Shown here in pieces: positions 1 through 64,000 of a stretch of DNA of 64,000 bases. Position numbers and translations under genes: made by a program. The notes beneath the pieces were generated by a model. It had not been told where the DNA came from and searched no databases. It was given only the letters and a program-made list of their open reading frames with translations. Positions within the stretch are counted from its first letter, which is position 1. Every line of letters begins with the position of its first letter. Source of the DNA: Botrytis cinerea B05.10. Lineage: Eukaryota; Ascomycota; Leotiomycetes; Helotiales; Sclerotiniaceae. The stretch is taken from positions 2,790,001 through 2,854,000 of the forward strand of contig NC_037314.1 in the NCBI RefSeq assembly GCF_000143535.2, read 5' to 3'.

Positions 1-1858
1 GATTGGGTGGATCTATACCCTCTCCGGGAATGTAATCGTCATCAATTTGTGATGGACATTCGACGTCGTAATCTTCATTTCGAAGGGGCATTGGACGGCC
101 AAGCTTGCCGCTAAGAGTGACATTGACAGCAAGGATGACCCAAAATGTTCGTCGGCGCATTTCAATGTCGAGCTCACTAAGCGTGTTCGATTCAGGTGCC
201 CATCTCTTCATTGATCGGTGAAGGCCAAGCTCAATAGCAAGAGTCATTGCCATTCTTGCAAGCACCCAACTGGCTCCCGGCTTAGGAAAGTTTCGAAGGT
301 GCAAGCAGATCAAGGCCAATGCTTGAACATCTTGTGCTGTGTGACTACATGCCAGTTGATAGAACATTCCAAGACAGTAATGATAATGTGTATTTGATTG
401 AGAATTCAAACTGGCTTGTTGTTCGGCATCTTCCCAATTTCTGGTCGCGTATTGAAAGAACATGATGGCGAACAGCATATGAACAATAACATTCTCAGCA
501 GTCGTGGGGCGAAAGTTGGGATCGTCGTACATGCGAGTTAACTATATCGTTAGCTAAAGAAAGTTATATCTCGAGCGTAATACACATACCAATCTCATGA
601 AAGTGCCTCTGTGAAGTAGAGGACAGTATGGGTTAATAACACGAAAATACCACTCCGCATAAATGAGAGCCTCTGAGCGTGCGGGCAATTCAACCTTTTC
701 AATCCTTGGATTTACATTCCAAGCCGATTGCATAAAAGACTGATATGATTTATTGTATAGCTGGGGATGGAAAATCGAAGGATCTGGTTCATCCATATCC
801 GTTGAACGGAAGTCCGCAATATCAATTTCCATACCCAAAATCGACAAAGCCGTCCCTTTGATTGCGCTCAAGTGAGAACTGCCAGGCGATACTCCGAGAT
901 AATTATCGCCCATACATCCAGCGCGATAGGCAGGCAATGCGCGAAACATATTAGTTTCTTGCTGCTGGCCATTGTTCGACGTAGTTGAAGTGGGTGAAGT
1001 ATATGCTGGACCTGTCGAGCTCCATGTTGATTGCATGCCATTTGAGGATTGAGCATAACCATATTGGCCCGATCCCGAATCCTGATAACCATTCGCCGGT
1101 TTGATATCCGCACCGCCTTGCATCAATCGATGCTCCAATTCCTGAATGCGAAGATGCAGATCTCGATTTTGTTGTTCGATTCCCTCCACATAACCCCGCG
1201 ATGTCGCACGACCTGTTATTCTATCTGTCGTTTTACACTCGTTGTGGTTTTGGATACATGGCGAACAACCGCCAGCCAATCCATCGCATCGTATCTTGCG
1301 AACCTATAATCAAGAGAATATCATCGTTAGTCAGTTGAAACAATACCAAAAACGCATCGACACCATCGTTCATCCCATCTTTTCAGCGCCCACCCACTAC
1401 TGGCTGGCTGCTAACTGACTAACCTTACAACGGTCGCAAGCTTGGCCAGTTCTCGTGGATGCCAGCAGTTTCTTCTTCACGGTATTTGAGAATTCTTCTG
1501 GATGTTGTTCCGATTTAATGTGCTTAGCAACGGGCGCATTCGAACCGTTTGGCTCACCAGAAGCATTTCGTTTTGGAGGCATCGTCGCAACTAATGCGCC
1601 GGAAAACGCCGTATCATGTAGTGAGGTGGAAGAAGCCGTTGGACACCCAATCCGTCGCTTCTGTCGGTTCTCAATTATATTGTCCGCCGATACTTTGTCA
1701 CTGTTGGATTCTCCTATGAGCGATCCGTGAAATTGCCATAAAGCATTGGTGTAAGGATTGACCAAATCGAATTGTCGATTGAGTCGCTCTTGGTGATTAG
1801 TTTGAGTATGAGGTGAATTGAATTGCGACAATACACCGAGACCACCATGAAATATCAT
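1..1858 (-). CDS. Zn(II)2Cys6 fungal transcription factor, 3' end beyond window
   Basis: Nuclear DNA-binding regulator, target unknown. I read three exons on the minus strand: 1858-1424, 1303-591/590 and 541-1, with the last running off the window. The first intron splits the zinc cluster: exon 1 ends in ACDRCK and exon 2 continues VRKIRCDGLAGGCSPC, giving the CX2CX6C...CX2C pattern. A coiled-coil linker (RGYVEGIEQQNRDL and following) comes next, as usual for dimerising Gal4-type factors. Exon 3 carries the fungal_trans middle homology region, with motifs such as RRRTFWVILAVN, GRPMPLR and DDDYIPGEG. Two in-frame ATGs are possible, at 1858 and at 1582 (MPPKRNASGE). The second gives a more typical N-terminus, so residues 1-92 may be 5' UTR. 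The family is certain. I did not recognise a specific orthologue. Confidence 0.85.
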
Positions 1859-3889
1859 TGTGAGCAGCGAAAGCCAATTGGATTGGAGTGTGTTCGTTCT
1901 TGCTGGGGCTAGTGCCGATTGAGATACGGGTTCCGCCTTAAAGTTCAGGCAGGCTTGATACCGTCACTCTCTTCCAAGTGGTGAAGTGAAGGAGAGGGAG
2001 AACGAGCTGATGCAATTGAACCCTGCGACCGCTCATCTATCAAAAACCAACATGTGGGACGGAGACGAAGATGGAATCCTCATGCAATGATGATACGGGG
2101 AGATGGAATCTGTCTAGGAGGTGGTGGTGGTGGTGGTGGTAGTAGTATCATAAAGGTAAAGATGTATATAATGGCGATGTATCATAAAGGGGGATGCATA
2201 TGTCAAATATATCAACCAAAATATAATAGTTGTTAAAGATAGCACATCTAGATCGACTTGGTTTGACGTTACAGCATCTATGAATACCAAGGTGTTCTAT
2301 TTCAAGAATAAAGAAAAACAAGATATCAAGCTTCAGATCAAGGGACAACAAAAGCTTCTCCATATGTCGTCCTAAAACGATATGCTAAAAGAAGAGCAGG
2401 AGCAGATTACCCTCTCGAGAGATGAGAATGATAAGAAAAACCTTGGAACAAAAGCTTCCTCACACATCAATCGTCAATCTAAGATTGAATTCCTTTCTCC
2501 TTTTTCGTGCCTCGATTCTGGATGTTTCCGTAACTTTATATGTCAACAAGCCCCCTTTGCTCTCATCTTTGGTCTTCAGACTAAACGCACCTACCCATTG
2601 AATAACAAAAAAACATTCCGAATTACTCAAGAACACATCGAGAAGAATTCTAGAACTCATTCCCAATGCCGAGCTCGATTCTGATTCTAGACCGTGTAGC
2701 AATAACATTGTAGAATGTCCAGACTCCTTGCGTCATCCCATCTCATCCCATCTCTATTGCAAGAACCGGGGAAGATCAACTATGTCTTTCCCTCCCTAGC
2801 ACTGCTATCTACGACACATACTCGATCGCATGCCTCGAGTCTGAATACCAGAGTCTGGTACTCACTCCTCCTCCCCGCCCCTAGGGGATGCAACACCACC
2901 AGCTACCCGTCACACAATCCCCTCCATCCCTTTCCTCTCACCCAGTCCGCATCTCGCGGGAAATGCCCATGCCCAAGCAATGACACTCCCCTCATTTCAT
3001 AGGGCCAAATTGAAAAACATGGCTTACACGTGGCTTATTCTTTGTCCCCCGCACTCCCAACCATTGAAAAAGTACAACAACAAGAGTCTCGAAATATCAG
3101 CTCAGGAATGGCTTGGCATCCTCGCCTCCTGTGATTGAAGTATCACAAAGAAAGATCTTGGCTGGTTCTGGAACCGTCATCTTTCTTAACAAATTGAAAA
3201 GGAAAAGGTCTTTGCTGTCGGGATTCGAGAGGTCGCCGGATACGTCGTATGGATGGAAAAAACCCATCTTTAGCGAGAAGCGTAAAATAACCTTTGAGCC
3301 AAGAGAACGCTTCATAAATAGGTATCCAATTACCATTCATTTACGATTGTCTATTTTCGTATTGCAAAAACTTCTCTCTTGGAAGTTGGAACAGAGAGGC
3401 AAAAGAAAATATCAACAATTTGCTAACTTGATCAGAAATAGTTTTCAGCTCGGGGCGATAGACTCGGAATCCCATGCATGCCATGCTCGAGCCCAGCCAA
3501 GCATCGCATTCGTAACAAAGCGAACAGTCCAAAAAAACGTGGGAAAATAAAGCAATTGATAAAAGGTATTGGAACGATACTGTAATCTTTGCAGACCATC
3601 TTTGCATGTACTCCTATACATAATTTAAAAAAAAAGAATGCCACCAGATACATCCATCACAACACCACTTGCAGTGTCTCAAATCCCAAATTCAGATCAG
3701 CATCACGTGATACATAATGATCCCCCGTAACATCACGAAGACCAACCAACTCCATACGCCGCCAACGACCAGAAATCAATTCCAGCCAACCAAAGAGGAA
3801 GCAAAAAAGAAACAATCCACCAAATCCATTTCACAACTCCCCAAACCACGCCAAAACTCTCACAGCACCCACACCTCAAACCCTCAAAA
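1859..3889. other. Intergenic, about 2 kb, shared upstream region of the TF and CGI121
   Basis: No convincing gene is visible; the open frames on both strands overlap each other and lack family signals. It holds a GGT microsatellite near 2117-2142 and pyrimidine-rich stretches at 2780-2960. The length suits the long promoter or leader of the regulator on its left, which is inference. Confidence 0.5.
3703..3710. promoter_or_regulatory. TCACGTGA palindrome upstream of CGI121
   Basis: A perfect 8-bp E-box-type palindrome lies 180 bp before the CGI121 ATG. The same octamer lies upstream of the BuGZ-like gene (52576-52583). CACGTG cores are bound by bHLH factors such as Cbf1. Binding here is inference. 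Confidence 0.35.
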
Positions 3890-4824
3890 ATGGCACCCGC
3901 GCTTCTCCAATCCATCCCCCTAGAGCATCTCCCCGAATCGCATACCCTCCACATCGCCCTATACCGCAACCTCACCAACGCCTCTTTCCTGCACCAACAA
4001 CTGCTCACCGGAAACACCGATTTTGAATATGCGTTTATCGATGCGAGCGTTGTATGTTCTCTCCATCGTTCCCCTCCTCTCCTCCCTCGCAAATTACTCA
4101 TTACCCCTCCATTGCCCCACCATCAGATTCATTTTTATATCATCACGTGACTAATCTCGAACTCGGGGTGTGGATAGGTCCTTTCGAAATTACATATTTT
4201 AGCAGCGGCATACAGGGCGATAAATGATGCGTTGGAAGAAAGATTGAAGAGTCGAAATATTCATTCGGAAATTGTCTTTTCGCTGAGTATGAATAATAAT
4301 GTATGTTCGCTTCTGCTTCTTCCCTCCTATTCTGTGTTCGTCTTCTCTTTGTTGTACACTCGGTTGGTACATGGTCACGTTTCAATGTACACTAAGTTAT
4401 CTGGCACGATATTCGTTTCAAACTTTCATCGTTTCTATCGCTATAACGATTCAGAAAATCTCCCGAATGAATAAACTAACGCCCCCTCAAGATCGCAGAA
4501 TCTTTCCGTCGCTTCGGTATAACCCCTTCCACCACCTCACTCCTAGTCGTCAAAGTAGCACCCGCATCCTCCGCATCTCAAATCTCGGAACATCTTTCGT
4601 CTGTAGTTGAAGGCGAACCTGTTCCGTTTGATGATGAGTCTCTAGCAAGTATGGTAGATATTGCGAGGGTGAAGAAACTTTACAAGTTGAATGCTCTTGG
4701 TGGTGGTGGGAAGAAAAGTGGTGCAAATGGTGTCAGTGGAAAAGCTGAGAATAAATTGGACGAGAGGAAAGAATTGGAGATTATGGTTCTGGGGGCGATG
4801 GCATTGAGGGGTGCTACTAATTAG
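3890..4824 (+). CDS. CGI121: EKC/KEOPS complex subunit CGI121
   Basis: Predicted subunit of the KEOPS/EKC complex, which makes the t6A modification at position 37 of ANN-decoding tRNAs and is linked to telomere and transcription functions. Three exons, 3890-4051, 4178-4300 and 4492-4824, all phase 0, give 205 aa. The N-terminus ([32 protein letters not shown]) and the middle ([23 protein letters not shown]) match the CGI121/TPRKB family. The third exon has the expected [10 protein letters not shown] stretch followed by a lysine- and glycine-rich loop ([11 protein letters not shown]). In this family CGI121 binds the kinase subunit Bud32. The start is the first ATG, after a pyrimidine-rich leader. 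Length and exon phases are coherent and nothing looks broken. Confidence 0.93.
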
Positions 4825-5015
4825 ATAGGTCTGGTGGAAGAATGAAATGAATTTTAATTCTGGTATTCGGGTCGTTTTCTTCTGAATATCGGTTCTTTCG
4901 ATGTGAATTCTCATCTTGTGTACCGCTGCAAAAAACTCTATAGTCGAAAGGTAAGATTTCAACACCGAATGGAATGATGGGCTTCAAAGTAGATTTTCAG
5001 AAGTGCGAGGTACGT

Positions 5016-5257
5016 TTACCAATCGGTTTGTGTTATGTTCCACTAGTAACATTAATGTTAGTCTTGCTTGCGTCTACGAATACTTGAAGGCTTACTGGAA
5101 TACCTGAATTGCTCACTTCAATGCAAAGGAACTTGCGAGCATACTCCCCCTCCCCTGCTACTGCAGATGGATCCAGTTTAAGCTTATTCTTCAGAATATC
5201 AGATGTTGGCTGTTTGAGATAGTAATGGCAGCGAGCCTCCCGACGCCAATGCTGCAT
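5016..5257 (-). pseudogene. BTB-family C-terminal relic (solo tail fragment)
   Basis: A fragment matching only the last ~50 residues of the neighbouring BTB-family genes. One coding stretch (5257-5096) contains TSDILKNKLKLDPSAVAG and ARKFLCIEV, parallel to SDILKNEL in the 10-11 kb gene and to LQLDSSAMAGIG in the 5.5-6.6 kb gene. It keeps the GTAAGC donor at 5095, an acceptor at 5044-5043 and a 27-nt terminal exon (5042-5016) encoding WNITQTDW and stop. No BTB domain or middle region is found upstream, so the 5' end is lost. It lies just downstream of an intact paralogue, which points to incomplete tandem duplication or decay (inference). Confidence 0.7.
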
Positions 5258-5513
5258 ACTTTACGCTATTTTGAGTTCCTCCAAGGATATCTATGGGATG
5301 AAGTGTTTTTTGCTGTCTTTCCATACACTACCACCGCCACTATTCAATATGAAAACCACTCATATAATGCTCGCGAGTAGTCATGGACTCGCTAGGGGAT
5401 GTAATACTCCACTTTATTTGGAAAAATTTCGGTCTATGGTGAAGTAAGTTGACTTTTGAGTAGAGCTAACGCCAAGAATCTCGATTGATCATCAACAACC
5501 GAGTATCAAACAG

Positions 5514-6648
5514 CTACCAGTCGGTTTCGGTAGTGTCCCACTGCAAGACTAACGTTAGTGTAGAGCAATTCAAGAGTATTAATATGTATAGCATGAAGTA
5601 TCCAGATTAAAATTCCAAGCAAGCTTACCGGTAGTTCCTCGTCGCTCAAACTTGCGCAGAAAAAATGATCGTCGTACCTACCGATTCCCGCCATAGCCGA
5701 ACTATCCAGCTGCAAATTTCCGGAAAGTACCGTTTCTAAGTCGTCTAGAAATTCCTCTTCCTGATCAACCAGTGTTCTAAAGAACTCTGGATGGAAAAAT
5801 TTTCCTTTTTCCAGTACGTTCATGCTAGCCTCCTTCATTGCCTTGAACAATGGCTCATCATATTGACAAGCCGTCGAATGCACTGATTCGTAGGCTATAA
5901 GAAGGTTTTCGAAGATTTTGTTCCTTACAGTCATCAGGGCCTGTTTCAGGGCCTGTTGAATGTTGGGGTCCTTGTTCTTGAGCGGGAATTTAGGTGTTTG
6001 TCTCATAGTACCAGCAATGTAGATAACACAGTCTCTGAACAACAATGGATGACGAAGTTTGTACGCTGACTCGATGAGATCATATGCTTTGTGAATATCA
6101 AAGTTAGGGCTCATATAGAAACAAGCATACAAATTGTTTGATGCTGCTGGCAAACAGCGATAGTAGTCTGCAAGCTTTGTAAGTTCGACCAGTTGCTCTG
6201 GATCAACCTTGAATGGGATGCGATAAATGCAATTAAGCATGGCAACAAATGAGTCGATTTCTGGCTCTGATCTACCTTGCAACGATTTGCTTGGACCTTG
6301 TTTCTATATTATATCCCAATTAGCATTTTTACTCCATGCAAGCGGACACATATCATTTGAACTTCATACGTTACTATCAGCAACAACATGCCATCCAGAA
6401 CCATCATCGTCGACCTCATCGACCCATTCATATGCAAGTGCTGCTCCAGTTTTTGCAGGTAGTTTATCCGGAGAATCCATAAATTTTCGAAAGAAGGCAG
6501 AATGCATTTTGAGTAAAGATGAATGGGCATGAATTTCTATCTTTCCAAAAAGACGAAATCGGGTATCCAGAAGTTGGCCTGGAAAGGCAAACTTTTTGAT
6601 TTGTACTTGGTACTGTGAACCTCCGTCGGAGGGTGCTGATTCTGCCAT
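5514..6648 (-). CDS. BTB/POZ-like protein, tandem paralogue 1
   Basis: Function unknown. Three exons: 6648-6370, 6303-5629 and 5540-5514, all phase 0, total 326 aa. Exon 1 holds a BTB-like fold: KFAFPGQLLDTRFRLFG, then EIHAHSSLLKMHSAFFRKF, the usual 'H-S-x-x-L-x-x-x-S-x-F-F' core. Exon 2 is a helical region with ADYYRCLPAASNNLYACF, LLFRDCVIYIAG and FFCASLSDEELP. The last exon encodes only WDTTETDW. BTB domains commonly dimerise or recruit substrates to Cul3 ligases, but no Kelch, MATH or other partner domain is present here. It shares start position, intron positions and tail with the genes at 7.3-8.5 and 10.2-11.5 kb. The ATG at 6648 opens directly into the conserved fold. Confidence 0.8.
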
Positions 6649-7347
6649 CGCTGCTCACTACGAATGAGCTTTGGAGAAGAAGATTGTTGAGAGAAAGTTT
6701 GTGGAAAGAAGGGACGACGAGGAATTGAAGATGAAAGCCTTAGCGTCGTTGTTATGGCTATAAAGCGGCACGTGAAATTCTACTGAACTTATCAGACCTT
6801 TTTCTGATACTTTCGCATACAAAATACTTTGTATTCACTACAAGCTGTGAGTGAGTTACTTGGTTGATATGATATCGGTCGTTTTCCGTTTATTATTTTG
6901 ATTTGCGTACTCAATACTACAGATATCATTCTAGACTTTTCAAGGGCATTCTTCAAAGCATTACTATATTAGTGTGAATAACACATCGTTTTGTTGGCGT
7001 ATCTGAAACGGCGTACCTCCAAATTCAAATGTTACTTTAAGCTTATATATATATATATAGTACTAACCAAGGAAAACAAATACACATATTATGGATACAG
7101 TATCTTCTGTTAATATCTACTCTAGATAGTTGTAATGTCTAGAATATTTGCCACCATCTAAAGTACGCGAAACATGACTAAAATCAGATAATACCCTGCA
7201 AGATGATTTCACTTGTTGTTGCCTTCAACACCACCCTGTATATATCCGAAGTCGTTACATAGACGGCCCTCATCCATTCGGACTTAAATATCTGATCCCA
7301 AGTATTCGTAAAGACAACATTCATTCGAGATGGAAAACGTGCTTTTC

Positions 7348-8488
7348 CTACCAGTCGGTTTCGCTCGGATCCCACTAAGAAGACAAGTGTCAGTAAGATG
7401 AGAGAACGATTTGCTCGAATTGTAAAGATTGGTGGAGAATTTGTGCAATGCTTTTTTGACTAACAGGGGAATATTTACAGGTAGATCTCTATCAAGCAAT
7501 CTTGCACAATAAAAGTGATCCGTATCATTGGTATCATGGGCGCCGGCTTCGCGAATGAGTTCACACGGTAAACGTAACTCGCATTGCAGTAAATGAGATA
7601 GAGCATTGGCAAATTCGCTGTCGTGCTCCGCGAGGAGTCTGAAGTAACGTGGCAAACTCAGTGGGACTCCCGTTTCCTCAAAGCCAACCTCCCAACAATG
7701 GCCTAGAAGCTTCGAGCGTTCCTCAGTAGGTGCAGATAGCATGAGGCGTTGCTGGGCTTCAACTACTCGTCGATTAATCTCATTGCGTACTTTCATCATG
7801 GTATCGAAAATTACTTTGTTACTCAAATAATAAGCATCACCAGAATCAGAAGGCATATAGCCAGCAACTTGTATGAGGCAATCTTTGAACAGAAGTGGTT
7901 GATGAAGTTTGTAGGCAGTATCAAGAAGTTGTAAAGCATATTCTTTGACGTAATCGTTGTTGCTTTGATCGAAGCAAGCGAAGAGATTGTGTGAGACTGC
8001 CGGAAGGCAACGATAGTAATCCGCCATCCTGGTGACGATAAACAGTCGGGCTACCCAGATCTTATAGGGGATTCGGTATAGTGCGTTGAGCATCTCAATG
8101 AAGACCAGAACTTCCACATCCCAGATTGCGTTTTCTGACAAGGCATTATCGTTTGGTTTCTGTATCATGATCAATATAAGTTGCCATTCAAGTATGTATA
8201 ATCTTTATCGATATCGAAGGAACCTACTGCATGGGATTTTTCAACCAGATGCCACTCGCCATCATCTTCAATCACACTGACCCATTCGTACCGAAATTGT
8301 GCTGACGGCTCTGCAGGCTTTTTGTCTGGAGAGTCAAGAAACTTGCGGAAGAATGCCGAATGGATTTTCAAAATTGTAGAATGTAAGTGAATTTCTGTCT
8401 CATCGAACAGAACAAATCTGGTATCAGGTGTCTGGTCGGGAAGTGAAAACTTCTTGAGCTTTGGGGACTGCCTATCTGTTTGATCCAT
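7348..8488 (-). CDS. BTB/POZ-like protein, tandem paralogue 2
   Basis: Function unknown; second member of the array, 322 aa. Exons: 8488-8228, 8159-7479 and 7374-7348, all phase 0. Exon 1 has KKFSLPDQTPDTRFVLF and EIHLHSTILKIHSAFFRKF (BTB-like core), then an acidic stretch FRYEWVSVIEDDGEWHL shared with paralogue 1 (YEWVDEVDDDGSGWHV). Exon 2 carries MADYYRCLPAVSHNLFACF, LLFKDCLIQVAGYM and HFYCARLLDRDLP. The terminal exon encodes WDPSETDW. I start at ATG 8488; the open frame upstream has no conserved sequence. Same strand and orientation as its neighbours, and separated from paralogue 1 by about 700 bp. All splice sites are canonical, so it looks intact. Confidence 0.8.
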
Positions 8489-10184
8489 GATTGCTCTTGT
8501 AAAGTTTGTGTTGGTAATATTGCTACGGTTGTGGTACTTTGTTTTCGAAGTAGAAGTTATGGGTGTAAAATGTTTCAAGGTAAGAGTCTTGAAGAGGAGG
8601 AAGAGAAGCTTAAGTAGCCAGGCGATAATCGCTAGGTTCGCTAATTTGGCTGGCGTAACGGGGATGCACGACTACTGTTAACAAGCCAGCGTATAATATG
8701 TTCTCTCAGTCGCTGTATTGGTCTAGTTTTTTGGTAGACATTCATTAATAACGATTCCCCGCCTCCCCAAAATGTGAATTCGGATGTTAAATATTCTACT
8801 CGTGCTCATTGTCTCTTGAGGTATCAATGAAGAATAATTGCTACGTGTTTACTTGAATTTCGGGTCAGAGTGCAATGAGAAAGAATTGCACCTCCATGCT
8901 TCTGGCTCTGAATATTATGCTACCAGTTTCTCTGCTAGAGAGCCTGCATTTTTTAATTTTGGCACATATGCCGCTGCAGAGTTCCTGGCCATGACTACGA
9001 AGGGGGTAAATGCAGGCGGTTTCTTGCTTCATTGGAATTTGCTCAGAATTCCAACATCATCTTACCTATCCACTTCCACGACATTTCACAGAGTGATGAT
9101 ATCACTTCAATCTCTGCTTTTGGTTTATCAAAATAACCTATTCCTAAAGGTTCTCACTAGTTAAATTTGCAGCACATCAAATCACCAGAACGTGGATATT
9201 TGATTAATTTGAATACGAATTTCGCACATGTATCTACTGAAGCGGATATGCTTTAGTTCTCCTGTTTTTCATAGAAACATTTTTATAATCCGGAACGTAC
9301 AAATGTTAGGAAATGAAAGCAAAGTCAATCTAGTAGCAAAGTTATAATCTGTCTATCTGTTTGTATGAGAAGAACATGGAAGACGTAGCACCCACGAATT
9401 GCGTGGGTCCTACTTGTCTAATTGTATTCTATCTAAAGAGCTCACTATGTAGCGGGGATAGTAGACTTCAAAAAAGGTCTACTAGAAAGAGCTAGTCTCT
9501 TTTCTTTCGCATTTGCATAGGACTTTATTATAGTAGCCGTTGAATTGAAGTCATTCACTGCGTTCGTATACTACCATTTATTGCAAAGGGCTCTGCAATG
9601 CTTGTCTTTTTAATTTTAAAACTTTCTTTGCTGCCTATTTCATTATTACTTGCACTCTTGCAGCTAACATTCACGGTTGAACTGAGGCCTTTGAAGACCG
9701 CAGTCCTTGAAAACTATGATCGACATACAAAATTGATTAATCATTGAATTCCAACAGAATTTGAATTTCCCACCATCTTCATTCATACAAATTTTGGCAT
9801 CAGGAGAGCACCTGCGCACATTCTTAGCACGTAGATTGATTTTCAAGTTGTTTTTTAATAATACTTTCTTGAATATCCTCTCTTTTCGATTGAAAAGTAT
9901 GAGAACTATGAGTTTTTGGATAAGGAAGCATCAAGTAAAAAGCAAGTCCCCAGTGTATGATATGATAAATATCCCAATCTGTGGAAACCTCTGCGCGTAG
10001 GTTTCCTGTATGTTTGCGAGCACAGCTTCCTAGTTGCACCACCCCAGTAAGCAAACTGTGATCATGGTTTGTATTTTCCGGCACAAGCACAACCGTGAAA
10101 TAGATACTCGACCGAGTCGGAGCTTATTCAGTTTCCTCCAGTACCATAAGCCCAATTCAATTGTAGCTTTATCTAAGGCGTTTC
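8489..10184. other. Intergenic gap between BTB paralogues 2 and 3
   Basis: About 1.7 kb without a supportable gene. Short frames exist on both strands (for example 8838-9164 plus) but start without ATG and show only vague resemblance to a BTB core. The gap contains the hairpin cluster listed at 9385-9502. Confidence 0.45.
9385..9502. repeat. Three consecutive short inverted repeats
   Basis: First hairpin 9385-9413: arms GTAGCACCCACG and CGTGGGTCCTAC, one mismatch, 5-base loop. Second 9460-9483: AGTAGAC and GTCTACT, perfect. Third 9486-9502: AAAGAG and CTCTTT. Three stem-loops in 118 bp of gene-free DNA could be a structured RNA, a MITE remnant or chance; the sequence cannot say which. Confidence 0.4.
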
Positions 10185-11481
10185 TCACCAATTGGTTTCG
10201 TTTGGATCCCACTGATATCGAAGAGTCAGTGTTAGAATTACTTTCAAAGAATGAATTTTGTGACACCATCGCAGTCCTCTAACTCAAGGAGCAAGAAGTA
10301 CATAGGTCTACTATAAATCATCTGAGGGGGGGAGGGGGTTGCTTACCGGTAGATCCTCGTCTTTAATATCTACACACAGAAAATGTGGCTGAACGTCATT
10401 ATTGATCTCCCCAGGAAATGCAATATCCCCAGCTCGTAAAGACTTGTTGAAGATAAGTTCGTTCTTCAATATATCACTAACAGCCAGAGCCAAAACTTCT
10501 GAAGACTCTTCTCTAAATGCCTGAAAATATTCAGGGAGTGAGATTCGGCGATGGTTGGCCCCATCTTCAGTCTCTCCCAATTTCATTTTCTCGAGATAAC
10601 ATATTTCGATATTTGCCTTGACTTCTAGGGCTTTTGAGTTGATTTGTGAACAAAGCTCAATCTGTTGCTGCGTTTTAGATACTTTGGCACATATTTGGTT
10701 ATGTAGCTTTATCGCTAATTCATTTAGCTTTGGGCTTGTAAGCTTTGGGTTGTACGACATCTCAGGTTGACTTTCAGTCCAGTATTGGTGCGCGCTGTGT
10801 TGCCACCTTCCGACCAAGCATATCATACATTCCCGAAAGATCTCAGGAGAACGTAGTTGCAATGATAAATCGAGCAAAGTGCGAGTTGGGCCGAAGAAGA
10901 TGCTTTTGCAGAATACAGGACTCAAAAACAAGGAGCCGTGAATCGATTTTGAAACAACTGGGAGAGCACAGTAATAGTCGGCCAATTCGGTGACCAGTTG
11001 CAAAGCTTCGGTATTCTTAATTGCCCATGACTTCCCGTAAAAAGTGCCGATGAAGTTCATAAAAGCCAATTCATGTGCTTCTCGGGTATCTCGTAGTTTT
11101 CTCGGCATCCAGTTTGAATTTGCGTTGTTAGACTACGCGCGAAAAGTCAGTAAGCTCATCTGTTCGTAAAATCCAAAAACTTACTTTTATATTCCTGGCA
11201 TCGAACAGACTCCAGCTCCCATCATCGTCGTAAACCGTTGCCCACTCATATTTGAAACTTCCAGTGTTTTTACCTTCACCATCCTTATTGTGTAAGTCCA
11301 AAAATCTTCGGAAGAAAGCACTATGGAGCTTCAAAAGCACTGAGTGAACATGAATCTCCAATCCATCAAAAACACTCAATTTAACGTCGGCTTTATGACC
11401 AGGCAAATGAAAGATATGGACAGTTTGGGTTCCTGGTCCGTCCTCTTCTCGTTCAAACTTTCTCTTCCTGACTAGCGGCAT
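10185..11481 (-). CDS. BTB/POZ-like protein, tandem paralogue 3
   Basis: Function unknown; third and longest minus-strand member, 369 aa. Exons: 11481-11185, 11132-10347 and 10211-10185, all phase 0. Exon 1 starts with a basic patch (PLVRKRKFEREED), which could be a nuclear signal (inference), followed by the BTB-like core LKLHSAFFRRFLDLH. Exon 2 has ADYYCALPVVSKSIHGSL, EIFRECMICLVG and a charged helical middle, and ends PHFLCVDIKDEDLP. The terminal 27-nt exon encodes WDPNETNW. It is more diverged from paralogues 1 and 2 than they are from each other, including a longer middle segment (QTQQQIELC region). Intron positions and phases are the same as in the other minus-strand copies. Confidence 0.78.
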
Positions 11482-12946
11482 AGTGAAGATTGTATGTATC
11501 TAGTGACACCGATAGGTATTTAAAAATTCGAGTTGATGATTTTGCTGTTGTTGCAACAGTAGGAGGGGATGTTGATTGCGAGAAGTTGGAGAACTTAAGT
11601 AAACTGTATTTCTGACTGGTTCCAAGTGTCTATCATCCAGTACAGCTTTGTTGAGTGGTGATTATTATTAGTCCTTTTGAATGAGAGCGTAGCTAAAAAC
11701 CTCTTTTGGAATAATTAGCAGAGTTTGCCGTACCCGCGTTCATAGATCTATTACAGTATCATCTAACAGTAAGAGAGGTAAGAAGATGCAGACATGAAAC
11801 CTGACGGCCTTTATCTGTATTCTATCCTGCGTGTTTCAGTATTTAAAACCTTCTGAGTTGGGTTTGATGGATTGTTGAACGCTCTAGCATTGGATTAATG
11901 TTATCTTCTCCTCGTTTTCTATGAGTACTAAAGTCAGAGTGTAAGAAAAGAATAATGGATGGTAGATTGTTATGAAAGAGCTGAATTGCGGAATGAAGGG
12001 CGAAAAATAGATGATCATGTGAGTTTCAGACATATGACTGTTAACTCGAGCGAATTCGTTTCTCAGGTGCATGCTAGTACGTAGATGGCTTCATTCCTTG
12101 AACGTCCTTTCCGTCGACATACATTATGTACTTTCAGTCTTATACATTTCTGGCCGCCATTGACATCTTACATATGATTTAAATATTAAGCAATAAGTCC
12201 CGTGATCTTACCATCATTCTGGATCTGAAATTTCTGCAACAATGCGAAAATTTCAGTACCCCTCTCGTTAAGACTTAAAATCCTTACCTTCTTGTATGCA
12301 TCTAATCAAACCTCCTTGGTAAGGCTCTGCAAGTGAGTTCCCCTGCTCTAATTTTACTTCCATCAATGAATATCTACACGGCAGGAGCATGACTATTTCC
12401 AAACACCACTCTATATGGACACAAATAAGGCGTGGCCGTTACAAATTTCAATCAAAAATCTTAGAGCTACAATCTATGCCTAACACTTTTATGTACAATT
12501 AAAGTGATTAGAATCAACGTGATAAACAACTGAACTCACGCCCCTTAAATGCCTCTTCCCGAATTTGAACATTCAAGCTTATATATTCGAAAGAGTTTTG
12601 GTTGAAGGTAAACAGTTTTGCTGCGGCTATCTGAGCCTCAAGAGTCTTTCCTTCACTAAGTCTAAATTGGTACATTGAAGAGTTTTAGTAAACACCGTAT
12701 CATCCATGAGGTCGTAGTTTCCCATTCACTATCTCCATGAGGAAGGTGCATGTATTTCTCTCTGTGAAAAGCTAATATATCGCTCTTTCCATACACACAT
12801 CTGATTTGTATAGTTCTCGACTCACACCGTCGTACTTTTTCTCCAATACGAAAACATCACTGCCAAATAAATAGCATCCATTATGAAACATAAATTCTGC
12901 TATAGATAATCCATAATAGTATACTTTTTATCAGACTCGACTTAAG
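11482..12946. other. Intergenic, AT-rich, no gene seen
   Basis: About 1.5 kb between paralogue 3 and the SMP-30-like gene. The two genes point away from each other, so it is a divergent promoter region. Only short open frames without family signal are present. Confidence 0.45.
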
Positions 12947-14127
12947 ATGACCGGCTCAATGACAACATGGTTTGCGAAAGAAGTGAGTAGTGAGAGAAAT
13001 GAAATTGATTCATTGTCTGGCTGACATCTCTACAGCCATTACTTCCCAGGAATCTAGACTTAGAGAAAATGTTCGTCGCGGAAGATCAAACCATCCATTT
13101 GATGGATGCGAATGGAAGAGTACATATAGTAGGCACACTAGAAGAATTGCGAGAAAGGCTGCGGAAAGGTGATAATGATTCAATCATCTATACTATTATG
13201 AGCTTTCCATCTCGAGTAGTGTTTTGTGTCGAAGTTGAAGAATACTCGCACACACTCTTCATGGCCACAGAGAAGAAGCTCGGGTTCGTAGAAAATTATC
13301 GTAACATAGGACGTCGAGACTCTCGAGTTGTATTGGAAGAAATCCCATCAAGACGCCAGTTAGGTATAAAAATATCCAATGACGTACATTATACTGGGTT
13401 TAGCGTGGATTGCAAGGGGAGAGTTTGGTTGATGGCCGTTGAGGGGGAAAACTCGTATGGACAACTCTTTAGCCTTGCTAAGGACTGGAAACAACCCATG
13501 CATCGTTACTGGTGTCCCGAGCGTTTCAGCGGAATATGCTGGAGCTTGGATGACAAAACCATATACATACATGAAACCGCGCGAAAAAATTACATACTCG
13601 CTTATGACTTTGATATCGAGACCGGCGTTATTAGAATGCACGAAGAAAGGATATTCTATGAATTCCCAAGTCCCACGGAATATCCACTGGCTTTCGTGAT
13701 AGATTCAAGAGATCATATGTGGTGCGCAGTAGCTGGTACCGGAAAAATTATCAGGATAAGCCCGAAGAGTGAAGTTGTTGGAGAGATTTATTTGCCCGAT
13801 CACCATGAGCCTATTGATCTGCAATTCGTCGGCAACGAATTAGTTATCCTCACAAAAAGAAACGTTGCACAAGAGGAGGTTTTGCTGAGGGGTGGTACTT
13901 ATCATGGATTGGTAATGAATGCCAAAGAAGCATCTCATGGCAACATTTTCACTGCGGATATCGGCTACACTGGTAAACCAAGACATCTCTATAATTTGGG
14001 CCCAGAGGAACTTTCTTTGCTGAAGAAATCTAGACTATTGTTTGAAAAAAAGACAGGATCTTCAGCGGAAGAAGTGATGGACTTTTTACGTACATACCGT
14101 AGGCGCCAACCATCGCCAAATGTATGA
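12947..14127 (+). CDS. SMP-30/gluconolactonase-like beta-propeller, probably inactive
   Basis: Two exons proposed: 12947-12982 (MTGSMTTWFAKE) and 13036-14127, joined by a 53-bp intron with GTGAGT donor and TACAG acceptor, phase 0, 375 aa. A start at ATG 13069 would give 352 aa. The fold assignment rests on propeller motifs: ICWSLDDKTIYIHE, ILAYDFDIETG, FVIDSRDHMWCAVAG, and KIIRISPKSEVVGEIYLP, which match the order seen in SMP-30/gluconolactonases. The metal ligands known in that family do not line up: the S-N-G-L motif reads F-S-G-I, the P-D-G motif reads P-L-A-F, and the R-F-N-D-G motif reads H-Y-T-G-F. The enzyme is therefore probably inactive or has changed function. It has no signal peptide and lies between members of the BTB family. 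Confidence 0.65.
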
Positions 14128-15437
14128 TACTAGCGCTAGCCATGTTTTTGTCACTGATGTTTGCCATTTGTATCGGGCACTGGACGACTTGAAAAGGGAG
14201 ACGGTAGTCAGCATGTGGTGCGTTTAGGTTCCAGGTAGGAATCTCATGACCAGCGGGTTTTATCGGAGGATTTGGAGTGTTAGCGATACATTCAATGCGT
14301 ATAGGTACATTTCATGCAGAGTTGAATAGACTATTCATAAAAAGCATAAAATTGACCGAGGGCTTTGATGGTGATTGAATGCAGTATATCTAAGCCATCG
14401 AAATTCTAGATAGCTAAGAATGATACACTTTAATCCATGAGCCTCAATTTTATTTACTCCTCTTTAAAGTAATGAGTGATCAACCTATCAACCATCAATA
14501 CTTGCCCTCAGAAGGTATTGTTGCATATCTAATAGCTCTACATTGTGAATCTGACCCTGACAAGCCTGTACGTATGTACATGCATAAGTAATGCACCCGG
14601 CCAAAAGCTTAATCCAGATATCAGAGGTCTCATTTATAATTCTCGAATATATCTGTTACCTTCGACTACAATACTCCAAATTCATTATCGTCATATGCAT
14701 AGGATATTAGTTTTGGGAGGGGGGAACATAATCTCCTCGAAATGTGGCGAGTATCTTTCGCGAACATCGTGTGGTCTTTAAAATAGAAGAAGAAAAATAT
14801 TTACATAAAGGATATGTGTTAGGTGGAACACCTTTCGTGGAGCATTTAGTAAATAAATGGTAGCATGGTTAAGACAAGCACGGTAAAGGTCGATGTCAAG
14901 GATAGTATTTGTGGCGTTAAGCCTGCTGCGATTGAAACTCTAGTATTTCTTGAGCCGTTATACACTTCTGCGCTGCAGAAAATGAAACGTCAATTATATA
15001 TTTTCTTCAAACGTCACCCAAAAACAATCTAAAACATCTCGGCTAACAGGAGATCACACTGAGGTCCGCGGAAGACATTTTGACTGAGGATATAGTAGAT
15101 AATGAGATTGATGAATTAAGAACATATGGATTCTAGAAGAAAGCTTAAGTTCGAAAATCTTCTAGAATTCAAAATTATATGTTCTACACTAAACTTAGCG
15201 CATCGGTGGTCAATGTTGGCTCAGTAGACTAACATGTAGCGTGGTGTCTAGGGGTATTTGACGCCTGTTAAGTAATTAGCCCAGTCCAGATGAAAATCCC
15301 AAGGTAAATAAAAAGGGATTGAAAGTTTCGAAAATTGCTGAGCACCGAAAGAAAACTACGCAAAAGACACTCTCGAGCTTATTTAATGCTAGATTCTCAG
15401 AAAGCTACCTCAATTCCACTACCTTTCACGGGTAATC
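14128..15437. other. Intergenic upstream of BTB paralogue 4
   Basis: 1.3 kb without a supportable gene. It includes a palindromic TTCnnGAA-type cluster at 15131-15170 (listed separately). Confidence 0.45.
15131..15170. promoter_or_regulatory. Heat-shock-element-like TTCnnGAA cluster
   Basis: TTCTAGAAGA and TCTTCTAGAATTC form an inverted repeat around GTTCGAAAA, giving alternating TTC and GAA units of the kind bound by fungal Hsf1. It lies about 270 bp before the ATG of the plus-strand BTB paralogue. Binding is inference. Confidence 0.3.
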
Positions 15438-16559
15438 ATGACTTTTCCAACTCCACGAAAGCGAGATGCCGATGGCAACGAGAAGATAGCCGAGCCTATA
15501 GTTCTTCACCAACCAGGCTTCCTTAATGATGTCCGCCTCGTTGTCTTCGGCCAAGTGTATCATGCTCACTCCATCATCCTCAAACTGAATTCCAAGTATT
15601 TTCGGTCAGCTCTAGAATGGGGAGAGAAGCACGCAATCCCATTGGGAAATTTCCGTTATAATTTTACCTCTGTAGTTGATGAAGATGGATTTTGGCTTAT
15701 GGAACTAATCAAATCGGTACGCACATAGCAATCCAAGACGACAAATTCTTTCTAGACGACAAACGCTAATCTATCGTAGGCTTCAAACTTCGGCAACCAC
15801 ACGAATACAAACAAATTAAGAGTCCCGCAAACCGAGGAAGGAGAAAGACGTGCTTTCGAAGCTGTACTTTTTGCTTTTTACAACAGGCCATACATCATTC
15901 ACGGCTATGAGAATTTCAAGGACATCTTCCGCTCGGCTGATTCCTTGTGTGCTCGTCCTGCTCTTTCACATACTTTGGATTCAGCATTTCATAGAAGTCC
16001 TGGATTTACTGATACAATTTGCCAAAACAGCGATGCATTGATTCGAATCGCTAAAGAGCTCCATCACCCTGTGCTCTTCCGAGAGTGTTTAATTTATGTT
16101 GTTTCGAAAGCAAGCAGTACCGCTTGCAAAGAACAGTGGCAATCAAAGTTCGACGATGATGAAGATATCAAATCTTGTTTTCTAAAAGCACTCCAGAGTG
16201 TTGACTCCACACGAAATTTAGTCGATAGAGGGATCGAAACTTTTAGCAAAGATTCGAGGGCTTGGCAAGAAATGCTGATGGTGAAAGACGGTATGATGGA
16301 TGGTACACTGGAGTACCAAAGTGCTACATATTACCGAGAAGTGATGAACCGTTTGGAAGCTAAAGAATTGAAAAACATCACTATGCAGTGGTATCAAAGT
16401 TTTCTAACTTTATTGTCAAGCAACTTGGCTCTTGACCGAAATTTAGGCCGTGTCGGCGAGGAAAGAAGCCCTGGCACACAGAGTAACAAAAATGGCTTTT
16501 TTTGTGTTAGAATTCGGGATGAAGATCTCCCATGGGATCAGAATATTGTGGACTGGTAA
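15438..16559 (+). CDS. BTB/POZ-like protein, divergent plus-strand paralogue 4
   Basis: Function unknown, 352 aa, two exons: 15438-15716 and 15780-16559 (phase 0). Exon 1 gives PIVLHQPGFLNDVRLVVFG then HAHSIILKLNSKYFRSAL, the BTB-like core, and NFTSVVDEDGFWLM, parallel to the acidic stretch of the minus-strand copies. Exon 2 has a different first third (EAVLFAFYNRPYIIHGYENF), then HHPVLFRECLIYVV and FFCVRIRDEDLP. It runs straight into WDQNIVDW and stop with no intron, whereas the three minus-strand copies have an intron exactly between LP and W. Intron 1 is at the shared position. The gene is on the opposite strand and 4 kb away, and is clearly the most diverged member. Confidence 0.78.
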
Positions 16560-17210
16560 AAACCGGAGCTGGTGTGTCGAAATTATGTCCTGAGGTTGAA
16601 AATAAGGTCTGTATGTCAGCTATATATCTGAAGATATATCAAGATTTGGAAAATCACGAATTGTGAATAGCGTTTGGAATATCCGGGGTCAACTAGTGAA
16701 ATACCCCATCTAGAATGTAATAATAATAATGATAATAATAATATAGGAGATAGAAAGCATAGAAGCGATGTTGTTGCTTGTGACTGTAAAGTAGATAGAT
16801 ATATCTCCAGCCGTGCATATCTGAAATGTCTTGAGCAATTCCAGGTGCCCAAACACGGAACGATGAGACGCTGATACAACTGTTCGATATGGCTGTTAAA
16901 TCAACAGCAGTCTCGCCGTCCCTTGAAACAATCCGGCATCGAATTGATTATTAGAGAAATTCCTACTGAAACATCCTTAATATCCTCAAATGTCAATTGA
17001 GTCGACGTCGACGTCGACGTCGTGATCATCCGAAAATCTAGCCCCACGAATCCAAAAATAGAAACATTAGTCTGCCCCACATCATATCTTGCGACATCAA
17101 ATCTCGAACAATCGAAACGTCTGACCCCCTTTCCCTTTCCCTCAATTATAATATACATTCCTCTCTCTCTTTCTGCTTCTTTTATATTCGCATCATGCCA
17201 GAATTCAAGA
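16560..17210. other. Intergenic with microsatellites
   Basis: No gene seen. It contains AAT/GAT-type repeats at about 16720-16743 and a GTCGAC repeat (three and two-thirds copies) at 17001-17022, plus a pyrimidine-rich leader (17120-17180) before the GT32 start. Confidence 0.5.
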
Positions 17211-18425
17211 ATGTCACATTTGCCACATCCCCGCAGATTTCGAACTCTTCTATACGCAATATGTCTCTTATTTCTCTTTACTTTTCTCTTTAGATCTCGA
17301 TTTCCCCCCAAATCGCCGGAACGACCTCCAAATGAACATCTCGATACACCAATTTACGAACATGCTTCACCCTACCGACTCCATGCGAATCGCACACAAG
17401 AAGCCAGTCTTGAGAAGCAATTAATTGAGATTGAAGAAAGCGTCACATCGTCCCTTCTCGAGCTCGAACAAGATATTCGAGCGCCGAAGAAAATATGGCA
17501 AATAACTACCGCGGCTGAAGCACCCCATTGGAAAGGCTGGACACAAGAATGGGCGTCCAAGAACCCAAAGTGGGAAATTAAACAATTTACCACATCGCCC
17601 GGCCCAGACATCCTCCCATATTTTCGTTCCATACCTTCGATTGCTCAAACCCTCTCTACACATCCAGAACTCGAGGTCGATTTGTTTAGATGGTTGATAC
17701 TTTGGTATCGTGGAGGATTCTACCTGGAACCAGATATTTGGCCTCGAATGGGCATTCAAGAATGTTTTGACATGGATTCCATCGAACATCCCTCTCTGTC
17801 CTTGCCTCGACAATATCCGAATTCAACGGGGAGATATGTAGAACAGCGAGAGCGATCTAGTCCTATAAGTTTAGTGTTAGGAATCGATATTGACGAACCA
17901 TATATGGCTTCTCATATCCGAGAAAAGTGGGGATGGTCGAGAACTTTCAGTTTCGCGACGTATGCTATGTGGGCACCGGGAAGATTCGATCCGCTGTTGA
18001 GAAAAGCGATTGTGAGATGTGTTTCACATTCTTCTATGACGTCGCTGTTTGGTGAAAATGTGGACTCGAAGGAATCTGGGGAAGTTTGCGGAGGTGCCAT
18101 GCTGACTGATATTGTCTTGGAGATGTTGAGCGAGAATCTGAAAGAGGTACACAAAGTACGAGATATGGATGCAGGATTGGAGAGAAGAGTTACATGGAAG
18201 AAATTTCGTTCTATGAGATCGCCTTATTGGTTTTCGGCTAAGGACTTCAATGATGCAAATGTCGTCGAGGAAAACTTAAGGGGATTGGGTATACTACCTA
18301 TTAATGTTTGGGGAAGTGGTCAGAGACATAGTGGGTCGGGAACATTCAGTCATGAGGATGCGTGTACAAATCATGTTTATGGAAGGAGGCCTCCTGTCTC
18401 ACTTTGGCAAAAGGTATTTGGATAG
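17211..18425 (+). CDS. GT32 family glycosyltransferase (OCH1-like), type II membrane protein
   Basis: Single-exon gene, 404 aa, probably a Golgi sugar transferase with a nucleotide-sugar donor. Residues 11-29 (LLYAICLLFLFTFLF region) form a single membrane anchor after a short basic N-terminus, as in type II Golgi enzymes. KIWQITT at 94-100 is the usual 'IPKxIHQ'-like start of the catalytic domain. DLFRWLILWYRGGFYLEPD (157-175) is the donor-binding block. Instead of Asp-X-Asp it reads Glu-Pro-Asp (173-175). The C-terminal half has GWSRTFSFATYAMWAPG and INVWGSGQRHSG, consistent with this family. The first ATG of the open frame lies upstream but without conservation; I chose the ATG directly before the membrane anchor. 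The exact linkage made cannot be told. Confidence 0.8.
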   Translation: MSHLPHPRRFRTLLYAICLLFLFTFLFRSRFPPKSPERPPNEHLDTPIYEHASPYRLHANRTQEASLEKQLIEIEESVTSSLLELEQDIRAPKKIWQITTAAEAPHWKGWTQEWASKNPKWEIKQFTTSPGPDILPYFRSIPSIAQTLSTHPELEVDLFRWLILWYRGGFYLEPDIWPRMGIQECFDMDSIEHPSLSLPRQYPNSTGRYVEQRERSSPISLVLGIDIDEPYMASHIREKWGWSRTFSFATYAMWAPGRFDPLLRKAIVRCVSHSSMTSLFGENVDSKESGEVCGGAMLTDIVLEMLSENLKEVHKVRDMDAGLERRVTWKKFRSMRSPYWFSAKDFNDANVVEENLRGLGILPINVWGSGQRHSGSGTFSHEDACTNHVYGRRPPVSLWQKVFG

Positions 18426-18938
18426 GTTATCATTGGAGGGGTTTTGTATGAATATTTGTACGATTTGGGTCTGGATATCATTTACATGAATAGGCGTTTG
18501 GTTGAGATTTGAATCATCTTTCATTGTTAAAGAAAACTAATTAGGGGTGCCACGGAAGGTGATCCGCGGTGATATGATATCAGGTCTCATTAGATACCTG
18601 GAGAAGAAGTAGAGTGTTATTAGACAGAAACGCAGAACGAGATATCCACCATGGATCTCGACACCTTTCCATCGAAAGATCTGTATCCATAGTTCGATCG
18701 CAAAATACAAAATCAAAGAAATAGAGCACGCGTAGGCGACTCGATACATCGCAATAATCAATCTTCCTCCTTGAGAAGACAATTTGGCCAAATGTGAAGA
18801 AAGCAATGATCACGACCGTCGAGCGAGTTGACTTGAGACCAAGCAAATGATCCAGAAAAACAGCCATTCAGCAAAGCAAACCTTCCAACAGAAGCCACTT
18901 TGCAAGATAGACCACTCTCATTCCCTACCACCTTTCCA
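18426..18938. other. Intergenic, convergent gene ends
   Basis: About 500 bp between two convergent genes. No supportable gene or structure. Confidence 0.5.
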
Positions 18939-20630
18939 TTACGCACAATACCCATCTGCAGCCTGCAAATTCAAGCCCCCCTCCAACTCACACGGATCCT
19001 TACTAAAAGTAACCTGCAATCCCTCATAAATACTACTCGTACCTCCCACCTTCCCAGCCCCCTCCCTCAATCTCTCAAGTCTACTCTTCATCTTCCTCGC
19101 CGCGCTCACCTCTGCAAAAATCACCGTCGCATTCCCTCCATTATACACAAACACCAATTGTACATTTTCTCTCCCAACTTCTTTTTCGCACAGGGTTTGC
19201 AGATTTCGTCCCGTGAACGCAAAAAAGAATGCTTTCTTTACAATTGTCAATCTGCGCGATGCGAAAGTAGGTGCACTCATCGAGATGATATCGTCATTTA
19301 TCGGGAACGGCTCGCCACGAACACAATCCGCGATGAATCTGAATCGATTCGGGGCGTTGTCTTCTCGTTCCGCGAGGAGCACCGAGAAAAAGAGTTGCGC
19401 GTCCGAAGCGTGCTGGAATACGATACCGGAAAAGCGTTTCCCGGTGTCGGAATCGATGCCGAAGCGGATGCAAACGACGGGGCCTTCGTGGATGGCGTTG
19501 GAGATGTCGGAGAGGGTCATTGTGGAGGGGATGTTGAGGATGAGAACCACGCGGGCTTGTTGGGAGAGGGCTTCGTGGACCATGGGCTTGGAAGGGGGGA
19601 GGGAGGGAATACGTCCGATGCTGTTGAGACGACGGCCTGAGCGGGGGGTGGATGGGTGTAAGTCGACGTTTCGATGGTTGGGAGAGGCACTACTGACGAT
19701 GGCGGCCCAGGTTGAGACTTGGGTTTTGAAGGCTGTTTGGGTGGGAGTAGGGGTGAGGGAATTGGAGGCGCTGGATGTTGAGTTCTCGGAGATAGAGTCG
19801 AAGTGTGTTTGGGATGGGAAAGGTGATTGAGGGGGTAAGAGAGGTGAGATGCGGCGACAAGTTATGTTGTTTGCTCCGACGAGGGTTAAGGGTGCAGGTC
19901 GATTTTTGCGAATCATATTTGGAGGTGGAAACTCGACTTCAGTCTCGGAGTCTGCTGCTCGGATCTTGACGATTGGTAATTTAGTCCGAGGAGATGGATG
20001 CCGATGTACAGTTGGCGTTTGGTCGAGAGAGCCGCTGGTATAGACGTATTGCGTATGAGGTGCGACATTCTGATCTTGAGCATCCAAATCACCGACTTCA
20101 AAATCCTCAACAACCCGACTATTCTCTAAGATATCCAAACACTCATCGACATTTAACCCCAACTCATCCAGACCCAAATTATAGAGTCTCAGCAATGAAC
20201 TCGACGGCAATGCCTCAGTTGTGTAAATCTTATTGTTCTCCAACACAAAACCATGAATCGAATCTTTTGCCCTAAGACAATCTTCCATATTTCTCATAAC
20301 CACAAAGCGAAATGTAGATTTGGATGCCAGATCGAAGATCATAGGACATCTTTCGACTGCTCCGTAGAGTTCGAATATCGAGCGAAAAGCTGAAGTTGAG
20401 CATTCTGGTGGAAAACCAGTGATATAGAGAGCGCGTCGTTCAAGTTGCTCTTGACTGTAGGGTGAGGGAATGCCGGGAACGTGAGTGTGTGGGTAGATGT
20501 TGGCGTAAGTGAGATAAACATCTTTACTTTCTTCAGAGTAAAATCCAGTAGCGACAGAGTATGGAATGAGACTGAGAGGATTTGGATTGCGAACTGCAAG
20601 AGGGTTTGTTAATAAATCGCGATCTGCCAT
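18939..20630 (-). CDS. RRM-like RNA-binding protein, uncharacterised
   Basis: Single exon, 563 aa, start at ATG 20630. Residues about 66-138 form an RRM: RALYITGFPPECSTSAFRSI (RNP2-like), then STFRFVVMRNMEDCLRAKDSI (RNP1 position) and the terminal strand KIYTTEAL. A long Ser/Pro-rich linker follows (STSSASNSLTPTPTQTAF). A second RRM-like unit lies at about 363-430 (RVVLILNIPSTMTLSDISNA, GKRFSGIVFQHASDAQLFF). A third beta-alpha-beta pattern is near 470-540 (RRLTIVKKAFFFAF, NATVIFAEVSAARKMKSRL). Multi-RRM architecture with a disordered linker resembles Mei2-like or Whi3-like regulators, but I cannot assign a name. Classical aromatic RNP residues are weak, so RNA binding is inferred. Confidence 0.72.
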   Translation of the reverse strand: MADRDLLTNPLAVRNPNPLSLIPYSVATGFYSEESKDVYLTYANIYPHTHVPGIPSPYSQEQLERRALYITGFPPECSTSAFRSIFELYGAVERCPMIFDLASKSTFRFVVMRNMEDCLRAKDSIHGFVLENNKIYTTEALPSSSLLRLYNLGLDELGLNVDECLDILENSRVVEDFEVGDLDAQDQNVAPHTQYVYTSGSLDQTPTVHRHPSPRTKLPIVKIRAADSETEVEFPPPNMIRKNRPAPLTLVGANNITCRRISPLLPPQSPFPSQTHFDSISENSTSSASNSLTPTPTQTAFKTQVSTWAAIVSSASPNHRNVDLHPSTPRSGRRLNSIGRIPSLPPSKPMVHEALSQQARVVLILNIPSTMTLSDISNAIHEGPVVCIRFGIDSDTGKRFSGIVFQHASDAQLFFSVLLAEREDNAPNRFRFIADCVRGEPFPINDDIISMSAPTFASRRLTIVKKAFFFAFTGRNLQTLCEKEVGRENVQLVFVYNGGNATVIFAEVSAARKMKSRLERLREGAGKVGGTSSIYEGLQVTFSKDPCELEGGLNLQAADGYCA

Positions 20631-20965
20631 TGTGTTGAATTGGTTGTTTTGACAGTCGTTGTTGTGGTTGAGAAGCGCCGAGAGATGAGGATGTTGGGTT
20701 TTAAGAAAGCCCAGATAGAAATTGGAAAGACGCCTTAGCTTTTTGGACTTTGGGGGAAAAAGATTGTGTGGCGAGATTAGTTGCAATAATGGAAGTGAAG
20801 GTTGAGATGAGATATTCCTAGAACCACTACACTGCTGAGAAACAATGCAATATTAGTATCGAATCAAAACATTCAGAAACTCTCATCCAAACCTTTCAGA
20901 AGACACTTACTCGGTGGCTCCACCTGTATGAAACTGAAGCCTTCTCGTTAAAGTGAATATCACTT

Positions 20966-21573
20966 TCATCTCTCATTCTTCTCTTTCTCTCTAATCAACC
21001 TTCTAGCCTCCACCATTGCCAAGCCCAATAGATTCTTCCCCCATTCCTTTCTCTTCCCATCCAACGTCCCATCTCTCTCCTGTCTCTGGCATTCCTTCAC
21101 TCCACCTTTAATCCCAATACCCCAAATCTTATCATAAGGACTTGCTTCTACCAACTCTCTCTCACCCGTTCTCTCTAACTGTTCTCTCAACTCTTTTCCT
21201 CCTCTCGAGAACTTGAGTACATTTCCTTGAATGACTATGTTGAATTTAACCTTGTTCCATTCCTTCTCATCAAAGTTCTTGACTTTTCGACCGAGAGATT
21301 TGACTATTCTAGGATTGGTCGTTTCAAGAATTTCGATCGAGGTTGGAATGTCATTGAAATGAAGAGCTTTGTGGTACATCATCCACCTAAAACTCATAAG
21401 TAATAGCAAATCTGGGAAAGGGGGGGGGGGGGGGGGGGGGGGGTAACACACTGTTCGGTGGATGTGAAAACACGGCCGTTCTCATCCGTAAATTCACAGA
21501 TGTAATGCTGGGATAGAAAGGGATAATCGGCATCGTCTGGATGCCAGAAAAATAGTGGTCCATTGTTACCCAT
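20966..21573 (-). CDS. NADAR domain protein (DUF1768, YbiA-like)
   Basis: Two exons, 21573-21452 and 21386-20966, phase 2, total 180 aa; the spliced codon restores Q-W at the junction. The whole protein is one NADAR domain: FFWHPDDADYPFLSQHY, FTSTEQ, WMMYHKALHFND, ETTNPRIVKSLGRKVKNF, GNVLKFSRG, ASPYDKIWGIG and GKNLLGLAM all match the family in order. NADAR proteins are N-glycosidases; bacterial YbiA acts on riboflavin-pathway intermediates and others reverse ADP-ribosylation of nucleic acids. The fungal substrate is not known. The 65-bp intron is almost half occupied by a run of 24 C on this strand. The next gene on the same strand (RRM protein) starts 335 bp downstream. Confidence 0.9.
21420..21443. 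repeat. Homopolymer, 24 consecutive G (plus strand), inside the NADAR intron
   Basis: The run lies 8 bp inside the donor of the NADAR gene intron, between the 5' splice site and the probable branch region. Such long runs slip in replication and sequencing, so the length given may vary. Confidence 0.9.
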
Positions 21574-24530
21574 CTTCCTGGTTTTGTTTGTAAGATTATT
21601 ACAGTAGAACAAAGGGGAAATGAGATTTTGAAGAGAACTAGAATCTTATTTGAAGTGAGGTGAAGCAAAAACTGGATCCTTCGAGAAGGAGTTCGTTGTT
21701 TTATACAGGATATGAATTAAATGGGGAAGGTGCATGTAGTGAAATCAGAGTTTATATACATGCACTAATCAGGTGTGAGTCAAACGGCAACCCCACAACC
21801 CAACTTAACTACGGCTACGGCCTAGTTCCCCTAGTGCAGGTTATCACAAACTATAAATTTCCAGAATATCGACAGCTATTTATAAACTTGAATCAGAGGC
21901 AGTATACTTAATCAAATGGGTCGGGTGATGGTTGGTGGAAACTGGAACTGGATGATATTGAGATGACCATAACCTTACCCGGGACGAATTTCTCGGGAAA
22001 CATCAATGCGGAGCATCTCGGCTCGGGTATTATGTATTGCTTTGCCAAGTGTATATAGAAATCGGGCATGCATTGCTGCTTTGTCTAGAGATGTCAAACC
22101 AAGATATATGTATTTAAAAATCACGGGATATCCTATACAAGATGATGTTTGTACAGATATCTAGGGAAGTTCTTCCTCGGGTTCACCAAAAACGAGACTG
22201 AGTGATTCTAAAAAGGGTCTTGATTCATCTAAACATTTATGAGACTATGATAATACTCAATATCTCCATGTTCCTATATATTGTGTCTCAAATAGATATG
22301 ATTATTCATGCTTCAATTTTTCACAGGGCCAATTCGGCATTTCAATAGAAGCTTATCTTTCGAAGAACATAATAATTTGGGTTCCGCATTTCAATCTCCG
22401 GGGTTTCATCAATGCCGCACTAATTTTTACTCACAGCTCTTTCTGAATGACCTCTTCAGAGATAAAGTATCTTATGGGTAAGCTAAACCAAGACTCATGA
22501 GTATAGACCATGTAATTAAAAGGGCAAAGGAATATTCAGTATCAATCATAATCTTCACACCAAACGACGTCCTGGAATAAGCAGTCAGACATTCTCAGAA
22601 GTCCTAGTATGCCAGATGCGGGTATCCTGAGTTGTGGTCGATTAACACATGCATTGGCGCAGTCAAACTCAGAAGTATATGGATTTGCTATTGACAATTT
22701 AATTTACCACAACACGAGGAGATTGGAGGGTGAGAACAGAAAAGGGGAAACTGCATCATAGTTTCGAAAGAAGAAGAATACACAGATAAATTCATCGGCT
22801 TGAATGGGAGTTCTCAAGCCTAGAGAACTAGGACGTAGTGAAGTCGTAATAATAAAACAGAAGCCTTAGCTCAAACAAATGAATTAAACTTGGACTTCAA
22901 GTACCAGAACATGTTAGTTTCACTATTGATTAATGATGGAAACTAGATACTTATACTTATCTAAAAACATAGGAGAGTTGAAGTTGTCTTGATGGAAGTT
23001 TTATCGTTTATCTATTCTTCACATGCAATGTTTTCAATAGTCTAGACGGTATGTAGTCCACTATGAGATATTAGTTTTGACATTCTGAAAATAATGTCCT
23101 CGATTTTTTCATCAACCGCTCCAGATCAATTTAAAAATTGAAACTTTCTCAATATTTCAGATAGGTTCAATTTTCGAAAGGTATTGAATATTCCAAAATG
23201 CTTGATTCCCAGGCTGCAGTCTGGACTCTTCACACATGAATAAAGAGATAATAGTAATTCGGGCCCAGACTCATGACAAGGAATATATGATTAAGGGTTA
23301 AAGACTTTTGAGAAGAACAGAATTAGCACACTGTTTCATTCTAAGACTGAATGATAGTGAAAGGAGACAACCATTTAAGGTCTACTCTATCACTACATCC
23401 TGCTTATCTATGTGACATCCATTCTTCATTTGCGACAATTAGATCCCCGCCTTGCTTGCTAGATGTATTGCTCTAAATTATACATAGAAGATACGTGCAA
23501 TGAAAATGCAGTGAATCGTAGACAAAAAAAAGTGCGTAGATAAAAAGCTAATAGTTTACTAATCAAGCGAAAGCTCGTTAATCGAGAAACATAGGGGCAG
23601 GCTCTCGATATATCAATAAGAGAATTGATTCGAAATCGCACAGTATCCCGTAGTCCATGAACTGCTTTCGCTAATCGACTAACGCTTCTATACAATCCTA
23701 CAAGATGCAGTAGTATATTGACACCAGTGTTCAGCATACGGTTAGTTTAGCTTGAGATACTCATGGAACCTAGGTATTCGATTGCCCTGTATGAAACGAT
23801 CAATCCAATCTCTTGGCTGGATTCCTCAATTCACTCCAAACAGCTACTCGATCAGAAATTCTTCGTCCAATGGGTATCAGATCTTCAAGCAATTGTTCTC
23901 TGTGCGGGGAAGATATTATTTCATACATGAGTTGTTGTATGAACTGTGACGGCGAAATATTCACTTTCTTGACTAAATATAACCCAGAGAATTAATTGGT
24001 GCAACCGAGAAAAATTCAATTTTTACGGCAGAATTTTCTCTCATCCGAAATAAAGTGAAATCCCCTAGGTAATGAGATCTTCATACTGTTCTCTAGGTAT
24101 GTACTACCTCACATCGAGAGTTATTATTAGAAATCTGTACTGCACCTAGGCCTGGGGCTAAGAAATTGAATCACAAAAAAGTAGAGAAAGAGACTGAAGC
24201 TTTTTGAAGAAAGACATAAAGATCTCTGCTGTTGGGACCCGTCTTCCTTTTACTATTACAAAACAACAAAAAGCATCACCAAAAGTTTGAACTTTCCATA
24301 CAGGATAAAGATACTCATACCGACTTTGAACTTTACATTAACAGACATTCTGCGTACAACACTTTTAAACTTTCTACTTACAAAGATACTTCTCCAATCT
24401 ACAAGTTGAACATTCAAAGGTAGGTTTCTACTCAGACATCTCTAGATATCCTCTTTGGAGTTGAGTTGTATATTTTTTCACCAATCTGAATCCTTCATTT
24501 TTATCATTTAACTGACATAAAGCTGGGTAG
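21574..24530. other. Gene-poor intergenic region, about 3 kb
   Basis: AT-rich with no supportable gene on either strand. Before the membrane protein a candidate 5' UTR exon ends near 24420 at CAAAG|GTAGGT, with a possible acceptor directly before ATG 24531 (GGGTAG). That UTR intron is tentative. Confidence 0.45.
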
Positions 24531-25766
24531 ATGATTAAATCCATGATGGAATCCTACAAATCTTTTGTTAGAAAGGTTTTTGATATAGTCTATAACTCGA
24601 AGACTTACCCAGAGCTAGTAAGTGTGCCCTACATTCCCCTGATCCAACTTTTCAACCTTGTTATGCTGTAACTAACAACATATGCTTATTTTCTTCCCAT
24701 CTAGATCCAAAGAGTCAAACTTTCGAGATCGAAAACCGACAGCCTAGCTCACCCAACACTCCTCCAAAATGAGTTCGTCGATAATGAATACGTCATGTCA
24801 GCAGAGTATCTCCAGAAAGAAGCATACCATGGTTCATCCATAAGCCATAAAGTTGCACAGATACTTCTTTGGGTAATTTGGTTTCCTTTACGTCTCACTA
24901 GGTCATCTTTCCAAATTTCGATTCTCTACTAACATACTCTATAGTCTTTCATCTCCATTCTGATTGCCCCTATCCTCGTCATAGTCAACATACTCTTTCA
25001 ACTCCGCGACTCCAAGTACTCCTGGGCTGCGATTACTGGCTGTCTATTCTTTATCGTATCACTCATTTCCTACTTTCTTCACGACAGCAAGGACCTTGAC
25101 GAATCCTATTCAACACAATGGGGAATGAAGACTAGAAATACCGCGCAAGAGGTTCAAGATCGAATCTATGTCAAGGACCGAAACATGTAGTTCTCTCTTT
25201 CCCCAACTGCCAATATGGAATCATATACTAACATTGGTACTGCAGAAAATTCCGCACCACTCACCTCGCTCATATTCAAAGTCTTCAAACCATTCCCGAG
25301 AATCAATCTCCTATGAGTTTGGGCAATATGCGACATGAGATGAGTGAGAAATTTACCGCGGCAATGAAAGATATGACTTCTGAAACAAGAGTTACACTTA
25401 ACATTTATGTATGCATATAGTCTCACAGTCTCGTTGTCGCAATCCTGCCTTCTCCAATCGCTTTTCTCTTTCCCTTTTCTTTCTCCTTCTGAACCCCTGT
25501 ATCTCTCGATTAAAGGAACTATAAACTAATATACTCCACAGCTCATGATCTCCGGAGCCCTATCCACAATTTTCCTCTGGGCCGCGCACCACTATTACTA
25601 CAATTCAGCTTCCTTGTCCGAAGCAACAAATCATTTTTTGTTCCTTGGTAAAGCTATCATTGCCATCATTATGTATACGAGTGTATTGCATCAAACGAAA
25701 TTCTGGATCGAGGAGTTAGAGCGAGAGAGAAGTTGTATTATGAGAGGGTGGGATATTGTAAATTGA
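24531..25766 (+). CDS. Unknown multi-pass membrane protein, five exons
   Basis: Not recognised. Exons 24531-24617, 24705-24872, 24945-25186, 25246-25408 and 25542-25766 join in phase to 294 aa; all donors are GTA-type and all acceptors YAG. Residues about 1-85 are soluble and basic. Exon 3 gives two hydrophobic helices (SFISILIAPILVIVNILF and AITGCLFFIVSLISYFL). Exon 4 is hydrophilic and rich in Met/Glu. Exon 5 gives two more (LMISGALSTIFLWAAHHYYY and FLFLGKAIIAIIMYTSVL), then a charged tail. Four helices with a soluble loop is the visible layout. Start at 24531 fits the splice phases; an in-frame ATG 12 nt later is also possible. Role unknown. Confidence 0.68.
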
Positions 25767-27079
25767 GGAACGAATATGTGAGAAATAGAGAAATTGATGA
25801 TATCGTTTCCTTTTCATTTTTGAATGGGTAGGGATATGATTGCTGCAACTGCAGGCCGGACCTGCTTCTGAGTTATGAGGGATGGACATCTCGTTGGGAA
25901 GCTTTGGGGGGTTTTGGAAATGAGTAGGCCACTGGGCAAACTTCTTACCGAGATCTGGGTTGGGTTGATCTTCATTTTGATACTTTTTCTTCAAATTCAG
26001 TATCGAAGCAAGAAATCTTCTAGATTAAACACTGATAGCATATTTGATTCTACTTGATGTTACAAGAATGATATTCATTTGTGTAATGCCGCTTTAATGA
26101 TGCAAACTGTACCTGCGAAGCATTTCTTATTAATCTGGGGAAACGTTCCTATCAGCATGGTAACTGGTATGCTCTGGTGCTGGCACATTGACTACCCAGC
26201 CGACGCATTGGATTCTGAGCAAAGAATTTGAGACTAAGTCAAAGATATTTTTGATGCAGATTCTAGGGACATAACTATATGTCTGTTGCACGACCTGAGA
26301 ACGAAGACTACGTACGTGTGTTATAACCTTAGAGCTCAAGTCTGATGTTACTCAACCACACACTCGTTGGTCCCCCAGAACAGGAAATCAATTTCTCCAA
26401 ATGTAATTCCTTGTTCACATCCATTGCGCTTCGAATTTCCCTATCCAATCTCCACGTCAGAAGTCTTCTGATTGCTTAAAATAATAATCTTCCCTTCTCA
26501 GAGTCTAATGATTATATTTAACTCTTAATATAATATATCATTGTTGTCCACCCCAATTACAAAAACAAAAACAAGTACAGATCTATATTATTTATTAATC
26601 ATGTAGATCAAGTATTTCGTTTAGCTTTTCGACTTTTCGACTTTTCGACTGTCACGGGTTCAATAGCGTAGTCTTGTTGATGCCTAAGGCATCCACACCC
26701 TATATAGCTGCTTCCTATATTATACATCTTATCTAGAACCTATCCTCTGTATCGTGATATCGACTTTTTGACTTTATAGTCTTTTTCTTTTTTGTATATA
26801 GAGAAACAACCTTTTTAATTAAGCTTTATAGTATCTGTCTATTTCTGACAAAAAAGATTAAAAATATTAAAAAGATACTTAATCTAGTTATATGACTGAC
26901 TAACAGTCCTCCCTCCAAACCTCGGCTCGGCTCATTAATCCACCAAACTTCCCCAGATTTTCGGAAATGCCTTTCTACATCCACCTCCCCCGCAACATTC
27001 AAGACACGTGCAAGCTTCCTATCCGCAACCCCTTTAATTTTATTCTAGTCGCTATTCTATTCATGCTTCTCATACTCCA
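25767..27079. other. Intergenic with AT-rich repeat-like block
   Basis: No gene seen. The part 26480-26890 is strikingly AT-rich and holds the possible LTR relic listed below. A CACGTG core lies at about 27006, upstream of the Nudix gene. Confidence 0.45.
26626..26850. mobile_element. Possible solo LTR or LTR fragment, degraded
   Basis: The block begins with three copies of TTTTCGAC, contains a near-perfect palindrome TGTTGATGCCTA/AGGCATCCACA (26675-26697, one mismatch) followed by TATATAG, and ends ...TATTTCTGACA at 26850; TGTCA at 26650 pairs with this end. A start TG-palindrome and a TATA box are usual for Copia-type fungal LTRs. No target-site duplication or internal domain was found, so the limits and identity are uncertain. 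Confidence 0.3.
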
Positions 27080-28607
27080 ATGTCTATAACACATCTACAT
27101 CATACCTCTTGCCTTGCATTTCCAATTCCAATTCCAATTCCATTGATATCTAGAAGTATACATAAAGTCATCACTCCATCAATTTCTCAGCTCTCCACCT
27201 TTAGAGCGTTAACAGTGAGAAGATTACAAATACATTGTAGATCCTTTCACACCACAAGAATCTACACATCTCATCAAAGTCTAGGAACCATCTCGAGAAC
27301 AAGGAGAGGAGCTAGAAACATGGCATCGCCCGGTTCCCGATCTCCGAGGTCTGATTTGGAAAAACAATATACCTCATCTACTAGTAGTTCTAAGGTAGAT
27401 AGGAAAGCTAAGAAAGAGATTGCTGTTGCGCAGCCTAGCTCGAGGTGTGTGATATACTTCTGCCATTTCCACTTCCTTCCATTACCATCTCGTTCTCATT
27501 CATTCCGTTCCAACTAACACACCCCACAGCATCCTGCTCATCTCCCCTCAAAACCAAATTCTCCTGCTCCATCGTATCCGCACTTCCTCTTCCTTCCCCT
27601 CCGCCCACGTCTTCCCAGGTGGAAATCTCGATCCCTTCCACGAATCACCTATCCCCTCACCCTCCTCTCCCTCCCGTCATGTAGATTCCGAGACATACCG
27701 TCTTGGGGCTATCCGGGAATGTTTCGAAGAGAGTGGAATTCTCCTTGCTCTCCCATCCGCATCCCCATCTCCATCTCCTCACGATCCCACCAAGAACAGC
27801 AACAAAAAGCAACTCCTCCATATCTCCGAACCAGAAGCCTCGCAAGCGAGAAAAGAAATCCACTCCAGGAATATCAAATTCTCAACCTGGCTTTCCCAAC
27901 AAGGAGGAATCCCCGATACCGATTCTCTCCTTCCATTTACCCGTTGGATTACCCCTTCCAACCTCCCAAAACGTTTCACTACACAGATGTATATATATTT
28001 TCTCCCTCTATCATCCTCGTCCCCCTCAACAGAAACCGAGATAGAAAATGGGAGTATGACCACGAACCAAGGAAAAGAAATCCACACAACCCCCACCCAC
28101 GACGGCGGCATCGAACACACCGCCGCCGAATTCGCCTACTGCTCTACCTGGCTCGAGAAAGCGCGAAGGGGCGAAATTATTCTGTTCCCCCCACAATTCT
28201 ATCTCATGGAATTACTTTCTTCTTTTTTGCCTTCAGCAGGACCAGACACAAACTCAAAAACAAACTTCTCAACCGAGCAACTCGCCGCGCAGAGAGCCCA
28301 AGTCCTGCACTTCCTACAAGGAGACGGCGACGATGGAACGGGCGTTTTCTGGGGCGAAAAGGTAATGAGTCCGCTTTCGCTAGGGATCAAGAAGAGGAAT
28401 GGGGATGGGAGGGTGATCTTGGGGTTAGAGGGACAGGGGCCGGAATTGGAGGGGATGGATAGGAAAGGTGATGCGAAGAGAGTTGTGCTTGTGAGGTTTG
28501 GGAAGGAGGGGCCGAGAGAGGTGGAGGTTAGGGAGAAGAGGGAGGTTTTGGAGGAGGAGAGGGGGGTGGATGGGGTGGGAGGGGGAGGGGGAGGGGCGAA
28601 GTTGTGA
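27080..28607 (+). CDS. Nudix hydrolase, NUDT19-like, probable organelle leader
   Basis: Two exons, 27080-27444 and 27530-28607, phase 2, 480 aa. The Nudix fold starts at SILLISPQNQILLLHRI; HVFPGGNLDPFHES and LGAIRECFEESGILLAL give the Nudix box. The helix reads R-E-C-F-E-E-S-G-I, with the catalytic Glu pair, and an upstream Glu eight residues before the Arg. The first Gly of the canonical GX5EX7REUXEEXGU is Ser. NUDT19 relatives hydrolyse CoA and acyl-CoA or capped RNA; the substrate here is inference. The first ~60 residues are Arg/Ser/His-rich without acids (RALTVRRLQIHCRSFHTTRI), as in mitochondrial leaders. An internal ATG at 27320 would drop this leader. The C-terminal tail is Gly/Glu-rich and low complexity. 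Confidence 0.85.
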
Positions 28608-29131
28608 GGGGGTTGGTGTATGTATATATATATATATATATACATACTGCAGCGATTATAATGACTCGATGACCATCCCATTATATCATGTCATGACATG
28701 ACAATCCCACGAACAATGCCCCAAAAGCTCAAAAGTAAAATAAATAAAAAAACAAAAAAATAAAAAGGTACTTTTACAATTTGAATCTCAACAGCTATGC
28801 CATGCTATTATCTCATTTCATGTAAGCGAGCGATCAAGAATTAAATAAGATGTTAACCATGCATGCATTTTTCCATATTGACATAATGCATATTATTCAT
28901 AGTCATAATCTCAGTCATTTCCTCATACTCATGTGGTTTATAATTGAATAAACAATCATTCCATTCCATCCCATTCCATACCTGTAACGCCAACATGATT
29001 GTTTTCCAGTATACACCATACTATTCATCTTCGTGAGAATCTGCCTCCAGATTTCATCACCCCATCTTATTTTCCCTACCAACCATTTCCATATCTCGCC
29101 CATCATCTTGAATTCCTCCCCTCCCCTCCCA
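28608..29131. other. Intergenic with TA microsatellite
   Basis: Short gap between two convergent genes. It holds a TA repeat at about 28621-28641, A-rich stretches near 28740-28770 and a TCATGTCATGACATGACA-type palindrome at about 28686-28702. No gene is seen. Confidence 0.5.
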
Positions 29132-29743
29132 TCAAAGATCCTCCTCCTCTCCCCCCGCCAAAGTCCTCTCCTCGGCCTCATCATCCTCCTCTTCATCCCC
29201 CTCATCATAAATCTCATAACTCGGCCACGCAACTTCAAATTCTCCCTCGTCCTCGTCCTCCTCGCCCAAAAATCTAAACGCTAATACCCCTCCCTCCTTC
29301 ACTCCCACACTCTCTGGCGTATCCCCTAATCCCACTTCCAATTCCGTCCATCCTGCTTTCAGATCATGTACATCGACCGGGACCGCCAGCGCAATATTTT
29401 TGACCGAATCCGGCAGGGGAATTTTGCGCTCTGTGAGAGTGGTGGTTGTGGAGGAGAGAGTGGTTGTGGATTTTCCAGCTGGGTTTCCAGGAGAAGGAAG
29501 AGGAGAGAGTCCGTCGGGATAGCGTTCTTGCAGAGTGGAGAGGAGGAGAGTGAGGATTTGGGGAAACGTTTGGGTGGGGGGGACGAGGAGGAGAATGGTG
29601 TGGACGGTGTGTTTGAGGAAGAGGGTGAGGCTTGTGTCGCTGGGTGGGTCGAAGGTGCTGAGTTTACGTTTGGGTGGCTGGGGAGAGGGAGGGTTAGTTT
29701 TGGAGATGGGATTTTGAAGGGAGGGGGAAGGTAAGCTTACCAT
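29132..29743 (-). CDS. Uncharacterised fungal protein with acidic C-terminus
   Basis: Single exon, 203 aa, start ATG 29743. Not recognised. The body has a Pro/Ser/Lys-rich start, a hydrophobic helical segment (SLTLFLKHTVHTILLLVPPT, QILTLLLSTLQERYPDGL), then IPLPDSVKNIALAVPVDV and GGVLAFRFLGEEDEDEG. It ends with EVAWPSYEIYDEG and a long Glu/Asp tail. The two leucine-rich helices look amphipathic rather than membrane-spanning. The frame is open for 48 further codons upstream, but these come from the simple repeats in the leader. The alternating pattern and conserved-looking Trp/Pro blocks favour a real gene, though codon evidence alone is modest. Confidence 0.55.
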   Translation of the reverse strand: MVSLPSPSLQNPISKTNPPSPQPPKRKLSTFDPPSDTSLTLFLKHTVHTILLLVPPTQTFPQILTLLLSTLQERYPDGLSPLPSPGNPAGKSTTTLSSTTTTLTERKIPLPDSVKNIALAVPVDVHDLKAGWTELEVGLGDTPESVGVKEGGVLAFRFLGEEDEDEGEFEVAWPSYEIYDEGDEEEDDEAEERTLAGGEEEDL

Positions 29744-29762
29744 TTTGAGGGTTGGTTTATTG

Positions 29763-29835
29763 GGTTGTGTTGTGTTGTGTTGTGTTGTATATATGGATTG
29801 GATTGGATTGAATTGGATTGGGTTGAATGGAAGTG
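29763..29835. repeat. GTGTT and GGATT microsatellites in a 5' leader
   Basis: Tandem GTGTT units (about 29763-29786) followed by GGATT/GAATT units (about 29793-29835). They lie in the probable 5' UTR of the minus-strand gene ending at 29132. Confidence 0.7.
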
Positions 29836-30253
29836 GGTTGAATTGGACTGGAAAGGTGTGTAATAATTGATTGGTTGAACAATACAATACAATATCTAAG
29901 ACGCTCGATTTGTATTCGTATTTGTGGATGTTTTGGATTTCGATTTATCTCTTTGTAAGAAATGGGATGAATGGATAAACGGAATACAAGCGTGCGGATT
30001 GAAGAACAGACAGGCAAAGCGACGCGATAAGCTTAACAAATTCGCGAAAGCAGCTGATCTGGGAAAAAGGTTGATTTCTTCATTCTTCAGCCTTGTATGT
30101 TATGATTTGATATATTGTGATATAATACAATACAATATTATACAACCTCACTTATTCATTGACACGACAGCTTCTTTCGGTCTTCAATTCGTTATATCAA
30201 CAGTCAATCAATCAATCAACCTACCATCCTGCCAACCTACCAATTCCAAAACC

Positions 30254-31225
30254 ATGGATCTCTCAACTCCCTCTCCGCCAACCACAGATCCCACCACCCC
30301 TCCCCCAACCCCCGAAGAACTCCTCGAATCCCAAATGAAAGCCTGGCGCAAAGTTCACCACGAAGCCCTCGTCCTCGATTCGCGCATGTCGATTCCGTAC
30401 GGCGCACGCCTCCCGCTCTGCACATCGATATCCTTTCTCTGCGGCATGGCGCTGGGCATCTCCCACGGGTCGCAAGCTGCATCGTTACGTTTCCGCGCCG
30501 AGAATGCGCATCGCTTGCCGACGTCGCCGACGGGCTGGTATTTGTATCACAAGAGTAAGAATTATAATACGGGGCTTGGGGGGGTGAAAGAGGGGTTGCG
30601 CATGGGAGGGAGGATTGCGTTTTGGACGGCCGGGTTGTTGGCGATTGAGGATATGTGTGATAGGTGGAGGGGGAAGAAGGATGTGGTTAATACTGTGGTG
30701 GCTAGTTTGAGTGTTGCGGGAGGGTTCAGTTTATGGAGTGAGTTTATTTTTATTTCCTTTTGTCTATTTTTGGTTCTGGTGTTTGTTCTGGCTTTGGTTT
30801 CTGGAGTTGTGCTTGTGATTCTGATTGTGTGCGGGGGAGTTGTGATTCCGATATGAATCTATGGATTTGCACCAATGGTGTTGTCTAATGTGTTTGCCAA
30901 TTCTTCCCTTGGGGTGAGGAGAGGATTGGCAAACGTAAATGGGAAAAGGCAAAAGGCAAGAGGCAGATGATGGATGAACGGCCAATACTAACACCTCTTC
31001 TTCCCAGATCGGTTCCCCATCATAACCGCCGCGAGAACCGCCAGAACCGGATTAGCATTTGGTATAGGATATGGACTGTTGCAAGATGCAGTTGGGTATG
31101 CAAGAGGGAGAAGACTAGGATATATAGATTTCTTAACAGGAGGAACGGCAGGAAGAAGAGGAAAGGAAGAAGAAGAAGGAGAAGAAGACCCGAGCCCGAA
31201 AGATGTTGAAACGACACCAATATAA
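30254..31225 (+). CDS. Tim17/Tim22/Tim23-family-like membrane protein
   Basis: Two exons, 30254-30737 and 31008-31225, phase 1, total 233 aa; the 270-bp intron joins GGFSLW to NRFPIITAARTA. Motifs SFLCGMALGISHGSQAASLR, LRMGGRIAFWTAGLLAIED, VVASLSVAGGFSL and TGLAFGIGYGLLQDA are short Gly-rich helices, with the charge pattern R...W-x...E-x...D-x-x-R of the Tim17 superfamily. A Pro/Thr-rich N-terminus and an acidic C-terminal tail flank the core. Members act in inner-membrane protein translocation or as related mitochondrial carriers of unknown role; this copy is not an obvious Tim17, Tim22 or Tim23, so the location is inference. Confidence 0.7.
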
Positions 31226-32117
31226 AAAAAAACATGATAATATCAAATAACAAATGGAAATTAAATGGCAACGAAATGGTAATTATATCCACTCCATTAT
31301 TCAGTCCAGACCTTCATCTCCATTCCTCTTCCTCCGTTGTCGTTCTCGTTCTCGTCCTCGTCCTCGTTCCTCTCTTCAATTCTGTTGTCATGATTGAGCA
31401 GACAAACACATCCGTCTCCAATATATAGGTAATAGTTGAATATCTCGGCATCAATCTTCAAATAGTTTCTGTTAGTCTGCTCCATCGAGTCCATATCGCC
31501 GACATCAAAGCACCAACAGTTCGGTTTCCATCGGCTGTAGAATTCCCACAACTATCTGGGGCATCCAAAGAAAGCCAAGTCAACCAATCATATGTGTTGA
31601 TTTGAAGGTGGATATCCTGATATACTTGCGATAAGCTTGGATCTTGTGGTTGTCGACGGCATGTTGGATTGGGGGTTATCGATAAGCTTCATTTCACCAT
31701 GTCGAAGTTCCCCTCCCTCGTCTCTTCGTGGTATGTTTGATATTGATATTGGTGTTGTTGTAGACATCTACTACGACTATTCACTTCAAACTCCGATTTC
31801 GCTGGTTTCAATTTTCTTATTCATTTTCTGCTTGCCATACTACTTCACCTCTTCACCTCTTATTAATCCCCAAGTTCTCGTTTCCTATTTATATTCCTCA
31901 TCTATCCCGATTTCCTTTTCTCTCCTTCTTTCCCTTCATTCCTGTCTGTTTGCTGGCTTGTTTATACATACTCAGTCCTTCCCGCAATCAATCAGTATTC
32001 ATTGCGCAACACAGAGGAACCCGCACAGAACAACACAGAAAGAGAAGCACAAGACCGTATTTATACATCTATCTGTCTATCCATCGAGTTCAAAACTCCT
32101 TCTTTACCTCGTCCATC
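31226..32117. other. Intergenic, promoter side of proline dehydrogenase
   Basis: No gene seen. It contains CTCGTT/CTCGTC-type repeats near 31336-31372 and a pyrimidine-rich leader (31880-32110). Confidence 0.5.
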
Positions 32118-33882
32118 ATGTCGAACTTAATCTCGCGGAAAGCATTACTATGTACCCGGAGACCATTCCTGATTACACCTTCAAACTATAGAAGATTATC
32201 TTCGAGAACATCACCTCTTCAATCTGCGTCTGCTTCTGCTGCTACAGACGTTCTTCACCCAATACAATCTGATTCGAAATCAACATCTAAATCAGCCACT
32301 ATGCCAAAGATTAGTCCGCTTTCAATATTACCTCTGAGTAATGTTATAAGATCTTTGGTTATCAATACTATTTCTTCTTCTCCTGTAAGTCTTATCTATC
32401 TATCTACTCGAAATTATCCCCCCCCCCCCTTAATTCTGGAGCGAAGCGAAAAAGCCTCCACGGCAGTGGCTCCCAGAGGGCCAGCGGAGCGTCATTTTTA
32501 TTTAATCATTTTGATTTGTTTTTATTTTTGCTTTCTCTTTACTACTTACTACTACACGCTTTAAATATACATATCAAACTTTTACTAACCATTCCATTTC
32601 TTAACAATAGTTACTTCTCGCCCCATCCCTAAAAATAATGACCATCCTCGCGCATTCTCAAAACCCCTTCTTATCACCCGATCGCAATCCTCTTTTACGA
32701 TTCTTCCTCAAAAACACCTTTTACAAACAATTTTGTGCAGGCGAAACCCACGCCGAAGTTCAAAAGACAGTTCGCGGAATTAAAGATCTGGGGTTCAAAG
32801 GTGTTTTTCTCTGTTATGCAAGAGAGGTTGAGAAATCTCCAGGTGCCAATATCGATGTGGAGAAATGTGTCAAGAATGAAGTTTTACCCTGGGCGGAAGG
32901 TACTCTGGCTACTGTCCGATTAGCCGGCCCGGGAGATTTCGTTTCCATCAAGGTTACTGGGGCTGGGAGTTTGGCTCTCCAAGCTTTAGAAGCAAAGGGA
33001 GTTTGTCACGATACTCTTAAACAAGCCATCGATGATATTTGTGCACTGGGTGCAGAACGCGGAGTCAAATTAGCATTTGATGCCGAACACGCAGCTGTAC
33101 AAGCGGGGATCGATCTTTGGACCTTGAAATATATGAAGAGATACAATAAACCCGGTAAAGGAGGAGCAGTCATCTATGGAACCTATCAAGCATATCTCAA
33201 AGCGTGTCCCCGCGTCGTCGCAAACCACATGGCCATTGCACAGAAGGAAAATTTCACCCTCGGTGTCAAATTGGTGCGAGGCGCATACATGGGTTCTGAT
33301 CCGCGCGAATTAATTCACGATACCAAGAGAGATACCGATGAATGTTACGATGGGATTGCCGAGGCTCTCATTCGTCAATCTCCGAACGCGATTCTGAAAC
33401 CGGAAAATGGAGATGAGAAATCTTTCCAAGCGGTCGATCTAGCCCTCGCAGGTCATAATTTGGAATCGGTGAGAAAAGCCCAGGTGATCCGTACCGAGCA
33501 GGCTGAAAAGGGCGACGCGAGAATCGAATTGTGTTATGCACAATTGCAAGGAATGGCGGACGAGGTATCGTGCGAACTTGTCGCCGAGGGAAAACTTGCC
33601 GAAGCGATGAATTCTTCCCAGGGGGAAGATCAAAAAGTAACAGTACATGGCGGAATCAACGAATTGATCGGCGGAACCAAGGGAGGAAAAGATCAATTGG
33701 ATCTGAAAACGGATATCCCAAAAGCGTATAAGTATTTGACGTGGGGAACTACGGGGGAGTGTATGAAATATCTGTTGAGGAGAGCGTATGAGAATCGGGA
33801 TGCGGTGGGCAGGACGAGGGAGGGGAGAGATGAAATGGGTAGGGAATTGGTTAGGAGGGTCAAGGGGGTTTTTGGGGCGTGA
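32118..33882 (+). CDS. PUT1: Proline dehydrogenase (mitochondrial)
   Basis: FAD enzyme that oxidises L-proline to pyrroline-5-carboxylate, the first step of proline catabolism, at the mitochondrial inner membrane. Two exons, 32118-32384 and 32611-33882 (phase 0), 512 aa. The N-terminus (SRKALLCTRRPFLI, YRRLSSRTSPLQSASASAAT) is a typical mitochondrial leader. Later come KLAFDAEHAAVQAGID, LGVKLVRGAYMGSDPRE, ELCYAQLQGMADEVSCEL and MKYLLRRAYENRDAVGRT, the conserved TIM-barrel signatures with the 'YLxRRxxEN' block that ends the family. All expected blocks are present. Intron 1 (226 bp) contains a C12 run and a GC-rich insert listed separately. It converges on the photolyase gene 640 bp away. Confidence 0.95.
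32418..32492. repeat. GC-rich insert in the proline dehydrogenase intron
   Basis: A C12 tract (32418-32429) is followed by GGAGCGAAGCGAAAAAGCC and GGCCAGCGGAGCG. This is an island of high GC inside an otherwise AT-rich intron, similar in style to the islands at 34308-34350, 43766-43813 and 45541-45570. Confidence 0.4.
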
Positions 33883-34525
33883 TGAGTTTGTGATGTGATG
33901 TGCTTGAAATGATGGGGATTGAGGAGTTTTTGATATCATATTTTGCATAGCGTGTGTGCGTTGGATGGGATGGGATGGGGTTGGCTTGTTTTTTTTGTTT
34001 TTTGTTTTCCCTTAGCTGGATTGCATCTTTGCATTTTGTATGCAAGTGAGCGAATGAGCGAGCTTTATTATGATATGATATGAAATGAAATGATAAGTAC
34101 CTACCTACCTACCTATCTGGTTTATAACCCAGTCCATAAGTAAGTAGGTTGATAGGATAGATAGATAGGTAGGTACTTAAACAGTCAAATAAGCGAATAC
34201 CAATACCAATACCAATACTCTTTTTCATTTAATCTCATCTCGTCTCATTTTTACTCGTTATATTTATGTCATCCCCAGTAACAATAATAATTTCTTCGTC
34301 ATTATCATGGGGGCAAGCCCCCAAACCCCCTTTTGCTCGCTACGCTCGAGATTCGAGTTTTGAATTTGAGTGTTGAGTATTGGGTTTGGGTTTGGGTTTG
34401 GGTTTAGGGGTGAAGTTTTAATTTTATTTACTTGTTCATTTATTTATTTATTCATTGATTACAACTGTTGATACTAATACTAACCCGAATTTTCCAAACC
34501 ATCCATCCCCATCACCATACTCCAC
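33883..34525. other. Intergenic repeat-rich stretch between convergent genes
   Basis: Contains an inverted repeat of CTAC/GTAG units: arms AAGTACCTACCTA (34095-34107) and TAGGTAGGTACTT (34166-34178). It also holds AATACC repeats (about 34195-34219), the GC hairpin at 34308-34350, TTTGGG repeats (34381-34406) and ATTT repeats (about 34432-34452). No gene is seen. Confidence 0.6.
34308..34350. repeat. GC-rich hairpin island
   Basis: Perfect stem TGGGGGC-AA-GCCCCCA (34308-34323), then AACCCCC and TTTTGCTCGCTACGCTCGAG. Palindromic GGGGGCAAGCCCCC clusters of this look are known from fungal mitochondrial genomes; a copy in nuclear DNA could be a transferred or mobile short element (inference). Confidence 0.5.
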
Positions 34526-36502
34526 CTACGAATTCGCTCTCCCCAATCCCTCTTTATACCTCTTCAAACATCTCTCCCTACTAACCTTGTGTTCCACAAT
34601 CCTCTCTGGATATCCCGATTTCTTGGCTATCTTCGCCGCCTCTTTATCTCCATACGGTTCATGAATAGCCTTTCCCTTCACCCCCTTCAACTCCTCTACC
34701 CATTTCCGAATATACTCACCTTCTGCATCGAATTTCTCACTCTGCAGCAGCGGATTAAAGATTCGAAAATACGGCTGTGGATCTACACCCGTACTAGCGC
34801 AGAATCCCCATCCCCCGTTATTACTTGCGAAGTCGCCATCAATAAGATGTTCCATGAAATATCTCTCGCCCATTCTCCAATCAAGCAGAAGATGTTTGGC
34901 GAGAAAAGAGCCGACGATCATGCGGCTGCGATTGTGCATGTAGCCGCAATGATTGAGTTGTCGCATTGCGGCATCGACGATGGGATATCCGGTTCTGCCT
35001 TCCGTCCACGCTTGGAAGTGGGCGCGGTTGTATTCCCATTCTATGTTTGTGTATTCGGGTTTGAAGGGTTTGTTCATACAGACGTAGGGCCAGTGAACCA
35101 AGACGTGTTTGTAGAAATCTCTCCATGCTACTTCGGAGATCCAGGTTTGAATTCCTTGGTACCCGGCATTTAATTTCTTGGTATTGTTGTGATCGCGCGC
35201 TGTGCGGATGGCGGTTCTAGAAGATAGTGTTCCGGAGGCAAAATGTACTGAGAGGGAAGAGGTAGAGTTTAGAGAGGGAAAGTTTCGGTGGTCTTGATAT
35301 TTATTTATTTTTTCATCCGCGAATTTCGAAAGTCGTTCGTGAGCTGCATGTTCACCTGCAGGCCACATAGATCGGAATCGTTCCTTTTCTTCTGATGTCA
35401 AAGATTTGTTCTTTGGTGCATCTGGAATTTCCGTTTCGAATAACTTTGCAAATGTTTTGCGCGCACTGGAAGGATTTTTTTCCGGGGCATCGAACAGCTC
35501 AAGAAGATCCGAATTCTCATGAACATATGCCACCCATGACTTGAACCAAGGAGTATAAACCGCATATTGTTTTCCTTGTCCACTCTTTAACTCTCCCGGA
35601 CGAACCACACACGTATCATGTATCACATCCATACATATGCCCTTTTCCACACAAGCTCTCACCATCCTAGCTTCTCGTCTCAACTCATCGACTTCATATT
35701 CCATATTCGCATAGAAATGCGAGCATCCCCATTCCCCCAATAATTCCAGAATCCTACTTTCGACCCTCTTTCTCTTATCGATCGTCTCAACATAAAGCGG
35801 AATATCCAATTTCGCCAAGTCCTTCTTCAAAATATCCAAAGTCCTTAAAATAAAATCCACTCGAACTGGCGCTGTCAAATGCGCCTCGAAATCCTGAGGA
35901 CTAACAATATACATTGTCACCAGAGGAATCCCCAACTCTTTTGCCTTTTGACTCGCCATCGACAATGCCGTATTATCCTTCGTCCTCAAATCACACTTAA
36001 ACCAATGTACCACGCATTCCCCTCCTTTATCAATTCCCTTCCTTTCCTTTTGCGTGTCCGCAAGCGCAGCGTGTAAAGCCTCAATTGGTCTCTCCAATTC
36101 ATCATTATTATATGCGATGGCGCGCGGATTACACATTTCATGGGGATAATATTTCCTCAAGACAATGCCATTTTCTTCCGCTTCTTTTGCGCTGTGATGC
36201 GGTTGTCGGAGTTCAGATAGATCGTGGTCATCGTCGCTGACTTTTGCTTTCTTCTTGGAGCCATTGAGATGGGAAATGGGTTCGGGAGTGGAACTAGCTT
36301 TACGTTTTGTGGAAGCTGCTGCTGCTGCGGTTGCTTTTCTCGTGGACATTTTGAGGATTCGAGAGGTAGATATGCAGCTTTGGTGTAGTATTTGTTGCTT
36401 TGCGAGGAATTGAGGGAGGGGAAGAATATTCCGTTGTGAAATGATCAACCTCGATGGCAGTTGCTTTGGAAATATATTTCTAGCAGGAAAAACCAAAAAC
36501 AT
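34526..36502 (-). CDS. phr1: Class I CPD DNA photolyase
   Basis: Light-driven repair of cyclobutane pyrimidine dimers. Single exon, 658 aa from ATG 36502, or 607 aa from ATG 36349. The N-terminal photolyase domain starts near GGECVVHWFKCDLRTKDNTA. The FAD domain is complete: NSTSSLSVHFASGTLSSR, ISEVAWRDFYKHVLVHWP, GYPIVDAAMRQLNHCGYM, NRSRMIVGSFLAKHLLLDW, DGDFASNNGGWGFCAST and YFRIFNPLLQSEKFD, with the Trp and Asn residues expected for flavin and electron transfer. Between the two ATGs is a Arg/Gln/Ser-rich, acid-poor leader; after the second ATG comes a Lys-rich nuclear-type stretch (NGSKKKAKVSDDDH). Two starts could give mitochondrial and nuclear forms. Related fungal genes are light-induced. 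Confidence 0.95.
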   Translation of the reverse strand: MFLVFPARNIFPKQLPSRLIISQRNILPLPQFLAKQQILHQSCISTSRILKMSTRKATAAAAASTKRKASSTPEPISHLNGSKKKAKVSDDDHDLSELRQPHHSAKEAEENGIVLRKYYPHEMCNPRAIAYNNDELERPIEALHAALADTQKERKGIDKGGECVVHWFKCDLRTKDNTALSMASQKAKELGIPLVTMYIVSPQDFEAHLTAPVRVDFILRTLDILKKDLAKLDIPLYVETIDKRKRVESRILELLGEWGCSHFYANMEYEVDELRREARMVRACVEKGICMDVIHDTCVVRPGELKSGQGKQYAVYTPWFKSWVAYVHENSDLLELFDAPEKNPSSARKTFAKLFETEIPDAPKNKSLTSEEKERFRSMWPAGEHAAHERLSKFADEKINKYQDHRNFPSLNSTSSLSVHFASGTLSSRTAIRTARDHNNTKKLNAGYQGIQTWISEVAWRDFYKHVLVHWPYVCMNKPFKPEYTNIEWEYNRAHFQAWTEGRTGYPIVDAAMRQLNHCGYMHNRSRMIVGSFLAKHLLLDWRMGERYFMEHLIDGDFASNNGGWGFCASTGVDPQPYFRIFNPLLQSEKFDAEGEYIRKWVEELKGVKGKAIHEPYGDKEAAKIAKKSGYPERIVEHKVSRERCLKRYKEGLGRANS

Positions 36503-39500
36503 TAGATTTTCCTTGCCTTTTTTTTTCAAAGTCGCCGTCAATGTATATTATATATATTTTATCATTTCGGCACAGTGAAGAAAGAAAAATGGATTCTGCT
36601 TTTACGAACACGAGATTCAACGCGACCAGCGCGTACTTTTTCGATCTAAGGTCAAAGACGTCACTATGCTGTCAATCGGGAAACAAAGGCTTGGCAACAG
36701 TAAGTAGATAAGCGATGGAATATCTTTAGCTAGCGTGCGTCGATCTAAATGCAGGGGAAGGCTTCGTTTGGTATTAGATAGAGAACGGCTTTTGATCGTA
36801 TATAAAATATACATAGACATATATTGCGTATCTAAGAAATATTTATATCCTTATTTCTATTTAGGTATATGTAATATAATATATATAAACGACAAATTAA
36901 ACATCAAATCAAATATCTAACATGTACACGCCTCCCTATATATGTAAATTCTATTAAATTACTACTCTTCGGCTTTTGAAGAAAAACGCTTAATGAATAC
37001 ATATGATTATATATGAAAATAAGTGCTATTTTGACTCAAAATTAAGAATATATAGTATTGGCAAGTGGAACAAATACTGATAGTATGATAGATGTTGAGG
37101 ATAAAACATTTGCAACCTAGATCTAGTATCCCGAGGAGTGGCAGACAGGAGTTAGAATTGAGAGAAGAAGATACCGCGATGAATTGACAGATACATAAAT
37201 CATCAAGCTCGCGCTATTTAATTTTGGGATTGGTCTATAAAGTTAGTTTCAAAGATTCAATTCCTGTCTAGAATCTAGATTTCTGCTTTGATACTTACAA
37301 ATACTCTACACAGTTATCAATACCCCTCTTCCCTTTTCCAAATTCTCCTCCTCCTCCCTAACCCCTTTCTCGCACTCTTATATACATTCCCTATACAACT
37401 TGAGCTAAACCCCCTATCCGAAACCATCTCATTCACTATTGATTAAAAATCATCAAATAACAACCCAGAATCCATCACATCAGCCTGTGAAGCTTATATC
37501 CTAAACACGGAATCTCAGTATCCCTCCTGGAGATACACACATACCTCAATCTCGATTTTTATTCCTCAATGTCTCTAGACTATATCTTCATCTTCATCAC
37601 TATTATATATTATCTCAGTAAACCTCAATAAATCTATCACCTACTCACTCAGTATTCATTGCTCAATATTCATCCATCACCCAAAGCTGCAATGCCTCTC
37701 CAACCTGCGTTTGACTAGATCACCCCATATTCCCAAATTCGAGGATATAGAATATAAGATGAAGAAGTTTAAGAACAAGAAAAGTTAACATCCACTTATC
37801 TACCTACTTCTCCACTCCTCCGTCTAATAATTTTCATCCCCATTACTTTGCAGAGAAGTCTCACACAGCTTCTAAGACAAGAAATCTCCCTCGGAACCCA
37901 CCTCAAGTTCTAAGCTCTTCTAGTGATGTACTTTCCCCTCTATCAGATTCCCGATCCCTCATTTATGTAAGATTACCTAGCACATAGAAACTCAAGCCCG
38001 TGAATCATCGATGTTCAAAAATCCATGAATCAAATTGATCAAATTTTACATATATATGTAGACACAGGAGTTCTCCATCTCAGACGTTCAAAACGCAGAC
38101 TTTATCTCCTTGCACATTTTCGTGTAGTGTAGTGTATGTATGATGCTTAACATGTATTATAATTTATTGATCTTTTCGCTTTAGTATAGCAAAAGAGTTG
38201 TAAGGAAAAGAAATTCATTATTATGGAATGTTATTGTGTGACGTTTGATGACGGTGGTAAAAAAAACAGATAGTCAGCCATCATCTAAGCATTAGAAAGA
38301 AATGCTTCATTCTATCTCAATGTGAAGACAGCAGAGGAAAGCATTTTTGTTGGAATAAATTATGTTCACAGTATTATAAGCTATAAGCAAAGTCTCGAAG
38401 GTAGATTCATTTTTCTATCCCCGAAGCGCCCCCTCCCCTACCCCTTCCACAAACTTCCTTTCCAAATCTCTCGTCGCGAAGATCAATTCCGTAGTAACTG
38501 GCTCCTTTCTTTCCAGCTCTCATTCCTCTATACAACTATCTCTCTCTCCATTCTGTCCTCTCGTCACAAGTATACCATTGAACATATCATTGAGAGTTCA
38601 ACGGGGTATCACACTGTGAAAAATAGTATTCTGAAAGAAAAGGCAGCATTGCATACGATTCTTTACGTTTATTTCAGCTGCGTATTGCTGAGATAAAATT
38701 TGATTTAGACCGAACAGTCAAATAAATGGTCCGCATCAAAAGTTTGACTGTTTCCTTTTGACAACAATAAGATTCAGGCATTAAAATGTTTTGTGAAAAT
38801 CTCGTGCCAACATTTCTCCGCATCAGAATCTATGGTGACCACTTCTCCATCTCTCACATATCAGAACGTATTGAACGAGTGTCTATGTATGCTGAGTAGG
38901 CAGACACTGCAAGTAGACTTGCACGGCATGACTAGACGGTCCACTTGCGATGGGCATTCATGATATCATCCAAGAGAAGCGAGATTCAATCGTGTAAGGG
39001 GATCACCTGAACTAGCAACGAGTTTAGAATCGGGTTCAGATTGTCAGATAATGTTCATTATACATATTAGCAATACTTTCATAACGAAACCCCTCCAAAT
39101 CAATCATGATAACTTTTGAAGATAGCTTCGACCCCAATCAGAAGACACTCGTCATTCTAACACATTGAGAATCGCGATAAAGAAGCCTCTCAATTATATC
39201 CTCTGAATAATATTTTCCAAAAAATGTCAGACCCGTATCTGTGCTCCAACGAGATGCTCTAACGTCACAGCTCATCAGAAGGCCAGTATAAATATCATTC
39301 TCCGGCTTGTCCTGCTAAATGGGTTAATGAAAACCATCAAAAATAGCAATCTGACTCCTCGAACAAATATATCACTTGGAAGTGTGGTCCGAGAAGTTTC
39401 GAAAAGCCGGTATGGAACGCGAAAGGTGCTACATGTTAAAAGAAATATCCGGTCCACACACTATCACTATCACCATCACCAAGAAGGAAAAAAATTAATT

Positions 39501-39757
39501 TGTTGGATGTGGAATGTATCGTCGATTCGTAATCACAGATGTGAAGTGACTATTTCAGCATATGATGGCCATAAAGCTCATTCTTCCTTCACTTGATGTA
39601 CGTCCTCCATTTCTTCAATCCCCATCCTTCCCAGGTATCCCAACCAGAAAATTTGCCAAATCTGTTCAAACCAATCAGTCCCGCATTCACACAATTGTAA
39701 TATCGAAATCGTATCGAATCGAGGGAAATCCTACCGAAAAAACCGAATAGTGCGAAT
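36503..39757. other. Gene-poor intergenic region, about 3.2 kb
   Basis: No supportable gene. TCGATCTAA occurs twice (36641-36649 and 36740-36748), 140-240 bp upstream of the photolyase start; GATC-containing elements are the kind bound by white-collar light regulators (inference). 37320-37830 is pyrimidine-rich and resembles a fungal 5' leader, but only a short frame follows (ATG at about 37690, 8 codons). An unannotated noncoding RNA there is possible. Confidence 0.45.
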
Positions 39758-40112
39758 TTATCTTTGGGATTGACCGCTCCAGACGTTCTTCAACAAACCA
39801 TCGCGTTGAGCCAATCTGTTCAAAGAATCATCGGACTCTCCCATAGCTCTGATGAAACCGCAGAGAGCATAAACTTGGTTCTCGCCGGTAGCGCGTCCGT
39901 TCTCGTCAACCTTTGCGATGGAGATTTGGACGGATCCGTGGTCCTTGGCCTTGATGATACGGTTGGTGGCGCTGCACTTACGTGGAACGTAACTGTATGA
40001 AGAATTAAAGATTAGAATCCATTTTCAAAACCTTCCAACGCAACGATTGTGAGCGCATATCGAAATTGGTAAAAACGTACAGATCAACGAGTTCTCCCTT
40101 GTCGTTTTCCAT
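39758..40112 (-). CDS. RPS21: 40S ribosomal protein S21
   Basis: Small-subunit ribosomal protein needed for 18S rRNA maturation. Two exons: 40112-40081 and 39992-39758, phase 2, 88 aa, the expected length. The sequence is close to invariant across fungi: [11 protein letters not shown] at the start, [55 protein letters not shown] and [13 protein letters not shown]. The intron begins with GTACGT only 32 nt into the coding sequence, the usual place for ribosomal protein introns. The first ATG lies in a good context. It is transcribed away from SLX4. Confidence 0.97.
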
Positions 40113-40592
40113 TTTTGCGACTTGTTGGTTGGTGAGAAGAAGAAAGGTTTAGGGATTTCTTAGATTGGCGTTGATGTCGTCGAGGTTGAATGAAATTGGA
40201 ATTCGATCGTGGGGCTTGGAAAATGAGGGTTTATGGTAAGCGAGAGATTTTTTGACTGGGTGCCATATATTCAAGGCTGTAGTGGCTGACATGATGTGGC
40301 TCATTAGTTACAGGCTTAGATCACTTGACATGTGACTTGGCGCACTTTTCGAGTCAGGTTTCAAACTAGCGGCGTGAATTGCTTATTCGTATTCGTAAAC
40401 AAAGGTCGAGGTTCTGTAGAGTGAAGATTGCCCGCACCAACAATTATCTATCAGCATGATATGAATTATTAAAGTACCAGTACGTTTCTTCGAAGGTTCA
40501 CATTGTATTTTATGTGCAAGTCTTAATTAGCCGTGTCGCGCCTTCTGCTTTCAGGACACCGCGCCTGGCGCAAAGTTCCTTCATGTAATAGT
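40113..40592. promoter_or_regulatory. Divergent promoter region of RPS21 and SLX4
   Basis: 480 bp between the two start codons. No clear TATA box or ribosomal-gene motif could be pinned down; position alone supports its role. Confidence 0.4.
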
Positions 40593-43403
40593 ATGACAAT
40601 GGCTACCACAGATGTCTTCATTATTTCCTCTTCGCCGCCGCGACAATCGGTGTCTTACAATGTATCTTCACCACCTTTGCCCTCTTTGGATGAAATGATC
40701 AAGCAAAAGAAAGCCCCCAACCTTCGAAGAGGTGGTGGTGCTGCCTCTACTCCCTTAGACCCAACAGCCACTTTCACGAGCGCTTCGGCTTTACTACGTA
40801 GAGGTTCCTCTGGATCTTTGCAAGAATTTGATACCGCTCGATCATTAGCGACGACCACGAAACCTGATGAAAATGAACAAAAGAAGACCGCGAAACCTAA
40901 AGCTCCACGCAAACCCGCTGCGAAGAAGGAAGATGGGCCAATTGAGAAAGTGGCAAAGGTACCCCGCAAGACTACAAGAAATAAGGGCGAGGATAGAGCA
41001 GAGGGATTTATAGAAGGAGTTGTGGAAGAGGGAAAAGAGGGTGTCAAGACAATTCCAGAAAAGAAACCTCGAAAATCTAGAGCTAAGAAAACAGACAACC
41101 TTGGAGGAGACGGAGAAGATGGGGGTATTACGGGTGCAGTTGTGCCAGACGTTTCAAAAGTGGCAGTGGAGACGAAAGCATGCAAGCCTAGAGCTAAGAA
41201 AGGTGATGATATTACGGGGGAGGGAGTGAAGGAGAGAGCCCCGCGCAAACCCAGGGCGAAGAAAACCGATGTTGAAGCTGGAAGTGAATCTGTGGCAAAA
41301 GAAAAAGCAGTAAGGAAGCCGCGAGCTAAGAAATCGGATGGGGGCACAACTGTACAACCTAAGATGGCTAAGGGCAGAGTTACTAAAACCACCAATGCCT
41401 CAAATCCGGACAAAGTCGAAACTCCCAAAGCCGATAAAGTTAGCAAGCATTTTGCATCCAATCCTGTTGTTGAAGATTTACTTGCAGAGGAAGGATCCGG
41501 TTTGTCTGAGGCGGTCAAGAGAAGAAAGAACTGGACTCCGCCGAAATCGAATCAAGTTCTAATTGACTATGACGATAGTCCAGAAGCTGGCAGCTCAGGC
41601 TGCAATCAAGGATTTACAGAATTATTGGGAAGTTTTGGTTTCAGCAGTAGTGAGGCAAATTCTATTGAGAAGAGGATATCTTCAGGCGTGTCTAGCGGAG
41701 CTGCTGTAACAAGAAAACGGAAACTAATCGAGATGGTCCACACCAATATTCCCACAACGGCTGGTACAAAAGCCACAAAGGAAAAAGCTGTAAAGAAAAA
41801 GGCTAGAACACTCACAGACCTTGCAACTTCTGCTTATACAGCAACAGAAGATGATGATACCATTAATGATACACCTGCTCCATTGCTTCAACACTTTCCG
41901 AAAGCAGCCTCTGGAGAACTCACAAATGATGGTTTCAAAAAACCACCCAAACTGAGGTCAAAGAGTCCAGTAAAAGGATTGCCAAAATCAAAAAAGGGCT
42001 CCGCAGAAGAGCCAATTCTTCTATCCCCAGAATCTGCACTCAAGCAAGTTGGTAACCAAGATTTTGTATTCGGAACTTCAAGTCAATTAGCAAGAGAGGA
42101 TTCACCTTCGCTATTACGCGACCTGCATGATGCTATGCAAGCATCGAATGAATTAGATGATTACGATGATCCTTTTATTTCGCCGCCTACGAAGATAGCC
42201 GAAAGAGCGAAAGCTGTAATAGCTGCGAAGCGAAATCTTTGGTCTATTGCAGCTCGTGATGATCACGGGGATCTGATAGATATCGAGACGGTAGACTTGG
42301 CACACACACCTGTTGCAAAGCCGGACAGAATCATACTTTCTCAAAAACCTTCATCATTATGGATCACTCCTGCCAAGGACGAGTGGTACGATATTGATGA
42401 AATTGAAGAGAATCGACCACCCTCTACTCAAGTTCCAGTGAGACAAATGGGACCGATTGAGATGGCCATTAATTTGGAACTGTCGAATAGCCCTCTTCAA
42501 CCTAAGAATTCTTCGAAGGATGTCTCTACATCTTCTCCACGAAAGAAACATACCAAGGCTTCCATCATCGAAACTACTCCTAAGAAAACTACAACTGCTA
42601 AGATGCCTGATTATGAATCTTTTACTACGCCACAGTTATCCAGGGAAATTCAGAAATATAAGTTCAAACAAATCAAAAGTCGTAAAAAGATGATCGATTT
42701 ATTGGTTCAGTGTTTTGAGAGTCAGAACCGACCAGCCTTAGGTGTCCTGCAGGGTAACATACCAATAACGTCTCAGGGGTCATCGGAAGTCTCTAAAGTT
42801 ATAGCCGGCTCATCTACTCAGCTAGAACCTACCATTTCTTCCTCTCAAAGAGGTCGTGGACGACCCACAAAAGATACTGCTGCTTCCAAGTCGAAGGCGA
42901 AGTCAAAGATTAAAGATTCAGTAGCAATTTTGGAGACGGACAGTAATGCCCCTCTCTCCGAGTTTCGTACACCCAAGAAGTCCAAGAAGGGAAAACAAGT
43001 TATTGAAGATGTCCCCGATTCTGATCACCCTATGACACCTTCACCGCCACGAAGATCTGCCTCTCAAATTCGGAAAGCGTCCAAAGCTCTGGAATTATCT
43101 CCTATTAAGAACGATCACGATGATGAGGCTCAGCAAGCACAACTTTTCACTCATATTTATACTGCAATTACCAGTGCTCCTCCATCACAAGACCTCTCAA
43201 ATCCAAGCTGGCATGAGAAAATACTACTTTACGATCCTGTTGTGTTGGAAGATTTGGCATCATGGCTGAACACGGGAGCTTTGGGTAAAGTCGGTTGGGA
43301 TGGGGAGGTGGCTCCGAAAGAGCTTAAGAAATGGTGTGAAAGTAAGAGTATCTGTTGTTTATGGAAGGAAAATCAGGGGGGTGGGGCGAGGAGCAGATAT
43401 TGA
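40593..43403 (+). CDS. SLX4: Structure-specific endonuclease subunit SLX4
   Basis: Scaffold and regulatory subunit of the Slx1-Slx4 nuclease, which resolves branched DNA in the nucleus. Single exon, 936 aa, start ATG 40593 (MTMATTDVFIISSSPP). The decisive signal is the conserved C-terminal domain that binds Slx1: LLYDPVVLEDLASWLNTGAL, GKVGWDGEVAPKELKKWCES and SICCLW. Most of the rest is disordered and low complexity: a Lys/Arg/Pro/Ala region (about 100-270) with repeated RKPRAKK-type units, Ser-Pro motifs typical of checkpoint phosphorylation, and an AT-hook-like GRGRPTK near residue 770. A SAP-like stretch YESFTTPQLSREIQKYKFK lies near 690. The length fits filamentous ascomycete SLX4. Nothing looks broken. 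Confidence 0.92.
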   Translation: MTMATTDVFIISSSPPRQSVSYNVSSPPLPSLDEMIKQKKAPNLRRGGGAASTPLDPTATFTSASALLRRGSSGSLQEFDTARSLATTTKPDENEQKKTAKPKAPRKPAAKKEDGPIEKVAKVPRKTTRNKGEDRAEGFIEGVVEEGKEGVKTIPEKKPRKSRAKKTDNLGGDGEDGGITGAVVPDVSKVAVETKACKPRAKKGDDITGEGVKERAPRKPRAKKTDVEAGSESVAKEKAVRKPRAKKSDGGTTVQPKMAKGRVTKTTNASNPDKVETPKADKVSKHFASNPVVEDLLAEEGSGLSEAVKRRKNWTPPKSNQVLIDYDDSPEAGSSGCNQGFTELLGSFGFSSSEANSIEKRISSGVSSGAAVTRKRKLIEMVHTNIPTTAGTKATKEKAVKKKARTLTDLATSAYTATEDDDTINDTPAPLLQHFPKAASGELTNDGFKKPPKLRSKSPVKGLPKSKKGSAEEPILLSPESALKQVGNQDFVFGTSSQLAREDSPSLLRDLHDAMQASNELDDYDDPFISPPTKIAERAKAVIAAKRNLWSIAARDDHGDLIDIETVDLAHTPVAKPDRIILSQKPSSLWITPAKDEWYDIDEIEENRPPSTQVPVRQMGPIEMAINLELSNSPLQPKNSSKDVSTSSPRKKHTKASIIETTPKKTTTAKMPDYESFTTPQLSREIQKYKFKQIKSRKKMIDLLVQCFESQNRPALGVLQGNIPITSQGSSEVSKVIAGSSTQLEPTISSSQRGRGRPTKDTAASKSKAKSKIKDSVAILETDSNAPLSEFRTPKKSKKGKQVIEDVPDSDHPMTPSPPRRSASQIRKASKALELSPIKNDHDDEAQQAQLFTHIYTAITSAPPSQDLSNPSWHEKILLYDPVVLEDLASWLNTGALGKVGWDGEVAPKELKKWCESKSICCLWKENQGGGARSRY

Positions 43404-44296
43404 TTATGGATATGAAGTTGTTGTTGTGGCTTGGTCAGTTGACCTTTGCTGTTTAATGTTTAGATACCCTGTTTTGTATACATATCTCCATGACCTCTTG
43501 AATTTGCTGGATATGCAAGTGCACTCGTCTACTTTGATGATGGATAAAGAAAACATATTTTATCATCGTCTTTCATCTTTCTAAAATGCTCATGTGTCTT
43601 TTGAACATTGGTGGGTTTGGTAGTGTCGACATATCGGTATATTAAATCGGTACCAGGATACCGGTACCAAAGTCTCAGAAAAGAATCAGGAAACCTTTCA
43701 GTGTTTTGGTTAAAGTCGAACTTTGCTATCGCCAAAGGTTTATAATGTGGTCCTAACATGAAGCTGGGGGTTTCGCAAAACCCCTTCGCCTGGAGAACCC
43801 CTGTCAAAACAGGAGCTCATTGGGAACCTCACACGTCAACTGTCTCTAAAGTTCTTGCCAGTGTAACATTCTATTTCTATTTCATCCTAATTCTTTAGAT
43901 TAATCGCCAAGGTGATGCGAGCTATTTTCTATGAGAGAATTCCGACTGGTGCATTTCATGCTCTCTTGGCCAAAGCAATCCGATGTCTCGGATGAATTTG
44001 CCTTGATAGTTCATCTGATAGTTTTCATATGTTGGCAAAATAAGATGAAGTAATATGACAATGCAATGATTTTATTATAAGATCACTTCATTCTTTCAAT
44101 AAGTATCATTTTCATATTCTCATTGAGTTTCTGTCTCACTTATTGTTCTCTTTTTTTTCATTCATACATTCTTTTCAGCTGTGCTGTAGATTGTTTTGCT
44201 TCTAAATTCTATTCATTCAATCTTTACATTTATATTTATATCTTTTTACACTAAATTTTTTCGAAGCCAGCCTTCGATAATTGATAAATACTAAAG
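43404..44296. other. Intergenic, upstream of the secreted protein
   Basis: No gene seen. Contains a GGTACC-flanked palindrome at about 43651-43669 and the GC hairpin pair listed next. Confidence 0.5.
43766..43813. repeat. GC hairpin pair
   Basis: GGGGTTT-CGCA-AAACCCC (43767-43784) is a perfect stem. After CTTCGCCTGGAG, a second stem CCTGT-CAAA-ACAGG (43800-43813) follows. Similar in style to the island at 34308. Confidence 0.4.
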
Positions 44297-44985
44297 ATGC
44301 GTTTCTCGAACCTCGCAATCTTTTTCTCGCTCTCGGTAGCAACTCTTGCAGCACCAACTGATACAATCAAACGCGCTAGCACAAAAGCCACAAGTGCTAG
44401 TGTTCTCACCGCGGGAGACTACAGTTCCTTTCAGGTTTCTGATGGGGTAGCCGGAGATGCTCTGGCGGAAGTCAACGCCAAATTTCCTGTACGCACTCTC
44501 TCCATCGTTCCTCTTGTCTATCCCGTCTTCAAAAAGTCCCAGCCCCTAATATATCCTCAGATTGACACCTCAAACTTCGCCGGTGTTTCCGCTTCTGATC
44601 TAGCTATAATAACCAAAGCAGCTCAAATTTCCGAAGACGCTGAAGTAGGTACTGGTGGTTTCAACGATGCGATTGATGCTGCAGGTGGAACGAGTTCTAC
44701 TGCTGGTGCTCCATTGCAGATTGGAAAAATCAAGAACAAGGTTTTGAAATTACAGACAGATGTGTTGAGGATTCAGATACAGACTGCACAGGGGAATGCT
44801 GGGAGTGAGTTTCTCCCTTTTCGTCTCTTTTGAGGTAGAGAATAGAGTTGAGAGATGAGACTAATGAAGAACTAGGCTCGAGTGAACTTGCAACACAGCA
44901 AAAGAAGTTGGCGACGAATGTTGCGTTGGATGTTGCGCAAGCGGGGAAAACTAGCAAGAGTATTAGTTTTTCGGGAACGGATTAA
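44297..44985 (+). CDS. Small secreted protein, effector-like
   Basis: Three exons, 44297-44488, 44561-44804 and 44876-44985 (phases 0 and 1), 181 aa. MRFSNLAIFFSLSVATLAA is a clean signal peptide with likely cleavage before PTDTIKR; the Lys-Arg there is a possible Kex2 site. The mature part is Ala/Ser/Thr-rich with no Cys: TAGDYSSFQVSDGVAGDA, FAGVSASDLAIITKAAQISE, KIKNKVLKLQTDVLRIQI, ATQQKKLATNVALDVAQAG. It belongs by appearance to a helical small-secreted-protein group common in plant-associated ascomycetes. Its role (effector or wall protein) is inference. Long AT-rich upstream DNA is present. The exon phases and conserved donor sites support it. Confidence 0.75.
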
Positions 44986-47040
44986 GCTCGGGGTGTGTGC
45001 AGGGTAATGCTGGAAATTTAAATGTGTATTAAATAAGTGTGGAATAAGCCTTCAAGAGAAAAATAAAATGAATAATATCAAAGCACTAAGTCGTTCATCT
45101 TAGCTCCCAAGCATAAGAACTAGACATTCCCGAGTTACTGAGATCATGCTTGGCTTTCAGTTATTTTCAAAGTCTAGGTTAGTCATGAGTGGAGATCGTC
45201 CGAGTGGCATCGAACTAATTGTCCTAAAGCTGATGTTCTAAATGGAGTTCGTTTACTATAGAGATACATGACTGACAAATTTTATCGTGGTAGAGTGATT
45301 TTTGAATGCAAAGGTGTTGCAACTCCAGCCAGACCGCCCAATGTGTCTGGTTTCATGGTAAAACCGCTGGCTCACTAGCCAGAGACGGGTGACTGGACGT
45401 AGAAAATGCCACCTTTAGTCCATTGTTTATACCGTATGTGATTTTGCAGTCGTCAACGGTGTTTATGTAGTTGAGACTATGGAAACCTTAGCAGATCATT
45501 ATTTTACTTGGCCAACCTGTATGAATCCAGTCTTTGGCTTACCTGAGGAGCGGGCACAGCGGAGCCTGAAGGGAAAGAAAAGGTAAACATCGATTATGAG
45601 CTATCCACTCAAATTAAGAACAATCCAACAGTCGACTACTATTCGTACACTTAGATAGATTGATGCAAAGTCGTTTTCAGGAGGTGGATGGGCCCAGACA
45701 AGACCGACGACAGTCCTGGGGTAGGGGGAGCTGGAACATCTCGATATGTGCAATCTCTATATTCAAAGCATGGAAAGAATTTGATAGCCACAACACAGAC
45801 CACATTAATCTTTCACCATACTTGTGAGGTTCTCGGAAGATGGGATGTCTGTATTCACAATGCTGGTATCAAGATATCTGGACATGGTTCTGTTTCAATG
45901 CAAAAGCGTAGTTTCCATTTGTACAAATATTGATAAGTATCTTTTTACATGCGATTATCTTATGCTTTATCCACTTGGTTCTTATCCAAGATTCCTGGGT
46001 GGAATATAAACAGTGAGGATCAGATCAATATCTCTCACCTTGTCCCAAGTTCCTTGATATTCCATGGTCATCGCCATTTCTCAACACTTCGATACCTTTA
46101 ACCGTCAAGGTGCGGGCAGTGCTTGCAGAGTTTTTGAGCACAAACCGTTATTGTCTGATTCGTAAGTGAATTTCTTGAGAAGAAAAAGCCTGCACAAAAG
46201 AAGTTGGAAAGCGAAGTGGCGATGCAGCGACAGCATCGCTCACAGTCCTTTCCAAAACGCTTGGCAGCCAATCAAGGAATTAACTCGAGTTATTCTAACA
46301 TGGATGCAGAGATTTCTACCTTGAGGGCCTTGAAGTTGAATGTAATCAAGAGATTGCGCCATCGAAGTGAATGTGTGGGAAACCTCGCTCGCGGGAGGTT
46401 GGGAAATGAGATAACGAGGGCGACAATAATTTCAATTTTTTACGACTATTCAAGCCAATGAGATAATTTTGATTAATTTGAAAGTATTGTGCACCAAAAA
46501 AACTTTTCGCCCTGAGGAGATTGCTGGAAAAATGTGCCATTGAAGTGAATATCATCGACGACTCAGAGGGCTCAAATCAAGGAAAACTTGACGATTCCTT
46601 TATTCTTACCGGCTAGAAATCAAGAATAGGTGAATTCACATTTGAATAGAACGGGAAAGAATATGCTAGTCTACTACGTTTGTCCATTCGAACAGGAATG
46701 AAGTGTCTATTTAAGAGACTGCTCTCCCCGACATTTCAATTTTTCTTCTTCTTCCCTACACAACAAAACTACTTCCCAATCGTCTGGGAAGTTGTGATCA
46801 CAACATCACCTTCTCTTCAACATTTTGTCTTCGCCACTTTGCTTTTACTACTTGCTCTCTACTGCCTTCTCACTTCCGCCTTGTATCATACTCTTAGTAA
46901 GTTACTCCTTCCTTTCAGTCATCTCATAATCCTTTACCTTTTCAAGAACACTACTCTCCTACAATCCTCCACCTTATTCAGAGAAGCTCACGCGCTAATT
47001 GTTTATCGTCGTTACAGAAATCGATTGTACAATCATCAAA
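44986..47040. other. Gene-poor region, about 2 kb
   Basis: No supportable gene; the frames at 45688-45933 and 46204-46461 carry no family signal. A short GC-rich patch with GAGCGGGCACAGCGGAGC lies at 45541-45570. A possible 5' UTR intron of the next gene ends with TTACAG at about 47016. Confidence 0.45.
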
Positions 47041-48274
47041 ATGTCCGACGACGAGTTTCAACAGGTAAGATCACCTTCCCTATATCCTGTCAATCATCCA
47101 TCCACATGCCATCCCCATCAGTCCGTGGTCTCAGATCATAGAGCGTCTAAAACTGGAGGCGGTCACAGTTGCTTCCTTCCTACCTCTTTTTGGTCCATCT
47201 TTTCTCTTTCTATCTCAATCTCAGGTAGCGGAGTCTTGGTTGGAATGTTGTCAGGCATGTTCGTCCTCTATATACCCATTGTGGTTGGGTTTAAACCAGC
47301 GTACTCTCGTTTGGGGAGGACTTCCTTGACAAATACAGACTGTAGTCAGTTACGCATGATTGGGGATAACTATCAAATTACAAGAACTAGTGATATTCGT
47401 TTGGCGGAAACGTCACATAACGATCTGGCCTGACGCTCGAGCTGTGAGTCTCGAGTGGTAGCTTTACATCTTTAAGGTGCGCTTTTACGGGGTACCGGTG
47501 CACCTTAACTCTCCGTGTTTATTTAGAAATGATGACTTGGGCCACATACAGATGGTTGACAGGATGGTGATCTTACTCAGCCATGGCACTTCGGCTGACT
47601 TTTAATTCTTACTTTAGATCCATCGAATTTTGAGGCCTCCCCGAGGCAATCGTCGGCTTGAATCTGAGGTCGACGACTCTGAGGCCGATGATTCTGAAGT
47701 GGCTACATTGTAAGTTTGTCTGCATCAACATCACACTTGTTACCGTATCACTAACGAAATCTTAGGGCACCCAATCGATTATCCGTCGATTTCGTCACTG
47801 CACATGCTGCTATGGTAAGATTAGAGACTGCGGCCAAGAAAAGTGACATCAAGTCGAAGGTTTACAGGGTGCGTATGCTTCCACCTCTTCCCATGCTATC
47901 CAGCAGTTTGAACTGGCAGACTTAAACGTGAGGTTTTAATCTGTGAAAACCATTCAACATTCAAAATGGGTTTATTGATATCCGTGTGTTTTAGTGGCGA
48001 CATTTCGCAGTGATGCTTTTTGAGTTATTCAACAACTCTGTCCAAAAAACCGTCCTCATGGTATGTTTCAATGTCTCTACACATGAATATTCTGATTGAG
48101 TTCCAGATCCTCATTGGTGTCCTGTGTTACCTCCTATTCTCGCGTGGAATATTAGTTCTAGATTATTATCTTGATCAACGTGAGATGGTTGTAGTTGGGG
48201 CTATCTGGGCTGGGATGCTTATGTTGTTATTTATATTAATGATTTGGTTTCGAAAACAGGATATGGATACGTGA
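47041..48274 (+). CDS. Small membrane protein in five exons
   Basis: Not visible as one open frame; built from splice signals. Exons 47041-47064, 47618-47709, 47766-47868, 47995-48060 and 48107-48274 join in phase to 150 aa. The product starts MSDDEFQQ, has an acidic middle (EVDDSEADDSEVATL), then RHFAVMLFELFNNSVQKTVLM and two hydrophobic helices (ILIGVLCYLLFSRGILVL and AIWAGMLMLLFILMIWF), and ends in RKQDMDT. Exon 1 is only eight codons and intron 1 is 553 bp. All donors (GTAAGA, GTAAGT, GTGCGT, GTATGT) and acceptors are canonical. No family recognised; two-helix membrane topology is the main visible fact. RNA evidence would settle intron 1. Confidence 0.6.
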
Positions 48275-48648
48275 TAATATTCCCATAGATAGATAGAGTA
48301 GTCCTTTATTAAATGAGATAGTGACTTCCGAATTTCACGTCATACCATGTAATCTGCAATTGAAATAATTATCATGATGTATTGTGTTCACTGTAGTGTT
48401 GCAGTCTAGCATCCATGCCCCCAAGGACTTCGGAGTTGTGCACAATGATAGTAGGGACTAAGTTACCAGATTAGACTTCCACGCCAAGATTATGATCATT
48501 TCATTTGCAGATACACTATGAGCCGTAATTCATAGTAAAATAAATTAATTATCAAAATTTAAGATCTTAACTATCATATCATATCACATCGAAACCATAA
48601 TTCCAAAGCAGCAAAGAGTAGCACAGAAGAAAGCAACTTGCAGCACCT

Positions 48649-50826
48649 CTAATCAGCAGTTCCACTCTTACCGCTTGCGTTTCTGCTTGCTTTCTCCTTC
48701 TCTACAAACTTCAATGGTCTGTATACTGGATCCCACATTTGTTCTCTGATCCACTCTTCTAGATCTGCATCTTCAGTTGGAATGCCTTTCTCCTGTGCCA
48801 GACCTTCTTCGACCGAAGTTTTGATGACTTCTTTAGCAATATGTACGCTGATTTCGCGAACATCAGCAACATCAGGCAGTAATCCCTTATCTGGATTCTT
48901 TAATGCCGGACTTTGAGCAGCTAGTGCTTTGACGGCTGAGACGAGCATTTTGTCACTCAATAATTTTGTGCGGGAAAGAACGCATCCGAGACCGATACCA
49001 GGGAAACAAGTCGAGTTGTTACATTCTGCGACTTCGTATTCATGGTCTTCGTATTTGACTGGTGGGAAAGGTGAGCCGGTGGCTATTAAAGCTTTGCCTT
49101 TAGTCCATTCGTTGATATCTTTTGGATCGGCTTCGTGGAGACGGGTAGGGTTGCTGAGGGGAAAGACGATAGGTCGGTCGACGTGGGAAGCCATTTCTTG
49201 GATGATTTCCTTGGTGAAGGATTTGGGCTTTGTGGAGGTACCAATCAAGACGTGTGGTTTGACTTCTTTGATGACTTGGAGAAGATCTCCGTGGTCTTTT
49301 TCTTTCCAATCGGAATCTTCACGCGCGTATGGGATTTGTGCGTGAGTAAGTTTGTCACCGTGGGATTTGAGAAGGAGACCTGGCTTATCCACACAGTAGA
49401 TTTGGTTGGCGGCTTCTTCCTTGGACTTTCCGCTATCTGCTGCAATGGCATCTCGAATTTGATCTGCAATTCCTGTTCCAGCTGTCCCGGAACCAAAGAT
49501 CACAATTCGTGTGTCTTCGATCTTGACTTTGCTCACGTGAAGACCGGCCATCATTGCTGCTAAGGTGACACATCCAGTCCCTTGGACGTCATCATTGAAG
49601 CAGGCCATCTCGGGACGATATCGGTCGAGAATTCTTCGGGCTATAAGTTTATTAGAGTCTTATGCTTTATCGAGGGGCATCGTTCCTACCATTTGGAAGT
49701 CCGAAATCTTCGAAGTGAATATATGCATTAGGATAAAGTTTTCTAGCATTTTGAACAAATTTGTCGACGAAATCGTCGTACTCCTTTCCTCTTACTCTAG
49801 GTTTCTTCAAGCCAAGGTATAGATCATCGTTAAGAAGCTTCTCGTTATCGGTTCCACAATCCAAGACAACTGGGAGTGTACGATTTGGATGTATACCAGC
49901 ACAAAGTGTGGTGAGAACTAGTTTTGCAACCGAGATCAAGACACCACCGACTCCTTGGTCTCCGATTCCGAGAATTTCTTCTCCGTCTATGGATTGTTAG
50001 TACTATTTCAATAATTTGCTTGTAACCGACATACCGGTAACAACGATGTAGTCAATATCTTCTGGTCCACCCCACTGAGCTAAATCATCATGAATTCGAT
50101 CGGTATCATCAATATTCAGGAAACAACCATCAGGTCTTCTGAAAATTCTAGAGTAGTTCTCGATTGCCTCTCCTTCGGTTGGCGTATAGATGATGGAGAA
50201 CATTTCCTTCATATGATCTTGGATTAACTGGTTTGAAGTTAGAACAGGTCCTCATGGTCATGCCTTTCACACGTGATCGTCCAAAACGCTCGAGGAATAC
50301 ATCTTCCGAAGATAGCAGGTGTGAGGCTGGGGTTGTTGGAGAAAGACGAAGAACTTACTCTGTAGTATAGAACCTCATTCTGATCAGCCAATGAAGTCAT
50401 GAAAGTGTTCTTCGCCAAATCATCTGATCTCGAACTATACTGATCATAAGCCCTCTTGACTTGCTGATCCAAAGTCGAGACATTTGAAGGCAATAGTCCC
50501 GTTAACTTAAACTTTCTACGCTCATCTGCTGGGAAGCCTGCACCTTTGTTAAAGTAAGGTGTGTTTAGAAGTGCAGTGCCTGTTAAAGCACATTCCAGAG
50601 GACCGCTGGTACTGAGAGGTAGATTGCCGAATTTGGGATGCTTTTCATTCGGCTTGGTACGCTTGTGAACAGAGGAGATGTTTCTCTGAAGGGAGGGGTT
50701 ATCAGAAGACATAATCAGTTGCTGTTTTGAAGTCAACGGAGTGATTCTCAGGTAGTTGGTATGTGGGGTTGATGTAAGATTATTGTATTTGAGAGGATTC
50801 AGATTTCGTTTGAAGGCTTGAGACAT
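48649..50826 (-). CDS. MAE1: NAD-type malic enzyme, mitochondrial
   Basis: Oxidative decarboxylation of malate to pyruvate and CO2. Four exons, 50826-50359, 50227-50035, 49986-49690 and 49640-48649 (phases 0, 1, 0), 649 aa. The N-terminus (SQAFKRNLNPLKYNNL, up to a second ATG at 50712) looks like a mitochondrial leader. Signature blocks in order: NTPYFNKGAGFPADERRKF, IIYTPTEGEAIENYSRIFR, EILGIGDQGVGGV (malate-binding region), THFEDFG-type FEDFGLPN, MACFNDDVQGTGCVTLAAMM (divalent metal region), IVFGSGTAGTGIADQIRDA-like NAD site, VFPLSNPTRLHEADP and ATGSPFPPVKY. No defect is seen. It feeds pyruvate or NADH into mitochondria, the same compartment as the proline dehydrogenase in this window. Confidence 0.95.
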
Positions 50827-52790
50827 GTAATTAATATAAAAGGTGAGAAGGTGACTGAAGAACGGAAAGTATATTAAGATCCATTAAATTCACTGGACTA
50901 TATGTATCATATGCAGAAGAGAAGTAGGTAGGTCTGTGACCTCAACATATTACATGTCCATGATATGATGATGTGTTTTTCGATGTTTGCATCGCAGACG
51001 AAAGTTCTCATCTACGGGATGACGTTACTTGGCACAAGTTGGAACATTTGGCGTTGTGGATAAGGGAAGAAGTACCGAAGTGGTGGAAAGCTTGATTTCA
51101 TATGGACTTGTTAGATAATATAGATAATTAGTATGGTGCATACGGCTTATACTTATCAAAAAGAATGGAGATTATTAAACGTACGTCCAATATAATGTGA
51201 GTTGTGGTTGATATCTTTGGATTTCCTGATTAGCTCTCGGATTCTCCTCGTAGCTATTTGTTCCAGAACCCGGATTATGTTTTTCGAATGTGCTTTGACG
51301 ATTGGGGATGATATCGTATGTAAGCTAAGGAGACTGCACATCATTTACGAAGATTAGTTTTGTATGCTATCACCTTGACTATTCCCATCATTCTATAAAA
51401 ATCGATATCATTCACTCCTGTGTTGTATGTCTACTATCAACCATCCCCCTCAGTCCTTGCATCAAAATAGATGAGCGTTCTTATCGCATTAGCTTTAATC
51501 ACTTCGCAATCCCGCCGCCGACTTTACCAGATGGAGCATAAGCTGTAATGAATCTGATCCACCCAATGATTTACCTTGTCTCGGCGGGGCTCAATGCCAT
51601 CCAATCGCTGTGCAAGGTTATACAGGATTCTGGTTTTACATCTATCCATAGCGGAGGATAATAGCTAGAAATTTTGATTGCTAGGTATCTGAAGCTATCC
51701 CCAAATCTTTGTTCTATGAACGACTATCTTAGAATAGGACTTCTCGGTAAACGTTCCAGGGGCTCAACGGAACAGACGTTGTACAAGCCATGCTGGAAGC
51801 ACCCAGATAACAAGCTCAAGAGCGACGTGAAAATCATGAATAGTGGCTTCACTTTAAAGGAAATGTCATCTCATACCGTCAAGTTAAGAATTCCATAAAC
51901 GATCTTGATAATTCAAAAGGGAAAATTGCGTCTAACTGGGTCCCCAAGCAACATCGGCACAGTAGCAAGCAGGAAAGAAGGCACAGTCACTACGCGCACG
52001 GGAGGCATCTCGTCCATGATCATTCTAGTGGGTAGGCAATGACAAACAACAATATTATCCGGTAGTAAGATGTAGGTACGCAAGGAGCCACACTCCTGTA
52101 GGGCTCTCATGAAGAGTAGGAGTATGGACTATGAAGGTCCTTTAATTAGTCTTGCAATATATCCTCTTGTGAAGGTATAATCCCGAAAGATCATACCTTA
52201 TTTCAACCTCCATTCAATCTCGACACAAGACGCGAAGATATTGAAAGGCTCTTCAGAGAAGAGTCTCATATATGGGTGCCAATGAAGGCTGAGTGATTGA
52301 TCAAGGTATTGCTGTTGTTTATGGCATGTTGAGCCGGATGAGAGAACGCGCTCTGTCACTTACTACAACTCAATCCTACGCATTGCCTTACCCTGGACCG
52401 TAGTCGGAGGATTTAGTCCTCCATGGCATAACATCGAGTAGACATCAGACCTTGGTGTTTCTCGTTGTCATTGAGATGAAAGCTTACGAGTAGGAGTAGA
52501 TGTTCAGAAATGGAAATAGAAATGGAAAAAAGTAAAATTTATTTTTGCGCACGAAAAGGTCCAAGCTTCAATCATTCACGTGACTATGGCACCAATCTCG
52601 GATTGGGAAAGATCATTTGCCGAAACACGAAATCTATCAAACCAGCCCAGCCGCCAGCTTCATCGTTGTGCAACTTCTTGTAATCATCTATCTATCTATC
52701 TACTTGCTAATACTAAGACTTGCATTTCTTCATCGTGTCTCTTTTCAAGGCCATTTGCCATTTCAGTTCCTCTCTAATTCAATCAATACA
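50827..52790. other. Gene-poor region, about 2 kb
   Basis: No supportable gene; small frames at 51674-51898 and 51913-52110 lack family signal. It ends with the BuGZ promoter. Confidence 0.45.
52576..52583. promoter_or_regulatory. TCACGTGA palindrome upstream of the BuGZ-like gene
   Basis: Same octamer as before CGI121 (3703-3710), about 210 bp before this ATG. Likely bHLH-type site (inference). Confidence 0.35.
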
Positions 52791-54418
52791 ATGGTTGGGA
52801 AAAAGAAGCGCGGCCATCCCGATATCGAGGAGTTACTGGCTCGCCCTTGGTGTTATTATTGTAAGTATCGCTGTCGCCACCCATTCCCACCATCGCACAA
52901 TCGCCATTCTAACAATTCTCCCATCACAGGTGAACGCGATTTCGATGATTTGAAGATTCTCATCTCTCATCAAAAAGCCAAGCATTTCAAATGCGAACGA
53001 TGTGGTCGACGATTGAACACTGCTGGAGGTATGTCATCTATGGTCTGGACATGTACCATTTGATCAAAGCTAACCAGCAATCTGCAGGACTCTCGGTTCA
53101 TATGAATCAAGTGCATAAGGAAACTCTGGCAAGTGTCGACAACTCTCTTCCAAATAGACAGGGTCTCGAGGTCGAAATCTTTGGTATGGAAGGTATCCCT
53201 GAGGATGTGGTTCAAGCACATAATCAGCGCATAATTGCAGGTTTCTATCAAGCGGAACAAGATCGTCGTGCTGCTACAGGAAATCCTGCTCCAGGAACTG
53301 CCAATGCTGGTGGTGGTCAATCAAAAAAACCAAAGGTGGAATCGCCAGCAGATTTAAAGAAAAGGTTAGCAGAGCACAAAGCGCGGAAAGCTGAACAAGC
53401 AGCAAATGGTGGTAGTGGTGGAACTACACCACTAGATACTGGCATATCTAGTGCCGCAAGTCCTTTGACAACCACGCAAAGTCCCGGCGCATTCGTAAGT
53501 TTTCTGATGTCCTCAACGAATTTCAATACTGACTTCCATGAACAGAACAACTCTCCTTTCCCTACTCCCCAAAATTCTTATGGTGCTACACAAGGTGCGG
53601 GTTATGGATCATTTTCTCAAGAACCGTACAGTCAACCTGCGGCAGCTTACCAACAGCCATATAACCAGCAGCCGCCTTTCTCCGGACCTCCTGGTCCATC
53701 TTATCAACCCCAATACTCCCCTCCGCAATATCCGCCTAACGCGTATCAACCACCACCATACGGCGCCGGCTCCCCCCCTCCAGGATCATTTAACGGATAT
53801 CAACCACCACCATCTCACACTCCACCTACACATGGTGGCCTTCCCAATCGACCCCCAAGTCTACCACCAGCACCTGGTCTTCCACAAAGACCTTCATTTG
53901 GTGCACCGCCAATTCCGCCATATCAGATGCAACAAATGCATCAAAAGGGCGGCTGGAATGGTAATGGATGGAATGGACAAGATCAAAATTCAGCTACGTC
54001 ACCAGCTTATCCTCATCCTCCAGGTCTTGGGGAACATTCGACTAACGCATCTACTGTTGATGATCTTGTTTCAGGCGCGGCCAGAGATGCCGATGATGAC
54101 ATTGACAAAATAATCAGAATGGCAGAGGCAGGTATTAAGCCTCCGAATAGGAACTCTGTCGATCCATCAAAAACCGAAACCCCAGAAGCCGCTGCTGCTT
54201 CTGAAAGTGTTGCTCAATCAGAGCCACAGCCAGAAGCAAAACCCGAGGTCGCCGAGAAGAAATCCAAGAAAGATAAGCCGATGAAAATGATATACTCAGA
54301 TAATGAAGTGAGTCCGGAGGAGAAAATGGCCAAGATGCCCAGGTACGCATTTGTCCCAGATGGAAAGACTGAAACATCCCTTGAGGAATCTGTTGCTGCT
54401 GTTACTGTCAACAATTGA
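52791..54418 (+). CDS. BuGZ/ZNF207-like zinc-finger protein
   Basis: Fungal homologue of BuGZ/ZNF207, a protein with two C2H2-type fingers that in animals binds Bub3 and microtubules at kinetochores and spindles. Four exons: 52791-52860, 52930-53028, 53088-53494 and 53546-54418, 482 aa. The N-terminus shows the family's signature: [49 protein letters not shown] and [18 protein letters not shown], with paired C2H2 ligands. The first two introns fall inside the finger region. A Pro/Gln/Tyr-rich disordered middle ([20 protein letters not shown]) follows, as in animal BuGZ, which drives phase separation there. I could not identify a Bub3-binding GLEBS motif. The function in fungi is inference from homology. 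Confidence 0.9.
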
Positions 54419-55600
54419 TTATTGGAATGATTTCTCGAGATTATATCACAGAATTCGTCTCGGATCACTTTCAAAGCACGCATTTGAAAAGTTTGACAGA
54501 ACCCTTGGTACCTCGGACATTTCGATATAGCACGTTTATATTCAACAAAATCATGGGGAGGAATCGCGCTGAAAACAGCTAAGTCTTTCGGGAATATGTT
54601 TGACTTGTCATTTCCTCTTAAAAAAATTCGCCTTCTGATTTTAGTGTACATTTGGGGTTTAGGGAGCGTTCATGCATGATACTGGTAAGTTTCATTGATG
54701 AAGGGGGTTTAGCATTACACTTTAGAAAAGTAAATTACGGACGATACTCTTTGTAAAGGTCAAAAAGGGAAAGAAAGAGGAGGCTTGCTTGTAAGTACTT
54801 CAAGGTTGGCGATCTCTACATCACACACACTTTCCATAATTCCGAACAAACTCTTTCGTATTCATTGCCGCTTCGTATATTTCGTGATTAATTATACTTT
54901 TTTTGCAAATGATTGGAATATTAGCCGTCGTAACTTTGCCATAGTTGGCGAAGGTCATCTTGAGATGGAGGGTTCACATATAACCCAGAAGTATATAATT
55001 TAGACTATTCAACCTTCTACATATGTAGCCTTCTAGACTACATACAAGGTTTTACCCGCAATCCCTCCCACTGTTGCAACTATACGTGATTTGTTCTATT
55101 ACTCTATTCAGGCTAAATGGAAAAATGGCATGTTCAACCCCGCAAAATCTTTATGCCGATCTCTACACCACTCTTTCTGTAAGGACCTACAACACCATAT
55201 TCCACGGATAAGTTTAGTAGTTGGCTTAGCATGACTACAAGAAGACACTACGCTGCCAGGCACAACAAAAAAGCTTACCGGGGATTTGCATTTATCCCAT
55301 GCTTGACCTTAGATAATTGGTCCGATCAGCACGAGCTTCTCTACCCAAAATCTGCATATGCAAAGGTTTTATCCTCTGATCCGCTTCTTACCGTAAGTTG
55401 CAAAAAGTTTAGTTTAGGCGATATGGGGCCCCGGATTTTCTTATGGAGAATGCTGCTACAGTATTTAAGTACCGCTTGATTCCTGATTTCAATGCTCTAA
55501 TTTCGCACAATTCTATTTGGCTTGATCTCTTGTATTTGCTTGCATGTCTTTCTTGGAGAACTCCATGCAGTGACCAACAATTCAATCATTGGCATTCAAA
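54419..55600. other. Intergenic, promoter side of the GH115 gene
   Basis: About 1.2 kb with no supportable gene; a short frame at 55231-55479 has no family signal. It holds the GGCTAAA element listed next. Confidence 0.45.
55111..55117 (+). promoter_or_regulatory. XlnR-type GGCTAAA element upstream of the GH115 gene
   Basis: GGCTAAA is the consensus bound by the xylanolytic activator XlnR/Xyr1. The copy lies about 490 bp before the GH115 ATG, with a reverse TTAGCC at 54921-54926. A xylan-active enzyme is a plausible target. One 7-mer can arise by chance, so the call is weak. Confidence 0.35.
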
Positions 55601-58600
55601 ATGACATCTTCCAGTCTCTGTAGACTGCCTCTTTTTCTCACTTCGTTGACATTATTTTTGCCGTTGATTGCTGCATTGGGCCAAGATCCAACAATCACAA
55701 CGACAAAACCGACAAATGGCACATCTTCTCACTTGCAGATAGCGGGTAAAGGACTCAATGCGCAAATATTAGTAAGTAAAGAGGAATGGTGGGGTGTATT
55801 GAGGGTAGCAGAGGATTTGGCTGGGGACTTAGGAAAGGTTGTGGGAGAGAATTTGACGTTAGCTTATTGGGATGGAAATGCCGGACCAAACGTTTCCACA
55901 GGAAGTCCTGGCTCTGATGGTGATGGTCCAGGTGGTGATGGAAATGGTCACCCACCACCACAATCAAATCAAGGGAATAATGGTAATGGGGAGGGAGGAG
56001 TAGTTGGTGATATTGCCAATCCAGGTGGTGATGCGGGACATAACGCAACGGTTGGTAGTAACGGCAGTGGTGCAATCGAGGTACTTTACACTTATAGAGC
56101 GCCTACTAATAATGTTAATGTAAGTTCTTTTTCTCTGTTAATGGCTCTCTAGGTCTGGAGCTAGGCAAGCATCATGCCATGCCATAGCCAATTAGTTCAC
56201 AGATACTAATTTTACACGAACATAGTATACCCTTGGTCCGGAACAAAACTTCACTGGCCCTACTCTCCATCCATCTGATCCTTCATCTACTGTCCTTATT
56301 GTAGGGACTCTCACACAATCGCCACTGATCACCCAACTTATCTCATCCGGTCTTCTAGACCCCAAACCCATCAAGGGCAAATGGGAAGCCTTTATGTCCG
56401 TCATAGTTCAAAATCCTCTCCCTGGTATTCAGGAAGCAATGGTGATCGTGGGAAGCGATCTCAGAGGTACCATTTACGGACTATACGATATTAGTGAACA
56501 AGCAGGTGTTAGTCCTTGGTGGTGGTGGGCAGATGTTCCAGTCAGGAGTCAAGACGGTGTTTGGGCATTAGATCCAAACTCGACACAGCATCATGGTCCG
56601 GGGCAAGGGCCACAAGGAGAATCGGGACAGATGGGTCCGCCACCTGGACCTCCCAGTGGAGGAATGCAGATTTTAAAGATACAGGATACACCGAGTGTGA
56701 GGTACAGGGGATTCTTTTTGAATGATGAGCAGCCTGCATTGACGAATTGGATCAAGTAAGTTTTAGTACTAATACCAGAAAGACATGACTGCTAATAATC
56801 ACAGTGCGAATTATCCACAAGGAAAATATGGTCCTGGATTTAATCATTACTTCCACTCTCAGGTTTTTGAACTCCTACTAAGATTAAGAGCAAATTACTT
56901 CTGGCCCGCTCAATGGAATAGTATGTTCAATGTAGACGACTATGCTAATCAGCCGTTGGCGGATGCTTATGGAATTGTAATGGGTACAAGTCACACAGAA
57001 CCAATGGCGCGTGCCACCAAAGAATGGTCTACTTTCGGCAAAGAATATGGCGGAAATGGACAATGGGAATACGACACCAACAATGCATCCGTCGCGCCTT
57101 TTTTCAAATATGGCGCTGAGCGTGCTGCTCCCTATGTGGCGAATACCCTTTTCACGATGTCAATGCGTGGATCCGGCGATACTGCTTTATCTTTGACTCA
57201 AGAACAGGCTATTAAGGTTCTAGGGGATGTATTGGCAAAACAAAGGCAGATCTTTGGTGAAGTGTTTGATGAGTGGAATGTAACTGAGATTCCGCAAATG
57301 TGGTGTTTGTATAGTGAAGTCCAGGGATATTATGAGGCGGGAATGACGGTTCCGGATGACATTACTTTGTTATGGGCGGATGATAATTTTGGGAATGTGA
57401 GGAGGTTGCCGCTAGCTAATGAGACTAGTAGGAGTGGCGGTTCTGGTTAGTAGATTGTTGATTTTGTTTGGGGATAGAGATCAACTTACTGACGTTTCAT
57501 GCAATAGGTGTCTACTATCATGTGGACTATGTTGGGTCTCCTCGAGACTATAAGTGGATCAATACCATTCAGCTTGAAAAGACTGTTGAGCAGGTTAGTC
57601 ATGCTCTAATTCTCTCTATCATGATCATAGAAGTCTAACTTGATATACCAACAACAGATGCAACTTGCTTCCGCTCGTCAAGCAAATCGCATCTGGATGC
57701 TCAATGTGGGTGATTTAAAACCCCTCGAGATCCCCATAAACCACTTCATGGATCTTGCCTACAATACACCTCAATGGGGTTATGATTCTGTCCCCACGTG
57801 GCTTAAATTATGGGCAAGCAGAGAATTTGGCCCTGAGTACGCCTCCAATATTTCAAGCATCGTGGACACATATGGCATGCTGGCTGCAAGACGAAAATAC
57901 GAAAACATCGATTCGACAGTTTATTCGATAATCAATTACAACGAAGCTGACGCGATTCTTGCACAGTGGGATGAGTTAGCCCAAGAAGCTCAAGCTGTTT
58001 ATGATAAATTGGGAGATGATTGGAAACCAGCTTATTATGAGATGATTTTACAGCCAGTGCTAGGAGGACAGGTTGTCAATCAGATACATATTGGCGCGGG
58101 TAAAAATGCGCATTATACGCAGCAGAAGAGGAACGCTGCAAATGAGGTTTTCCAAGAGGTATTGGAAGCTTTCAAAATGGACCACAATTTGACGCAGAGA
58201 TATCATAACTTACTCGATGGAAAGTGGAACCACTTCCTTGACCGTAAGTATACACTCTTTTCTTCTAATGCCATCATGATAGCACACTCACACTCACATA
58301 GAAACCCATCTCGGGTACGATTATTGGCAACAACCAATGCGTAATGCTCTTCCTCCAATGTCCTATGTCCAGGCTCTCGAAACTTCTCTTGCAGGGAATA
58401 TCGGTGTCGGAATTGAAGGATCAAATGCCACAGTATCCGGAGACGACAATTATCACACGCTATCCTCAGAGGTATTAACTCTACCCCCCATGGACCCATA
58501 CGGGCCACAAACTCGCTACGTTGATATCTTTGCTCGTGGACTCCTCGGTTGTAGCTGGATCATCAATGCTTCTCAACCATATGTTCATCTATCCCAAACT

Positions 58601-59557
58601 TCCGGCACAACCGGCGGCTCAAACGGAACCGACACCCGAATCTACGTCTCCATCGACTGGGCATCCGCCCCCCCAGCCCCCAACAGCACCATCGCCACAC
58701 TTCTCATAACTTCCTCCTGCGAATCCGGGCAATGGGGAAACTACGGCCCCCCCTCCGTCCTCCTCCCCGTAAACAACACCGCCATCCCCTCAAACTTCAC
58801 CAGCGGCTTCGTCGAATCCGACCGCCACATCGCCATCGAAGCTGACCACACTTCCTCCTCCACCTCCGTAAACGGCATTTCCTACATCACCCTCCCCGGT
58901 CTAGGCCGCACCTCCTGCGGCGTAACCCTCTCTCCCGTCTTGGCCCCCACACAAAATACCACCAATGGCCCCGTGCTCCTCTACAACCTCTACACCTTCA
59001 CACCCGTCCCTCTCGCCAACATCACACTCTATATTTCCCCATCCCTAAACCAAAATGGCCGAGAAAGAACACTCAAATACGCAATTGCAATCGACGATGA
59101 AAAGCCTCAGATCATCCAATTCGTGCCCTCGAGTGTGTCGACGGCGATTTTCCCCGTAGGCTGGGCCGGCGCGGTGGTCGATGGCGTCTGGGGACAGAGT
59201 AGTGGAAATACGACGACGACGAGCCATACCGCGTTGAAGACTGCAGGAGCGCATACCCTTAAGATATGGGCGATTGAACCGGGTGTTGTTTTTCAAAAGG
59301 GTGAGTGATTTTCTTTTCTCCTCTTTTCGTTTCCTTGCCCTTTCACTTGTTTCCCGCACAGGGTGAAGATTTCCCAGAACTAGAAACTTACTAACCTACT
59401 TTTCTCTTTCATAGTGATCATTGACATGGGAGGCGTAAGACAAAGTTTTCTTGGGCCGCCCGAAAGTTTTAGAATCAGAGGTAACGAAGCTGTTGGGAAA
59501 GCCAAGACTAACTTTGCGGGGGTGGATGTTCGGAAGTGGGCTAAGGGTGTTGTTTGA
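55601..59557 (+). CDS. GH115 xylan alpha-1,2-glucuronidase, secreted
   Basis: Removes (4-O-methyl)glucuronic acid from xylan, including internal residues. Seven exons, 55601-56119, 56226-56755, 56805-57445, 57508-57593, 57658-58243, 58302-59300 and 59415-59557, total 1167 aa. MTSSSLCRLPLFLTSLTLFL starts a signal peptide ending near LIAALGQ. Family blocks appear in order: MVIVGSDLRGTIYGLYDIS, SPWWWWADVPV, SVRYRGFFLNDEQPALTNWI, LRANYFWPAQWNSMF, YGIVMGTSHTEPM, LWADDNFGNVRRLP, YYHVDYVGSPRDYKWINT, and the C-terminal beta-rich part GPQTRYVDIFARGLLG. Two Gly/Pro/Asn-rich inserts interrupt the first third (about 100-160 and 320-350). Many N-X-S/T sites fit secretion. Confidence 0.93.
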
Positions 59558-59995
59558 AGGATGGAGGGCTACAATGATGATGTTACTTGATACTTTTGGA
59601 GATTAGATTGTTTGTTTTCTGCTACTATCTATTCCAATAGATGATGAACCAAAATTCATAGAAGACTTTTGTTAAAATCCTCTAACAACCCGCCCCATGT
59701 TCTACGTGCGCATATAAAGCGATGATAAATAAGAGTTCTTAGTTTCCTGCTTACACTAGAATGATACACCATCTGATAAATCTGAGTTTAGCAATTGCAT
59801 TTAGCCTCAGTAGTTGATCATTATTCAACATCTCTATATAAAAAACTAGTAAACTCTATTCCATACAATCATATCCCGTAAATTATGGTATCATATGCTT
59901 GCTATATGTGTCGTCTGGCTCATTCACCGTCTTCTCTAACCCAAAGGGAACCACCATAACCCTTACATTGAACCCTCCCCCTCATCCTCCCTCCA
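59558..59995. other. Intergenic, convergent 3' ends
   Basis: About 440 bp between the GH115 stop and the ABC transporter stop; no gene or structure seen. Confidence 0.55.
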
Positions 59996-62900
59996 TCAAT
60001 TCTGCTTCCTCCTCCTTATTAACCCCCCCAGGGTCTTCTTCTCCTTAGGCGCAGCATAATTCTCCTCCTCCACATTATGTTTCTCAACAATCGTTAAGAA
60101 AACCTGATCCAATGTCGTTGGACTAACTGAATAATACTCCAATCCAAGTTCTTCCCTCTGATCTTCTAATTTCATAATTAATGATCCTATTCCTGAGTCT
60201 CTCAACTTTGGTTCATCAATACTAGTTCCAGTACTGTTGATTTCATCTTCATCTAATTCGATATCCATCTTCATGTCAGATTGCTTTGAAGAATAACTAG
60301 ATACCGGAACCGAGAATCGCATTTGACCATGGAAAGTTTTATCTTCGATGACTGCATTATGGAAGTTATCATGGATCCAAGCTTTCAAAGTCGAAATCTC
60401 ATCATCGGTGGTATGTGGTGCACTTTTAAGAACCAAATGAACATAATAAGAACCACCAAATTTACTTCTCAGCCGGTCTGAAGTACCCATTGCCAACATT
60501 CTCTTAGCCATGATACCTGCACGATCAGCCAATGCATCAGCTTCTTCCATACTATGAGTTGTGAGCAAGAGTGAACGGCCTGGAACGACCGAGGCAAGTG
60601 TTTTCCACATGACTCTCTTTGCAGCCGCATCCATACCGGAGGATGGTTCGTCGAGGAGTAGTACTGTTGGATTACCAATCAAAGCAATTCCGAGTGATAA
60701 CTTTCGTTTGTTTCCACCAGAAAGTTTGGCTGCCATACGGGGAGCAAATGCTTGCAGGCCAACAGCGCTCAAGACAGCTTGAACATTATGTTCGACGTCT
60801 GGAACGCCTCTTACACGCGCATAAAAGGCAAGATGCTCTAAAACGGTCATTTGATCCATAGCATCGAACTGAGGACAAACTCCCAGATGAGCTCTTGCAT
60901 TAGCACGATGTGTATTGATTTCAATGTTCTCCACAAAAACATTCCCTCCATTTTTGCTTGGTTGGATATCACCACGGATCAATGATATAGTAGTGGACTT
61001 TCCTGCACCGTTTGGTCCGAGAAGTGCGAATACTTCACCACGCTTTATTCCGAATGTTATATTCTCAACTGCTGTTACAGATCCAAAACTCTTAGTCAAG
61101 TGAAGAATTCGAAGACCGTCGTTTGATGAATTGACTCGGACGAGTTCTTCAGCAATCTCTTCGTCCGCAGGAATCTCATTATCAGTCACCGCATTAGATG
61201 ACTTGCGTTGCCTTCGGAACCAAGCAACTATAGAGCCACTGTCATACCAGATCAGAACTGCGAAGAGTGCAATTATCTGGAGGATCAAATATAAAATCGG
61301 TCCACCATATTGCAAGATTCCTCCAGGATTAGGCGCCAATTCCTCACCAGAGCAAGTGGTAGAAAACAGATTCAATGCGATGAACATCGCTCGGATAAGA
61401 CTCCCCATTGGTGTGACAGCACTGATAACGAAATGAACAACGAGAAGCGTTGAATCTATCTTGTCAATTGGAGCATAGGTCAAAGTACACATATAACCAA
61501 CTAGATAGATCAGGAACATGACCGCTTGCCCAGCAGCTGCGAATGCAAATGCTGAAAGCTGCGTGCTGGCAAAAAGTGACACCACGTATGATAATAGAAT
61601 CGATGCCAGACCGAACAAAACAAATATAATAAATAAATAGCCGACATGATACCAAACTGAAGATGCAGCTGCAAAGATTATGACACTCAAAGCACTCGAG
61701 ATGAGAACGAGTATGAGATCAAAAGCGACGTATGAAAGCCATAATGGTAATGACCGAACACCATTGGAATACTGGAGACTTCGAATGTTCCTGGTTCTTT
61801 CGACAGTAGGATACAATGAGAAGAATCCTGGATAGGCGGACATTGCAAGACCGAAATAGACGACAAGTTGTAATGATTTACCGGTTGAGGGTGCCCATGG
61901 AATATCAAATTGAGAAAATTGTGTGGCAATAGATATGTTAGTGAGCATGATGTCCATGACATTTTGACCCCATACAGCGTTAAATACCTGGCCGTTTCCT
62001 TTGTACGCGAGTGTAGTTTGCGAACCACCATTATCAAGGAAGAATCCTGACGGGGTGACATTGGCGAAATTTTGATCAATGTAGCTGTTGAATTGTGGCA
62101 ATGTATCGACTAGATGAGTATGGTTTTGAATTTCAGCTTGCGTAGGAAACAATCCGAACAATAGAGGTTCAAACAAAGAGGTAAGCACTTCTGTCGAAAA
62201 TCTTGAGGACGGTCCGATAACAAGATCATACTTCCCAACGCTGAACAGATTTTCTGAATCAGAAATAGAAACTCTGTCGGTTGGAGTACAACCGGCACCA
62301 TTATACCCTTTCAGGAAAAGAGTTACGAGACCAGCTGCAATGATCGGTACAAGCAGGGCTGCAATGTAAGGCAGGTAATTTCGTCGAAGAACAGTCAGTC
62401 TTTTTCTGAATAAAACCCACGCTTGCCGAAAGAAACCAATATTTTGACCAGTATATAATTCCAACGCTTGACGCTCGTGCGTACCAACCATTGTGAGTTT
62501 TGTGGCAGTATCCTTTTCCTTTCCAGATTGCTCATTATCAGATGATAAGTTTTGGATGAGGAGACTTTCATCACTTTCGGCACGAATCTCGTCGGCTAAT
62601 TGTAAAAATACATCTTCAATCGTGGGTCCGGATAATTGATATTCTGTGATGTTGTCTTCTTCGAGGCGTTTAATAATCTGAGCGGCTTGCTTAGAGGTTG
62701 GTGCTACAAAAGTCGTTTGACCAAATGACACGTGCTGCTTTATACCCTCAATCTGAGGAGGCTCCTTGTGTTCGTGACCAGTAGGAAGATTGATGCGATA
62801 GCCGCCACCTAACTTCTCCTTTAATTCCACAGAAGAACCTTCCGCACGAAGTGTTCCTTTTGACAATATTGCGATCCGATCCGCGAGAAGGTCTGCCTCG

Positions 62901-64000
62901 TCAAGGAAATGTGTCGTCAAAATAATGGTTCGTGAGCCTCTTTCGGCCAGAAGAATATCCCAAATCTTTCTTCTACTTAAAGGATCCAACCCACTACTTA
63001 CTTCGTCCACACAACATACCGAACTTCCACCAGTAAACATCATTCCTAATTGGAGTTTCCGCTTTTGACCGCCAGATAAAGTTTTAGATTTTGCGCCAAT
63101 CTTTCGGTCCAAGTCAATTGCTTTGATTAACTCCTTGAGAGCTGCTTTGCTGTCCCGCGGTCCTGTGGATTTGAGGCTATTGAAGATACGGATATGCTCC
63201 TCTACTGTAAGTTCATTCCATAGCACATTCTTCTGTGGAGCAATGCCCAATCCTCCTGTTCCATCAACTGTGATACTTCCACTGGTAACGGTATTCAATC
63301 CTGCAATAGCATCCAAGGTAGTACTCTTCCCCGATCCGTTAGCACCCAGAAGGACAAGAATTTGACCTTTACTAGCGGTCAAACTCAAATCGTTGACAGC
63401 GACGACAGTAGCTGTAGGAATCTTGGTAAACCCAGCCGTCTTCATTCGAAACCAATTAGGTCGGTAATGTTTTGTGAAATTTTCCAATCGGACGGTTTCC
63501 AATGTATTGGACCCAAGTGACTGTGCATGTTTTTCCGAGCCTTGGCCAACAACTGAACGACCCTTGGAGGTTGTTCCGAACAGGTAACGTTCGACCAAAG
63601 CCCCGAGGATTGGATAAACAAATATTTGAATGATCAAGAATACCCATAGGGCAATTCCTGGCAGTGACCATGGGTTGTTTGGTGCGGCTTGTACAAGGTT
63701 GGCGCCAATATTTTGCTTTTCAAATCGAGCCATGAAAATAAGGAAAAACACATAATTACATGGAGCAAAAAGTAAACTCAAAATCGCCACAGTTCCAGAA
63801 TTTGTCTTGTCTATGACTTGGGTAACGACACCAAGTAAGAGTGTGACGATTGCAAGAGTGATTCCACTGAGCTGGGCTTTCTTGAAAAAAGCAGCACCGA
63901 GGATGGAGAATGATGTTAAGGACAAGCCAGCCAGAACATGAAATATGATCACAATAGCCATGGAGGTTTGGGCAAAGACCCCTACTCCAAGAACCACACC
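59996..64000 (-). CDS. ABCA-type ABC transporter, 5' end beyond window
   Basis: Full-size transporter of the ABCA family, open to the right edge, so the first transmembrane region is truncated; 1333 residues are visible. Layout: helices of TMD1, NBD1 (LLGANGSGKSTTLDAIAG Walker A, TLSGGQKRKLQLGMM signature, SVCCVDEVSSGLDPLS Walker B, TTHFLDEADLLADR), TMD2 with a long extracellular loop (TPTDRVSISDSENLFSVG region), NBD2 (LLGPNGAGKSTTISLIRG, LSGGNKRKLSLGIALIG, VLLLDEPSSGMDAAAKR, TTHSMEEADALADRAG) and an acidic C-terminus. ABCA proteins usually move lipids; the substrate here is unknown. NBD1 has Glu-Val after the Walker B Glu where Pro is usual. No intron is seen in the visible part. Confidence 0.92.
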   Translation of the reverse strand, partial: GVVLGVGVFAQTSMAIVIIFHVLAGLSLTSFSILGAAFFKKAQLSGITLAIVTLLLGVVTQVIDKTNSGTVAILSLLFAPCNYVFFLIFMARFEKQNIGANLVQAAPNNPWSLPGIALWVFLIIQIFVYPILGALVERYLFGTTSKGRSVVGQGSEKHAQSLGSNTLETVRLENFTKHYRPNWFRMKTAGFTKIPTATVVAVNDLSLTASKGQILVLLGANGSGKSTTLDAIAGLNTVTSGSITVDGTGGLGIAPQKNVLWNELTVEEHIRIFNSLKSTGPRDSKAALKELIKAIDLDRKIGAKSKTLSGGQKRKLQLGMMFTGGSSVCCVDEVSSGLDPLSRRKIWDILLAERGSRTIILTTHFLDEADLLADRIAILSKGTLRAEGSSVELKEKLGGGYRINLPTGHEHKEPPQIEGIKQHVSFGQTTFVAPTSKQAAQIIKRLEEDNITEYQLSGPTIEDVFLQLADEIRAESDESLLIQNLSSDNEQSGKEKDTATKLTMVGTHERQALELYTGQNIGFFRQAWVLFRKRLTVLRRNYLPYIAALLVPIIAAGLVTLFLKGYNGAGCTPTDRVSISDSENLFSVGKYDLVIGPSSRFSTEVLTSLFEPLLFGLFPTQAEIQNHTHLVDTLPQFNSYIDQNFANVTPSGFFLDNGGSQTTLAYKGNGQVFNAVWGQNVMDIMLTNISIATQFSQFDIPWAPSTGKSLQLVVYFGLAMSAYPGFFSLYPTVERTRNIRSLQYSNGVRSLPLWLSYVAFDLILVLISSALSVIIFAAASSVWYHVGYLFIIFVLFGLASILLSYVVSLFASTQLSAFAFAAAGQAVMFLIYLVGYMCTLTYAPIDKIDSTLLVVHFVISAVTPMGSLIRAMFIALNLFSTTCSGEELAPNPGGILQYGGPILYLILQIIALFAVLIWYDSGSIVAWFRRQRKSSNAVTDNEIPADEEIAEELVRVNSSNDGLRILHLTKSFGSVTAVENITFGIKRGEVFALLGPNGAGKSTTISLIRGDIQPSKNGGNVFVENIEINTHRANARAHLGVCPQFDAMDQMTVLEHLAFYARVRGVPDVEHNVQAVLSAVGLQAFAPRMAAKLSGGNKRKLSLGIALIGNPTVLLLDEPSSGMDAAAKRVMWKTLASVVPGRSLLLTTHSMEEADALADRAGIMAKRMLAMGTSDRLRSKFGGSYYVHLVLKSAPHTTDDEISTLKAWIHDNFHNAVIEDKTFHGQMRFSVPVSSYSSKQSDMKMDIELDEDEINSTGTSIDEPKLRDSGIGSLIMKLEDQREELGLEYYSVSPTTLDQVFLTIVEKHNVEEENYAAPKEKKTLGGLIRRRKQN

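What the first reader, a model, noticed from the sequence alone, without database searches (positions are those of the whole stretch)
5016..16559. Local array of a BTB-like gene family with no recognised partner domain
Four genes and one fragment share a BTB-like core (H-S-x-x-L-K-x-H-S-A-F-F-R), a helical middle and a conserved C-terminus, within 11.5 kb. Three genes are tandem on the minus strand with identical intron positions. This looks like a fast-evolving family built by local duplication. None of the members has Kelch, MATH, NPH3 or ankyrin domains. BTB adaptors are known to act in Cul3 ubiquitination, but nothing ties this family to it. It is my best candidate for an undescribed system.
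Basis: partly seen in the sequence, partly recalled or inferred. Interest (0 to 1): 0.75.

Follow-up and report, generated by a model that had tools for sequence, protein, structure and literature searches.

The report
Clustered fungal BTB genes, function unknown
A grey-mould fungus carries four neighbouring genes, plus a leftover piece of a fifth, for an old fungal version of the common BTB protein-docking module; they are real and conserved, but a variant of a known kind rather than a new system.

Summary
Window 5016-16559 (Botrytis cinerea B05.10, chromosome 5) has four BTB genes (B, C, D minus; E plus) and a 3'-end fragment. B, C, D share two phase-0 introns; E only the first. AlphaFold gives a BTB fold followed by loosely BACK-like helices; Pfam BTB passes its cut-off in B, C, E, not D.

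All but one organism named in the hits is leotiomycete (partly recall). The copies are old: C, D and E orthologues recur on shared contigs in other Botrytis, and B, C, D separated before Botrytis and Monilinia parted. Searches for a paper on the family found none.

Cul3 is in the genome, but the Cul3-docking phi-x-E motif is missing in 46 of 52 readable rows, usually replaced by an FLDSPDK-type loop; the six exceptions are E-lineage. Seven of eight other BTB loci of the genome keep it (by eye). Best guess: BTB scaffolds or adaptors using the Cul3-side surface with altered contacts. A new variant of a known kind; function untested.

The parts
5016..5260 (-). 3'-end fragment of a further family member: last part of the penultimate exon, terminal intron and 8-codon last exon
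   Evidence: family HMM 24.1 bits, E 1.9e-6; splice pieces read apart
5514..6648 (-). gene B, 326 aa, exons 6648-6370, 6303-5629, 5540-5514; BTB + BACK-like helices + tail
   Evidence: Pfam BTB 27.8 bits; orthologue P0012 in B. deweyae, 69%
7348..8488 (-). gene C, 322 aa, exons 8488-8228, 8159-7479, 7374-7348
   Evidence: Pfam BTB 21.1 bits; orthologues; AlphaFold of the 98% identical P0001, pLDDT 90.6
10185..11481 (-). gene D, 369 aa, exons 11481-11185, 11132-10347, 10211-10185; N-terminal RKRK basic motif
   Evidence: Pfam BTB 18.8 bits, under the 20.5 cut-off; orthologues; AlphaFold of its B. deweyae orthologue P0037, pLDDT 82.9
15438..16559 (+). gene E, 352 aa, exons 15438-15716, 15780-16559; = BCIN_05g07970
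   Evidence: identical to P0020; Pfam BTB 26.7 bits
13009..14127 (+). unrelated neighbour between D and E (open frame): SMP-30/gluconolactonase-like (SGL) protein, not a family member
   Evidence: open frame; PF08450 71.2 bits

Best explanation
The genes encode intracellular BTB-BACK-like scaffold or adaptor proteins. Shown here by prediction and comparison: an N-terminal BTB fold with a family-specific inserted beta-hairpin (FxYEWxxxxDxDGxW), following helices that resemble BACK, a variable helical middle and a conserved C-terminal tail (DEDLPWDxxExDW). Inferred: the BTB dimerises, and the most conserved stretch, SAFFRKFLDSPD (the helix before the phi-x-E site and the start of the following loop), holds a conserved partner at the place where KLHL3-type proteins hold Cul3, but with different contacts because phi-x-E is gone. 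The Trp/Asp tail, predicted with good confidence, either packs on the core or is a second docking site. D-lineage proteins may act in the nucleus (N-terminal KKRKLD-type motif). The paralogues would then differ in client or place rather than in basic mechanism.
Against: No interaction, localisation or expression data were available. Dimerisation was not modelled. The part after BTB aligns only loosely (rmsd 4.2-5.8). BTB transcription factors (NAC1, BCL6, Bach2) score much the same over the BTB part (7.8-8.3), so the fold alone picks no mechanism. The basic-motif pattern was chosen after looking at the sequences, 12 of its 19 rows are the related D lineage, and B, C and E lack it. From recall, some Cul3 partners bind without phi-x-E, so its loss does not exclude Cul3. 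The eight control loci were the top BTB scorers, which favours canonical ones.
Confidence: 0.42

Rival explanations
1. They are ordinary Cul3 substrate adaptors: BTB plus 3-box bind Cul3, and the variable helical middle or tail binds the target for ubiquitination.
For: A Cul3 gene is in the genome. The structures that align past the BTB into the following helices include Cul3 adaptors (KEAP1, SPOP, A55, KBTBD2). In Neurospora BTB1 (NCU04838) binds Cul3 by immunoprecipitation (PMC2996332, passages). The family's most conserved stretch lies in the region that makes interface region i in KLHL3-Cul3 (my mapping). Some E-lineage rows do have a phi-x-E-like WGE.
Against: phi-x-E, whose E85A change in KLHL3 severely disrupted Cul3 binding (PMC3616122, passages), is missing in 46 of 52 rows, while 7 of 8 other BTB loci of this genome keep it. 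No known substrate-binding domain.
Confidence: 0.35
2. A birth-and-death family with little present function: copies duplicate, diverge and decay.
For: The fragment at 5016-5260 and a decayed copy at C12:1050.4-1050.9 kb with a stop inside; low identity between paralogues; a separate adjacent pair in Phlyctema. Some public models are short or lack the tail, which may be annotation or decay.
Against: C and D orthologues occur across Botrytis and also in Monilinia (C also in Sclerotinia and Ciborinia, D also in Clarireedia), E across Botrytis, mostly with full length, and the loop and tail are among the better conserved parts.
Confidence: 0.15
3. Secreted effectors used during plant infection.
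Against: No hydrophobic N-terminal stretch in B, C, D or E by eye (no predictor was run); a relative occurs in the onygenalean Helicocarpus griseus, not a plant pathogen as far as I recall.
Confidence: 0.03

Closest known systems
BTB-BACK Cul3 adaptors (KEAP1, KLHL3, SPOP, KBTBD2, vaccinia A55)
   Same: BTB fold followed by helices that align loosely with BACK/3-box
   Different: No Kelch or MATH domain by Pfam; inserted hairpin inside BTB; phi-x-E loop mostly replaced by FLDSPDK type; Trp/Asp tail
NPR1 (plant BTB-BACK-ankyrin coactivator)
   Same: The only two Foldseek matches at E 0.001 or better, 4.5e-4 and 7.8e-4; weak profile match to its BTB, E 0.12-0.22
   Different: No ankyrin repeats by Pfam; TM-score only 0.22-0.28 with rmsd 14-17 in the NPR1 rows
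Other B. cinerea BTB genes (34 PF00651 places, a lower bound)
   Same: Same Pfam domain, same genome
   Different: None of the 34 places lies in this array; 7 of the 8 examined keep phi-x-E
Neurospora crassa BTB1 (NCU04838)
   Same: Fungal BTB protein (PMC2996332, passages)
   Different: Binds Cul3 experimentally; its sequence was not fetched or compared here

Membership tests
BTB/POZ superfamily | Pfam PF00651 match at curated cut-off (20.5 bits) | tested here: met
   B 27.8, C 21.1, E 26.7; D 18.8 falls short on its own
BTB/POZ superfamily | BTB fold | tested here: met
BTB-BACK proteins | BACK/3-box helical hairpins directly after BTB | tested here: inconclusive
   A55, SPOP, KBTBD2, KEAP1 and NPR1 alignments run past the BTB with rmsd 4.2-5.8; no Pfam BACK hit
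Cul3 substrate adaptors | phi-x-E motif in the alpha3/beta4 loop | tested here: not met
   Missing in 46 of 52 readable rows, among them B, C and D; the six matches (E and P0020 being one protein) are E-lineage, where 3 of 9 rows also lack it. For E alone: inconclusive
Cul3 substrate adaptors | Cul3 present in the same organism | tested here: met
   C3:2959670-2961793, best PDB match Cullin-3, E 9.8e-115, next Cullin-4A 1.2e-76
Cul3 substrate adaptors | Physical binding to Cul3 and to a substrate | not testable with these tools
   needs an experiment
BTB-Kelch, MATH-BTB, BTB-NPH3, BTB-ankyrin | the second named domain | tested here: not met
   Pfam scan of B, C, D, E at E up to 10 shows none
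Secreted effectors | signal peptide | not tested
   only read by eye; no predictor available

The most novel reading that the evidence does not exclude
A mainly leotiomycete BTB-BACK-like family that has given up standard Cul3 docking and turned the same surface (SAFFRKFLDSPD) to a different, conserved partner, with D-lineage members acting in the nucleus and a Trp/Asp tail as second contact: a Cul3-independent BTB adaptor class in fungi.
Probability: 0.3. Interest if true: 0.5.

Novelty: new variant of a known kind. Interest (0 to 1): 0.32.

Why it matters
A 2005 survey of BTB proteins counted only five and six in the two yeasts (PMC1257465, passages), and my searches turned up little on BTB proteins of filamentous fungi beyond Neurospora BTB1 and mentions in lists of domains. 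A conserved family whose Cul3-side loop has been rewritten gives a simple way to ask whether such fungal BTB proteins work through Cul3 at all. It also shows an annotation trap: a six-frame Pfam BTB search lists none of the array's genes, and at least one public gene model drops the 8-codon last exon.

Tried and rejected
Recent tandem burst: rejected by the tree and by locus-tag neighbours in other species. dN/dS among paralogues: NG86 dS was 2.7-3.2 for three pairs and undefined for three; fourfold sites of shared residues differ in 24 of 45 for B-C (random expectation 0.73), so B-C is not wholly saturated, but the value is too rough to use. Sequence search of PDB with B gave nothing; profiles gave only weak BTB matches. 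Literature: nine searches answered (one search was on Cul3 structures). None of the titles or abstract starts listed pointed to this family, and a search by BCIN_05g locus tags found 0 papers. Papers seen as passages only: PMC5987419, PMC4738786, PMC2996332, PMC1257465, PMC3158057, PMC3616122, PMC10564622, PMC5737690, PMC7550596. PMC5987419 names two other B. cinerea BTB/POZ genes (Bcin01g10190, Bcin10g02020), not these. The C-terminal third of the models was barely tested against known folds, so no claim is made on its fold. The phi-x-E count covered 59 rows: four had no FFR/YFR, three (P0005, P0009, P0044) had matched a later YFR and were dropped by hand, leaving 52. The basic-motif count covered 59 rows: three near-duplicates left out by choice, 11 without a recognisable end of the N-terminal tail, leaving 45.

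Full report
What is there. The window is C5:2790001-2854000 of a 42.63 Mb, 18-contig genome. I rebuilt four genes: B (326 aa), C (322 aa), D (369 aa) on the minus strand and E (352 aa) on the plus strand. Each has intron 1, phase 0. B, C and D have a second phase-0 intron that leaves an 8-codon last exon; E has that segment uninterrupted. A fragment at 5016-5260 keeps the end of the penultimate exon, the terminal intron and the last exon. A family HMM finds nine open stretches in the window, all in these genes and the fragment, and no match in 20 shuffled sets. An SMP-30/gluconolactonase-like gene lies between D and E.

Relatedness. B and C are 41% identical, the other pairs 27-30%. Two more intact-looking members lie elsewhere in the genome: C4:1803.6-1804.6 kb and C12:1048.5-1049.9 kb. 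Both have a phase-0 intron in the same loop as intron 1; the C12 gene has a further intron upstream. Beside the C12 gene is a decayed copy on the other strand, with a stop inside, whose terminal intron is still readable by eye before the last exon. So intron 1 is common to the six readable members, and the terminal intron is probably ancestral and lost in E, C4 and C12 (inference). These genome searches score only the best candidates, so the member count is a lower bound.

Distribution and age. Three protein searches gave 19, 34 and 21 hits, 53 different proteins. Of the organisms named, ten species, genera or families were looked up: nine are Leotiomycetes, order Helotiales, and Helicocarpus griseus is a eurotiomycete; Botrytis/Botryotinia, Sclerotinia, Monilinia and Ciborinia are Leotiomycetes by recall. 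The searches need shared 5-residue words, so absence elsewhere is not shown. Locus tags on contigs of equal length suggest that the array is conserved: B. deweyae EAE98_009952 (D), 9953 (C), 9954 (B); B. aclada EAE96_001884 (E), 1886 (D), 1887 (C); D and E two steps apart in B. hyacinthi, B. porri, B. tulipae and B. paeoniae; C and E three steps apart in B. elliptica; C and D adjacent in Monilinia vaccinii-corymbosi. That DNA was not seen. In a tree of 43 rows, B groups with P0012 as sister to all C rows, Monilinia included (100/99); D groups with Monilinia and Clarireedia (100/100); E lies across a branch (97/98) from a 31-row set holding B, C, D and members from other genera. The root is a midpoint, several branches are long and nine inner branches are drawn open. 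B, C and D therefore separated before Botrytis and Monilinia did, and E apparently earlier. B and C are consistent with an old local duplication; the two adjacent Phlyctema genes form their own pair (98/94). The only B orthologue found was that of B. deweyae.

Rate. C is 69% identical to its Sclerotinia nivalis orthologue, against a median of 84.0% for B. cinerea-S. sclerotiorum best-hit pairs (PMC3158057, passages). The species is not the same and it is one gene, so this is only a rough sign of faster than median change. Within-array dS is too large to use.

Cul3 test. The genome search lists cullin matches on C3, C15 and C8 and a partial one on C15; the C3 one is Cul3 and the C15:1262705 one Cul1 by best PDB match; the others were not assigned. 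In KLHL3 the phi-x-E motif in the alpha3/beta4 loop contacts Cul3, and E85A severely disrupts binding (PMC3616122, passages). A weak profile alignment to KBTBD4 (E 0.21) puts its L-K-E, which I read as phi-x-E, opposite d-k-k of the family. By pattern 6 of 55 rows match; after dropping three rows matched at a wrong site, 6 of 52, all E-lineage, E and P0020 being the same protein; 42 of the 52 have an FLD/FMD-type loop start. Three of nine E-lineage rows lack the motif, so it is not fixed there either. As a control, seven of eight other BTB loci of the genome show phi-x-E in that place by eye, L001 being the exception. Those eight were the highest BTB scorers, which favours canonical ones.

Conserved surfaces. 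The most conserved 12 residues across 50 rows are SAFFRKFLDSPD (3.66 bits, mean 2.16); the inserted hairpin region (2.77) and the tail (2.49) are also above the mean, the helical middle (1.55) below. An LPWD..DW-type tail ends 41 of 59 rows. Of the 18 misses several are short or misread models: P0035 reads into the terminal intron, and P0051 ends LPWDVKQEYW, which the pattern did not admit. An N-terminal basic motif of the KKRK type occurs in 19 of 45 usable tails against 2.4 expected from shuffling; 12 are D-lineage and so not independent, the others are C12, P0006 (weak), P0016, P0017, P0030, P0034 and P0049. The pattern was chosen after seeing the sequences. That it is a nuclear import signal is inference.

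Verdict. A real, conserved BTB family without a name in the searches run, mainly leotiomycete; a variant of a known kind. The strongest new point is the rewritten Cul3-side loop. Function stays open: Cul3-independent scaffold 0.42, Cul3 adaptor 0.35, decaying family 0.15, secreted effector 0.03.

Noticed in passing
10185-10211: The 8-codon last exon is easily missed: a public B. cinerea D protein (P0035) reads into the intron and lacks the Trp tail; P0041 in another species may do the like.
   Followed up: partly
C12:1048.5-1051 kb (L033): A divergent pair of family copies, one intact-looking on minus, one decayed on plus with its terminal intron still readable.
   Followed up: partly
C4:1803.6-1804.6 kb (L034 3561-4598): A further intact-looking family member with intron 1 only.
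   Followed up: partly
13009-14127: SMP-30/gluconolactonase-like gene between D and E; the one-tag gap between D and E in several other Botrytis would fit its being there too, but was not checked.
   Followed up: partly
P0026, P0027, P0051 (Lachnellula): These relatives carry long Ser/Thr-rich N-terminal extensions with GLF/FG-type pieces, like nucleoporin repeats by eye; fusion or gene-model error not decided.
   Followed up: no
whole genome, PF00651: Six-frame Pfam BTB search lists 34 places in the genome (a lower bound) and none of the array's genes, probably because the inserted hairpin and the intron split the domain.
   Followed up: partly
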